Positions 1 to 64,000 of a stretch of 64,000 nucleotides of DNA are shown here, piece after piece. This DNA is from Apophysomyces variabilis (lineage: Eukaryota; Mucoromycota; Mucoromycetes; Mucorales; Mucoraceae), in NCBI GenBank assembly GCA_002749535.1, contig MZZL01000117.1, positions 186,001 to 250,000 of the forward strand. Direction: 5' to 3'. The notes beneath the pieces are model-generated. The model searched no databases. It worked only from the letters and a program-made list of their open reading frames with translations, and was not told where the DNA came from. The first letter of the stretch is position 1. The number at the start of each line of letters is the position of its first letter. The translations under genes were made by a program, and so were the position numbers.

Positions 1-586
1 GTAATTTGTTTTTGGAAGTAACTGAAGCTTCCAGGTACAGGAAATCTTTTCTCTATACAGAATAAGTTGCATTCCAAAGAAAAGAAAAACAAATGATATG
101 GCAGTTAAGCGATTTATAAAGAAGATACCATAGTATCCTGACGACGTTTAGGTAGCAGATTTCCCTTCTTGGACGCCATAGTCAATAGGACGACCTCCTT
201 TGTTGGATGACTAATGCAATACACTTTTCTTCGTTCACACCATATATCTCTTGATCGAAGATGTTCATGCTTATACTGACGATAGAGGATACTTTTATCT
301 TTCATCCTCTTTCAACTTTGGAGGAGGGTTTATCTATCCTTTCGGGGAATCACGGCGAATACATGCAAAGTCCCATGAATCTTTCCATAGTCTACCATGA
401 ATTTTTATCATTATCTCGTGTTCTTCACGCAGAAATTAACAGGTCTAGACCATTTAGAAGGCGTACACGTCAAATATATCCAGCACTTTGGTTATAAGGG
501 GTGTTGGACCCATCGAACTAGCCAAAAACAGTTCTTATTTTGCATGCTTCTTCACTGTCTGTTCCCGCCCGCGCCTAGATTCCCAG
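1..586. other. left-edge non-coding stretch
   Basis: I cannot support a gene here. A 63-codon ATG-started reading frame runs on the minus strand from 305 to 114, rich in Lys/Arg and without a recognisable motif. It lies downstream of the small gene ending at 587 and could be its 3' UTR or chance. The plus-strand frames in the same interval look like shadows. Confidence 0.4.
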
Positions 587-880
587 TTAAGTTACGGGTG
601 CTTCAGAAGATGCTCGTCCTTTTCTTTTTTTTTGTTCTTTTTTTTGAGGAGTAGAATAGAGGGTTTATTACCTTCAGCGCCCTTTCGTAATTCGGACAGC
701 AATGTTTGAAGTTTAATACGCATATTCGTTGTCATGGGATCTTCGTCAGCATCTGGTGGTGGAATCTGATCTAATAGCCATTCTGCTTCATCAATAGTGC
801 TAATGAGTAGACAATCATGAGTTACAAAAAGTAAACTACTACATAAGTACGACTTACAGAACAATGGGGCCACGGTTCAT
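587..880 (-). CDS. small conserved-looking protein of unknown function (57 aa)
   Basis: I do not recognise the family. Three short exons join cleanly on the minus strand: 880-858, 799-672 and 618-587. The first donor reads GTAAGT, and both acceptors end in AG. The start is the ATG at 880; the first exon encodes only MNRGPIVL. The product is acidic in its first two thirds (a TIDEAEWLLDQIPPPDADED stretch) and then has a short amphipathic helix (MRIKLQTLLSELRKG). There is no signal peptide or membrane segment. The second intron contains a long A-rich/T-rich tract. The gene is divergent from CDC45, sharing about 520 bp of upstream DNA. The frame-preserving splices and helix-like composition support a real gene; the function is open. 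Confidence 0.55.
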
Positions 881-1402
881 TGCCAAACTAAAGTTTCGTT
901 TCAAACAAAACTAAAAAAAAGCGGGAAATTTTATTCTTAATTTTTTTAAGCTTTTCACGCTATGTATCCAATGCTGCTCGGAATAGGAGCGTCCCGTATT
1001 TGATACGGTGTTTGCTTACCAACAGAATCACCGAACATGCAATGTATATCTTGCTAAAATAACGAGATAAAGACGCTATAACGCGTTACTAAATCCAGGC
1101 ACATAAAATAGAAGGGTTTATCTTGGTAATGTCTCTCCTTTTTTACAATGTGATCATCAATACAAGAGCTTTTATATAGTGATATAGAATAAATTAACGG
1201 ATGAACAATGCTGGTATCACTCCCTATTTAAACACCAAGGAGCAGACTAGAGGGATTTCGCACATGTCTACTAGAACACAAGTTAATGCAAACACGTCGT
1301 TCTTCAATTCGTGGCTGGGGAAAGGGGGGAAATCGACGCGCGTTAAAACGCGTTCCGATTTATGTCCAAATAAAGTTCAGTCTTCTTTTTGCAGCTGTAC
1401 GG
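881..1402. other. divergent intergenic region, small gene / CDC45
   Basis: This is the shared 5' region of the 57-aa gene (-) and CDC45 (+). I see AT-rich sequence and no clear TATA box or repeat. Open frames between 1201 and 1400 have no coding character and end at the CDC45 start. Confidence 0.5.
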
Positions 1403-3123
1403 ATGGTCAGAATCACACGAGAAAACTACGAGCGTTGTTACGAGGATATTAAACGAAGTGCAAACGTTGGAAGCTGTATATTGTTTGTATTAGCAGACGT
1501 TGATTCCCTCTGTACTTGCCGGATTCTTCAAGTAATCCTGCTTTATTTTGCACATGACTCCCCTCGTCTTACTGACATGCTCCCATTGACCAGGCCTTAT
1601 TCAAAAGCGACTTCATACAACACAGAATTATACCCGTTCTTGATCAGGAAGAGCTGCTAAAGGCGGCTGCTGACTTGAAAGCTAAAAACACTAAGGTCAT
1701 TTCTTTGCTTCTCCACCACGCCTGATCGATAATTAAACCTATTAATCTATTGTTGCAGATGCGCTCGGTTGTCATGATCAATTGTGGAGCCACCATTGAC
1801 ATTACACAACTGTTTCCTCCCACAGTAACCATCTATGTCATGGACAGCAATCGTCCTTTCAACCTAGAAAATTTGCTTCCACATCATAGAAACATACGTG
1901 TGTTTGACGAAGCGGATGATACTGAACGATTAGAGCAACTAATAGCTATACATGAAGAGATGAAGGTAACATTTGGTAATAGATTAATAATGTACGGCCA
2001 TACTGAGATGGAAAAAAAAATAACGTAGTATGACCCTGAATCGGATTCAAGTGGATCGGACACCGGTGAGGAAGAAGAAGATGAATTTGGAAGATTGCAG
2101 AGTGATCGGCCGCGGCAAAGACGTCGATTAAATAGTCCACCTGGAGTATCTCGAGTAGAACGACGTATGCAGCGACAACAAAGGATGCGTGAGCTAGTCC
2201 AATACCATGACGTTCCTGCCTATCAGGGATGCTCTTCAGCAGCTATTGCCTACATGCTTGCCACCGATCTGGCACAGACGAACAATAACTTATTATGGTA
2301 AATTCAACGGACAGTAGCCAACAATGACAGTGAAGATGATTTATATCCAATTGCAGGTGGGCCATTGTGGGAGTTACAGCACAATATGTTTTTGAGCAGA
2401 TAGACACGGAAAAATACTTGGATCACGTAAGTACATTTTCGGACGAGGTTGCTCGCCTGAATGTTAGCGAAGATGATGGCGTGAATGAAGGCAGTATTCG
2501 AACGGAAGACGAATATAAATTCATGCTGTTCAGACATTGGAATCTATACGAGAGTATGTTGCATTCTTCCTACATAAATGAGATGTTGGCGCTCAGTACA
2601 GAGGCTGGTCTGGTTCGCATGCATAATATGCTAGCAACGGAAGGGTAAGATCGGAACCTTGCGGGACATTTTCTTCACAGATCTTACTCGCAACAACAAC
2701 AACAGTATTTCGTTGAAGCAAGCCAAGCAGCAGTACACCCACATGGAGCTCAATACCAAGAAAGAGCTCAAGAAAAAGGTTGAGTCCATGTGCCAATTAC
2801 AAGGCATTGAAGGTGTTCTGTATCCAAGCTTCTCTCAGTCTTTCGGATACCATGGCCGACTATCAGCGAGTGATACTGTTCATTCACTCAACACACTGCT
2901 GGAGACGAGGCCTGCTGTTGCTCTGGAACTCGGTGAAGATGTGCGTTGGGATGGCGAAGATATAGATGAGATGGATTCTACATTTTACACAGCATACGAT
3001 GCAATGGGAAGGTAATAAAGTTTAGTTTAGATATATCATATCTAATGGGCACCCAGGTTTGACCATCTGCAATGTGGTATTCGACTGTGTATCAAAAAAA
3101 TGGAAGCAAAAGAAGCACAATAA
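1403..3123 (+). CDS. CDC45: CDC45 replication-initiation factor, C-terminally short
   Basis: Cdc45 is the essential CMG-helicase cofactor that joins MCM2-7 and GINS at replication origins. Seven exons join in frame: 1403-1531, 1594-1695, 1759-1965, 2029-2297, 2357-2644, 2706-3011 and 3057-3123, giving 455 residues. Family landmarks are the N-terminal block ending LFVLADVDSLCTCRILQ, the core MINCGATIDI followed by VMDSNRPFNL, an acidic/basic low-complexity linker (exon 4), the helix starting WAIVGVTAQY, the GISLKQAKQQY block and the tail AYDAMGRFDHLQCGI. The acceptor at 2705 lies inside a CAA repeat and is chosen because only it restores the conserved frame. The protein stops 21 codons after AYDA, at TAA 3121. 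Typical Cdc45 continues about 130-140 residues further, and I find no later exon. Family assignment is firm; whether the 3' end is complete is doubtful. Confidence 0.9.
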
Positions 3124-4042
3124 AGATCAACATAAACAAGATCCTAACAAACACAAGGCAAATTCCTTCTACGAATAAAGGGTGTAAAGAAATGCACTCA
3201 TTCATCAAATAAACCATGCAGTTGAAAAAAGGTTCGTTGTATCCTTTGCGACACGATTGCATTGAGACGGTTCTTCTTCCAAAGTACGATATTGTGTAAG
3301 CAACGCCATTAACAGATTGGCGCGCAAATACCCGACATTGTATCTAAAACAAAAGGTTTAGTTTACCACAGAATTTTCCTTTTCCACGCCTTTACTTAAT
3401 GATATCCGGTTTAAGATCTCTTTGTTTTGGTCAGAATTTGAACTATGTTGTTTTCCAATACATTGCACCTTTAGAAGTGGATGTGTATCAAGGTCTGGCC
3501 ATGGTTAAATAAAGGCAAGTGGTTCTCATCAAAATATCTCGGGGAATAAATGGCAGCAACCTGATCATTTTCAAGCAACAATGCGGATTCATTACATCTG
3601 GGCCATTGTAGGCTTTCTTTCTTTTTTTTTTTTTTGCTTTAACAGTATGCCATCCGTACCGTTGTCCTATCCTTCTTGCATATAGAGAGTCTTTAAATGA
3701 CAGACTGATTTATCATATCACTGCATAGTAAAACAACGGAAGAGCGGGAGGGTGGGAGATTCGTTTAATAACACAGAAGACTGTTGATTTGGGGGAGGAA
3801 ATGGGTCAAAACAGTTAGTGCTTCTCACGCGATGTCTTTTCTCACCATTGGTTCGGTTTCTGTCTATCGACGGTAACACATACGGAGGCCGACCCGAAGG
3901 AAAGATGATGAAGGCGTTTCAGCCGCAATCACTATAAAAGTAAATTAAAGAACAAGAAAAGGGAGCGTGCGTTCCGTAAGCATTTGGCCTTTTTTCTTCT
4001 TCTTCCCTTTCTCTCTGTCTTTTGTTCTGATTGGATAAAAAA
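3124..4042. other. intergenic region between CDC45 and M28 peptidase
   Basis: No reading frame here continues the CDC45 C-terminus or shows other coding character. It holds T-rich tracts (near 3620), a TATA-like box at 3933 and a CT-rich leader (about 3990-4025) ahead of the peptidase start. Confidence 0.5.
3933..3940 (+). promoter_or_regulatory. probable TATA box of the M28 peptidase gene
   Basis: TATAAAAG lies about 110 bp upstream of the ATG at 4043 and is followed by a pyrimidine-rich leader, a typical fungal promoter layout. It is called from sequence and spacing only. Confidence 0.5.
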
Positions 4043-6926
4043 ATGACCGATACCGATCAGAAATCCTTTATACCCGCATCGCGTCCTTCATGGTATGGCC
4101 CTCCGTATCTCACGGCCGATATGTATCCTTCCTCCTACGAAAGAAGAACAAAACTACGACAGGATGTTTTCCGCTGTTTTTTGACAGTAATCACAAGTGC
4201 GGCCTTGGTGACCCTTATCATGCGCTCCATAACAGGCGCAGGCATTGTATACAGAGGTAATTCATAACAAAAACCAGCAATGGATGGATTCAAATTCATT
4301 TTGCATAAAATAGAGATGTTTGTTCAACCTTCCATTGATGATCCTGCCAAACTCATCAAAGAGATTCCTTCCAGTGAACATATTCGAGAATTCTTTCATA
4401 TGTATGCTTCTCAATCGCATCTTGCGGGCACAGAGAGAGACAAAGAATTAGCAGAATGGACACGCGATAAATTTATCGAATTCGGCATAGCCGATACAAA
4501 GATTGAGACCTACTGGCCCATGCTGAATCTGCCCATTTCACGACGTCTCGCTATTGTCAGTCCACCCGAACTAGCTTTCGAAGCTTCCCTCAAAGAAGAT
4601 CCGGTGGAAGAAGATGAATCAAGTCGTCGGCCTGATGTCCCTCCGACATTCCATGGTAAAAAAAAAAAAGACCCAGGAAGAAAAAGAAAACAGATCTCAG
4701 TGATCTCCCCCTCTTTCTCTCACTTACTCACACATACACTTTGTGTTCTTTTTTTGCCTATTTTAGGTTATTCCGGCGATGGCAATGTCACTGCTCCTTT
4801 GGTTTATGTGAATTATGGTCGATTAAATGATTTCGAGCAATTGGTCAATCAAGGGATCGATTTGACAGGCACTATCGCGCTGGTTCGCTATGGGCAAATC
4901 TCCCGAGGGCTCAAGGTTCGAGCGGCCGAACTTTATGGATGCAGTGGCGTGCTCATCTATACCGATCCCTTGGACGATGGTCCGGTGAACAAGTCTGCTC
5001 CTACTGGATCGTTTCCCCAAGGACCTTGGTGAGTTAAAGAACCGAGAGAAAAAAAAAAGATAGGGAGCGGGGTAGCATGGATTTGTTCTTTATTGTTCTT
5101 GAGATGATTGACATTTCATGATTTACATCACCAAAAAAAGGGCTGCTCCTTCCACCGTTCAAAGAGGAACCGTCCATTATCTTTCGTTATCCACAGGTGA
5201 CCCAACCACTCCCGGGTATCCTTCAACAGAAAATGCACCACGTGTGCCATTGAACGAAAGTGATCATGTGCCTCATATACCATCCTTACCTATTTCATGG
5301 CGTGATGCACGACCCTTACTGCAAGCATTGGAGAATCATGGTGTGACAGATCCAGACTGGGTCGGAGGACTGGAAGATATCGGCTATTATACCGGACCCA
5401 GTGAAGCTCTGGTCAACTTAGTGAATCTAAATAAATATGAGATAAAGCCTGTGTGGAACGTCATCGGTCGGATCGAAGGCGCTGTGGAACCCGACAGAGT
5501 TGTCATCATAGGTAAGCTTCTGCTTTGCCTTTTTTAGTCTTTGCGTTTTTGTTATTGCTTCCCAAGAAAAGGAAAGAAACACGATTGAACCTATCCATTA
5601 GGCAACCATCGCGATGCTTGGGGATTCGGAGGATCGGATCCTGTAAGCGGTTCTGCAACAATGGTAAGGAAAGAGGAAAGAAACAAAAAAACAAAAGTTA
5701 AAAGATGCGTAAACCATCCGGAAACATGGAAAGAAATGCCGATGTTTTTCTTTCTTCCAATATTAACAATCAAGCACTTTCTGTTATTTAGTTGGAACTT
5801 GTTCGTACCCTGGGAATTTTACTAAAAGACGGATGGAAGCCACGTCGAACTATCATTTTTGCTTCATGGGATGCTGAGGAATATGGCACTGTTGGTTCAA
5901 CAGAATGGGTAGAAGATCATCAAGACTGGTTGGCAAAGGAAGCCGTTGCTTATCTCAATGTCGATGTGGGTGTCCGTGGCAACCTATTCGGAGCCAATGC
6001 CTCGCCATTACTCCATCAATTGCTCTACCAAGTGACGCGTACGGTGATTGATCCACACACAGGGAAATCTGTCTATCAGGTCTGGAAGGAACGACTACAG
6101 AAGATACCATCGGCTGACGATGAAGAACCTCTCGTTCCGCTGGCGCGTCCATTGGGTGCTGGATCCGATTTTGCTGCTTTTTTTCATCACGTCGGTATCA
6201 GTAGCATCTCTTTGACCTATGGTGGTGTAAAAGGCGTCTATCATAGCATCTATGACAGGTAAAGAGCAAAGACAAGACAAAAAAAAAGGGCTAGCTATAG
6301 GACGCGTCCAATGGGAGGCTTTGCCCTGTTATTCTACTTGTTGGTCTCTGACACATCATGGTAGTATTTATTGGATGGAACATTTTGGCGATCCTACGTA
6401 CGAATACCATCAGACAATGACACGAATCATGGGACTTCTCGCCTTTCGACTATCCGATGACATTGTCCTTCCGATGTACCTATCTTCGTATGGAAAGGAG
6501 CTAACCTACTATGCTACTCGTGTTGAATCTCGCCATGCCGGTCTGAAACTTCCTGAGTTAACATCCGCTGTACAAAAACTGCGAGACACAAGCGACAAAT
6601 TTGACCAGGACGTAGAGAAGTTACGATCGAAAGTGGAAAAACGTCAGCATAAGCATAGCCATATAGGCCATAAGACGAAGAAGCAGGTTGCCAAAGTCAA
6701 TCAGCAGCTACTTGACTTTGAACGCGCTTTTATCAACCCACATGGTTTGTTCAGCCGGCCGTGGTACAAACATACGGTGTTTGCTCCAGGCCTTTGGAAT
6801 GGTTATGGTAGTCAAACGTTCCCTGCACTCACTGAAGCTGTGGACAGCTACGATACGGCCTTGACACGTCAAACGGAAGAACAGACCGTTCGGATTTTGA
6901 ACCATGCTCGGAAAACAATTGCTTAA
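4043..6926 (+). CDS. M28-family glutamate carboxypeptidase II-like membrane peptidase
   Basis: This is a zinc peptidase of the PSMA/GCPII and vacuolar/ER M28B group, predicted type II membrane protein, 759 residues. Exons: 4043-4256, 4314-4655, 4767-5028, 5141-5511, 5602-5663, 5792-6258 and 6365-6926. The N-terminus is a short cytosolic stretch, then a single hydrophobic helix (about residues 46-70). A protease-associated domain follows (FHGYSGDGNVTAPLVYVNYG, then GDPTTPGYP). The catalytic domain has the co-catalytic zinc ligands expected for the family: His/Asp in NHRDAWGFGGSD, the Glu pair in SWDAEEYG, Asp in YLNVDVG and His in YHSIYD. A C-terminal helical dimerisation-type domain ends at 6926. 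Physiological substrate is unknown; small peptide or glutamate-tailed substrates would fit the family. Exon 5 is only 62 nt but carries the metal-binding His and Asp. Confidence 0.92.
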
Positions 6927-7217
6927 TTTTGGATACGTTTTGTTGTTCCTATGTATATGTGTAAAATAAGAGAAAACTAATGTCTTGTTGCTCCAGTATG
7001 ACCAGAGAAAAAGTGACGCATTTGGGTTATTTGTTTTTGTTTCTTGCTGTTTGGCGTCTGCGACGGGCGGGCTGTCTTTTCTTTTTCTGTCACAAAGTTT
7101 CGTGTAAGGAGGGACATCTAGGAAGTGGTGAAAAACAGATGGGTCATCTGCTATACTGAGCGACTTTGAGCATCCTTTCACAGGTTTGGCGTAGAAATAC
7201 CATGTCCCTGTTAGCAG

Positions 7218-7248
<31 letters not shown>

Positions 7249-8036
7249 TTGTTTATTATATGTCGGCCCATGCATTATCGCCCAAACCCCCGAGTCCATT
7301 GTATATGATACGGTACTGAATTGGTGTATGATTCGTTTAAGAAGGAGGAAAAGTTCAGCATCACTGCTTATGAATCCGGTGTTACCAAATTAGTTTCGGA
7401 ACGTCTTAATACGATATTTTTTCCGCCTGCAGTTCTTGTCATTGTACAGGGAAAATTGTATGAGGTGTTAGGAAGCCAACCTATGTCTTTAGATCTAATG
7501 GCCCTTTTCTTGTCTTTTGATCTATAAGTGGTGTATGATAATACCTTCATTTAGCAAATAGGGAAAATTGACCCTTGTTGATACAGTCATTCAATGTTGT
7601 AATGGCACGCTTTGATCAGCTTGAATAAGGATGAATATCTGCATAGTTTGTATATATGACACTGATTGTTTCCCAACGCGTCAGCACGGTTAGGACACCC
7701 GTAGGAGTGTTGTGCTGAGCATTGGACATTCCTTGATGAACTTACTCCCGCCTTCTCCGACATTTATGCACATCTGTGTAATGATGACGACGGGCAGTAA
7801 CACAACGGTCTTGGATGTTTTTTGATTAGTGGAGCTAATCATTGTAAAGTATTTTGTTGCCCTTCATCGCCGTTTGAAAGTCTTAGGTAAGACGATCGTC
7901 TCACGCCCATGGAAGGAAAGCAGGTGAAAGTGTTCTGTGACCCCCACTGTTCCCTCTTTTCCCCACTCTCTGTTTCTTTCTTTCTTCCTCTTCCTTGTCT
8001 CTTTCCTAATTACATATAAATCTTTCTTTTTCTTAA
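6927..8036. other. intergenic region with CT microsatellite and hairpin
   Basis: No supportable gene. An open frame at 7321-7527 has protein-like composition but no ATG and no splice context that supplies one. The region holds a (TC)n tract at 7222-7248, a 38-nt imperfect hairpin at 7681-7718 and a strongly pyrimidine-rich stretch from 7935 to 8030 that looks like the leader of the next gene. Confidence 0.45.
7222..7248 (+). repeat. (TC)n microsatellite
   Basis: An uninterrupted CT dinucleotide run of about 27 nt. Similar runs occur near 8316-8336, 13703-13730 and 43264-43288, the last two just upstream of plus-strand start codons. Confidence 0.9.
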
Positions 8037-8264
8037 ATGTATCACCATCTCAGTCAATCCAATCCCAGAATAACGAATCAACCCGTTCGCCCATTAGCAG
8101 CGGATCCATCCAAGGTGCATCCTGCATTCGGCTTTTCCTATCCCAGACCTATACAACGGCCAGACTGTCCCTTTGACGCTGCCATTCATAACCCGGTTAT
8201 GTTTGGTTATGCTCGTACGCAGGCACGAAATATAAACGATCATCCGAAGAAAAGCAAACTGTGA
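8037..8264 (+). CDS. small unknown protein (75 aa)
   Basis: A single-exon frame with ATG at 8037 directly after a long pyrimidine-rich leader, the usual 5' context for genes in this window. The product is Pro/Asn/Arg-rich with no signal peptide or membrane helix. Its middle (HPAFGFSYPRPIQRPDCPFD) and following FGYART segment have ordinary globular composition. I recognise no family. It converges with the CH-kinase-C1 gene, whose stop codon lies about 118 bp away on the other strand. A spurious ORF remains possible. Confidence 0.5.
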   Translation: MYHHLSQSNPRITNQPVRPLAADPSKVHPAFGFSYPRPIQRPDCPFDAAIHNPVMFGYARTQARNINDHPKKSKL

Positions 8265-8381
8265 ACTAGTCCTTCTTTTTTCTTTTCCTTTACCATTTTG
8301 CCTCTTCTTTTTTTTTCTCTCTCTCTCTCTCTCTCTTTACGCGCAATAGGTGTATTATAAGATGTATTTAGTGTGCTACAA

Positions 8382-11300
8382 TCAAGAAATAATGCAATCA
8401 TCTGGATGAGACGGTCGTCGTTTGCCTTTTCTATTTTTGCTCGTAGTTTCAGCAGGCTCGCTTTCGGCAGAGGCGGCTGTAAAACCAGAGCTTGTCGATG
8501 GTAAAATGGTATCTTCGCGAATGTTAGCCAAGGTATCACAGCTGCGGCTGCTCTGTGGCATTCGTCGCTGCTGTTGCTGTTGCTGAGAAGATTGACGCCC
8601 GGATGTTAGCACCTTCGAAAGTTTCCGCGTGCGCTGGCGCAACTGCGATGACATTGAGGGTGTCGGTCGTATCGGCTCTGGTATACTTTCCTCGTGGCTG
8701 CAAGTGGACTGACGAGTCTGTGGTATAGTATGGGGTAAATTGTCTGGACCATGGACGGCAATTTCGGTCCTTGTTGTGTAGGAGGCTTCTGAGCTTGAAG
8801 GTGGGCTTTGGTCATGGTAATCACCCTAATAAAGTACAAGATCAGCTAAGATCAACTCATGACCTTTAATATATTACCTCCGGAGAGTAGGCATGGTAAG
8901 CAGTAATACAGCTTGTACTTGTTTTACATTTGTCATGGCAGATCAGTCCACATTCTTAAAGAAAGATACAATCTCTTTAGACTCGGATATTCTTACTTGG
9001 GGTTCTCCTTTGCTTTCTTACCTTCACAGACCAGCGCTTTATGTTTGATAGGCAACTGGCAAGCTTTGCAACGTATCGCAGCTATGATAGCCAATAAATA
9101 ACCTTATAATAAGATTCAGACTAAACATACCCTTTCCAAATGAACCCTTCACAAAGTGATGTTCGCGTTTTTCTGGCATAGCATGCCTCTCTTGGAACTT
9201 ATTCGCCAGCACACTTGTACGTGTAATTTTTGCTACATGAGGAGTCGACTGCGATTTACTCGGTTCGATCTCATCCATTATGGTAGATGCTGTTGTTTTC
9301 CTACTCAGAGGAGATAATTCAGCGAGGTTGACTGCGTCAGTCATGACACTGGCAGCGGCTGAGGAAGATTTTTGGAATGGTTGTGATGAAATGCGAGGTG
9401 ATAGCAGCTGATCGGGTCTTTCTTCCGGTATAGGGGATACCGGCATCCTCTCACCACGATGATGAGTTATGTTATTCTCGCTGTAGTTGTTCTTGATCCA
9501 TCTATGGTTGAGTAACTCGGCAGCAGTGGGTCGATCTTCCGGAGACTTTTTAAAACATAAATTCAAGAAGTCGCGTAGTTCCTGTGAATAGTTCGTTAAA
9601 CCAAATCTTGTTTATGCGCTTCTGTCAAAATTACTTCTGATATGGTGTCTGGTAGTGGCGGCCGATCATCTTCAACGATTCTGAACAATGCTGTCATAGG
9701 GATCAGATTCGCATACGGCGGTTTACCAGTATACAATTCTATAATAGTGCATCCCAAGGACCTAGATAAAAAAAAGGGTTAGCAATACTTCCGAATGAAC
9801 CTTCATTTTACCATATATCCGATTTTGTCGAAGCACCTTTCAGTTCAATAACCTCAGGAGCCACTATATGCAATGGTCAATGGACATTCTTTGGATATTG
9901 GTCCTCTTTAAAAGGGTCTGCGCGGCAATATTGTTTCCACTTACTCCAGTTAGGTGTTCCAGCTACAGCTCCTTCTTTGGTATCTTTTAACTTTAGGTTG
10001 AGGGAGACGCCAAAGTCAGAAAGTTTTACATTTCCAGCCTTAGTTGTCAAGATATTTGCAGCCTTAAGATCGCAATGAACGACGTCGCGGTCATGTAGGT
10101 AACAGAGTCCTTCAAGTATTCGCAAGCAATAGCTAGCAACTAAGTTCTCGGGAAAACTGCCGAATGCCTTCAGAGTGTTTAAGAGGGAACCGTTCTCCAC
10201 ATATTCTAATATGATGTTCATATGCTCGGGTGATTGAACAATTCCTTCGTATTTCACGACGTTGGGATGAGCTAACGACTGAAGAATTCGTGCTTCTTGC
10301 TATCCACATGGTTAAGCTTCCTATGAGTGAAAAGATGTATACCATACCAGCACATCAGTCAAATCTTTCTTGCAGGCAGAGTCCAGAAAAATGCGTTTAA
10401 TGGCAACCATCTGCCCCGTTCGAAGATTTAGAGCCCTGATACAATAAGACGCAAAGTGTGTCAGAGCCTTCTCAAATAGGCTAGTATTGCTCATACCTGT
10501 GTACCGTGCCAAACTGACCCTTTCCGATGGAGTTTCCGAGTTTCTAATGGATTGTTCAACCAGTTGTTGTATCAATAAGTCGACTTACGTATCGGGCTTT
10601 GACATTCCCAGCATCATCTAGTAATTCTAAGGTTTCTTCGCTAGCTCCACTTTCAGTTCGCTTGACCGGCATTGAACCAGTAGACTTCCGCCTGGATAAG
10701 GCTGCTGGCCGAGATTCAATATGACCAGATGACTCTGCTCGAGAAGCAGGTGCTGGTCGAGTTTCGTCGGCTTTTTTCGGTTGATTATCCGGGCGTAATG
10801 CTGCAAACAACTCACGACGCGTCTTGCTCAATCTGCTGCTAAAGCTCTGCCCTCGCTTGGCTCGTGTTTTGACTTCTTTCTGCTTCTGCACCGGCTCGCT
10901 CTTTTGTTTTGGCTCGCTCTTGAGAATCGGTGAAGAGACCGAAGGATTAGGTGCTTCTAAACATGCCGAAGCATCTACATCGTTGGCTCCGAATATCATC
11001 GATCGTCTTACCCTAGCAATGGCACCTGGCTTACGTCGCTCTGACCTTGGTTGACTGTCACTAGACGTGTTTTCATTGTTATCTCTCTTTAACTCTTCAA
11101 GGTCAGCACTTTGCTTTTTGCGTAGCTTTTGATCAGTCCACTCCTGATAACGAGTGTGAAATGGTACTTTTTGTCGTATAGGAAGTTTCTTTGGAAAGGA
11201 GAGCTGTGAAAGACGTGCAAGACGAGATACTGTGGATGAGGAATAAGAAGTAGTTGAGGTCCATGATCTAACGGATGCAGTTTTTTGCAAAACAAGCCGA

Positions 11301-12957
11301 TCGTCCATATCTTCTGCGTCCAGGCATCGCAAGCTTTCGCGACGCACAGGAGGGTTTATCTGAGATACAGGGAGCGACAGGGCGTTTGAGCTGTAGGCAT
11401 GCCCTGGCTGGTATGGGAGGTTTTCGCTACTGCAGTTCTCCTGACAGTCTGACGGACTCTCTACATCGCTTGAATTCGTAGGATTGAAAAGGGAGGCTAG
11501 ATGCAAAGGTGCCGACGGGGTATCGCGCGAAGGATGCTGACGAGCGGTTCCATAACCACTGTCGCCAGATGTACTCTGCTTATTGATATTCTTGTCACCA
11601 TCCTGGTCAAAGGTAGCTTCACATAGCGAATCTTGATCGACAGTATGTATAACTGGTGTGTCGGACGAAACTGACCCTAGTGTAGGCGTACGTCCGGCAA
11701 TACGGTCATTCCAGGACGCATCATCCTCGTCATGAAGCGAGGTAGTAGAACCTCCGCGGCTATGCTGTTCATGATTACTGCAGTTATGGTGTATGAAATC
11801 AGTTTCGTCGTTGATATATGATGTCGTCCGACGAGCAGTACTGTTTTCTCCTGGCGCACTGTCCACTGATTCGTTGAAAACATCGTTCTCCTTGGTAGAA
11901 GTCTCCTCTTCCATAATAATCTCCTTCTCCCCCTGCTCGCCAAATTGATGAAACAGACATTTTTTATCGCTATCATCCATCATAGAGACAAGTGATTCAT
12001 GTGATGATTGTTCGTTAAGTGAGTATACGGCGCTGATGCGACTGTCTGAATGATCAATAGAACGATAAGTGTTATAAGGTGAATAGCACCCCAGCGCTTG
12101 TGGTAGGGAATCTTCTGGTAGGTAATTGAGTTCTGGACGATAGTGTGGATACCGTTGCTTCAACTCTAAAGAGAGGTTGGCCAGGGATATAATCGTATTT
12201 GCAACCTGGAAGAAGAAGTAAGTCGATTCGTCAGGTTTTATATCCTGTTCTTACAGAGGCCATGTTGTTGCCGTTTATTAGGTCCTCAACTTCAAATAGG
12301 TCAGAGGGTTTTAGTCCAAACTGTAAGTTTATATATGGATGAGAAACACGGATATAAGAATAAGGAGTCTACATTTGCAGACTTACCTTTTGTCCTGCTT
12401 CGAAAAATTGCTGGATATTTTCGGTCTAACCCCCATGATTCAGTTTCCATCAACCATTTTTCTTGGTCAATGTATATCACTTACCTTTGCTAGATATGAA
12501 TCATCGTAATTAATACATCTTATTGACTCTGGTTGCAATGTGTTCATTAATCTATGGAAGAAGTGAAGATCCGTGCGTCAGTACCACTTAATCCCTTACG
12601 ATGAACGTTTTCCCATCCGATTTCTGCCTCTTTTTCCTTTTTTCCTTGTGTTTTCTTTCTCTCCTTTCTTTTCTCTCTTTTTTTTTCGTTCCGTCTTCTT
12701 CTGTTTCACTTTTGTTCCCTTCCACTTTCCCCCCTTTCTTTTTGAAACACACGCACTCATGTATAATTGACTGACTTGCATAGAAGGACGCCATTGCTTA
12801 ACCTGACCCACAAATCGGATTGTGTAATAGTTTCTTGCAACATGGTCCCGATCCAGTTGCATGCTATTCGTATTTTCTCATGTTCATCTTCCTGGATCAC
12901 TCTCTCGTCGATCGACGCGCTATGCAGTGCTCGGGAATAACTCGAGGATCGATTCAT
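8382..12957 (-). CDS. STE-group protein kinase with N-terminal CH and C-terminal C1 domain (Cdc15/Cdc7/SepH-like)
   Basis: A 1,223-residue protein from 14 exons: 12957-12776, 12551-12485, 12425-12387, 12320-12255, 12205-10589, 10543-10497, 10435-10348, 10299-9945, 9863-9812, 9761-9635, 9581-9131, 9081-9022, 8954-8878 and 8825-8382. Order: a calponin-homology domain (residues about 20-125, IACNWI ... LSNGVLLCK ... LQPESI), a Ser-rich linker of about 530 residues encoded largely by one exon, then a kinase domain with [16 protein letters not shown], helix-[22 protein letters not shown] and GTPNWMAPEVI. After another Ser-rich stretch comes a zinc-ligand pattern (CKAC, CEEC, CHDKC) of a C1 domain, and a poly-Q tail. 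The catalytic residues are all present. Cdc15/Cdc7/SepH kinases run septation and mitotic exit; that role is inferred. The start is the first in-frame ATG. Intron 1 is 224 nt and almost pure pyrimidine on one strand. Confidence 0.88.
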
Positions 12958-13779
12958 GCTTGCAAGGCAGTTTAACAACAAGGAAAATAAAAGAAGGAAG
13001 GAAAAATAGAGAGACTAACAAGGAAAAGGAGGAAAAGAGGAGCAGGGCAAACTGAGAGATAGAGATAGCGATATAGTGAGAGAGAGGGAAGCCAGAGACT
13101 AAGCGAAGGGGTATAGGAAATGGCAATCAAGCACTCGTGAACACTGCCACTGGAGTTCAAACACTGTACAACCCACACGCTCTTGTTGCCTCTCTCACTC
13201 GCCCCCACGCAATCGATTTCTAACTGTAGCCCTTTTTTAGGAAATCATCACGCCTCATTATCCAAACATCCTAAAAGTCGTCCCTCATTCCTCTCATTAG
13301 CTTTGTGTTCCCGTCCCATTGTGTGGTCGTAGCACATTGGAGTTAAAACGGTTTATGAATAGCGTGTCATATTATAGTATGAGTCTATGTTCTGGAGGAG
13401 AACAAGTATGAAGGACAGCGGCAACAATGGCTAAGACATAATTGGCATTACCGTTTTAGGCATCATGACATCCCGACCATACAGTGCTGGTCAAGCGGGA
13501 CGTAGTTATTGTTAGCGTTTGTTCTGTTTGTCAAAGGCGCCAAGCCGAGGCGAAGGACTCTCAGTCGTTACCTTTTGTGGGTTGGTATTGATGTGCCGCC
13601 TAAAAAGCTGATGTCTTTTTTATTTGATGTGTGCTTTTTTAGAGGTGCCATAAATAGACCAAACCACTCCATTACTTCGTTCGCGAAAACTATCTCATCC
13701 CCTTCTCTCTCTCTTTCTCTCTCTCTCTCTCCTTTGTTCCTCTTCTTTCTTCTTCTACAGTTCCGTCCATCTTCCTTGT
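12958..13779. other. divergent region between kinase gene and PLC-like gene
   Basis: Shared upstream region. The kinase-proximal part (12985-13100) is purine-rich on the plus strand. The PLC-proximal part has a TATA-like CATAAATAG near 13647 and a CT run at 13703-13730. No gene is supported. Confidence 0.5.
13703..13730 (+). repeat. CT-rich leader tract before PLC-like gene
   Basis: CT-dinucleotide-rich run about 50-75 bp before the ATG at 13780. Position and composition suggest a transcription-start or 5' UTR element rather than a random microsatellite, but that is inference. Confidence 0.7.
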
Positions 13780-14890
13780 ATGCATTCATCACTTGTCCTC
13801 GGAGCTTTAGTAGCATGTGCTCTTAGCACGGTTGCAGCCCAGCAACAAACTTGTAACGGCTACCAAGAGCTATGTAACAAATCGTATAACTCGCTTACCT
13901 ACCTCATGACACACAATTCTTACGGATACATGGACAATGCCGGCGCCAACCAAATGTGCTCTATTAACTCACAACTTGCTGATGGTGTCCGAGGTTTGAA
14001 GCTTTCAGCAGTTAGACCCGCAAATGCTTCAAGCACAGACCCAAATGCCATCCGTCTTTGTCATACAGATTGCCGAATTCTCGATGCAGGACCGGCAAAG
14101 GACACTCTGACAAGCATTGCTACCTGGCTCAAAAACAACCCAAATGAAGTACTGACGATCATGTGGAATAACATGGGCAAATTCAAAGCTGCTGATTTCC
14201 AAGCTGCCTATGAGGGAAGTGGAATCCTCGATTACACCTACACACAAGCTGTAGGAAGTCAGACATGGCCCACTCTTCAAGAGATGATTGCTTCTGGCAA
14301 GCGTGTGGTAAACTTCTTGGATTCAGGCGCCGACCAAACTAGTGTACCTTGGTAAAACAACGCTAAAAGGATCGGCCCTAGTCAACTGACGATCTTTTTT
14401 TTTTGTTTTTTACCCTCTCAGGTTGATGTCCGAATTTAATTACGTATTTGAAACACCGTACAACAATATGAATGAATCATCCTTCAGCTGCGTAATTGAT
14501 CGCCCTTCAGATCCAGCACAACCAGAACAAATGATGTATGTGATGAATCATTTTCTGTACAGGTCGATCAGTAGCCTCGGAATTACGGTTGAACTCCCAC
14601 AAAAAGATTTGGCCAACGTCACCAATGCAGATTCTTTGCTAAAGCAGGCTAAAACATGCACAACCACTTTTGGCCGTCAGCCTAACTTCCTAGAGGTGGA
14701 TTTCTATAATAAGGGTAACTCTCTCGCCATTGCCGCCCAGTTGAACAACGTCACTTTCAAACCTTCTGGTCAACAATGTGTCAATGACCAGGCCACCACC
14801 GCCAAGAAGCCGGACTCCAGCGCCACGACAGTTGCGTTCTCTCCATTAATTGCCCTTCTTGCTGTTTTCATGGCAGTTCTTTCTATTTAA
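13780..14890 (+). CDS. secreted PLC-like phosphodiesterase (PI-PLC X domain), probable GPI anchor
   Basis: Two exons (13780-14351 and 14422-14890) give 346 residues. An N-terminal signal peptide (first ~20 residues, ending ALSTVAAQ) leads into a PI-PLC-X-type TIM-barrel domain. Visible motifs are LMTHNSYGY with the first catalytic His, QLADGVRGLKL, the second His in CHTDC, and a Trp/Asn strand near IMWNN. Several Cys residues and N-glycosylation sequons fit secretion. The C-terminus is a Ser/Thr-rich spacer followed by a short hydrophobic tail, as in GPI-anchored fungal proteins. Fungal members of this family are annotated only as PLC-like phosphodiesterases; a lipid or GPI substrate is inferred. 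A polyadenylation-like AATAAA lies at 14919. Confidence 0.88.
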
Positions 14891-16250
14891 TGTACATTAT
14901 CCGACCAGCGCTAAGATAAATAAATCGCGCTGTAGACTATTGAAGCTAAAATAAACAAACCCTGCGGGGTTATACCGAGCTCACATCAATGTCTATATGA
15001 CTCTTTCATTGACAGGAAGAATAGATTCGTTCCAGAAAGGAAATAACGTGAATAGCAAACCTTAACCGATACAAGGAGATGATTCAACATGATTTCTCTC
15101 TGATACTTGAAGCACCGCAAGCACACCTTGCAAACTTGATTCATCCATTGCCCATTATGATTGATGCTAACCTGTTTCGGGAATACTATACTAAATATGA
15201 TGGTTAGTTCAGAGGGCTGTTATACCCTTGATAAGAGGCAAACTTCCTCTTTACTGAGGATTAGGAGCATAATACCTGAATATCCCTGATAAATGTTAGG
15301 TATTTTCGCTTATATTCGGGTCCGTCAAACGAATTTTGTGGCTAAACCTTGTCATGTTATGTCACATCAATCAATACCAAAAACATGCTATTGCTTTTTT
15401 CAGGACAAAAGAAGGAAGCTACCACTGCTGTAAATCAATGCTACTGTACGTTTACCAAAAAGAAATCCTATTCATTCAAATTTCTGCACTTTAGTCATCT
15501 TTAATCCAGATTTATGATTGTCTTGAATCCGCTCCTCTACCCCTCTACCCCTTCCACATGTTATACATTTATGGAATGGGTTTATGAAAGCCGTACATTG
15601 AAAGGGTTTACAATTACAATTCCGTTCTCTGAGTAACAGAAGATCTGCTGCAGCTTTAAATATATGTTACCGTTCTATACTTAGGAGATATAAAGTCTAA
15701 TCTATGTTTCCAAACAGGCTTTTCGCTGATAAATATAGCAGCAAAGTTAATAACTCGATTCAGGAGCCAATGCCATCCAACAAACATAGAGCACGGAAAA
15801 TCGTAAGGAGAAACCATGGATGGTTCCGTTCATGATTTTTACTGGACGATTGTGGCATCATGCTATGGCCGTTATTGGCACCACGGCTCAAAGGGCGTTG
15901 AAAATCTGATCGTGCGAAATGCAAAGCAGCATTTGTTATAGTTAGGTTGAAATAGAGTTTATCTGAAAAGGGCAAATGATAGCGCTTTCTATGGCCCGTT
16001 AAACAAAACATGCTATGGCAGGTACGATAAATATATAAGTAAATAAAGAGGATATTAATTATACGGCTTGATAGCAATTTTACATAGTTTTATTACCACG
16101 TCGATCTCTATGACAACAAAGGAGTCAATGACCAGAGGATAGACTTGCTTTCTCTCCTGTACTAGCAAGGACGATATATTTGCATGATATAAGAACGTAA
16201 AAAAGAAGGGGAACACAATCCTTTCTTTTCTCTTTTCTTTCTAGCACGGG
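14891..16250. other. intergenic region, nothing identifiable
   Basis: AT-rich sequence with scattered short frames. The longest, minus strand 16077-15760, has no motif or good context. T/C-rich sequence at 16220-16240 precedes the phosphatase start. Confidence 0.5.
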
Positions 16251-17228
16251 ATGGATGGTCAATCCAGCGAGCCTACGTCGATAATCAGACAGAAGAACCA
16301 CAAAAATCTTTCGCTTGACGTTCTGCGTCTACAGCAAGATTCTCCTCAACCGTCACAAAGATCGCTCGAGGGAACAAAGCCATCCTTAGTAGACGGTCAT
16401 TACAAGCACGGGCCAGTTCAAATTCTACCCAATCTTTTCCTTGGCGCTTTCCACAATGCACTTCAGCCAGATATCATCAGTTGCTGCGATATATCATGCA
16501 TCCTTAACGTGGCTAGTGAAATCGAACCACCCGTGCTCATGACCGGAATACAGTATCACCACCTTCGTTGGACCCATGCTCAAGACTTGAGCCGAGAATT
16601 TAGCCATGCTATCCGAGTGCTCGAGTCTGTTTTGAGCACAGGCGCCAAGGTTCTGGTGCACTGTCAATGCGGCATTGAACGTTCTGCTGCCCTTGTGATC
16701 GCCTACATCCTGTACCTATCACGTCGTCCACGAAATCTGCAAGTGCCTGAGAATCCTATTAGCAATTCCATGTCGCTTGAGGAGGCGTACGACTTTGTCC
16801 GTGATCGGGCACCAGGGATACGACCGAATATGGAGCTTATGTATCAGCTTGGCGAGTTCGAGCAAACATTGCTGCCGCATAAACAACCGGTGCCTAATTC
16901 ACGCAGAAGAGCAGGTTCTGCTGCTGCTAAGAGTCATCTTCTTGCCAATCGATTCTCCTCTACAAAACGACCGAGAGCTTCCAGCTTCCGAGAAGTACCG
17001 GTGCGACCTCTTTGCTCTCCTCGAATTCATATCGACAATACCCGTACAGAACCCACAGCCATCGCGCCCATATTTGTAATGCTAATGACAATGACACTAC
17101 TGCCACTAATGGCATGGTATAGCCAAACCAAAGATCTATCACCACGCCCAAACGACGCTACATCTGATCAACCATCCACACCCATCAGTCCTCTCTCACT
17201 GCATAGGTTATTTACAAACGTAATATAG
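16251..17228 (+). CDS. dual-specificity protein phosphatase
   Basis: A single-exon model of 325 residues. The DSP core (about residues 55-215) starts with VQILPNLFLGAFHNA, contains ILNVASEI and carries the P-loop HCQCGIERSA, which fits HC-x5-R-S with the catalytic Cys and Arg intact; the general-acid Asp is probably the one in THAQDLS. It should dephosphorylate Ser/Thr/Tyr, classically on MAP kinases. It lies next to, and converges with, a Ste11-type MAPKKK (58 bp between stops), a suggestive but unproven link. Near the 3' end, a 47-nt stretch (17076-17122) has GT and AG ends and a CTAATG branch-like element. If spliced, the C-terminus changes and loses a hydrophobic segment. I kept the unspliced frame. 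Confidence 0.88.
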   Translation: MDGQSSEPTSIIRQKNHKNLSLDVLRLQQDSPQPSQRSLEGTKPSLVDGHYKHGPVQILPNLFLGAFHNALQPDIISCCDISCILNVASEIEPPVLMTGIQYHHLRWTHAQDLSREFSHAIRVLESVLSTGAKVLVHCQCGIERSAALVIAYILYLSRRPRNLQVPENPISNSMSLEEAYDFVRDRAPGIRPNMELMYQLGEFEQTLLPHKQPVPNSRRRAGSAAAKSHLLANRFSSTKRPRASSFREVPVRPLCSPRIHIDNTRTEPTAIAPIFVMLMTMTLLPLMAWYSQTKDLSPRPNDATSDQPSTPISPLSLHRLFTNVI

Positions 17229-17285
17229 ACATACACACGCCGTAATTAATCTTTATTCGCGAAGTATTGACATCATTGATTTTTG

Positions 17286-20200
17286 TTACCGTTCCGTTGA
17301 CGCTCCCTTCTCGTTGGTACATAAGAATGCATGTTCCAAAAGCTCTCCAGCTGTAGGTCTTTCTTCGTGATCCCTTCAACAGACATTTTAGTACCTAGCA
17401 TTTTCAATTTGCCATAAACACATACAGCTTGAAGGTACATCGTAGAAAATCTTGGGCTTCTTCGCTGATATGGGCAGGTACGTTTGGCGCTATGTAGCTA
17501 CCAATCTACATAGAACTTCAGATATGACGCTTGCACACACCGAATGTCTTACCTGAAATATGGCCTGCATTTGAGAGTATTCGGGGAATGGGTGATCGCC
17601 AGTGACCATCTCCACAACCATGCATCCAAGCGACCAGATATCAGCTTTGAGAGTATAATGAGTCTGTTTTACAACTTCCGGCGCCATCCTTGGAATCACG
17701 CTCAGTAAAAGCTTTATCATGAAAAGATCATATTTTACCAGAATATAGATCCTTGCAAACTTGGTCGATGAGGAGCTGCTAGCCGCATCATATCTAATTG
17801 CGAAGTTAGCAATGGCTTTAAGTTAAGATACTCGTTTATACCTTCTTCTACTTTTTTGGAAATGCCGAAATCAGTGATCTTTACACCACCTTTGTTATCC
17901 ACTACGTGAAAGAGCCATCTTGTCAAAAAAAGCTACGTAAATCTGATTATGATCTATACCTAATACATTGGCTCCCTTGATATCACGATGGACGATGTCT
18001 TTTCCGTGCAAATAGTTTAGACCTTTCAAGATTTGTCGAACAAAGCTTTTAACGAGTGCTTCTTGGAAAGCACCATAGCTTGCTAACAAGCCTGCCACAG
18101 AACCTCCAGGAACGTACTCCAAGAAAATACTAAAGTGTGCGTTGTCGGTTTGAGAACCTGCAGGAACCAACCATGAGACATGAGAAAGAACGTTCAGATA
18201 TATTTTACCTAGATATTGGACAATATTCTCGTGATGCAACTCCTTGAGTAACGCAATTTCTCCCCGTAGAGCCTCAACCTAGACACAAACTATATTCAGA
18301 ATGAATCTATCAAAAAGTAATGGTGCGTACCATTTTTTTCTTTCTTTCTTCAGTAGCTGAATTGACAACAGGGAGTTCCACTTGTTTTACTGCCATCAGC
18401 TCTCCGCTAATAGGGTTAAGGCCCAGGTATACATCGCCAAACGTTCCTCTTCCTATAAGCGAGCCTTTCATCCACGATAGCGCTGAGTCTTCCGCTGGAA
18501 GGCCATAGGACGAATGAGCTTCTTTGTCTACGCTTTGTGTGCCTAAACTGTCGCCTGTTTCTGCTGGCGGTTGCACTGTGATCCACACATCGCTTTTGGT
18601 ACTCTCTGAAGGTACTTCTTCTCTTTCTTCCTCTCCTTCTTCTTCCTGAATGGAAGCTTCATTTGATGATTGAGCTACTGTCTAACGAACACGCTCAAGC
18701 CGCATTACTTACGTTCTTCTTGGTTTCGTATGTCATTGATATTTTTAACTCCATTAAGATGTAAGAGACTCGAAGAACGCTTTTGTATCGTAGCATCATG
18801 GGATTGGATTTCACTTTGTGCTGGTGTAGTATCGTCACTCTCACTTTTTGAAGCGGTTGTTTCTTTTTCAAGCTCTTTGTTATCCAATGAGACGGTATTA
18901 GATGCGAACAATTCTGAACCACTATCCTTCTTTTTGATCTCGGAGATGTTATCGTCATCTTCTTCTTCCTCAAAGAATTTTTCGAAATCTACTCCCAAGA
19001 CAGACACCAGTTCTGGTAGCACACTGTTTCTAAAACTATGCTGAGGATCTTGTTTTCCCAACGAAGAGTTCCTCCTAGTCATCGACAATCGCTGCGCCTT
19101 GATACCTGCCGTTTCAAGAACTTCTCGTTTATGGTTCGGGAAAAACGAGTGAAGATTGGACGAGATAATCTCTGATGGCGGTCGTTCACCAAAGAAACGT
19201 CTTATTCTGTAGCTTTGTGACCGAACAGAGCGTACCGATCCATTTTCTCCAAGGGGTTCAGGCCGGTTAGAATTCGCAGACACTAGGGTACTGGTATAAC
19301 TTGATGCAGAGGAAGGACCGGTGATAATATCCAATGTCATCTGCTTATCAGGCATCCATCCTTGGCCGCTGTAATTCGAAACTAGATCACTGTCGGGGTG
19401 CGATTCTTCGAACATCCGCTGCATTTGCTTGCGAGCATGAATGGTACCTTTCCGTTTGAATTCTTCGTGCGTTGGATATAAATGTCTTTTTCTCAAGATA
19501 AGGCGTTCTTTCTCAGGACGATCAGGCGATCGACATATCTCAGTTAATTCTGCGTCTGACAAAGCTCGAGCTTGCAAAACTAAATGAGTATCATGTATCC
19601 TAAAGGCTTTAGTAAGTTACCTTCACCATTAGTACTCGAATTTACAAATATGCAATACTGATCGGCATCGCTTTCGTCGATGCCAAACTTGTGTAGTACT
19701 TTTGACATTACGGCCTTTGCCTCCGAAGCATTGTGTACGTTTACGATACGAGTTTGACCATCTTCTCCAAACACTTTGACGCATGTCTTCCATTGTACTA
19801 GTAGTCAATACATTGTTACCATCTATGGTGAGCAAATAATACCTGTTTAACCTTCTCCATCGACATGATGCCTCCTTCCAAAGAATTTCGCTGTGCATCT
19901 GATCAGTTATATTGTTTTCGAGGGGAATGTCGAAAGCGTCAAACAAATTAGGAAAAGAACACATACCTACCTTCTGCATATTTTTAGGACTAGGAGGCAT
20001 CGGAGGTGCATCCTGTGGAGCACTACCTCCAGTTGCCGCAGTTCTTTGGGATCTCTTAGAGTCGGATCGACCCAGAAATCTTGAGAAGGAATTTGATCTG
20101 TTCAGAATGCTTTTTGTTTCGGTAGATTTGGAAGGCTTCTCGGGATGTGGGCTAGTTACATTAAATCCTTCATGTTTCCCGTGATTATCAAAATGGAATA

Positions 20201-20790
20201 AAGAATTAGCGCTACAGGACCCAGCTACTGTCACGCTAGATTGATTCGGTAATCGATAATCAAAATTGCCCCGCGGATCTGTTGCCAACTGCTGCAAAAA
20301 GACACAGTAATTAAACTTCACTCCGCTTTTTTGGATCCAAGAGAGAAAAAGCAAGCAAACCAACCTTTGCCCTGGATGTTTGTGCCGCTGCTGCATAGCA
20401 TTCTTGTCGCAAGTTCTTCACTGCTGCTAACAATCTCACACGCTCCCCTACAAGCTTAATATCCATCAACTTGAGTGCCTCGTTATCAATGTCAAGCAAG
20501 ACAGATCCAGATATGTTGTGTTCTAAAGTGCAGCATAACTTGTGAGCAAAAACGCTATTATGCTATCACAAACGGAAGAACTTGCGCAAAATCTTGTTTC
20601 CAAATCGCCCAAGGTTTAGCTGTGTAAGCCATTCCACGACTTTATTCTCGGTCCATCCGCGCACTTCCTCTAGTGTATATGACTTTTTTGTGAGCTCTGA
20701 ATATGTAGGTGTTGTGGGTGAGGATTGGAGAAACTGCCTTGCGGATGGCGACACAGGCTGGTAAGCGGCGCTATTAGGTAGGGAGGACAT
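17286..20790 (-). CDS. STE11: MAP kinase kinase kinase, Ste11-type (SAM - RA - kinase)
   Basis: Fourteen exons give 936 residues: 20790-20574, 20522-20365, 20291-19971, 19890-19843, 19786-19621, 19579-18713, 18677-18331, 18278-18209, 18157-17960, 17901-17842, 17793-17739, 17688-17553, 17505-17426 and 17373-17286. The N-terminal SAM domain ([19 protein letters not shown], then the LVGERVRLL helix) is followed by a Ras-association-like domain ([16 protein letters not shown] ... [13 protein letters not shown]). A long Ser-rich region precedes the kinase, which has [35 protein letters not shown], a GSIFWMAPEVV activation segment and a conserved [12 protein letters not shown] subdomain XI. Ste11 relays pheromone, osmotic and filamentation signals to an MAPKK. 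Three splice choices (after residue 72, and either side of the small fourth exon) rest on frame and homology and are less certain; one intron is only 35 nt. Confidence 0.9.
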
Positions 20791-22466
20791 TCAAGTTAAG
20801 GAACTGCTAATGTAAGGGCAACTTGACGCCCATGTGGGTTTTTTGCCCTCGGATTCCCTTCGAACACAGAGACGACAGTCCTCTCGGACCGAGCGCTGTA
20901 CCCGAAAAATCACGTGTATGGATGGATCTCTCAAATAATATAATTAATCAGTGAATAGGTTTAAAAGGAGATAGTACAAACAAGTTCGAGCTGCAGACAT
21001 TGCGAGTCTAGCCATCATGGCGGGCTCGCTTGTCGATATAGAATGGTAACAGAGGGGTAACAATCGATCAACAATTTATGCTGATCTTTAATCTAAGCTC
21101 AGTTTTTAACTTGTTGAAGCTTGTAATTATCATTATACACTTTGTCCGTGCTAGAAAAAAAAGGGGGGAGGATGTTATCTCTCAAGAAATGCAAGAACTC
21201 AACTCTTGTCCGTAATAGGAATTGCATCCAGAAGATCAACTAACTGAGTTGAAAAAGATACATAAGGATGTTGGCAGCTTTGTGTAATGCAAACCACTAA
21301 TTGCTTATATAGGATCAGGGCCATTCAGTTAGGGGGTCATAGATAGACGTTGAAATGCCTTCAATTGATTCCTGATCAAGATCTGGAGAAACACAGCATT
21401 TTACTTTGTGGCAGGAAAACGAGATGGGACCTACAAGGTCTTCTAAGAAACAAAAATGTAAATGGCATGGATGGATCCGCAACTTGTGCCTGCTAATACC
21501 TGCATCTTTAAGTTCATTTCTACTCAAAACTTCTCTCTGCCTTGCCCGGTTTATCTCGAACAGGCTTATTTTGCATAAAACTGGCAAAAGTCTTTGAACT
21601 GCTCTATTGTACTTACTATCTGTTTAGTGCGTGCACTGAAGTAGCTATGACACATTGCCATCCCCATTGCAGACTGCAAATAATTCCCATAATGATGTGC
21701 ACATTGACAGACAATTTTGGATTATCTCTTTATCGAGCAAATATAAAAGATTAAGGCTGTATCCCCAATCTACAATTGGTGTATCCATGATTTTAAAGGA
21801 AAGAGCCAAGCTGAACATTCTGTCGGGTTCTGAGATTGATATCCACTTTACATCAGTGTGAGACTCATGGATACCTCAAGGAGTAGTTATTTCCATATTA
21901 GCTCGATCCTTGCGTTTGACCTGCTTCTATCACTTCGATATCTTATTGACCGAATCATTCCTTCTGATTATAATATGTCTGCTCTACTACCTCATCCATT
22001 CAATAAGTAAATACTATGAACACTTATTTTGCTATCAGATAACCGTCTTACAGTTGACGTAATTGGAGGTCGCAAGTAAAATAGCGATCGTGCATTCAGT
22101 CGCTGTGAATACAAGCCCTCACCATCCAACCGTTTAACAACTGCCGTTTCGTTGATCGGATATCACAGAAATTCAAGCAGTGAATAAAGCAACAATTACG
22201 TGCATGCGTAATGAACAGGCAGCTATCAATGGCTGCACTTCGTTTCAAGCTGAATGAAGTACTCAGTCTCTTTTTGATCTTAGTACCGCATGATGAATGG
22301 TCTATTTCTCGAGTCGTCTGAAATGGCCCTTTTTTTTTTTCTTTCAGTAGTTTCATTTTTCGCTGACGTAATTGGGGGTGCATTTCAGTCGGTATCGGTT
22401 CAAACCACGTACTGGTTTTTGGAATCATTGCAGCCGCATTTTCTAGCTCTTTTCTGAACGTTTGAT
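20791..22466. other. intergenic region between STE11 and SAR1
   Basis: The two genes diverge here. Several 60-110 codon frames occur on both strands (for example minus 21587-21315 and minus 22428-22096), but none has motif, splice or composition support. AT-rich, with no repeat that I recognise. Confidence 0.45.
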
Positions 22467-23251
22467 ATGTTCATCATCAACTGGTTTTATGATGTGTTGG
22501 CCAATCTAGGTACGCTCATTAGTCCATCTAAGAATCTACGTTGTTTCTTAACATTAAGATAGGCCTCCTGAATAAGAATGCTAAGATCCTCTTTTTGGGT
22601 CTTGACAACGCCGGAAAGACGACGCTTCTACACATGCTGAAGAATGACCGTTTGGCAACTTTGCAACCAACTCTTCATCCAAGTGAGTATACTTTTTTGT
22701 CAAGAAGGGTTGTTATGATATTGAATTTGATTGTTGTTAGCTTCTGAGGAACTTGCTATTGGCAATGTTAAGTTCACCACATATGATTTGGGAGGTCATC
22801 AACAGGCGCGTCGATTATGGCGAGACTATTTTCCAGAAGTATCTGGTATTGTATTTCTAGTGGACACAGCCGACCACGCTCGTTTTGCTGAATCCAAGGC
22901 AGAACTTGATGTAAGTCGTCTTGGAATAATTTGACATAAACTGACACGCGTTTTAGGCTCTTCTGGCTATTGAGCAACTTACCACCGTGCCTTTCTTGAT
23001 TCTCGGCAACAAGATAGATGCTGCTGGTGCTGTTAGTGAGGATGCGCTCAGACAACAGCTGGGATTATTCCAGACCACCGGAAAGGTAAGTAATCGTACT
23101 CAGCACAATCACCCCACTCACGTGTGAATAATCCATGTCACAGGGCAAGGTACCATTGAGGGATATCAGACCTATCGAGGTCTTTATGTGCTCTGTGGTT
23201 ATGAGACAAGGTTACGGTGATGGTTTCCGTTGGTTGTCACAATATGTATAA
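22467..23251 (+). CDS. SAR1: SAR1 small GTPase (COPII coat)
   Basis: Five exons (22467-22509, 22563-22682, 22741-22910, 22957-23085, 23144-23251) encode 189 residues, the normal Sar1 length. The N-terminal amphipathic helix ([11 protein letters not shown]) has no myristoylation Gly, as expected for Sar1 rather than Arf. Nucleotide-binding motifs are intact: GLDNAGKTT (P-loop), a Thr in LQPTLHPT (switch I), [10 protein letters not shown] (switch II, with the Sar1-type His) and NKID. The C-terminus GFRWLSQYV is characteristic. Sar1 recruits Sec23/24 and Sec13/31 to ER exit sites. The gene converges with the RNF121-like gene; the stops are about 140 bp apart. Confidence 0.97.
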
Positions 23252-23391
23252 ATGAAGCAAAATACAAATATCATTAAAAAAATGGGAAAAACTCGTATTG
23301 CATTCTATTTGTACGATGATGCGATTGTTCGATTGCTTGGTCTTGTGGAAATCCGTTTGAAAGAGCGCTTGCACATGAAAATCAGAGCTTT

Positions 23392-24797
23392 TCAATTCAA
23401 ACCAAGGATGTAGTACGCAAGTTGCACGACAGCAAAGATAATCTTGAACAAAAGAATAAATTAAGCATATTGATCAAATTATAACCGAAGCAGACTTACA
23501 GGTTGCCATACGACAAGGTAACGCACTCCATCCAATAAGTTGAGATACAATTGCTGCTGAGTGTCCCATCTGGCCCAAGCATAAAAATTATCAGACTACA
23601 TTTTTATATATCAATTTCAAACTTACGGATTCTTTTTAAATTGCTTAAGATCGACCTTCTCTTTGCTAGATAGAGAAAAAGATGGTGAGAAACAAAGCTC
23701 GATGTCCTCAACATCTAGGGCATGTACCAGTATGGACAGATGTCCTTCTTGCCAATAAGGCACCAACCGCGAATACATTTCTCATGAAATACGTGTTTGC
23801 AAGCCAGTTGATGGATGCGGTCGTCCGCAAATGTTGCCTGCTGTTGATCCGTAAATGACCCTAATTGGTGCGACGTGGACTGACCACACACCGCACAGAT
23901 CGCTGAATTCAGATGTTTCTGTGGAAAACCTTCCTTAGAATAATAACCAATAGTGACAGCCATCCTATCCGAGCAAATCTCCACGAAATCTCTACCGAGC
24001 ACACTGATAGAATAGCGTTACTTCCCGGTGATTCGTAAATCGAGACCCTCTTCTTTGCTTAACATACCCAAAATATAATCCATAGCTTAAAAACAAGATG
24101 CCAGCTTGCATCAAGCCGGGTCCTGCCGAGAACATCGAAGCAATGCCGAAAAAGACCAAAAGAATGATGCAGTAACCGATGAGACCCACAACGAAGGAGG
24201 CATTGTATACCACAGTGTACCATTTGTATACCATGCGTGGTACTATGGTTTCCAGTGGCTTCCTTGATGCCTTATAGATAACTGTAATGGAAAACTTCAA
24301 TATTTCCCGATAAGCATACCCAACAATTGCCTTACCGAAGCCATTTATGGCGGAGAACACAGACCACACACAGAGAAAACGGTACCATCCATCATACAGA
24401 CCAAAAAGGACCGGAAATATGTATAGCCCACCAAGACTGACAATCTGATATGATGAATAATGTTTTTTCTTCCAGTAAAGAATAAGGAATTGCGAAGCGA
24501 ACAAGGCGAAAAGGAGAATGATTGCCATTTGTTCATGCTGGCTTTCATGGCCTTTCTAACGAGTTAGATCTCGGAAAACAAGGAAGACAATGATAGGATA
24601 TACAACCTTTATGCTCCTGTAGATACACCTGATGGGTCCGATACCTTTTTTAATAATTAGATTCCATTGTTATAATCGCAATTACAAGAGACACACTTTT
24701 CAATTTGATCGGCACTCAAAAGAGCTATCTGCTCATCCGTAAGCTGACCATTATGCCAGGCAGCTTGAAATGTCGGATCGTGATGTACACTGTCCAT
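23392..24797 (-). CDS. RNF121-like RING-type membrane E3 ligase
   Basis: Six exons: 24797-24693, 24555-24068, 24003-23728, 23665-23627, 23569-23500 and 23442-23392, about 342 residues. After a short His-rich N-terminus (GHESQHEQM) come several hydrophobic helices (residues about 45-190). A Cys-rich module follows: CAVCGQ, a CKHVFHEKCIRGWC block with the RING His/Cys ligands, and CPYCKEKVDL. The tail LLDGVRYLVVWQP plus a last helix (IIFAVVQLAYYILGL) matches animal RNF121/RNF175, ER/Golgi membrane ubiquitin ligases in protein quality control. The first donor (after 24693) is weak; GTAATT 14 nt downstream is an alternative that changes a few residues. The last exon is only 51 nt and is included because it restores the conserved C-terminal helix. 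Confidence 0.88.
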
Positions 24798-27451
24798 GCC
24801 AGATTAAGGAACAAAGGGTGTCAGGCGGAGAGTCCAGATTATAGCCAATTGTATGTAATTTGCGCCACTTATAAAATGTGTTTACGCTGATGGGAAATAA
24901 ATTTGGCGCTGACATAGTGCCGTAGCAGAGTGCTCAAAGCTTCAAAAACCAGCCCCGCTTCCACTGCACATAGTCCAAATCTTGCAAAGATCCAAGATAA
25001 GAATAACAATGATGTAGTATGCTTTTGCTACTTTACGACAATGTTCATTCAAAAAAAAAAATAAAAAATGGAATAGAACGAGGAAAACCAATACATCCAT
25101 CAATGTCACTGTATTCTCGTAATTTACTGACTACAGGAAGTTCAGTTAAGGATGATACATAAGTTGGTGGATGATGACTTCCTACGGTAATATGAATAAA
25201 TAATGAGTGAAAAAAAACATATGCTTTCGATTATTGATCGACTGACCAAAAATGCCCGCCAGTTCATGAGTATAACACTTGTCAATTCAGACATATAGTC
25301 GTTTCATCGATAGGTGGCATAGTCATTGGATATACTGTGCTTTCAGCCCCTCTTAGATTCTTTGAGGCAGCTTGCTTCATGACATCCATCGACAACACTT
25401 GCCCTATCTGCGCGACTACACAAGCACTAACGTGGTATACCATGACGCGCCCCTCCATTGATACGATGATATGTCGTCCTCATTCATCTTTTCTTTTGGC
25501 TTTATCTTGAACTGCACTTTTAATTACATGACCTATGATACGTTCATCACTCCAACGCATGACAAAAGCACATTGTCAACCCAAGCGCACAAACTTGAGA
25601 AGAATTATCTAACTGCATGATTCCAGCGTAGTAAATCAATCTTTAAATTATAAAATCGGATAACTACGGAATGACGTACTAGACTCTTAGTCAAGGTAAT
25701 TTTCCTATTATTACAACAATTCTCTTTTAACTTTATCTCTTCCAACAAATGACACAACCTTGAATAAAAATGTATGCATAAGGCAACTTTAAAGAGAAGC
25801 ATTGGATGAAACAAGTACGACATATTGGATGTTGTTACTATCATACAGCCATTTAACCTCATAACACAATAGATCTTGAACAACATACTTGAAAGACCTC
25901 TCATTGCACACTCTTTTCTGGTCAACTGTAGTAACTATCCGTCTCTGAAAGCAAAGGCAACATATGCTTCCGGATATTCTCGACAACCTGAAAGATTGGG
26001 TGATTTTGGATAGAAGAGATATCTAACAAAGCGGAAGACAAGAAACTAGAGAAAAATGCTATTATAGTTTATAACTTAGCTACTTCTACAGCCTGACGAT
26101 ACAACTAAGTAAAGCACTCTCTATAGGATGGATGGGTGGGCATCGAAGAACAGTCCGGAATTTCCCCAGGATTCTCCTCCTCGCTGACTCCCAAACCAGC
26201 GTTAGGATACCATGGGGGTAAGTAAAAAGTTAGTATGTCATTCTCATTTACCAACCATGATTTATACTCCACGCTACTTGGGTGAATCTGGTGTTTATTG
26301 GAGGATCGAGTTGATGAAAGTAAAATATACTTGCCGCATGAGTAATTAACTAATAACGCTCGTGATTAGTTCTCCTTTCCCTTGAAGAGGAGCCGCAACA
26401 GCAGAATGCAAAAAATAATATAGCGATATTTCCTTTATTGTACTTTTAATCAGAGTAGATCATTGTGAGAATGTTGATAGAGCGTTATAATTATAGTAGC
26501 GTTATCAAAGCAAGCATCATCAGAGCAGCAGAATTATTTAGAGTATAGAACGCCACCGGCAATAAATTCCAATTCATCTGGCTTAGTAATTTTGTTTTCT
26601 TTGTTTATCTTTCCTTTCTCACCTTTATGCTCCCTTTATTTTTTTAATGGAGCAAAAAAGAGCAGTAAAGTTTGGTAATGATTGTCCCAGAGAGACAATG
26701 GCTTTGGCAATATCCCGCGCAGAAATAGCCAAAGCATGCATTAGAACATGGAATCAGGTGATTCATCGCTGCTAAACGGCGAAAGATACCTGACCATAGC
26801 AAGCTAAAGACAGATCTCCTGGAACATAAGCGCCTGCCTAACGTGTAGCAGCGCAGGTTACAGATAGGACTTTAAGGCCTTCTGTGCAAATTAGCCTATA
26901 CAAGCGAACTTTTGTACTTCATCTATTTGTACATTTACTCTGCGCGCATAGATGTTCATATATAAAGACGGATCTTGATATCTTATGATCATCACGTTTC
27001 TGATATACTCAAACACACAATAAATCATTCTACACATGGTTCCTACTTAACTCGGCTATTAGGATCTGGCTCATGTCAGCAAAGATTGGGACGTGATTAT
27101 CCAAGAATTCGAGAAACTGTTTTAATACTCAAACTCTGTCGTTATTTGGATATCATTTAGACGTGTCCTAGACTTGTTATTCTTTCGATAACACAACTAT
27201 TAATTAAGTAACGAAGAGAGATAAGCTTTAGACTACCAAGAGATGTGACCATATATCATGAGAAAGTTTATGCGCATTATTATAATCGGTTTTGATATAA
27301 ACACGGTTAAAAAAGAAAGTTGCAAAGCAAGAAAAAGAGTCGCACAAGGTATAAATTGGCAAACAAAGAAAATAATTTCGTTGTCTTTGTCCTCTCCTTA
27401 TTTTTCTCTTGGCTTGATTTGTATACGGATCTCTCTTTCCTCTACTAGCAC
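24798..27451. other. gene-poor region upstream of the first Fanzor-like locus
   Basis: A 2.65-kb AT-rich stretch without a supportable gene. One segment, 26127-26217 on the plus strand, is flanked by a CTATAG acceptor and a GTAAGT donor and translates as SGISPGFSSSLTPKPALGYH-like sequence; it could be an orphan exon. A Cys-x2-Cys-containing frame near 25385-25440 is too short to assign. The DNA may be transposon debris linked to the nuclease locus that follows. Confidence 0.4.
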
Positions 27452-29369
27452 ATGGATATACCTGAGAACGATTTGGCTGAAATATTGCAATCTGTGGGGA
27501 TCCCCCCCTACGGACATATTACATAGGTTGGACAATTATCATGGCATGTCTGTACCAGACATCATTATGCAGAAGAAACAATACAAGCAGCAGAAGAAGC
27601 AGTTGCAGGAAGGTGAGTAACATAAAAGCAGTTGGCCGATACCCTGATATACGCTCCTATCTTTCTGCAAACATCAGCCTACAGACAGCTAGAACATGCA
27701 CTGCAGCACAATGACAACGAAAACAGTGACGCTCAGTCTGAATCAAGCAGAACCTCCGCCCAGCGACAACTCACTGGAATCGAAAGGAAGCAGAAGCAAA
27801 CAGCAGCGGAAAAAGCACGTAAGAGGGAGCAAGCACGGCGGAGACAGGAATTGCCGACCAGAACATCAATTACACCGTGCCTCACTTGCATTAGCAATCA
27901 GCGATACGACACAGCATTCACACATAGTCGAGCAAGTCATCACCTGTGTCCTTTTCAGAAATAGGGAACTGATCCTGGTGTTACCGATATATATGTCTGA
28001 GGCAACGGAAGCAATGACGTGTATCGCGATGAAGCCGATCTAGAACGTAAGTGATAGACATATTTGCAATTTCGTGCTTGAAACATTTATGCAAATCTGA
28101 CATTGTTCCTACAATATCATCTTTATTTTTGCCAAACTAAACTTTTTGTTCCGTTTGACAGTGAAAAATGACCAGGATATTCCAGACTAAGTTATAGTAG
28201 AACTTCCTGAACCTGAAGTAGCCGAAGGTAATTATAATATTAAACGCCACTCATCCTTTATTACGATTCTGAATGTTTATTTGAGCATCTGTAGGCGAAG
28301 ATGATGATACGGAATTTGAGCCACACCATATCCGACAGCTTTCGACAGCAGAGTGTTGTACTAGAGCTGGCTATAAGAAAATTACGCAAAGGGTCAACAT
28401 AAAGTAAAACACCTGTTGTACGAAGACTAGAGTCAGAGATAGATACCAACAAAACTTTTGACATGGATCGTATTATTCGGTTTATTGTGTCAACTTTGAA
28501 TGCATTACCAGAAGTTACTGATTTTTATGGCCAACGCGATATCCAAGGATTGAAATTTTGAATTATCAGGGACGTCAAAGGCTGGACGAAGGAATGGTTA
28601 AGATCTTCATCAACGGAGGCACCAAGGACCGGGACCCTCTGAGGAGCGCGGATAGTCTATTCAGGGCACGTCAACAAGACCAACGTGTGGACAATGAAGC
28701 GCTTCGTCCTGATGGGACACAAAGGAGAAGAAGAAGAAAAATACAGAACCAAGAAACAGGTGAACCGCCATCTCCTTCCCATCCGCCTAAAGAAGAGTAA
28801 GTCACTCTCTTATTATCGATAGCAGCAAGTGAAATATGAATGATATATAACACTTTTTGTTCGTGATGAACAACAGCAAGTGGCGAAAATCATTTATGGA
28901 AAGGAATAGGGCAAAAGTTCCTGTAGTGGTGTATGGTGCTTCGAGATTTGGACGGAACGTTTACAGGGGCAAACCATGCGGATTGGCAGACAGATGTAGG
29001 AAGCTGCTCAAACGCGCCGATATTTCTGGGCGGTTAATTATGATTGAAATGGATGAATACAATACGTCTCAAGTTTGCTCCCGGTGCGGAATGCAATCCT
29101 TGACAAAACTAGATCTTGGTGGATATCGATGCTTGCGTTCAGTATTAGTTTGTAGTAACTGTCATACTGTTTGGCAACGGGATATTAATGCGTCAAGGAA
29201 TATCCGTGCCATCTTTATGGCCATGATTCAACAACGGGATCGACCAGTCATCTTCACTCAGCCACGTACGACCACAACTGCTCCACATAATAGAAAGCGT
29301 GTGATGTTTACTGTGTGTAAGTTACAAAGAAAAAAATTATCTTTGTTTAATCAGGATACTAACAAATGA
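27452..29369 (+). pseudogene. decayed Fanzor (eukaryotic TnpB-like) RNA-guided-nuclease gene, locus 1
   Basis: The C-terminal half clearly belongs to the Fanzor/OrfB family: VPVVVYGASRFGRN, an IEMDEYNTSQVCSRCG block, CSNCHTVWQRDINASRN with the RuvC-III Asp (codon 29181), and LNYQGRQRLDEGM upstream. The donor near 28797 and acceptor at 28876 join ...PPKE to KWRKSF in frame. A RuvC-I-like GTDPGVTDIYV is readable at 27965-27997, though bounded by in-frame TAG and TGA. A plausible start, MDIPENDLAEILQSVGIPP at 27452, goes out of frame at a C7 run (27502-27508). A second frame break is at a T4 run (28556-28559), between FYGQRDIQGLKF and LNYQGRQR. Much of the N-terminal and middle part seen in locus 2 is missing or unreadable. 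Family members are RNA-guided DNA nucleases often carried by transposons; this copy is probably inactive. Confidence 0.82.
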
Positions 29370-30026
29370 ATGACCTTTATATTCTCATCCATTTTCCCCT
29401 GCTTCGCTAACATATTGTCTTTGGACCCCGCCCCACATTGTCTGAATTTGGATGGATGCGCTCACCAATTTGGCTTTTACACTCCGTCGCGAAACCCTCT
29501 GTCACGGGTTTTTGCGTCGACTTCTCCAAATATACGCAAAAAACGCACAACCAAAACGCAAATAGGCGTGGAAAAACCAGTACGGACAAAATGATAGATT
29601 ATATGGTCATAAAACTGCACTGAATGATGTTCTTTGCAAACGAGCTACATTAGAGAAAAGAGAGCAGACCTTGCAAATCATACTAGTACCAATCCGTTCT
29701 CCGAACCGTTTGTTGACTGGCTCACGATAAACGAAGGTCTACATTCATAGCTCTTATCGTCATAACGATAGTATAACCTAAGTATCGCCAACTCTGTATC
29801 CACAATATTCTTCAAGTGGTACGCTACAATAGCGCTACTGAAACAGTTTGCTGTCTTTTAAGAGAGTTACTGAGCACTCGGAGCTATTATATCTAGAAAA
29901 CTTTTTTCTTTGTGATTTTACATGGGAATACAGTAGTAATAGACAAAGTTTCCGTTCTAGCACGAGGACACTAAACAAATCATGCCTTCAGAGAAGCTTA
30001 GGCCCAATTCCTTCATCTGGTCCATA
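29370..30026. other. 3' flank of Fanzor locus 1
   Basis: Non-coding by frame quality. It contains a GC-richer stretch (29420-29540) with a hairpin at about 29488-29515 (AAACCC / GGGTTT core with matching outer bases), the kind of position in which Fanzor guide RNAs lie. The right part is the 3' flank of SRP68. Confidence 0.35.
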
Positions 30027-32126
30027 CTATCTTCCGCCAAAACCAAAGTATTTCCAGATATTGCCTGCTGGTTTGTTAGCCCGTTCTGATAGTGATTCCG
30101 GATATTTCACATAATTGGCCGCCAGATCAAAGTAAAACGGCTTGCACACCACTGGTTTAAACGTTGATGGGACATCGATTGAAAGCGATGAGAGACCTTC
30201 GACAAGTGTGTTCTATGATAACCATTCAGTACGATGTCTCCTATAACGTAATAATACCTCTCCGGACTCGTCCAATTTTAATTCCCCCATCTTGCGGATC
30301 AAATCTTCATCGCCGTCATTCGCAAGGTAGGATGCAGTGTGCACTTGGACAGTTCCCGTGTGGATCAATCTGTCAAGTTCTGTCAGGTTACGGTCTGTTA
30401 ATACCAACAGACTTTCATCGGAAAATCGGTGAGTCTGTTGTAACTGCTTTGTTTCTGTAGCGTAGTTTTGTGCACGTTGATAAAGAGCAAAAGCTTCTGC
30501 CACCTTATTGATGCTAGCATAAGCCATTGCAACATATGCACATCTATATCCAGATGAACATCGGTCTCTATATCCAAAAAAACACTCTACCTGTGTGCGC
30601 GATAATATCGGCACAGAATATCCAGCTCTGATTCAAAGGCATGATCATCTTTGATCACCGATAGAGAACGAGTATTGTCGATATTCTATGGAGGAGATGA
30701 GGATATGGTTATACATCCCTTATACATTAGTTACCTTAAGAACGCCATCATACAACTTGACCATCTCTTGTGGCTTTCCACCAATTGATTGCAATTCATG
30801 TACCTTTCGAATATCGCGTTCAATTGTTCGAAAGTAAAGGTTGTAAGCGATGTAGGCGTATGTATACTCAAGCTCCTCGCTTGTCCTTGCAGATCGAGAT
30901 GAGGCAACCTTTGCCGTGGCATCTTTGTCTTCTTTTATAATAGCCTTTACCAATTTCTCCGCTTCAGCCCATTCTGTTACAGAGTCCTCTCCATTTTCTG
31001 CTTTGGCAATGGCAGCAACAATCTCCTTATTTTTTACGTTGAAATTCTTATTACGCCAAGTGATTTCTACCGAGTTCTTCTCCTCCTTAGGCACTTCTCG
31101 TATAACTTCAGAAAGCTGCAATTCTAATTGCTGGATAATATCGGGATGCTGAGACCGGAAACTATCAATGACATCTTCCACCGACGAGGAGCCTGTCTGA
31201 GCAGTGAGACGCAGTTTGTAAGCAGAAAAGCGGATGTTAGGATCAATTTCATCAACTGCAGAGTAATACAATGCTTCAGCGTGTGCGCTGCTGCTTGTAG
31301 TTGCAAAGCGCTCATAAATTATCCTGGCAACCCATTAGTTGGTCAAAGAGAACTTACCCATCAATAACCCCTATTCTCTGTGCTTTACCTCGCTGTGATA
31401 AATCCTTCCAAAGCATTTTGCCACTTTTCCTGTTCCACGTTGAGGTAACCCTTCAGAGTGCTCGCATAGGCCTATTGACCGTCTCAGCGAATTCAAATAG
31501 ATATAACAGTACGCATATATACGTACCTTTGCATCTAGAATAGTTCTGCCATCTAGTTGCTGATTTCTACAAATTGCATAAAATGCTTCGGAGCGCTGAT
31601 AGGCTCTTTTAAGTCGTTTAATTAAGTGATGTCTCTTTCTTAGATTCACAGTGTTGGCCGATTCTTGTTTCAGTTCCATTGCATAAGCCCAATCACGCTC
31701 AACATCGTAGATATGTAAGTGAAAATATAATGGATTATCAAGCTCGCTTGGTAGCTCCTTTGGCTTGTATCCCTTTTTGTTATCGGGCTGAGTCAATTTC
31801 AAGATTTGTCGAAGTCGAAGGACACGACGTGTGCAATGTTGACTATAGAGGTAATCTCAGTCTATGCACGTCGTTAATATCACTTTGTTTACCGATAGCG
31901 TTGGTAATCTCCATGTCGTAGTCCATAAGTCATACGCGCTTCGTTGATGATACGTAACACTACAACCAGCAACCAATTAGAAACGAATCGCTTCTTAAGG
32001 GGAACTTATTCACCATCAACAGACAGCGTGGGCGCTGATCCAGTCGCGTTAGCATTTCCCGAGGCTATAATAGTGTTATTCCGTGCAATAACTTTTAATT
32101 CTCGACTTACTTTCCACGGTCGTCAT
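30027..32126 (-). CDS. SRP68: SRP68, signal recognition particle subunit
   Basis: Nine exons (32126-32111, 32064-32014, 31959-31893, 31842-31527, 31471-31389, 31323-30735, 30685-30591, 30543-30258, 30212-30027) encode 562 residues. SRP68 binds SRP RNA and SRP72 in the particle that targets nascent chains to the ER. The RNA-binding N-terminal domain shows ARMTYGLRHGDYQRYRQHCT with the typical Arg/Tyr-rich pattern and a basic helix KRHHLIKRLKRAY; TPR-like helices follow. The C-terminus ends KPFYFDLAANYV ... WKYFGFGGR, as in the family. The 16-nt first exon (MTTVE) is chosen because the ATG at 32126 is the only start that joins by GTAAGT/AG into the conserved frame. Exon 9 replaces a run-on frame that would lose the conserved tail. 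It is divergent from CWC22. Confidence 0.93.
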
Positions 32127-32619
32127 TCGGAAGGAGGGGCGTCCACAGGATAGCTGTCCGGAAGGCAAATGGATCCTGTTTCCTCAACGAAACAAATCAG
32201 TCGGAGATACAAAAAGAGCCCTCCATGGATTAACAGTCTTACAGTGATGTGGAAATGCACCTTAGCCCTGATTCATTTTCTAGCCTAGAAAGATTGATCC
32301 CACTTTAGTTTAGTTGTTTACAAATAAGGGCTCACACAATTCATTGTTTCATGGCACGTTCTTACGGTTTTTGTCGTCTTAACAAACAGTTGCAAAGCCG
32401 TATAGTAGACATAGAGCATGTGGTGTCATATCCAAATAGAAGCTTAATGTTTCAGTCCAATAGGAGCCATATATGATGTGCCTTCTATACCAGTTATCAA
32501 ACGAACAGCACTTCATCAAACATCGAACAACAACCACGTCATGTATAACAGTCACACCAATGGCCTATAATCGGTGGCGGGGATGAAGTTGTGGATGTTG
32601 GTTTGTACCAATTCGTATC
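32127..32619. other. divergent promoter region SRP68 / CWC22
   Basis: About 490 bp between two divergent housekeeping genes. I see no clear TATA box, only AT-rich sequence with short T tracts. Probably a bidirectional promoter (inference from layout). Confidence 0.5.
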
Positions 32620-34500
32620 ATGGCTTTGCACGACAAGCAGGAAGACAGGGATGTTGTGAGACGACCAAAGCTTGATCAGGCTAAGGAATTGGAGAAGATG
32701 CAGCTCACAACTCGTGCAGGTGGTGCTTACATTCCACCACATCGTCTCCGACAATTGCAGCAGAATGTGACAGATAAATCGAGTGATCAATACCAGCGTA
32801 TTACTTGGGAAGCGCTTAAAAAGTCAATCAATGGTTTAATCAACAAAGTAAACACCACCAACATTAAAATGATTGTTCCTGAGCTATTTGGCGAAAACCT
32901 GGTACGTGGTCGTGGTCTTTTTTGTCGAAGCATCATGAAGGCCCAAAGTGCGAGTTTGCCATTTACTGCTGTGTATGCGTCGACTGCAGCAGTGGTAAAT
33001 AGCAAGCTACCCTCCATTGGCGCACTACTATTATCCCGACTAGTTGTTCAGTTCAGACGTGCGTTCCGCCGAAATGACAAGGTACAGCACTTGTTGAGAA
33101 ATATCAGATATACTAAACCGTGCTTATATAGTCTGTGTGTTTGGCAGTGTCAACCTTTATCGCACATCTCACCAATCAGCTTGTCGCTCACGAAATCCTC
33201 GCGTTACAGATGCTGGCATTGTTGCTGGAACGACCGACAGATGATTCCGTGGAGATCGCAGTAGGCTTTACTCGTGAAGTTGGTGCACACCTCGCTAATG
33301 TATCACCAAAACCTAATAACGCCATTTTTGATCGGTTTCGAGCGATTCTTCACGAGGGACAGATCGATAAGCGTGTCCAATATATGATTGAAGTACTGTT
33401 TCAAGTACGCAAGGATAAGTACAAGGACAATCAGCCAGTCATGCAGGAACTTGACTTGGTCGAGGAGGAGGATCAGATTACACATTATATCGGCTTAGAC
33501 GACGAAGATCTGGATGTGGAAGAAGGATTAAATATTTTTAAATACGATCCGAACTACGAAGAAAATGAAGCAAAATACGCTCAGATTAAGGTCGAAATTC
33601 TTGGAGAAGAATCAGATGAAGAGATGGAAAGTGGATCGGAGGGAAGCGAAGAAAGTGAAAGCGAAAGCGAAGATGAACAAGAGAAACAAAACCAGGTGCG
33701 AGACATGACCAATGCTGATATTATTGCACTTCGAAGAACAATCTATTTGACTGTCATGTCGAGTGTCAATTACGAAGAATGCTGTCATAAATTGATGAAA
33801 TTGGATATTCCTGAAGGACAAGAGGTAAGGTTTATGCAAAGATAAGGGTACTTGTATTCTTACTTTGTCGTAGATTGAACTCTGCAATATGATAATCGAA
33901 TGTTGCTCGCAAGAACGAACATTCCTTAAATTTTACGGTTTTATGGCCGAACGCTTTTGCAAGATAAACCAAGTTTGGGTAGACAACTTTGTGGTTGCGT
34001 TCAATGAAGTGTATGACACTATACATCGATACGAAACGAACAGGCTTCGAAACATCGCCAAACTGTTCGGGCATCTATTTTGTACTGATTCTTTAGCATG
34101 GACTTGTTTCTCGATCATTCGCCTTACTGAAGATGACACGACATCAGCATCACGTATTTTCATTAAGATTCTGTTCCAAGAAATTAGCGAATTCCTCGGA
34201 CTGAAGACACTAAAAGAACGATTGGCTGATCCTGATATGGCCGAGTACTTCACCAATATGTTCCCCAAGGATAATCCGAAGAATACACGTTTTGCAATTA
34301 ACTTCTGGACCAGTATTGGATTGGGAGCTATTACAGAAGACTTGCGAGAATGGCTACGAACTGCGCCTAAGCAAATCATGCAGCAACGTCGACGCAGTGT
34401 ATCAAGTGATGACAGCGACGATAGTGATAGCGACAGCGACAGCGACAGCGGCACTGACAGTGGAAGCAGTGAAGATTCAATGGAAACGGACTCTGATTAA
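32620..34500 (+). CDS. CWC22: CWC22, spliceosome-associated MIF4G/MA3 protein
   Basis: Three exons (32620-33081, 33132-33824, 33874-34500) encode 593 residues. Cwc22 binds Prp2 and, in many eukaryotes, delivers eIF4A3 to the spliceosome. The MIF4G domain begins [18 protein letters not shown] and contains [35 protein letters not shown] and [17 protein letters not shown]. An acidic linker ([20 protein letters not shown]) leads to the MA3 domain ([20 protein letters not shown] ... [19 protein letters not shown] ... [15 protein letters not shown]). The C-terminus is a short Ser-Asp repeat, much shorter than the RS tail of animal CWC22. The acceptor at 33131 is preferred over a later AG because it restores RRNDKSVCLA. 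Its 3' end faces the bromodomain gene. Confidence 0.95.
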
Positions 34501-34868
34501 TTATAACAAGTATTTTTGTATGTTGCATTTCATGAGAAGCAGTACGTTTTCCTTTTCCTTGCGGCAGCAAAGCATACAAACCCTCAGAATGAGATATTCT
34601 TTTCTACAATCTGCTACATTTTGTTGTAATGGTTACTCCAACACATTAAATATAAAGAGTAATGATTCACGAACAAAAGGCGATGTCAAAGTCTGAAACA
34701 AACCTTGATATCCTAGCATATCATGAGTAAAGTTTAGAAATGCTGTTGTGGGAACAGCATAGCGATCCATGCGTGCTTTTATATCTTCTTGGCCGCTATA
34801 GAAGAACTAACAATTACCGGAATTTTCACATATGCTCTATTTTGTTGAACCAACAAACCATATCTATT
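34501..34868. other. convergent spacer CWC22 / bromodomain gene
   Basis: The two genes converge on this 368-bp AT-rich spacer, so it should hold both terminators. No gene or repeat is seen. Confidence 0.5.
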
Positions 34869-36568
34869 TCATTTTTCCATGGATACCCTGGACATTGTTC
34901 CAACATCAACAAGTCTCCACCGTTCTTTAGCATAAGTCGGTGTAATGTTAGCGTAGGGAGGCATGAGATCCGCTTTGTCTGTGGTAGGGAACGCGAATAT
35001 TTTGGTGGGAGGAAGTGAACCTTGGTAGGCAGTCTCTAATAGTGCTAATTGGGACATGGCTGTGGGGATTTCGTCAGTAGAAATTAGCGATTTGGGTGGC
35101 AAAGTAGAAGCAAGCATGGATATCCGGTCTTGTAACGTTTCCGCTATTAAAAATCTTAAGTAAAAGAAGCAATGATAGTGGCGAAAATAAATACCAATAT
35201 CTCTCTCTTTCTGATCTATTTTGCCCCAGCATTGATCGTTTAAACTGAATCGATATTCTTGACACTGAACGAGTTGTTCCAATAACTTATTATTTCTTTC
35301 TAGGATGCAGTCGATATCGTTCTTGTCTAACAAATCGTCGACCTGGAAAACTTCTTGCTGCGCGGCCTCTACGATAGCGTCAGGATCAAGCCCTTGACTT
35401 TGCAGCCATGTGACATCCATCGTATCATTTGTATCTACTTTGGACTTTTCGGGCGATTTCTCGGTTTCCGTTGCTTTCGACGGTGCATTTTTGGATAGAC
35501 CTTGCAAATTCCGCTGTTTCTTCTCCCAACGTCTAAACCGTTTAGCTGCTCGACCCATGTACGTACTTTCATATGATACGTTTGCATTGTTGGAGTCACA
35601 AGCAGGAGCAAAGCTGGAGAATGCTCCATAATCCAGCCATTGGACTTGGTACAATGTCTTAGAACAGGACCGTATATTTCTGTATACACCACTTACTGGG
35701 AATCACATGCTTATCTTCGTGCCTGAAAAACTTGTTCGGAAATCTTGCCGGAGGGGCTACCGTCTGTTTCAGCGGTGGGATATCATAAGCTTCCGTGGTA
35801 GTAGGATGAATTGTTACTTCCGCAATGTTAGCAGCTAGAATCGGTATCAGTTATACACAGCTCTTTTCTGTTTATCAATTCTGTGTATTTACGCATTTTT
35901 TCCTTATCACTCCTATAGTAGGTGGAATCGGAAAATACGAATCCATCGGATGTCGGTCGAAATAGTGCTGTTTTTTGGGATATGCTATTGTTACTCCACA
36001 CGTCTTGCTCGATTGTGTGCGATGTCTTTTTTTGAAGGCGATCGTTTTCGAATCGTAGGGACGTTGAAGCAAAATGATACAAGCGCTGTAAAGTCTCATG
36101 TTTGGCTCGATCTGGGCCAAGGTTGGATAAAACGTCTCCAAATAAGCGATCCAAATCATGCTAGCGCATAATGAAGTAAGATCCTCCCCCTTTTCTTTGC
36201 TGTGAGCCCTCTCATACCTTGAATTCTTTGATATCTGCGTACTCATCGTTCTGAAGTTTCTTTTCGATTTCGGAAATACTGTGTGTTTTTTGCGATGCAA
36301 CCTCCAAAAGGTTTTCCTTATCGGCACTGAAAGAAGACCATGGGTGTTTAGCAAAGGTTGGTTTTCGATGAATAGGCTGCAATTACTTCAATAGGATATG
36401 GAAGAATCGTAACAGCAGCTCTTTGTATGGATTAATGAGGTTTTCGCGCTGATCATTCCTTTCCGATGTATTAGAGCGGCTGGAAAGGCTTGATGAAGAT
36501 TCCGACCCCGTGCCTGATTTGCTCATTACTTTGCTATTAGCTGCAGCTGTCGATCGTGTCGCTGGCAT
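34869..36568 (-). CDS. bromodomain-like chromatin-remodelling subunit (BRD7/BRD9 or Rsc58-related)
   Basis: Six exons (36568-36387, 36326-36218, 36160-35893, 35834-35697, 35644-35195, 35143-34869) give 473 residues. After a Ser-rich start, the helix pair SISEIEKKLQNDEYADIKEF plus KHDLDRLFGDVLSN resembles the second half of a bromodomain as in BRD9. The segment WLDYGAFSSFAPACDS followed by NNANVS matches the LDYGPFSSYAP-type block of the BRD7/BRD9 C-terminal region. A coiled-coil-like stretch (ERNNKLLEQLVQCQEYRF) lies further on. These proteins are subunits of SWI/SNF or RSC-type remodellers and act in the nucleus. The 60-nt first intron removes an in-frame TAA, and the third removes a frame clash; both have good GTAA...AG ends. 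The acetyl-lysine pocket is not clearly recognisable, so binding is uncertain. Confidence 0.62.
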
Positions 36569-37559
36569 ATGGAAATGATAATGAAAGGCGGAGACCCTCC
36601 GCAAGCGGGGTGCACAAAACTGTTATGACTTGCCATCCGTGACTGCATATCAGAGGACTCCAACCTCCAAATGTCTTAAAGAAAAGCAGGGAAAAGCAGT
36701 ATTTGACGAAAATTGGCGCTTGGTAAACACTAGTAGTAGCCAGTCATATTATTATTGTAAATATAAACTAAATTATATACGCATTTCAGGGTTTGTTGTT
36801 TGCGCTGTAACACATTACCCAACATACTATGCAACTTGGGTTAGGGACACCAACAGCATCAAGTCCGTGCTATCTTTTGTGGGAATTTATGCAGGTTTTT
36901 CTGTTATTATCGAGAAACTACCATTGTTGAGACAAGTCATTTCTGACATTTTATCCAGTACAAGTCCTTATGGCATGTTCGCTCCGATTCGTATAAATTA
37001 CGTTCTTCAGCGCGCAATATAGGAAGTACTGAAGAACTATCGCTGTGACTTCAAACCAGATCAAACTTTGGGACAATTAAGGATTACGCCGATCTTTTAA
37101 TTCCATATCTGTCCATAAGTGCAACGTATCATGTTTTGAGCTACATTCTTTTGTATTCATCTTGATGAGCTATCTGTTATGATTTTAAATACCAGGAATC
37201 ACCTAAGATGGGATGATGATATGTAGTTACGTAGCTTTGCAGTTTTGTGTGATCACAAATCGAGTGTTGAAACATGTAAAGCACATGCGCTGATATCAAG
37301 CGACTCGAACATAAAGTATACGATTAAAACGGATAGATGAAGGTTAAACCAGTTGTGGGTACAATTGGTTAACGTTGTATTTTGATCGTTTGTTATTTTT
37401 GCATCGCTTTGCAATAGTGTATCAGAGTGAAGGCGCTCTGCCATTTTCAATTCAAAGTCGACACTGTAGTCACGACTGCCGGTTCAAATAGACATGTGAT
37501 GTGCAACCTACGATATCAAATTTACGGTCTTGTTCACGAGATACCCCTGCCTGGAGCTC
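36569..37559. other. divergent region between bromodomain and ACBD5-like genes
   Basis: Nothing supportable. A 130-codon plus-strand frame (36630-37022) contains a hydrophobic stretch but has no ATG in frame, and its only nearby ATG runs into a stop. AT-rich with no repeat noticed. Confidence 0.45.
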
Positions 37560-39357
37560 ATGTCTCTTGTTCCTCCGCATCATTCTGAACGTCATGTCCA
37601 TGAACGTTATCAACGCGCACTCCAAATAGTACAGCACTTGCCGGCATCCTCCAGCTTCCAACCAACCAAGGAACAAAAACTAGAGGTAGATAATGAGAAG
37701 ATCCTTCCCCATTCCCTGTGCTAAATAGGTCAAAGCTATACGCACTATACAAACAAGTTTCTCACGGTAATGTCGATACCCCACGACCTGGATTTTTTGA
37801 TGTAGTCGGACGTGCCAAATGGTAAACATAATACCATTGATTTATCTTCTGAAACAGCGAGATTTGTCTTCTAATTAGGGACGCTTGGAAAAAGCTGGAT
37901 GGGATGACCGTATCAGAAGCGAAATATCGCTATGTTGATACCCTGTTACGCGCTGCGGCAGAGGTGGGCTAAGCTTAACTCCATTCCTAGACTCACCGAA
38001 CTTTGACAGGCATATAGAAAACCGGCGAGTAAAGCACAAGCTCAGCAGATAATACAGGCATTTAAGACAATGTCATTTCCGGTTGACACAGATGATGACG
38101 AAGGTACCACTGACAATGAAAGTGATGTGGATGAAGAGGAAGGTAGGACTATCGATCATCTTAATGAATGAAAATACTTAATGCCTTGTAAAGAATCAAG
38201 TGTCGCATCTGCAGACGCTGAAGAAAGAGCGTATTTGCGGCAAATCCAGCAAACGGCAACGACACCGGTTCATTCTACCAGCCCAGTAACGCGCAACGAC
38301 ATCAAACAAATGGCAGGATCACCGTCTTCCGCTCAAAGACTTGGAACACGAGCACCATCTGTTGCATCCACTCAATCGATGGTGACAGCATTGACACGTC
38401 GGCCTTCAGGCACTTCATCCATCACGATGACTAGTGGTACATCCCATATCCGTCCTCCATCTTCCACCTCTGTACGGTCGGCAATTGACAGACGTCAATA
38501 TTTGGCAGCGCAAGGTGAACGGACGCCTCTTCGTGTTTTGCAACGCGAACCTTTTTTGGAAGAGAATTTTGATGACAGTGTCAATCCATGGATCCATCAT
38601 CCGTCGTCGCGGCGTTATAATTTTGTTGAGGGTCGCAACGCTAATCAGAATGAAGAACATAATCAACACGAAGTAGGCAGCAGAGGAAATTCCGTCACGA
38701 CGCAACAGGACCAACCAGTTTTATCTCCACAAATGGCAGCACAGTCTTCATCTCGATTCCAGTCACCTATGTTTAGTAGCACATCCTCTTCTGCCACAGC
38801 CACGGCGAGGACAGCTATTCCTCGCATGTCACTTAACGACTTCGGTCCGGTTCAACAGCAACAACAGGGTCGGTTACAGCAGTTAGAAACTAGGTCATTA
38901 TCAGATCAGCCGTACACGTCTGTTGTAGCTCTTGGCCCTGCGACAAAACGAGCGCTGGAAGCTTTGCAGGCCGAAATCGTAGCATTAAATGAACGCATTG
39001 ATGGTCTCAGACAAGAGCTCGTAGATCGAGATCAACGACGACCAAGCACAAAGCAGCCACATCCATTACGGACATCGCGGGACGGGCGGCCAGAAGATGA
39101 GGATGGGTCGTGGGAAGGTTGGTGGTGGGTTTTCAAGGTAATTCGCCCTACTTCAACGCATCTCGTATTCATATAATTAACCGAACATCACAAATTAGGC
39201 TGCCGGTAAACATGCAGCGGCTCATATCCTGACGGCATTGATCCTATTCGCAATTTTATATCAAAGAGGAAGTCCAATCGCGTACGTAATTTTAGGTCAG
39301 ATCCACAAATATTTGCTACGAAGTAAATCTCGAATATCTGTCAAAGCAGCTACGTAG
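37560..39357 (+). CDS. acyl-CoA-binding protein with C-terminal membrane anchor (ACBD5/Atg37-like)
   Basis: Six exons (37560-37685, 37736-37821, 37879-37963, 38010-38142, 38194-39137, 39199-39357) encode 510 residues. The N-terminal ACBP domain (residues about 10-105) shows RYQRALQIVQHLP, LYALYKQVSHGN, PGFFDVVGRAKWDAWKKLDG and SEAKYRYVDTL, including the Tyr and Lys positions that contact acyl-CoA. An acidic spacer (TDDDEGTTDNESDVDEEE) and a long Ser/Thr-rich disordered region follow, then a coiled coil (about EALQAEIVALNERIDGLRQE) and a hydrophobic segment (ILTALILFAILY) close to the C-terminus. This matches tail-anchored ACBD5/Atg37, which tethers peroxisomes and supports pexophagy and very-long-chain acyl-CoA handling; the peroxisomal location is inferred. 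The acceptor at 37735 is used because the earlier AG breaks the domain. Confidence 0.88.
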
Positions 39358-42300
39358 AGGGAAGTAATACATAATTGTAACATGCCATATAACAGAAAAA
39401 CTGCTCCTAAAATTTGGAAACTATTGCATCATCAGGCCGAAGGAGCTATTTTGTTAAATCTAATTCATAACGTTGATTAAAGCCCCATTTATCCACTCGT
39501 TTTCAAACCCGTCATAGAGAATAGGTGATAAGACCCGTTTGCTCTCGTGATTAGGCTTTCGTTATATGAAATATAGATTTAAGTAAATGCAACAAATTTT
39601 TAGTACGTATCGTGAAGGAGTGTTAATATTCATAAAGAAAACTCCTGACAACCTGGAGCGCGTTTTCAGTTTAGAGCCTTAGCACTTTGGGCCATGAGTG
39701 ATCATATGCCCTTCAAATTCCGTCCTCGAGAGTCCATGAGCCATAACAACTTGCGATATTCTGAATCTCCTGTCTATCCGCTCTCGTCAGCATCCGCAGT
39801 ACAAACAAATCGAATGCTCATTATATGACCAAGCTACGTCAGCGCAACAATAGAAAATGAGCAATAGGTTGAAGGCAAAACGAGAGTTAAAATTTGCATA
39901 CTTTGGGCAAGGACATAGGAAGACAAATTGTCATAGTACCTTATATATACGTACTTGCAAATCATTATCGAAGAAGGGTGCCTCTGGAGAGCTTCATCGT
40001 AAAAGCATGTATCTCTTAACATCGTCAGATCATAATGGTGAGATATTTCGCAGACGCTGAAGACGTGGAATTATCCTTTCGTGAGTCTCTAGAACTCGAT
40101 TCACGACATCTCTAGGTTTGGATTTGCTATGCTTATCTATGGCACGGTCAGTAACAGCCATCTGATGCAAGGAAAAAAGCAGAAGGAGACTAATAACGAG
40201 CTATATATTTCCTTCATGCGGCCAAATATGTGCTTTAGATATTCATGTCCGATAGTGGCAATATTCGTTTTCCATACGAGTGATATAATTCCAGTCAGAC
40301 CCGGATAGATGATAAGGAACGATGAGATGGCTTTAGCATCGCTGTGGTAGAGAAGTTCAAAGTCAGAGATCGGCGGTTCGGAACGCATTTCGGCTTTGCG
40401 CGGAAGAGCTTTCTTGAAAATTACCAGCTCTGTGCTGCTATCAGATTCAAACAAATCGAATATTATATTATTACTACCCATCCGAGACTTCAGATGCTGA
40501 CAAATACGCCAGGATTCGGGATTTTGCAGCCTTGAGTAAAGATGAAGGCAGCGGATAGAGCGACAGATGACGCGAGTCTGTTTTGTGGATGGGTCGTCAT
40601 AACTGAGCTAAAAGAAGCCAACACCAATCAAGTGCCTAGAAGAAGGGGACGCACAAGTTGAGAAACGTAACTTAACTAAACAGATTTGGATACTATAGCA
40701 ACTGTGACCCAATCTGGACATTTGGTGACAGCATAAACAAACAACGAGACATATGTTGGTACAAAGGCAGCCAAAGGACCATCAGCTGATGCGTCTCTGT
40801 TCTCAACACGGATGGACGGAATTCTGCAGTACCCGAGCACAAGTAGCAGCAACGTTGTTCGTAGAAAAAGAAATGGCACATATGCGCATGCTCGAATAGA
40901 GTGACGTAAAAAATATAGGAGCCTTTGACAACATAGAATGCAAGACGGAATCACCCCTGACAATGTAAACTTGATCATTCCTACCTTGATATAACGGAGG
41001 TAATATGAATGGTCAGGTTACCAAACTGCGGAATCATCGGGAGGTTTCTTCTAAGCAAAACTAGTCCTGGTAATGGTAACTTAATGTCCAGGCGGACTTG
41101 CTAATGCAGACAGAGTACGGATCACCCTGCTAAGTCATCCATATTTGTCGTACGAGGAAATGTCTATTTTGAGAAGTACCGGAACTATCACATCTTGAGC
41201 ACAAACGATGCTGTTAACATCCCCATTGTTACACATTGACATATATCGTGGCGTGGCTGTTATCATTCCATAGCAAACTAAGACATGTTAAATTCATGAC
41301 AACTTCAATGTAAGAAAACGATAACCAAAAAAAAAAAAAATAAGAAGAATCTGAAGCAGCAGCGGTGTATCGTATTTGTCTGTTCGGTCACAAGAGCGAT
41401 AGCCTTTTTTCTTTGTTGATCACCTAAAAACAAGTGAGGAGGCTACAGAACGGAAGTGCCAAAAAGGTACTAGTTGGGATCGGAGGCAAAAGTAGCAAAA
41501 GTGGCAAATATCCCTAGAGGAATTACATGCATTTCGGCTTTGCTGAACATACTTTGCATGTTTTGCATCATTGTAGCACGTTGTCCAACTTGGCTAGAAA
41601 CTGACCACTCTCGGTCAAGCAATGAATGCTGTCTTGCTATCTTTGCTATATTGCTTGGTAGGGATTCGGGTGTACATGCTATCCATTTCATGACAGACAG
41701 CATAACTACATCATTGTGATAATGCACTTCTGGCTACTTGTTATCTCCTCAATTGAAGGAAAAAAAGAAGTAATATCTCGAATACAAATATGGCAATACC
41801 CGGATTCTTTTCAGTCCGCATACCCGATATGAGGCTCACGTTAATTATCAATCTGGATGCGAATGCGAACTAAAGTTACAGATCTCTTTTACCGCTAGTA
41901 CCATACAAAACATGAGGAAATACAAAAAGTAGCCATGATTAGGAAAGAATTTACAACAATCGATACCTGTTGCTTTTGGCAAAGGATCGTGACACTGTCA
42001 TAGGAATGACAAGTATCCATCATCAGTCAAAACAATAAGAATCAGGCTTTACCAGCTTGCGAGACAAAGAACGGTAAATAACTAATCAAGAGCATACATT
42101 AATGCAATAACGAGAGTCTACACAAAATCACATGGGCTGTCCTAATGAACGAATATCTGGATCCCAGATTTGCCTACTTTGCAAGAAATGACAATTGGAG
42201 AAGGAGACTAACAACAAGGGGAAGATGACACCGCCAACGCAGAGGTGCACGCCATCCTTGAATGCAGTAGTTGCAAAGTGAGGTTTAACCGGGATGTGCT

Positions 42301-43316
42301 CGCGGCACAAAAATTATCAGACGTTGTTTTATACACATGATCAACTACAGTAGTGAACAACCTGCGAAGCCCCGGTGTCTAAAGCATACTTTAATGTAGA
42401 TTCCTAAGGAGTTGACGTATATTGGCAGTTGTATTTCTGTAGCTTATTAGTTGCAGAGATCAATCATTCATAAAGCATATGGCATTGGTTGGATTGCGAG
42501 ATAAAGTGTAAAAATGCAAAAGAGTCCTTATATTGCGGGAGCTTATGGGATAATGTAACTAGGCATGTGGCCAGGTCTTTCTAAAGAAATGCAGGGTGAA
42601 AGCATGCACCAAAATAATAATAAAGAAGGAAAGCCGTGGATGAACATCACGTCAAATTAAAGTACGACGCAAAAAACAGGACTAAGGACTTTGAGTTCGG
42701 AAGATCCTGAATGAACGACATGACGGTGGTAAAAATGCCAAAAGCAGGTCATATGGTAAGGAATTAGTAGCGAATAGGTCTACGTTGCTCGTGCAAATGA
42801 CATTCCTATTTCCGACTCTCCTTTTACTTGGTCCTATCAATGCAGAGAAAGCAAAAAAAAATCAGGTTGTCTTCATGCATCGGCATGGCGAGTATAAGCA
42901 AGCTTCACGCTTAGGGAGAAATGCCAGCCCTATTTTTGAATAGATCAGGCGCTCAAAACACTGACGAACTGTTTGAATCAGGTACCGGTCAAGGGTAAAA
43001 TCGCATAGATGTAAGGCAATCCAATATATTCTAATCAAGTTGGAGATATTTATCATAAACAGAGAAGAATGATACGTCTTTTTCTGTATCAATAAGGACA
43101 CAGGAGTTTATGTACGATTACAGGCAAATATAACCAACATACAGAAAGGAGAAAGTCATGTATCCCCAGGGGAACCATAAAAGACCAACACATGATCCAT
43201 CCAGACAAGCAAACGTACATTTTTTTCGTTCTCTCCCCCCTGTCTCTTCCCCTTCCTCTCTTTCCTCTCTCTCTCTCTCTCTCTCTCTTTCTTTCTTATT
43301 CTTGTTCACAATTCAT
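39358..43316. other. 4-kb gene-poor region
   Basis: No gene that I can support. The best candidates are a 114-codon minus-strand frame (40481-40137, ATG start, mixed hydrophobic composition) and a hydrophobic minus-strand frame (40978-40676); I could not join them by splicing or match them to a family. A diverged repeat copy lies at 41600-41727. An A-run (41325-41340) and CT tract (43264-43288) are present. Possibly old transposon-derived sequence. Confidence 0.4.
41600..41727. repeat. copy A of a diverged dispersed repeat
   Basis: This 128-bp stretch aligns over its whole length, with few gaps and by eye about two thirds identity or more, to 55007-55135. Shared anchors include CTCGGT, ATTGCTTGGTAG versus GTTGCTTGGTAG, CCATCCATT-like and GCATAACT sequences. 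On the minus strand both copies translate to related peptides (DREWSV / HREWLV). It looks like a fragment of an unidentified transposable element. Confidence 0.65.
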
Positions 43317-44009
43317 ATGAGTATTGATTCCCAACATACACTGCTGCATTTTAGCGATCCTCTGGACGACATGTCCTCTAGGAGGAATCACGAATGCAGG
43401 CCAACATCAGAACCCACCCGACTAAAACATATGCAGAGCCATCCTTTTCTGCAATACTCTGAGCCAAATACACAGTTAACGCCAGCACTCGCACAAGGGC
43501 TGCTAAAACAGCGGCCTCAGAGTAATATACTCCATGCAGCAAAAACAAATGGCAGTCGGACTCAGCATAAACTAATGTGGCAACGCCGATCTTTTTTGGC
43601 CGACGATAAAAACTATCTGGACCACCCAGAGAATATGCGGCGCCTCACAAAGGAACTTGACCGAGTTAATCGGGAATATCGATGTGTGCGCCATTTTGAG
43701 GACCCTATGAGGAATTCCATTCGACGTGTACAACAGCAACAACAACAGCAACTTCTACAACAACAACAACAATCATTGTCTTTATCATCTTCCTCTTCCT
43801 GTGCATCTTCTTGGTCTTCCTCTTCATCTTCCAGTTTATCATCTCATCGACAGTCTCCAATTGAATCTCCCGATGCTCCAGGGTTCCTAAGTCGTTTATT
43901 TAGTCATCAGCGTCCTCCTGCAGCATCATCCGTATCCGTGTCATCATCATCCCAACTGAAACGCCACTACCACGAGCACAACTCTCCTCATCAAAATCAT
44001 GTCGCGTGA
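43317..44009 (+). CDS. poly-Q / poly-S protein of unknown function (230 aa)
   Basis: A single-exon frame with ATG at 43317, just after a 25-nt CT run and T-rich leader. I start here rather than further upstream because the upstream codons only translate the CT tract. The N-terminal half has ordinary composition, with a basic, possibly helical segment around MRRLTKELDRVNREYRCVRH (about residues 105-130). It is followed by glutamine runs and then a long serine-rich region with RLFSHQRPP and a His-rich end. No signal peptide, membrane helix or recognised domain. It could be a regulatory or intrinsically disordered adaptor protein; I assign no function. Repeat-length variation between strains would be expected. 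Confidence 0.6.
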   Translation: MSIDSQHTLLHFSDPLDDMSSRRNHECRPTSEPTRLKHMQSHPFLQYSEPNTQLTPALAQGLLKQRPQSNILHAAKTNGSRTQHKLMWQRRSFLADDKNYLDHPENMRRLTKELDRVNREYRCVRHFEDPMRNSIRRVQQQQQQQLLQQQQQSLSLSSSSSCASSWSSSSSSSLSSHRQSPIESPDAPGFLSRLFSHQRPPAASSVSVSSSSQLKRHYHEHNSPHQNHVA

Positions 44010-46534
44010 GATTCCCACTTTTCACATGTTTATTGTATAAATGTACATATTCAAAGTGTTTTTTATAAAGAGAAAGAAAACAAAACTCGAATCGTTCTTG
44101 TCATTTGAGAAAAAGAAAGAAGGACGGATTTTCATAATCTTTGTTTCTAATACGGGAAAATAGAATTTGGTAACGCATGATGTACAATAAATAGGACGCG
44201 CCATTTTTTTCCTTTTACTGCCAGAAAATGACTTGCCTCATGGTATTGTTTTTATCATCGTTGTTGTTGTTGTTGTTGTTTTTCTTGCTTGCAGAGACAA
44301 GTTTTATGCGTAAACATGTCCGGAAAATGCGCTTTGTACACGGATTGAATCGCGTGAGCCCGAGCGAGCAAAAAACAGCCTGTTGGAAAAAGACTTTCAC
44401 CTTTGCAGATTCATACTAAATTTGGGAATAAGAACGTTCGTCCATACAGACATTCAGGGCCAATGCTCCAGATCCTCTAAGTCTTACAACAGCAAGAATA
44501 TAATGTCTTCTTGTCTAGGTCATGTTCCTTTCCAAGTTACCTCATCTAAATATAACATAACAGGTGTACTGCACCGTGTTTCCCGCGTGGAGTTGTGATA
44601 GACCACTGTAAACACGCTTTATAGAATTCTTTTTTTTTTTTGGCTTGATGTATCCCAATCCAAGTCTCGATAAAAAAAATGAATCCTTTCTATCCTCTGA
44701 GAAAAATAAAAAAAAATATGCTAATGAATAATATGATTGAAATCTCGCTATGACATCTATCCATACTTTTGCATTTCATAGAAAGGTACCTAGGATATCT
44801 CCATATATGGTCACATAAATGCCCGGTCAAAAGGCGCGTAGCACTGGAGTAGCAAAGACTCCAAGCCCATATGCCTAAAGGTGTTTGGTGCATGTAGTTT
44901 ATTTGATATGTATCTCAAGACTTTATAAATAATGAAACACTGAGAGGCAATTTCTCCTTGGTACACTCACTGTCACCCGATTGGATTAATCAGTCCATCT
45001 GGCTACAGGCCTATTGTTTGAAAACCCGGATTTATAAAGGCCCTCCAATTTTGCCAAGACAAAAAATACTGAGCCTTACCAAAAGGAACAAAGATATTTT
45101 ATAGCAAAAGTGATTCAAATAGGTGTTCGGACAAATGTTTTGTTTGTTTTGATCTTATCATTTGTTTGTCATCGTGCAATTTCTCGAAATATAGCACCGT
45201 TTGTTTGGTACCATCCTTTACCCCTAACGCCACTCATATTACCTAGTCACGCGAGCAATCTATCTAAAGCAACACCAAGGCTAAATCACTCTGTTTTATC
45301 TTCGATCTTCACCAAAACACGTGGAAAAACGAATGAGTAACAAGTAGACCATCCATCTCAAATTTCTACGAACCAGTTTCTGATCGGCGCTGAATAAAAA
45401 CCAGTATTTCTTAGACAAAACAGGTGGATACTTTTGAAAAGAGGGGCAGTAGAAAAGAAGCGGAAAGAAAAAGAGTCAAAAAAATTGATTGGCCTCGGTA
45501 AGCTTATTGAATATAGGCAACCAACATGACTGAAGAATAAAATTCTCATATACAGTATCTCCCAAAAATAGTTTCACAAACTACGAAAATCGAAGTCGCA
45601 GTCCAGTGGAATTGAAATTTATATGTGCATCTGGCATTCACTTGGCGGAGATGGGTATGGCGTCGTCAGTTTTATGACAGGTATGTAAAAGTGGTCAACT
45701 CGAACTCTTAATAACACGACAATTAATGTAATTTGTTAGCGTCAAGCCCAGTTTTCAAGATGCGCCAAGTGAATTTACTAGATGCGACTTTAATCTTTGG
45801 AAATAAAGTACTACAACTGATAATGGTCACTTGGTCTATTGCATAGTGCACAAAGAAGTTTATATGCTGTGGTCACTGATAAGTGGACTATATTCATTTG
45901 TCTGATAGGCATAAAAATGACTCGGAATATTATAAAACGGACAGCCTCGCTGCGTGATGGGCGTGACGTTCTAATGTGCGGGTCTTATGCTCAAGTCATG
46001 CTAACAATGTCAACAATGATCTTGCAGCACTGCTCACTTGAAAACTTCTGTAGCAAGGCATTTAGTGATCTGTGTCTTACACTAAAGATGAGAAAAGAAA
46101 AAAAAACAAAGCTGCTTCAAAATACTACTTGATTAGATATATAGATACAAAAATGACCACATCAATAACTCGGTACCATCTTTTCTCGGACAGCTCCATA
46201 CATGCTTATGGAGAGCCATTGAAAAAAACAAAAATGGATTGGTTACAGTTTGGCCCATCCATAGACTGGACCATTAGCTATACATTTACAAGTCATTAAA
46301 AACTGAATATACGCTTTCAAAAGAGTTTGCTTATGAATATTCAGCTTTAACGAACTGTATATGGACACAGAGGGTCATTAGATAGTAACCCGTTGATATG
46401 AATGAAAGTTGAGAGCAACCAAGTGGAGTCGGCTTTTTTCAGGGCAATTCCCGAAAAGGAAACTGGTGACTGTTAGGATTTTTTTGGCAGGAAACCGAAC
46501 TTTTTTCTGCGATCCAAAAGGGTTATCATCGATC
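44010..46534. other. gene-poor region upstream of SPB4
   Basis: No supportable gene. It contains a (GTT)n run at about 44260-44280, a 12-bp perfect inverted repeat at 45636-45774 and several AT-rich stretches. A frame at 45110-45340 starts with a signal-like sequence but has GTG instead of ATG and no splice support. Confidence 0.45.
45636..45774. repeat. 12-bp inverted repeat pair bounding about 140 bp
   Basis: ATTCACTTGGCG (45636-45647) recurs as its exact reverse complement at 45763-45774. The enclosed DNA is AT-rich and non-coding. This could be a very small MITE-like element or chance. Confidence 0.4.
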
Positions 46535-48780
46535 ATGAGCAGTGTACCGAACCATGCCGGTGCTTGGAATACCTTGGAGACGCCTCTTAGCAACGAAATG
46601 TAAGAGGAAAGGGGGAAAAAATGGCAAGAATAAAAACTAATTTCCATTTCTTTTTCGCTCAACAGCACTGATACGCTGGCATCGCTCGGGTTTGACCAAA
46701 TGACACCTGTTCAGGCAGGTGCCATTCCATTGTTTATGAAGAATAAAGACGTTGTTGTTGAGGTATAAGTCATATCATTGAGCGAAAGAATCAAACTAGA
46801 ATTGACCTTACCGGAACAGGCAGTGACAGGTTCTGGAAAGACTTTGGCCTTTGTTATTCCTATCCTGGAGAAATTATTACGACGAGAAGAGCCTTTGAAG
46901 AGTCAAGAGATCGGGGCCCTTATAATTACGCCCACCCGGTAAGTCCGCATGTAATCGAGGAATGAATAGCTGACGCGTGAATAATAGAGAGTTGGCTCAA
47001 CAGATCCATTCGGTTTTCGACTTGTTTGTCCAGGATCATCCACGCAAAGACCAAGTCAGTTTAGGACTTTTCATCGGTGGCACAACAACATTAGCTCAGG
47101 ATATGGCAACCTTTAAGCAAGCATTGCCTCGTATTTTGATTGGCACACCGGGACGATTGGAAGAATTATTATGCAAGTCATCCAAGTTGGTCAACACAAA
47201 AGAGCTCGAAGTCTTGGTGATGGACGAGGCGGACCGATTGTTGGATATGGGATTTTCACAACAGCTTAGCAGCATTATTGCTCAGTTACCGAAGCAGCGT
47301 CGTACGGGTCTGTTTTCAGCGACGATGACGGAAGCGATCTCAGAACTTGTACGGGCTGGCTTGCGAAATCCGGTGCGCATTGTGGTCAAAGTAGAGGACC
47401 TGCACAACAAAGCTCAGAGAACGCCTGCGACATTGGATATCAATTATATTGTATGCGACTCCGAACAAAAACTACCGCAGATGGTGCGGCTACTGGAGGC
47501 CGAAATGGCCGATTTGCAGGGAGCGCGCAAGTTCATCGTATATTTTGCCACCTGCGCCTGTGTGGATTATTTCTATAAGCTATTGACACGTATCCCTGCA
47601 TTAAAACCGTTTTCAATTCACTCTCTCCACGGCCAAATGGAACCTAAGCGGCGAACAGCAACTTACACGGCGTATACACAACTCCCGCCTGCTGTCCCAG
47701 CCTTATTACTATGTACAGATGTGGCATCGCGTGGACTGGATATCCCTGACGTAGACTACGTGATTCAAGTTGACCCACCTCAGGATCCTAAAGCATTCGC
47801 CCACCGATCGGGTCGAGCAGCACGTGCAGGTCGTAAGGGAAAAGCTACTGTGTTTTTAGTGCGTGGACGGGAGGAAGTGTATGTGGATTTCTTACGGCTT
47901 CGAAAAATTCCTCTCGAACGAGCACCTTATCGCCTAGCGGATGGCCAGTTGAAGGACAATGCCATTATTTCAGAGGAGGACAAGGTCACGACGGAGCCAG
48001 TGGATGATCCGGCAGTGGCCGAGTTTGTCAGGATGATACGGGATATCGTCAAGACAGATCGAGACCTCCATGACCGAAGCTTCAAGGCTTTTGTATCTTG
48101 GGTTCGGGCTTACTCTAAACATGAAGCCAATTACATCTTCAGATTGAAAGATTTGGATCTAGGCCGTGTGGCGACAGGATTTGGATTACTCAAGGTAAGG
48201 GGAGGAGAAGCATCGTTTTCATCAGAAACTAAGACCATCCATGTCACCTCCAGCTCCCAAAGATGCCAGAGTTAAAGGACATAAAAGACATTAAGTTTGA
48301 GACAGAAGACATGGATGTAAGTTGGGATGAAGTTACAGCTTTGAACATCTGAAATTTTTAATTTACTGAGACGAAAAATATAGTGGGATAGCTACAAGTA
48401 CATGGATAAGAACCGTGAAGCCAAACGGCAGCGTGAGATGAGTCAAGAACAGCAAGCGAAAAAGCCTGCACGAGATCATAAACAGAAGAAGTAAGTTTGG
48501 CCTTTTGAAAAGTCATTGATAACATGATGTTTCTCTTCCTAGATCGGTAGCATGGTCAGACAAACAGGACGCAAAAGCACGGAAGCAAGAACGAAAGACC
48601 AAGCGAGATCGCAAAAAGGAGGCGATCAAACGTAAACAAGATGAAATGAAAGCAAAGCAAGATGCTGCAGAAGAAGAAGAGGATGATTGGGATGAGCTGG
48701 CCGCAGAGGAACGAATGGCCAAGAAAGTGAAGAAGGGAAAAATGGATAAAAAAGAGTTTGAGGCGATGTTCTTTGAATAA
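46535..48780 (+). CDS. SPB4: SPB4 DEAD-box RNA helicase (60S ribosome biogenesis)
   Basis: Seven exons (46535-46599, 46666-46762, 46820-46938, 46988-48194, 48254-48316, 48384-48490, 48543-48780) give 631 residues. Helicase motifs in order: Q motif FDQMTPVQ, motif I AVTGSGKT, Ia PTRELAQQ, TPGRLEE, motif II DEAD, motif III SAT, then VASRGLD and [13 protein letters not shown] of the second RecA domain. The Spb4/DDX55-type C-terminal extension follows ([20 protein letters not shown] ... [12 protein letters not shown]), ending in a Lys/Arg-rich coiled-coil tail ([16 protein letters not shown]) and an acidic patch. Spb4 acts in the nucleolus on pre-60S particles. All motifs are intact. Its 3' end converges with PSMG3, with 89 bp between the stops. 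Confidence 0.96.
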
Positions 48781-48869
48781 TAACAATAATAGTGGTAACA
48801 GTAAGAGGAGCATAGATGTAGATAGACTGATACATATACATCCCTTTTTCTTTTTCTTTTTGTTGGTAT

Positions 48870-49351
48870 TTACCAGACGCGGTTATCCATGATTTTATCT
48901 ATAATTGCATGAAATACATCTTTTCTCTTGTCGTCCTCCACGGGTTTAAGAGCAATGCCTAATAAGATAGGCCGCTTCTCGTTGGGATTCATGGCTGCAA
49001 TAGCCTGAGCAATCGATGTGGCATATAGCACATAGAGATCGCTTTGTGGTCCATTGGATTCACCAGAAAGAAAATGGGTTGTTGTTGGGACAGCATTAGG
49101 ATTACTCGCAAGATGCGGCGCTACATCCAACGTGGTCTGAAGCTAAGAAATACGAAGAAGATAATGGAATGAGAAACAAAGAGGTAAAAAGTAGACCAGT
49201 TATGGTTTACCAAACTGCCGATTTTGCCATATTGCGTTACGACAACGAATATCCTGTCAGCAAAACCAGATATGAAGATCTCCGTATGATGGCCATCGAT
49301 GGTCAATCCCGCTTGTCGATTCTGAATGGGGAATGGCGTGGATTCTGACAT
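48870..49351 (-). CDS. proteasome assembly chaperone 3 (PSMG3/PAC3-like)
   Basis: Two exons (49351-49211 and 49142-48870) encode 137 residues, about the length of PAC3. The first exon has IDGHHTEIFISGFADRIFVV, a beta-rich segment typical of the family; the second continues TQYGKIGSL|LQTTLDVAP and ends with a helix reading DVFHAIIDKIMDN. PAC3 pairs with PAC4 and helps to build the alpha ring of the 20S proteasome. The splice uses a GTAAAC donor and TTCTTAG acceptor. The gene is divergent from the small membrane protein (122 bp apart). Confidence 0.82.
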
Positions 49352-49473
49352 GCTTTTGCCTTTCCAAGAAGCTGAACCTCGAGACAGTCACTTATAATTA
49401 AAAACAAATATGGAAAGTCTCTCTTGCATCTCTTTTTCGAACATTGATAAGGAAAAAGACAAAGTTCGCTAGC

Positions 49474-49706
49474 ATGGCAAAATTAGGTCAAGCATTAGCC
49501 GTGTCATTTGGTGCTCTAGCTGGTGGCGCCATAGGATTCTACTTCTTGGAAATGTATAAAATCAAAGCAAAGGTAAGAAATTAGGAATCCAGTGACCCAT
49601 TTCTCGTATCTTTAAAATAACCATGGTCAACCCTCAAACTTCCCTATTACAGGAACAAAGGCTAGCTTCTCTCTTGGAGAAGAAGCAAGAGTACGATAGA
49701 CAATAA
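49474..49706 (+). CDS. 50-residue single-pass membrane protein, unknown
   Basis: Two exons (49474-49572, 49653-49706) joined by a GTAAGA/ACAG intron of 80 nt. The product starts MAKLGQALAVSFGALAGGAI and has one Gly/Ala-rich hydrophobic segment (to FYFLEMY), followed by a charged helix (EQRLASLLEKKQEYDR). The size, small-residue membrane helix and charged tail resemble small mitochondrial inner-membrane or assembly factors, but I cannot name the family. It shares its upstream region with PSMG3. Confidence 0.65.
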
Positions 49707-50005
49707 AAGCCACTGTAAACGAAAAGAGCAAAAACCAAAACATCAACGTAGTTTCACCGTCAACCCCCTTTTCACATATCCTCTTCCAACGAATAAACCA
49801 TCCATATACTCTGTGTTCGTTGTGCTATATCCAAACAAAAGAGAAAAAGCAGCCTTATTTTCCCATCACGCAACATAGCATCTCCTCTAATATACCATAG
49901 GCAACGCAAAAAGTACTTTCCGAACGGACGCAAATGACTCTGCAAGACTAGTAGGCCTATATTCATTGCACAGAAAACAGAATAGAATGCTATTGTACCA
50001 GCAAT

Positions 50006-51533
50006 TCAACCACCATTTCTTGCTGATGTGGAGGGTTCTTCGGATGTATTCATTCCAAGCTCGTAGCCTATCCTCTGCGCTTCACCCGAAACCAGTCGGT
50101 ACAAAGCCGCTACACCACGAAATCGAAGAAAACCGATGCAGAACGATTGGACCTCGATCAAATATTCTGCCATGGGTATGATTCGCTTGACAAGCAATGA
50201 CTGGATGAACTTGGCCACCTTTGTTTTTTTTCAAAGAGAGCTTCTTTAATACGAAAGCGAGACAGACGGAGCATCACCATGCCATCGCTTGCTACACTTA
50301 CCAATCGAACTTGCTTGTCTTGCCAGTGTCCTTCTAATACGTCGCATGACCGGATGCAATTAGAAATATACATGTGCAAAAATTCCTCTGGTAATTGGAT
50401 AGGATTCGTGCCAGCAATGATATGGTGAATCACATCCACTCCATTACTGGATACGGGCATGGTCAAGAGAGATTCGAGGTATTCTTCCATCGTCGGTAGT
50501 TTCAGATAAAGAGGAACAATATCAAATGCGAGGAAACGATTCAATTCAATAAACTGTGGCAACTGATCGGACGGTATATAGAGAGATTCTGGATGGGTTG
50601 TCACGGCCTGCTGAAGGACCTGAAGAAAGGAGGGATAATCCCAATTTAACTTTCTGCGGGATCAAGAATGGTTTAAGCTCACCTCCGTTTCCGGAATGGT
50701 CAATGTCCTAAGGCATGCTTCCTTCATAAGATGCGTAATCGTCTGTTTCACATCCTCATCGGAAGGCTAAACATAAAATCGTTCATGGTCATCCACATAT
50801 AGTATGAGTTAATCGCTTTTACCTTCTCATCAGCAGACGGCCCAGTGCTTTGGTTCTCTTTGGGTTGTTTCTCGGTAAACCTAGGTAAAAAGAAAGAGAA
50901 ATATTCATGTCAGATTTTCCAACATGCTGTCCGTTGATGCTTCTTTTTTTTTTCTTTATTTTACGGGTCATCAATAAGTTTCGCAACCGTGTCCTTGAGA
51001 TGGCTTAATCGTGCATGATCGGTTTGTATTGGAGGCAACTTATTCAGGTCATCACATATCTCTTGAGGCCGTAAATGTTGCACCTTTTTTTTTGTTCGTA
51101 AGCAAACTTTTCAAAGCGAGACAAGGCAGGGAGATATATGTATATTACGTTTTTAATCGTGCCATTCAATATGCAATCTATAAAACGATGTTCCAATTCG
51201 TGGGAGGGTATGGTACTATTCGCGGTAACGTCGGCCCATTCCAAAAAGAACGTCAAAAAAGGGTTACGTTCCAATGGTCGATCGGCGTAAAGTGCATATA
51301 AGATATAGAGAATCGTCAGACGAGCACTTGGGCGCTATATAATGGAAGAATAAAAAGAGTAAGTACCACAGTCTGTACAGGAGGGAAGCATTGTCGTTTA
51401 TTTATTTTGCCTCTGTGCGATCCAATGCGAGGAATGCATAACATGCTGCTGCGAAAGGTGTTTGGTCCAAAGTTCCGTCACGAAATAGTTTAAATGCTGC
51501 TTCGAATGTGAGGGACTCCTTCTCCTGAAGCAT
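50006..51533 (-). CDS. CCR4-NOT complex subunit 11-like protein (CNOT11)
   Basis: Seven exons (51533-51411, 51334-51149, 51083-50965, 50880-50823, 50766-50683, 50619-50302, 50218-50006) encode about 366 residues. CNOT11 joins the N-terminal module of the CCR4-NOT deadenylase. The N-terminal part (TFEAAFKLF, then LTILYILYALYADRPLERNP) resembles the helical N-terminus. The C-terminal domain shows PEEFLHMYISNCIRSCD, KQVRLVAKFIQSL and EYLIEVQSFCIGFLRFRGVA, the hallmark block of the family. It is shorter than the animal protein, whose middle is expanded. The first intron must begin with GC (GAG|GCAAAA) because an in-frame TAA follows and no GT donor fits; it would be a GC-AG intron. The start Met at 51533 is the nearest ATG, and an upstream exon is possible. 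Confidence 0.84.
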
Positions 51534-53432
51534 GACTATGTACAGTCAATACACAGACACGAAGAGAAAAGGATAACCAGGAGAGGACAAATATTAAAGA
51601 AAAATAAGTTGCTAGCTTGGAGAGTCTTCTTCTTTTGTCTTTCTTTTGGACGTCTTGCTGTTCCAACGTAACGGTGAAGACACGCACACAGGACAGACAA
51701 CCATTTGTATATTTGGGCGGGATTTCCCCCTTCGGACAAGCCAAGAAACAGTCCTCTTGGACCTGCATTGATTGGATTGATTCTCAGAGAAAGCATGGCC
51801 AGCCTTTGTCTTCGCTGCTTGATCGAAACAAAGCATACCCAAGCTCTTCTCCGCCTATGGAACCTAGATCTGGCATCAACTTAGAATTTCCACTTCTTGC
51901 AAACGTTTCTCCTACAACTTCATCTATGCGTTACGGAAAGGATTTATATACGATTTGTGGCCGGTTATTTATACGGCTTAAACGAACACTTCATGTGCAG
52001 TATAGCTGTGGAAGCACGGGTGGAATATCTTGAAAGCAAACAATATCAACAGCCTGGGTATCTCCTTGCTAATTTCCAGGTTATTCTATCAAGCTTGTCA
52101 ACAGCTATTATTTTTTACATTTGTGCGAGTCACTTTACGTATAGCAAGAGACTTGCCGTAGTTATTGCTAAACTGATTAATTCCATATCAAGTGATAAAT
52201 GACTAAGAGTAACCCTTCCATAGTCAGTGTCAGACGTGGTTTGCATGTGCCACTGAAGGAACCCATCAGGCTAAAATCTCTAAAAGCTTTCCGTGTCCTA
52301 TATCATCACCACTATTGACAAATTCATTCCGTTCTTCTGCTTTTGTCTCTTCTTATACAATAGAATTAAAATAAATCGAAAGAAAACAAGAACAAACACG
52401 ATCAGAAAGCAAAAAAAAATCGGTTATATCTAGAAAAACCGACGCAGTATTATTGTTAGATGTTTATTCAAAGTGAAACATTTTCCTTGCTTGCAAGAGT
52501 AAGGCTACACCGGTACGATTACAATGTTTAACCTGCAGGAAAAAATAGAAGAAAGCATAAAGGAATGCCGCATTCCCTTTGCCTAGGGGAAAGTAAGACT
52601 AAGGTCTACCTATCCGATCAGTGGAATAGATAACATTACCTGATGTATTTCTTCAATAGCATTTCAATAGGAGAGAGAGTATATCAGATTGTAAAAGGAC
52701 CTGATTTAAATCATATCCAGGATGATGACGATGATGCACTGACCCAAAGCAAGGAACAGACCACAGAGGTGATTGTATGGCAAAACATGTGTAAAATATA
52801 CACAGGTATTTCTTAACAAGCGTAGAGGTTATACTCAACGCTACATGTCCACAGAATGCAAAAAATGATAGTAAGTGCTTCCTCTTTTCACTCACCAAGT
52901 TTCGGAATTTTCTCGGTGAACGCAGACTTGCCCATTAAGGAAGCGTAGTACAAGTAAACCGAACGGAAACAAAAGCAATCAAAGTATGATTGCATAAACA
53001 AACAAGGAACCGATCTGACAATGTCAGGGTCTGTTTGCATCCAACAACTGTATTCCAACCATCGGCACCTTTGCATAGCAAAAACAGTTACCTATCATTG
53101 TTACACGGAAGACTGCTGCGGTTTCAGAAGAGAAAGAAAAGATGATGGAGTAAAGTGTTTTATTTTGATTTTAGGAAAGAAGAGCAATGAAAAAGGGATA
53201 ATGGCAGGGTATGTAAATGATGGGATGAGTGAAGAAAAAGTTGTAGTATGAATTTTTTTTCGGGTTTGTTGTTATGTAGGTTTATGTAAAAAGAAAAAAG
53301 GGGCTTTTTTTTGGTGGTTTCAGAGATATTTACAGTCATTCCCATGCCACTAAAGGCAGAAAAAAAAAGAGAGGGAGAAAAAAAAAGTAAAAGGGGAGGA
53401 AAGGAAAGTTCATAGTAAGTTATTTTTCTTTT
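51534..53432. other. intergenic region between CNOT11-like and Ecl1-like genes
   Basis: Both flanking genes lie on the minus strand. Plus-strand frames at 51617-52033 and 51897-52202 have no start context or motif. From about 53150 to 53430 the DNA is purine-rich and probably the 3' UTR of the Ecl1-like gene. I see nothing else. Confidence 0.4.
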
Positions 53433-53824
53433 TTACATGATGGGTTTGCGTGATATCATAGCAAATGCCGTAGTAGGTGAGCTGGCGACGACGGGTTGAC
53501 AGCGACGAGCAACTACAACACCACGACGTCGACGGTACATAGGCAGCCATGGATAGGATGTGGATGGAGCTGCGGGACGTTGCTTAATACGCTGTGTGGC
53601 TGTAGAAGTAGTGGTGGTGGATCGTGTTGGTTTCACTTGGATCGGCATGATCGAGGATTGATCTTTGGATTTGCAAGATTCGGAGCAATACAGAGATGAT
53701 GAGTCGTTCTAATGGACAGGGATTTAGATCAGTAACTTTGATCTGTCTTTTACTCATAGCTGTTTTTACTTACAAGGACATCATCAATACGATTGTCACA
53801 AATGATGCACCAAGAGAGATCCAT
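53433..53824 (-). CDS. Ecl1-family life-span regulatory protein (zinc-binding)
   Basis: Two exons (53824-53774, 53708-53433) encode 108 residues. The short first exon gives MDLSWCIICDNRIDD and the second opens with SLYCSESCKSKD. Together they form the CxxC ... CxxxC pattern of the fungal Ecl1/2/3 (extender of chronological life span) family, small nuclear/cytosolic metal-responsive proteins. The remainder is basic and low in complexity (STSYPWLPMYRRRRG, a Thr run), as is usual. The intron has GTAAGT and CCATTAG ends. A TATA box sits 78 bp upstream of the start. Confidence 0.85.
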
Positions 53825-53901
53825 GTCGAAGCAAAGTGTAGGAAAAAGAAAGGAGGGAAACACAAACGCTGAATTAGCCGACAGCCGGATCTTTATCTGT
53901 T

Positions 53902-53909
53902 ATTTATAG
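53902..53909 (-). promoter_or_regulatory. TATA box of the Ecl1-like gene
   Basis: Minus-strand TATAAATA, 78 bp upstream of the ATG at 53824, in an otherwise GC-containing context (CTATAAATAACAG). A strong TATA fits a stress-regulated gene; called by eye. Confidence 0.6.
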
Positions 53910-55006
53910 CCGCCCAAAAAAAAAGAAAGGAACAATCTCGAATACTCGAGATAATCCCCGATCCGATGTATGATTTTTCTAGTCATTCCCTTTTTGGGAT
54001 GCTGCGCCGTCCTCTGCCTAACTGTCGGGAAATGAATGTAGTATAGATCAGGAGAAGGAGGTAAGGACTACGAAAAAGGTTGCGTGATGAATAGAAAGTT
54101 TTAATCCATCACACTTCTCTACAACGATTAACATAAGCATTTTGAAGAGAAAGGGTTGGCCTTTTGGTGTCCTTTTCTCTACAGCTATTGCGTTTTGCTT
54201 TGGTACAAGTAAGTGACGGAATGGCGCAGCATGGTCGCGTTTTTCCCTTTAATACTATAATCCATGTTTAGCAGGAATTTTTTTTTTTTACATTATACTA
54301 AATATATTGTATACAGCTTTACAAATAACAATAACAGCCGGCCGATAGTCTCTTCATGCACTTGGGATAGATTTTCAACAATCGTTTCCATATCATCCTC
54401 TGACAATTGTCTCTTCAAGCACTGAGAATACGTTTTCGTACTTAGGCCAGGAGAAGCTGCGTAAGCAGCTTCAAAAATTACTTCCACCGTTGCTGCAATA
54501 TCTGTCTAACGAACCTATACCTGACGCCAAATGGCTGGGTGGCGCGATTGGGCGGCTGCGGTGGATTGGTATACGAGGTGCGTGCGGTCGGGTGTGCGGT
54601 GGGATGATGGGGTGTGGGAGGGAGAAGGCGGGCGCGCTGCGAAGCGAGCCGGGCCAAGGCAGACAATCCTTAGACAACGGTGTCTTTATTCGTAAAAGCC
54701 GTGACAGGAAACTTTGATTCTGCACGATCCGCTTTTTCCACCACTGCACCATGTGAGAGAAAGCTATTTTGTTTCTCCGGATACCTAACAAGCAGTGAAG
54801 AGGCCGAAAAACAGGCATTGATCTGAATAGTCGTTGCTATACTATTGGGATGTATTTGCTGGGTAACCTCGTCTCGATTTCTTGGAAAACAGTCAAAACT
54901 GCGAAATGTCTTTGAGAAATTATCGCCATTTTGACTTTGCTTGAAAGACACTTACTTCGCATGTTTTTGCTTCGTTTTCATAATAAATTATCTAACTTGC
55001 TTAGGC

Positions 55007-55135
55007 ACTAACCATTCTCGGTGAGCCAATAAATGTTGTCTTACTATTCTGCCACGTTGCTTGGTAGCGCTTTCAACGCATAGGCCATCCATTCCGCCAC
55101 GGATATGCATAACTGCGTCGCTGCGATCAATGCAC
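55007..55135. repeat. copy B of a diverged dispersed repeat
   Basis: Partner of 41600-41727, in the same orientation. The minus-strand reading (GGMDGLCVESATKQRGRIVR) is related to that of copy A. It lies about 480 bp upstream of Fanzor locus 2, so it may belong to the same or a nested mobile element. Confidence 0.65.
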
Positions 55136-55617
55136 CTTTGAATACTTATTCCTTCGTTAATCAATGATAACATGAACCTGTGAAATATGAATATCCTAAT
55201 ACAAGCAATCACTCTACATACTGGACATGGAGATTTCGTTGACCACTGTTGTCATAAGAACGAACCAGACTCAAAGATAAACATAGCTACCTAAGCAATT
55301 ATATAATACATAAGGAGAACAATTACGAGCAGTTTAATTGTGCGTTAAATGATCGACACATCAAATCTTTTTCGAGAATATTTAACAGCGATTCATCAAA
55401 CGGTATTGATCATGGTCAGAGGAGCCTCAGATTGTTTCCCTTGGTAACGGAAGAGATACCCACATCAGTTTATTACGGTCTTAATCATAATGATTCAGTC
55501 ATTTTATGACAAAGTTATTCTGTCATATATGTTTGATCGTTTTCCTTCTTTTATTCCAATCTTCTTTTACACTTTTCTTCTTTAAGCTTCTTCTTTTTCC
55601 TTGCGAATTCAAGAAGA

Positions 55618-58600
55618 TGCCACCTAAAAAGCGCAAATCAACAATGAAAAGAACAGGTATGACGAAATGTATTGTACAAGAACGTCTTCTTAATGGCAAT
55701 GGCAGACGTAAGAAAACAGAAGTATCATCACACTGATGAAGACGATAACGGAGGTATCGCTTTTACTAGCGATTCACTATTTTAAGATAGTGTATTAGAC
55801 ACTCTTGCCAAAGTGGATCTTTCTTAAGTGCCAGGGACTACCGTGAAGTGGCTGAAGACAGTCTGCGAACTAACTAGAGCTCCACCTGTCCGAAAGGAAA
55901 GAAAGAAGACCGATGAGGAGAAGAAGGCCGAGGCGAGGCGAAAAAAAGCGGCAAAATCGAAGAATCCTATAAAGTCTATATAACCGATCCCAACAAATAC
56001 GGCAAGACCTGTAAAATTTTGTCGCCAAGGACAATGCGATCACATTCTCGCTGTTCAAGCAGCCTGTGTCCAAGCCATGTCGCATCCAAATCGGAAGATG
56101 CCAAAGAGCGATTAGGGAGTCGCCCCTGCAGTACACGAGAAAGATCAGTTTGGCTGCGGTGTACAGCGAAAACATAGTGCTTAGAATATGAGCCTTACAG
56201 ACATCTATAAAAAGTTAGTATTCTCTTTTTGTTGTGCTGAATTCTCACACATGAAATGTGGTTTAGCTTTGACGCAAGAAACTGAGCTACTTTCTTCACG
56301 CTTTGTCCTTTGGCGATTATCCAACAGCAAGCCTATTCCGCATCTGTGTTTTCAGCAGGGCTTATTCTATGCATGCGGACAAATGATTTTGGGAAGAAAC
56401 ATCACCTCAAGGCAAATACTACAGCAACCAGAATTTCTCGCAGACTTGCACACTGTCTACAAGGAATATGCGAAATTAAGGACAGGCCAACACGATAAAC
56501 CGTTAGTTGACATATCCGGTGATCTAATGCACTGTTTCGCGTCTACATGTGCTCAAATGGCAGTCGCGGCTTCCAATCATGTAGTCGAAAATTATAGTCA
56601 ACGTATGGAGAAGTATATCAAATACTGTCTCCAAGTTGAGCTGGCAAGTAGAACCCCTGTCAATGTTTTTAGGTTAACGTACTTTGTGCAAACGCAGGAA
56701 AAACTCAAGATAATATCACAACAGAGGATATAAAGAAACTGGGCAAGTTTGCCTATGATATTGGGGCAAAGGGACAACCGCATTATCCGTACTCAGTTGT
56801 GCCAAGGGACGAATTCAAGACCGCAGTCAATACAGTCTTACAGAATGTCAATATTTGTCCTGAAAATGTTCCTGTCACGTCAACCTAGCTGGCGGCTAAA
56901 CCTCATGTCTATATGCCGCCTCTGTACGAAATCCTCGAGGACCTCGAGCCTTTAGGTGATACACCAGTCCGCAAACCGATGCCGATCCCTTCTCGAGGGT
57001 GGTTATTTCGCAAATTTTCAGAAAAATTAGAGTTTCGAAAATCTTTCAAGATGAAAAAAAATCATTCTTGGTAGGGAGGACCTGAAAAGCTATTTGTAGT
57101 CTAGCCGAAGATTTACCTAAGGTAACAAAACAAAAATGAGGGGATTCATCATGTTAAAAATGGGATATAGCTTGAAAAAGCAAACGATAACGGTGTCACA
57201 TGTATAATTCTTTGCGCCAAGCGAACATCTCTTAATGCGCCAAACTTATTCGAGGAAGTGATACGATCAGTGTTCAAAGACGATATTTCTTCAGTAGACT
57301 ATGTTTATATACAGAAGCTTTTGGCAAAAACTGCTAGAAAATTGGTCAGAGGGGTTTTTATGCCAAAAAATCCAAGGTTCCAGCGAACGTCTATTTACAA
57401 TCATGCCACGAACGGCAACTACCTGGCGATATATCCAAATAGATCACCAAATATTAGCGTCATTGGTTGGAGTTAGCCAAAGAGCAAACAAAGACGAAAT
57501 GTTTTGGGAATCGTTTGATTTCACAAAGTCAAAAGAAATGCGATCATTGGATGAAATGAAGAACTCAAACCAGAAAATGTTTCGCTCACTTGCAACAGAC
57601 GGTTACATAGCGGCGTTTACATTCTCCAGGAAAAGGCAGCACTTGACTGAAGATAAGAAATCGGCAAAAACTACGAAGGACTTTCAGGGGGATCTGCCTG
57701 GCTTTGACTTGAAAGGCGTAGATCCTGGGATAACGAATGCGTATGTTGCCAGCAAATGGTCATGAGAAATATAGCCATGAAATCATATCATCATCCACGA
57801 AAGAATTTTACCACTTCGCCCATTACAACGCAAGCAAAGCGATCATGGACCGTATGGAAAACGAAAAGCCTAAGATCCAGCAAATCGAAAAAGATATGCC
57901 TAGCGCAAAGACGGCCAGTATATCTCAGTTCGATCGTTATGCTCGCTTTTATTGTTGCACATGTCGACATTACACCAATACTACGACAGTAGGTATGCAA
58001 GCCTCCGTTTTTGGCGGTAAGCTTAAAATCGTCATTCTATGTGCATCATTAACTTTATGTACCTATCATTGAAGACATGTTGGTCGCCAACAGGCTAGTG
58101 ACGAGTTTGCGGAACGTTTAATATTCGGTGGCAGCAAATATCCTACAAAAAACACCAGAAATCAGAGAAGACATCGTAAGCAAAAGAAGAAACGCCGGAA
58201 ACGACAAAACAAGACCAAGGCAGGAACTGTTAAGCGAACGGAAATTTCGGAACTGAACCGAGGTAAGAGTTAAAATGCGGACATAAATGCTTTGTCGCTG
58301 ACATGGACAAGTTGTCGTCGTTTGGACTCTTCCCTGGAAAATAGAAGTAGAATCAGTTGTCGAAGGCTGCCGAATATATTTGCGAGGTAAAAGTCAACAG
58401 ATAATTTACAAGATTGACTATGATTGTTAAAATAAATGGTCAAAGGCGACGCCGCATCCGACGAAAAGAAAGCCACTGTTTGCTTTTGGAAGTGCCATGT
58501 GCAATAGCACCTTGAAAGGCACACGAGCAGGAATTTCCAACATCATTAGAAGAAAGATTAAAGAGAATGAAGCCAGGGGACGATGCAAGGTCGTAGACGT

Positions 58601-58859
58601 TGACGAGTTCAAAACGGCCAAAATTTGGTCTGGCTGTGGAGCAAAGAAACTGCGTAACGTAAAAGGATCGCTGGGTCAGTCGTTGCATGCCGTCGTGCAC
58701 TGCGAACAATGCAAAACGGTTTGGAATTGCGATTGTAACGCCAGCAGAAATATTAGACGTGTTGCAGAGCATATGGCTCTCAATAACAATAACCGACCAT
58801 CACCTTTTCAAAGAAAAAACCAATTGCCTGGACAAACCCCAAGCAAGACATGCAAGTGA
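55618..58859 (+). pseudogene. Fanzor (eukaryotic TnpB-like) RNA-guided-nuclease gene, locus 2, decayed
   Basis: A longer Fanzor-family locus. A start at 55618 encodes MPPKKRKSTMKRT, whose PKKRK looks like a nuclear localisation signal. A basic region follows (about 55833-55980), then a helical block with MAVAASNHVVENYSQRMEKY (56550-56615). The RuvC-I motif DLKGVDPGITNAYV has its Asp at 57721, after FRSLATDGYIAAFTFSRKRQ. Later pieces are DEFAERLIFGGSKYP (58097-58141), FGSAMCNSTLKGTRAG, VVDVDEFKTAKIWSGCG, and CEQCKTVWNCDCNASRN with the RuvC-III Asp at 58731. Damage: an in-frame TAG at 56886; a frame shift at 57754-57756, where AAA should be AA to keep ASNGHEKYSHE; other frame changes around 56700; and Trp in place of the first zinc-ribbon Cys (codon 58626). 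Some breaks may be unmodelled introns. Family members cut DNA under guide RNA; this copy is probably inactive. Confidence 0.83.
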
Positions 58860-60334
58860 CTCAGTTCGCATAGGTGAGTGAAATCCACATGACTTTGCCA
58901 GTGTTACTAAGCGATTATGATCTATCGGACGCAGTGGAACGAGCCGAAGAGACTTGTAGTATGAAAACAAATACACAGCAAATAACGACGCGATATCTGG
59001 CGCTAATTGACAATATTGGGAATAGATATCCTGCTTAGCACAGTAACCACCCTCAGCTGAATCGGTTCAGTTGACTAGCAAAAATTGGATCCAGCTTATG
59101 CTGAGATCTGGAAAATGCTAGAGAACCTTTTACTCAGCAGAGACAATTGTCAAGACCCCTCTTACAAACCATGTCCTTGAGCAACGTGGACATCTTTTCT
59201 AGCAAATTTGCAATAACGGGATACCGCCATTACCTTATCATAGTCGTTTGCCAACGGGTCATTACTCAAAGACGTGCAGGGAACTTTCTATGAAGTAAAA
59301 GCTTCAATACATAGGCCACGTATAGACTCTGCTGAGAAGCATTATACAATCTGGACTCTTTTCTTGCAGAATTTGGATACCAATTGATGTCAAAACTAGT
59401 CATTTATAACATAAACCATGCTGATTCTTTCTTATCTTTGATTGTTACGTTTTATGAAAAATAAGACATGCATGGTTAGCTTCACTTAGTCTGTCTGCAC
59501 GAGTGGTATGATCTCCTTTATTCAACATTATTTGAGTACATTGCTGATATATATGCTCATTGTATGCTCAGTAGTACTTATGAGTGCTAACAAGCAATAG
59601 TCAATCGTTCGTTTTTGCTAATGCGAAATAGCCAATGATCAAAGCCTCTGTGTAACCTAGATTGGACACCTTTTTGTGGGGATGCGTGGCGCAGCATTTC
59701 ATTGGAGCTCAGATTGTCCGCTTGCCTGGAAAAACCCGACACGCTTCCTGTCGTATCGGATGAAATAAAAATCTGATCATTCCTTCCTCCTGTTGACCAA
59801 CCGATATTGTAGACTGTTCTAAAAAATAAACATCTAATCCAGGACAGAAATACGATTTTGAGCCAATGTGAACTCATTCTACAGTGTATCTGAACCATGA
59901 GGGTTACAGATAAAGGCTTAGAGTTCTGATACAGGGGCATGGGCTCATATTAGAACATCGGATAAAAGAGGTCTCCTTTTTTTTTGCCGTCTTTGAGGAG
60001 AAATGAGACAGAAAACATATGGTGTAGCGTTATAGAAGAATTGCGGAATTTGTACGTAGTTTATCAAACTAACTTTGTTGAACAAAAACAGACTTTAGCT
60101 GCAGTTATGAATAGGATGACGAGCAACTTGTTCCTTGATAAACAAAAGAATAACCAGAAAGGCTAAAGGCTAATATAAGTTGACAATAGGATATTTTTTA
60201 TATAAGGTTGTCAAAAGATTATGCCCCAGATATAGAATTAGAAACAAAAGGGTATAAAATCCCTTTTTATGCTTTCGCTTTATCTTGTCTTCCTTGATTG
60301 TTTTCAGCTAATACGACTACTACGAATTGACCAC
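58860..60334. other. spacer downstream of Fanzor locus 2
   Basis: AT-rich, with no supportable gene. A 117-codon minus frame (59940-59587) and a 60-codon plus frame (59984-60166) have no motif. It may include the 3' part of the mobile element. The right end holds the TATA box of the next gene. Confidence 0.45.
60253..60259 (+). promoter_or_regulatory. TATA box of the 81-aa gene
   Basis: TATAAAA (within GGGTATAAAATCCC), 82 bp upstream of the ATG at 60335 and followed by a T/C-rich leader, a standard layout. Confidence 0.6.
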
Positions 60335-60625
60335 ATGTCAGCTTCACATAAACGAGTGCATTTTTCATGTCATGTAGACTTTATCAGCACCTTTGCTAAC
60401 GAGGATTATGGTATGTCATCTCATCCAACAGAACAAAAGTGATATTTATATAAAGATTTAGATCGAACAGCACAACAGGTCGCCAAATTATCTTACCATG
60501 ACATGGTCGAATTGTTAACATTAAAATCAACATGGCGAAAAGAAACCCAAAACTTAATTGCCAAGAGAGCCCTTGAAGAAAAGCAACATGATTCTAATGA
60601 TATGCTTTGTGAAATCTATTTCTAG
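60335..60625 (+). CDS. 81-residue protein of unknown function
   Basis: Two exons (60335-60410 and 60456-60625) with a 45-nt intron (GTATGT ... AAAG). The protein begins MSASHKRVHFSCHVDFISTF, followed by DYDLDRTAQQVAKLSYHDM and a helix reading ELLTLKSTWRKETQNLI. It is soluble and helix-rich, without signal peptide or membrane segment. I do not recognise the family, but the open frame, TATA box and leader support a real gene. It converges with the DHX57-like helicase (168 bp between the stops). Confidence 0.68.
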
Positions 60626-60793
60626 TGTACAAAAATAAGCAGATTCCCCCTTTCTATCCCTTTCTCTTTATGCCTCTCATCCCCTTGAAATCTACACCCC
60701 ATCATTAGTGATGAGGGCTATCATCGCTTGCACGACACCGCTTGAAGACACTAAAATAATAACAATAAAAAAGTAAATACGACAAACGGTTTG

Positions 60794-63700
60794 CTATCCA
60801 GATTTTTTATGCTTACCATCTTCACTGGGGTTCACAATCTTTTCCTCCAGTTCTGTTTGCAATAACCGTTTCAGCTGGTTCACTAGTACGCCAATACGTG
60901 CCCATGCACGGAACTTGATCCATCCATCGTGACCTACTGTCAATCCGCGCCCAAAGTGGTCGACATCCACATGGCCACCAAAGAATAATACTGCATAGGA
61001 TGGGACTTCCGTGCCATCACGTAGAAATGTCTTGGACGTTGTCATACGAGAAAAGTATGTCAAGTAAGACGCATTATAGTTATTGTTGGTAAATAATGTC
61101 GAGGATGGATGAAGAAATACTCGACCTAAATCAAGATAGATAAGCCAACCTAACACTAGCATCTCTTTAAGATCTCACCGTCAGCCTTGGTATAAAACTT
61201 GATCTCTCTAGCCTCCTTTTCTCTTTCAACAGTACCGCTCAATACTTTGTCAAACTTGGCATCTGGGAGTCGAATCTTGGCCAGGTTCGGATTCAATCCG
61301 CCAAAAATAACACTCTTTAACAGGTTGACATTGCCAGCATTGGTGTCATAGTCTTCCTTCCGCGACCGTTGATAGAATCCGATATCCTCTAGTGCCTCAA
61401 GATACTGCCGTTTGAGGGACTGTATCTCGCTTAATGTCGCAAACGACAAGAAGTTGTCTTCACAGAATCGTCGAGCCTCACGCATACCCTTCGTTTTGAT
61501 GATCTGCTGCCACTGATCAAATGCCCGCATATCAGTTAGCCAGTCGCTCTTCCCATACATAAACTGTTCGCGTGCTCTACATGGCTCGTCGTTAATAAAC
61601 GGTCTTCATCTTACATACTACTTACCTTTTCGCTTCTTCTCGACGTTCCATGGGCGAAGTGAACGGACTCTTAAGAGACATTGTAGCAGCCACAGTGAGC
61701 ACAGGATCAAGACATCGGAAAATTGAACCGAACAGCAGCATTTTGCTGATACGAAGATCGGCGGGGATGGATGCCTACCCAGCAAAAAGTGTCAATTTCT
61801 GCAGTCAATTTAAGGGGAAAGGCATTTCAAAAATAAAGGGTCAACACACCATGTGTTCTCCAAGCGGCGTTAGTTCACCATGATCGCTATCAATTGCATC
61901 CACTGCCCGAAGCGTTGCAATAGCACTGTCTAGTGCTTGGACAGACGGTGGATCTATCGCTTTTCGCAAGAACGTTTTTACATCCCGCTCGCCCATGGAT
62001 TTAACCTGCAAACACAGCTGCTCGAGAGGTGTTCGTAGTAATTCTGGCACCTGCTGCGCGCTCATCTTTTTTTCTTCCGTATCCCTAGTGAAGAGTTTGA
62101 AACATTTTCCCGGTCTTGTACGTCCTGCACGACCGCGTCGCTGTTTGCAGGACGCTCGAGAAGCCCATGTCTCCACAAGATGCATCATATTATTCGCTGC
62201 TTCGTACTTGGTTTCTTTTACACGACCAGAATCAATGACATGGACCACTCCTTCGATTGTGATAGAAGTTTCTGCGACATTAGTAGAGACAACGATCTTT
62301 CGTACGTGAGCTGGAACTTGTTTAAACACCCGTGTCTGCTCCTGCGGAGAAAGATTAGCATGCAAGGGCAGGATTTCGTAAGACCCTGAAGGAGGTAACA
62401 CGCTTTGCAATGTCTCAACACATCGTTTAATCTCCATTGCACCTAGGGTACCCACGTTTAGCCAGTCAGTTACGAATATGAGTGCAGCATACCTGGCATA
62501 AAAATGAGGATTGCCGGTTCCTCTCCGTTGTCAAGCTTGACAACATCGTGCTCTACAATGTGCTTCACAGTGTGTGCAACCAAGTCATAGTCGATCTTGT
62601 CTTGGTTCCGATACCGTTCCAATAATCGAACTGTTTGTGCATCATAGCCCTGTTCAAGATACTTCAGTTGCCACTCGGCCCATTCTCCGCTATCTTCCTT
62701 GTCCCGCTTTGGCATTGGCAATTTGGAGGTATACGATGTCATACTCAACACATCTTCAAGATAACTAAAAATGCACATACATACAGAAAAAAATTAGACA
62801 TTCTCGTAGTGCATCCAAAGATAACGTACAAGTCCTCCACAGGATGTGTAAAGCCAGGGATTTCAATAACAGGTGCACCATTAAAATAACCTATCTTTCT
62901 TTCAATTTTTCTTCGCCATGACCAATAGCAAACTTACCGGAGAACAGCTTTTGGTTTATAGTGGCACTCATCAGTATGATTTTCAGATCTTTGCGTTTCT
63001 TGAGCAATTCTCGCAAGATCACCAGTAAGAAATCGCTGTCAACTATCAAAGAAATTAACTATCATATTCCTTGTGTATTTTTTTTTTTTTACCTGAGCGC
63101 TCGTGGACTTCATCAATAAGCACATGGCTAACGCCTTCCAAGTTTGGACTGCTTTGTAGTCTTCGCAGCAAAACACCGGTAGTACAAAATTGCAATTGGG
63201 TTTGCGAAGAAACTTTAGTCTCGCCACGAACAGCATAACCCACTGTCTGACCCGTCTTTTGACATCTTTCGGCGGCAACACGTTCTGAAGATAGCATGTC
63301 GAGTGTTACACAAACCTTCATAAGACTTTAACTTACCTGCCACACCAATAGCTGAAATTTTACGTGGCTGGGTACAAATGATGTTGCAGATTGCTCCTCT
63401 GTTTTGTCTAATTTCTTCATCCAGGATAAACTGGGGAACTTGGGTGGTTTTACCACAACCAGTCTCTCCACTCACGATCGTCACCTGATTTTCCAAAACT
63501 GCCTGGATCACCTTTGTCTGGTAATGATTCGCTGGCAGTTTAGCCCTGACTTCACCTAATGGAGCATACTGCGCCGATGCATGCAGATCCTCCAATGCCT
63601 TTTTAAGCTTTTGTGAAACGTCTTCCAAAGACTCCGTGGAATGTCTTGCAAATCCTTTGGCCCGTTTAACTGCTTTTTTCTTTTGATGGGATTGGGTTTC

Positions 63701-64000
63701 CACGGAAGTGATTCGCTCGGTAACATCACGAAGTTTGGGTGGATTGGCGATGATGTCGTCAACGTGTTCTTGAAGCCATTCTGCACACATATACACTAGA
63801 GGCAGGCCTAAATTTTTTTCTGCTTCCTCGACCAAGCCTTTGATAATAGACAATTTCAGATAGGAGGGTAGATCTTCACATTCAATTATGAAAATAGGAA
63901 GCGTGTGGGGATAAGATGAATGAGAAGGTATGATGACTTCGAGTAATAAGGGTTGCCGTCGGGCATTGGCGGATGTCCTGGCTGTGAGTTGGATTTTGTA
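60794..64000 (-). CDS. DExH-box RNA helicase, DHX57 / ucp12-type (5' end beyond window)
   Basis: Partial gene; exons within the window are 64000-63337, 63284-63093, 63042-62938, 62890-62830, 62764-62493, 62442-61850, 61774-61626, 61576-61179 and 61125-60794. The visible N-terminal part is an RWD-type domain (LEVIIPSHSSYPHTLPIFII ... LVYMCAEWLQEHVDDI), which separates this group from Prp43-type helicases. Helicase motifs: GETGCGKTT (I), TQPRKISAI (Ia), DEVH (II), MSATI (III), STNVAETSITI (V) and QRRGRAGRTRPGKC (VI). HA2/winged-helix and OB-fold regions follow (LLRTPLEQLCLQVKSMG ... LFFGGHVDVDHFG). Yeast and animal relatives act on RNA in the cytosol, possibly at ribosomes. All motifs are intact. 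The GTACGT donor at 62829 is used because it keeps VEDFYLEDVLSM. Confidence 0.92.

Follow-up and report, generated by a model that had tools for sequence, protein, structure and literature searches.

Is the nuclease-like locus at 55617-58859 of the window (the whole 64,000-nucleotide stretch of Apophysomyces variabilis DNA analysed here) a Fanzor gene, and if so, is it a young copy that could still act? Fanzor proteins are the eukaryotic relatives of CRISPR's Cas12 DNA nuclease, and a sequence-only reading had proposed here a recent, now decaying mobile nuclease copy. We identify the locus with high confidence as one dead copy of a mobile element carrying Fanzor1, whose family, close and diverged members together, numbers around a dozen in the genome. 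The ends of the element, its copies, its homology to Fanzor1, its three catalytic positions and its inactivating changes were all observed directly; the window copy is unable to make a Fanzor protein any more, and RNA-guided DNA cleavage by it is expected to be absent.

The gene lies on the plus strand and runs from an ATG at 55617 to a TGA stop at 58857-58859, apparently in several exons, the frames of the family being collinear with a relative of 804 aa (P0001). The span first given, 55618-58859, was right at its end and needs a corrected start, as the ATG of MPPKKRK stands at 55617. This basic N-terminus, MPPKKRKSTMKRT (55617-55655), resembles a nuclear localisation signal and holds the PPKKRK reported at the predicted start; 6 of the 11 family copies keep MPPKKRK unaltered, and two relatives begin with MPEKRK (P0004) and MPKRNR (P0005). 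It is followed by a REC/WED-side frame of 182 aa (56185-56730), cut off early by a copy-specific frame break, for which the same exon in copy L038 (324 aa open) matches P0001, then by the RuvC-I frame (57298-57762) with GVDPGI and the catalytic Asp codon at 57721-57723, and by an Arg/Lys-rich segment, QASDEFAERLIFGGSKYPTKN...RRHRKQKKKRRKR (58091-58262), which by eye is similar to one in locus L025. The alternative RuvC-II Glu (E_alt, 58605-58607) belongs to a DEF that starts at 58602 and is Glu in 10 of 11 copies, L039 having Lys. The zinc ribbon (58626-58712) has Trp at 58626 and Cys at 58635, 58701 and 58710, the last two forming the CEQC pair, and the RuvC-III Asp (58731-58733) sits in CDCNASRN, where the preceding residue is Cys (58728), a position occupied by Arg in 8 of the 11 family copies. 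A 3' non-coding tail (58860-58957), which by analogy may be part of a guide-RNA scaffold, ends at the sharp right end of the element. VDPG, DEF and CDCNASRN thus all lie in one orientation, as had been noticed from the letters, and RuvC-I and RuvC-III fall exactly at the codons previously named for them, 57721 and 58731. Translated in six frames, the window comprises 127,996 codons, among which the RuvC-I site is the sole occurrence of the [VILFMA]DPG word. The signatures do not share one open frame because putative introns and private frameshifts separate them; one frame break is intron-like, with a GTAAG after ASLRFWR that is conserved in the family.

The ribbon frame matches PF07282 (E=2.6e-9 / 3.9e-9; 37.5 bits with a cut-off of 26.3 bits), and this TnpB/Fanzor ribbon is the sole Pfam match for the locus, not an unrelated zinc-ribbon family. 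According to excerpts of Yoon et al. (PMC10711439), the RuvC-II Glu of Fanzors precedes the first Cys of the ribbon by six residues, and the combination of DPG and E_alt is Fanzor-specific. The window copy has both, with DPG at RuvC-I (Asp codon 57721) and Glu 58605 six residues ahead of ribbon position 58626, so that the shift of the catalytic Glu toward the ribbon, suspected earlier, is supported. A stricter motif, D-X(125,275)-[TS][TS]-X2-C4-X(5,50)-RD, is given in excerpts of PMC3627910. To the letter, the window copy departs from it, having TA for [TS][TS], Trp at the first Cys position and CD in place of RD; the distance from D to TS is uncertain in the window because the introns are inferred, and amounts to 161-214 in eight relatives in which both motifs were located. 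We read this departure as decay of the window copy and not of its family.

Full-length relatives place the family more precisely. With the window's own frames read through, with X at the joins (409 residues), P0001 was found at E=1.7e-48 (31% identity across 92% of the 409 residues), and a protein of the Mucorales fungus Gongronella butleri (P0002) weakly, at E=8.6e-3. P0001 as query yielded eight further proteins, among which P0003-P0005 look intact; with P0001, these measure 786-812 aa and share the domain order of the window gene, each in one open frame, whereas the window frames are broken. Exon by exon, the window RuvC-I frame aligns with residues 422-552 of P0001 (34% identity, E=3e-19; profile-profile 99.9%), the window ribbon frame with 697-804 (36%, E=7e-23; profile-profile 99.9%), and the REC-side exon of L038 with 106-378 (25%, E=5e-22; profile-profile 99.5%), these three exon sets of the window family lying in order along P0001. 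The full-length profile of the relatives matched, in the PDB, GtFz1 of Guillardia (1.9e-18) and SpuFz1 (1.5e-17); PpFz1, the Fanzor1 from Mucorales whose structure is known, was absent from that search at E<=1 and matched the ribbon profile at E=0.012. A predicted model of P0003, in itself weak (mean pLDDT 57.2, pTM 0.37), gave in Foldseek SpuFz1, PpFz1 and GtFz1, all Fanzor1, as its seven best chains at TM-scores of ~0.2-0.3, with the Fanzor2 L79 at 3.4e-5. Taken with the DPG and E_alt rules (excerpts of PMC10711439), the profile matches of the relatives and the Foldseek result therefore assign the family to Fanzor1, and the Fanzor membership proposed from the letters, to which the PF07282 match also testifies, stands. 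Taken by themselves, the RuvC-I exons did not reach any Fanzor chain in the PDB, the one match being a chain with the name P19 (E=0.18), and P0001 as a single sequence matched nothing there at E<=1. The REC-side profile picked up nothing but three repeat proteins of artificial design (best E=5.5e-7, with no stretch passing by itself), which we judged to be an artefact. SpuFz1 (8gkh), GtFz1 (9cer) and PpFz1 (9cf0), characterised as Fanzor1 nucleases in excerpts of PMC10432273 and PMC11423790, resemble the family in the DPG of RuvC-I, the E_alt before a C4 ribbon, and RuvC-III; they differ from the window copy in that this is a pseudogene of low sequence identity to them, for which a guide RNA and a target-adjacent motif are only candidates.

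Could the ribbon instead come from a prokaryotic TnpB (IS605/IS607) or a Fanzor2, recently acquired or present as contamination? Taken alone, it does rank bacterial and viral relatives first: NCBIfam models of Cas12f2/TnpB, all far under their cut-offs, and in the PDB LaTranC (9.9e-7) and mimivirus L79 (3.2e-5) before SpuFz1 (5.5e-4) for the profile, with L79 also best for the single sequences of the window (E=0.35) and of copy L003 (E=3e-4). The full-length profile, however, favours the Fanzor1 chains, and L79 is absent from it at E<=1. The split, intron-like exon structure and the scattering of exon matches over many contigs also speak against such an origin, as does an OB_NTP_bind domain encoded in the same window at 60794-61159. 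This domain is typical of DEAH helicases. We therefore hold a TnpB or Fanzor2 origin to be extremely improbable, and give even less credit to the idea that the locus is a still functional host gene domesticated from a Fanzor, its broken frames being explained by unrecognised introns. The window copy does retain every one of the catalytic codons (Asp, Glu and Asp), and the conserved GTAAG break looks like an intron, but six private 1-nt indels set the gene apart from ten close copies, the first zinc Cys is lost, and all nine motif positions are kept in just 4 of 11 copies. Nor do the differences among close copies show a clear codon-phase bias. Between subfamilies third positions do differ more (e.g., 81, 57 and 112 first, second and third positions over 166 codons), but the close pair L030/L029 has 8, 5 and 7 over 101 codons.

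The preferred reading, a dead element copy, includes ongoing decay, and the private indels and the lost zinc Cys bear out this part of the earlier proposal. The change of the first ribbon Cys to Trp (58626) is shared with L031, Cys being kept in 9 of the 11 family copies, and that of Arg to Cys (58728), ahead of the RuvC-III Asp, with L031 and L042. The word "recent" has to be withdrawn: the window copy is not recent, because the 11 close copies differ at ~7% of sites on average (mean identity 93.0%, gap events counted) and no copy was seen with all exons open in an informal inspection of frames of at least 70 aa. The copy is old and dead. C>T/G>A changes are the commonest singletons (315 of 833), yet just 78 of these 315 lie at CpG, and CpG-driven mutation was rejected as a candidate cause.

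We defined the ends of the element as the points where homology to other copies stops when the window is compared with 20 genomic stretches of 10 kb each, one of which holds the window copy itself. This comparison gave 11 close copies (window included), two that are more diverged (L040, L047) and two whose matches are merely short (L044, L048); over the right end, 11 places including the window reach at least 93% identity. The whole copy in the window occupies 54292-58957 on the plus strand, from a 5' terminus, ATTATACTAAA, that is fused to more internal sequence of other copies, to the 3' terminus GAAGAGACTTGT. The right end is sharp (...GACTTGT, or GACATGT in L037); the bases that follow are TA in 9 of the 11 close copies, and AGTA in the remaining two, L042 and the window copy. 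The 5' end is variable: a full left end, ATTATA[CG]TAAA, adjoining CT/CA- or T-rich tracts, was found in 5 of the 13 loci that were oriented, one of them the window copy, and additionally on contig C76 (L052), and the longest copies (L042, L033, L034 and L038, ~4.8-5.1 kb) have extra 5' sequence after it. The window's left terminus joins sequence ~440 bases inside L042, and this copy has therefore suffered a 5' internal deletion; L041 looks interrupted and not truncated, because its 5' parts sit several kb further out. Common ends in different flanks are the mark of carriage by a transposable element, and the mobility proposed earlier is well founded. Inverted repeats (five copies with the full left end) and target or direct duplications (11 copies) were not found above shuffles, and Pfam gave no domain in three 5' ORFs of the window copy. 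As its searched ORFs contain no transposase domain, the element was presumably moved by a transposase in trans.

A genome query with the left end returned 23 matches, four of them outside the family: G000:C27:212111 (91% over 435 bases) and, over shorter stretches, C95:1907836, C95:1362378 and C90:94224. Each of these four precedes, at a distance of 4-6 kb, Fanzor exons whose protein identity to our queries is only 25-42%, and the 5' ends therefore look modular. Among the matches listed, three further left ends (G000:C76:283533, C92:1012593 and C94:2044030) have no Fanzor at the expected distance and are possible Fanzor-less derivatives. We also observed that left ends, where full or nearly so, border on simple repeats of CT or CA in the left flanks of L033, L034, L042, L052, L055 and L059, and that the right flanks seen, of L033, L034 and L042, are free of such repeats, which may reflect a target preference or a terminal repeat.

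Such an architecture has precedents. Excerpts of Bao and Jurka (2013; PMC3627910) describe Fanzor1 elements in Mucor (MCi-2) and in Chlamydomonas (CRe-1/2/3), and report both Fanzor1 families that lack TIRs and others with shared 5' ends; common 5' ends with a different remainder are described there for Sola2-Fanzor1 families. The window family resembles MCi-2 and CRe as a multi-copy Fanzor1 element with a conserved 3' part, a variable 5' part and no inverted repeats, and CRe also has a multi-exon gene, as inferred here. According to the same excerpts, duplications of 11-12 bp accompany MCi-2, and the Mucorales elements placed in MuDR combine inverted repeats with 9-bp duplications; none of these were found in the window family, where inverted repeats (5 copies) and 9-bp target duplications (11 copies) do not exceed shuffles. 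Duplications are missing from full-length CRe copies, and the Helitrons that resemble these insert after TTTT (PMC3627910, excerpts), whereas the full left end of our family abuts CT/CA- or T-rich tracts. The family does show a sharp 3' end, frequent 5' truncation and no duplication at full-length ends, as Helitron2-type elements do. Most truncated CRe-1 copies are flanked by 7-19 bp duplications (PMC3627910, excerpts); in six copies with other left boundaries, which are themselves uncertain, duplications of this length were not above shuffles. The window element is a genuine yet ordinary member of the known Fanzor1 family. A search of one literature library for Fanzor in Mucoromycota found nothing.

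Fanzor sequences are abundant in the rest of the assembly (38.7 Mb, 126 contigs). The last 120 aa of the window gene gave at least 138 ribbon matches (E<=0.01), the RuvC-I exon of a related locus at least 136 (E<=0.001), and PF07282 at least 73 (E<=0.001), all of these being exon matches, some of which are several pieces of a single copy; of 14 control genomes, 6 also gave matches to PF07282, and these 6 were all prokaryotic. Of the 17 other loci scanned, 10 have a [V/A]DPG block at 557-991 nt upstream of their ribbon match, some of the frames having stops. It continues into an STKEFY stretch resembling the window family in L015, L022, L024 and L025, and in L025 it belongs to a 208-aa open exon ending in ASLRFWR, as the exon of the window family does. 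The first Fanzor locus of the window (28851-29369) belongs to another subfamily, with the ribbon DEYNTSQVCSRCG; its sisters L023, L026 and L028 have GADPGV ~990 nt upstream, and no DPG was found for this copy within the stretch scanned. A different Fanzor1 subfamily appears young: the 1,251-bp query L065 (G000:C89:629600-630850), with a 237-aa open RuvC-I frame (IDPGI), has 44 matches, including, with the query itself, 26 full-length ones at >=94% identity and 10 at >=99%, and was probably mobile recently.

An intact, spliced gene of the window family would, by extension from established Fanzor and TnpB biology, encode a nuclear RuvC nuclease of ~750-800 aa. Its guide RNA would run to the right end of the element (58957) and draw the guide from flanking DNA; the complex would cut the unoccupied insertion site, and repair from the occupied copy would keep or spread the element. 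The idea of such element retention is known from TnpB work. Guide-RNA-directed cutting by Fanzor1 has been shown for relatives in excerpts of PMC10432273 and PMC11423790, and by analogy the right end may plausibly give rise to a guide RNA. RNA from the right end folded no better than shuffled sequence, with z-scores of +0.62 and -0.33 in the two stretches taken from the window and between -0.33 and +1.14 across all five folds, and consensus folding showed a two-sided change in just 1 of 33 predicted pairs; the guide-RNA part therefore stays a proposal. Rfam gave nothing at gathering score in 54200-59200; a minus-strand mir-33 match (23.7 bits, gathering score 50) was taken as chance.

The copies are also mosaic. 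A 548-bp tract of the window copy (58410-58957, plus strand), which reaches the end of the element, is identical without a mismatch to L031 (G000:C11:8049-8596), in a pair that is 95.3% identical overall and has unrelated flanks. This suggests gene conversion; the last 548 bp alone look recent, by conversion and not by insertion. Two similar tracts join L031 and L038 (57353-58197, one mismatch) and L036 and L041 (57291-58078, five mismatches), and all three lie in the 3' half, against a background of ~93%. By chance, 548 identical bp are expected over 55 pairs 7e-14 times at the family mean and 3e-5 times at 96.5% identity, and the 330-bp exact run in L036/L041 6e-7 and 0.07 times, respectively. 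Ectopic gene conversion is the simplest reading. That the mosaic is in addition a footprint of RNA-guided Fanzor cutting, breaks having been repaired from other copies so that the 3' half was converted, would extend this explanation without replacing it; the position of the three tracts and the presence of young Fanzor1 relatives in the genome would fit. Ordinary ectopic recombination among dispersed repeats, however, fits equally well, the right end is touched by a single tract, a sample of three is too small to show a bias in a comparison that covers Fanzor copies alone, and the 330-bp run loses weight at the 96.5% expectation. We regard the footprint as very unlikely, and the broader idea, that the Fanzor activity of living subfamilies drives conversion among dead copies and exchanges shared 5' modules likewise, as a comparably long shot. 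The papers that a literature search for Fanzor and gene conversion listed were off topic, to judge by the listing. If the idea were true, RNA-guided breaks in or beside old elements would keep copies alike and spread even dead alleles.

On its own, the window locus is an ordinary pseudogene. One genome that holds both many decayed Fanzor1 relatives and a young, expanding subfamily lends itself naturally to the question of what use Fanzor is to transposons, and its mosaic copies make a question testable: does more copy-to-copy conversion take place in Fanzor elements than in other repeats of the same genome?
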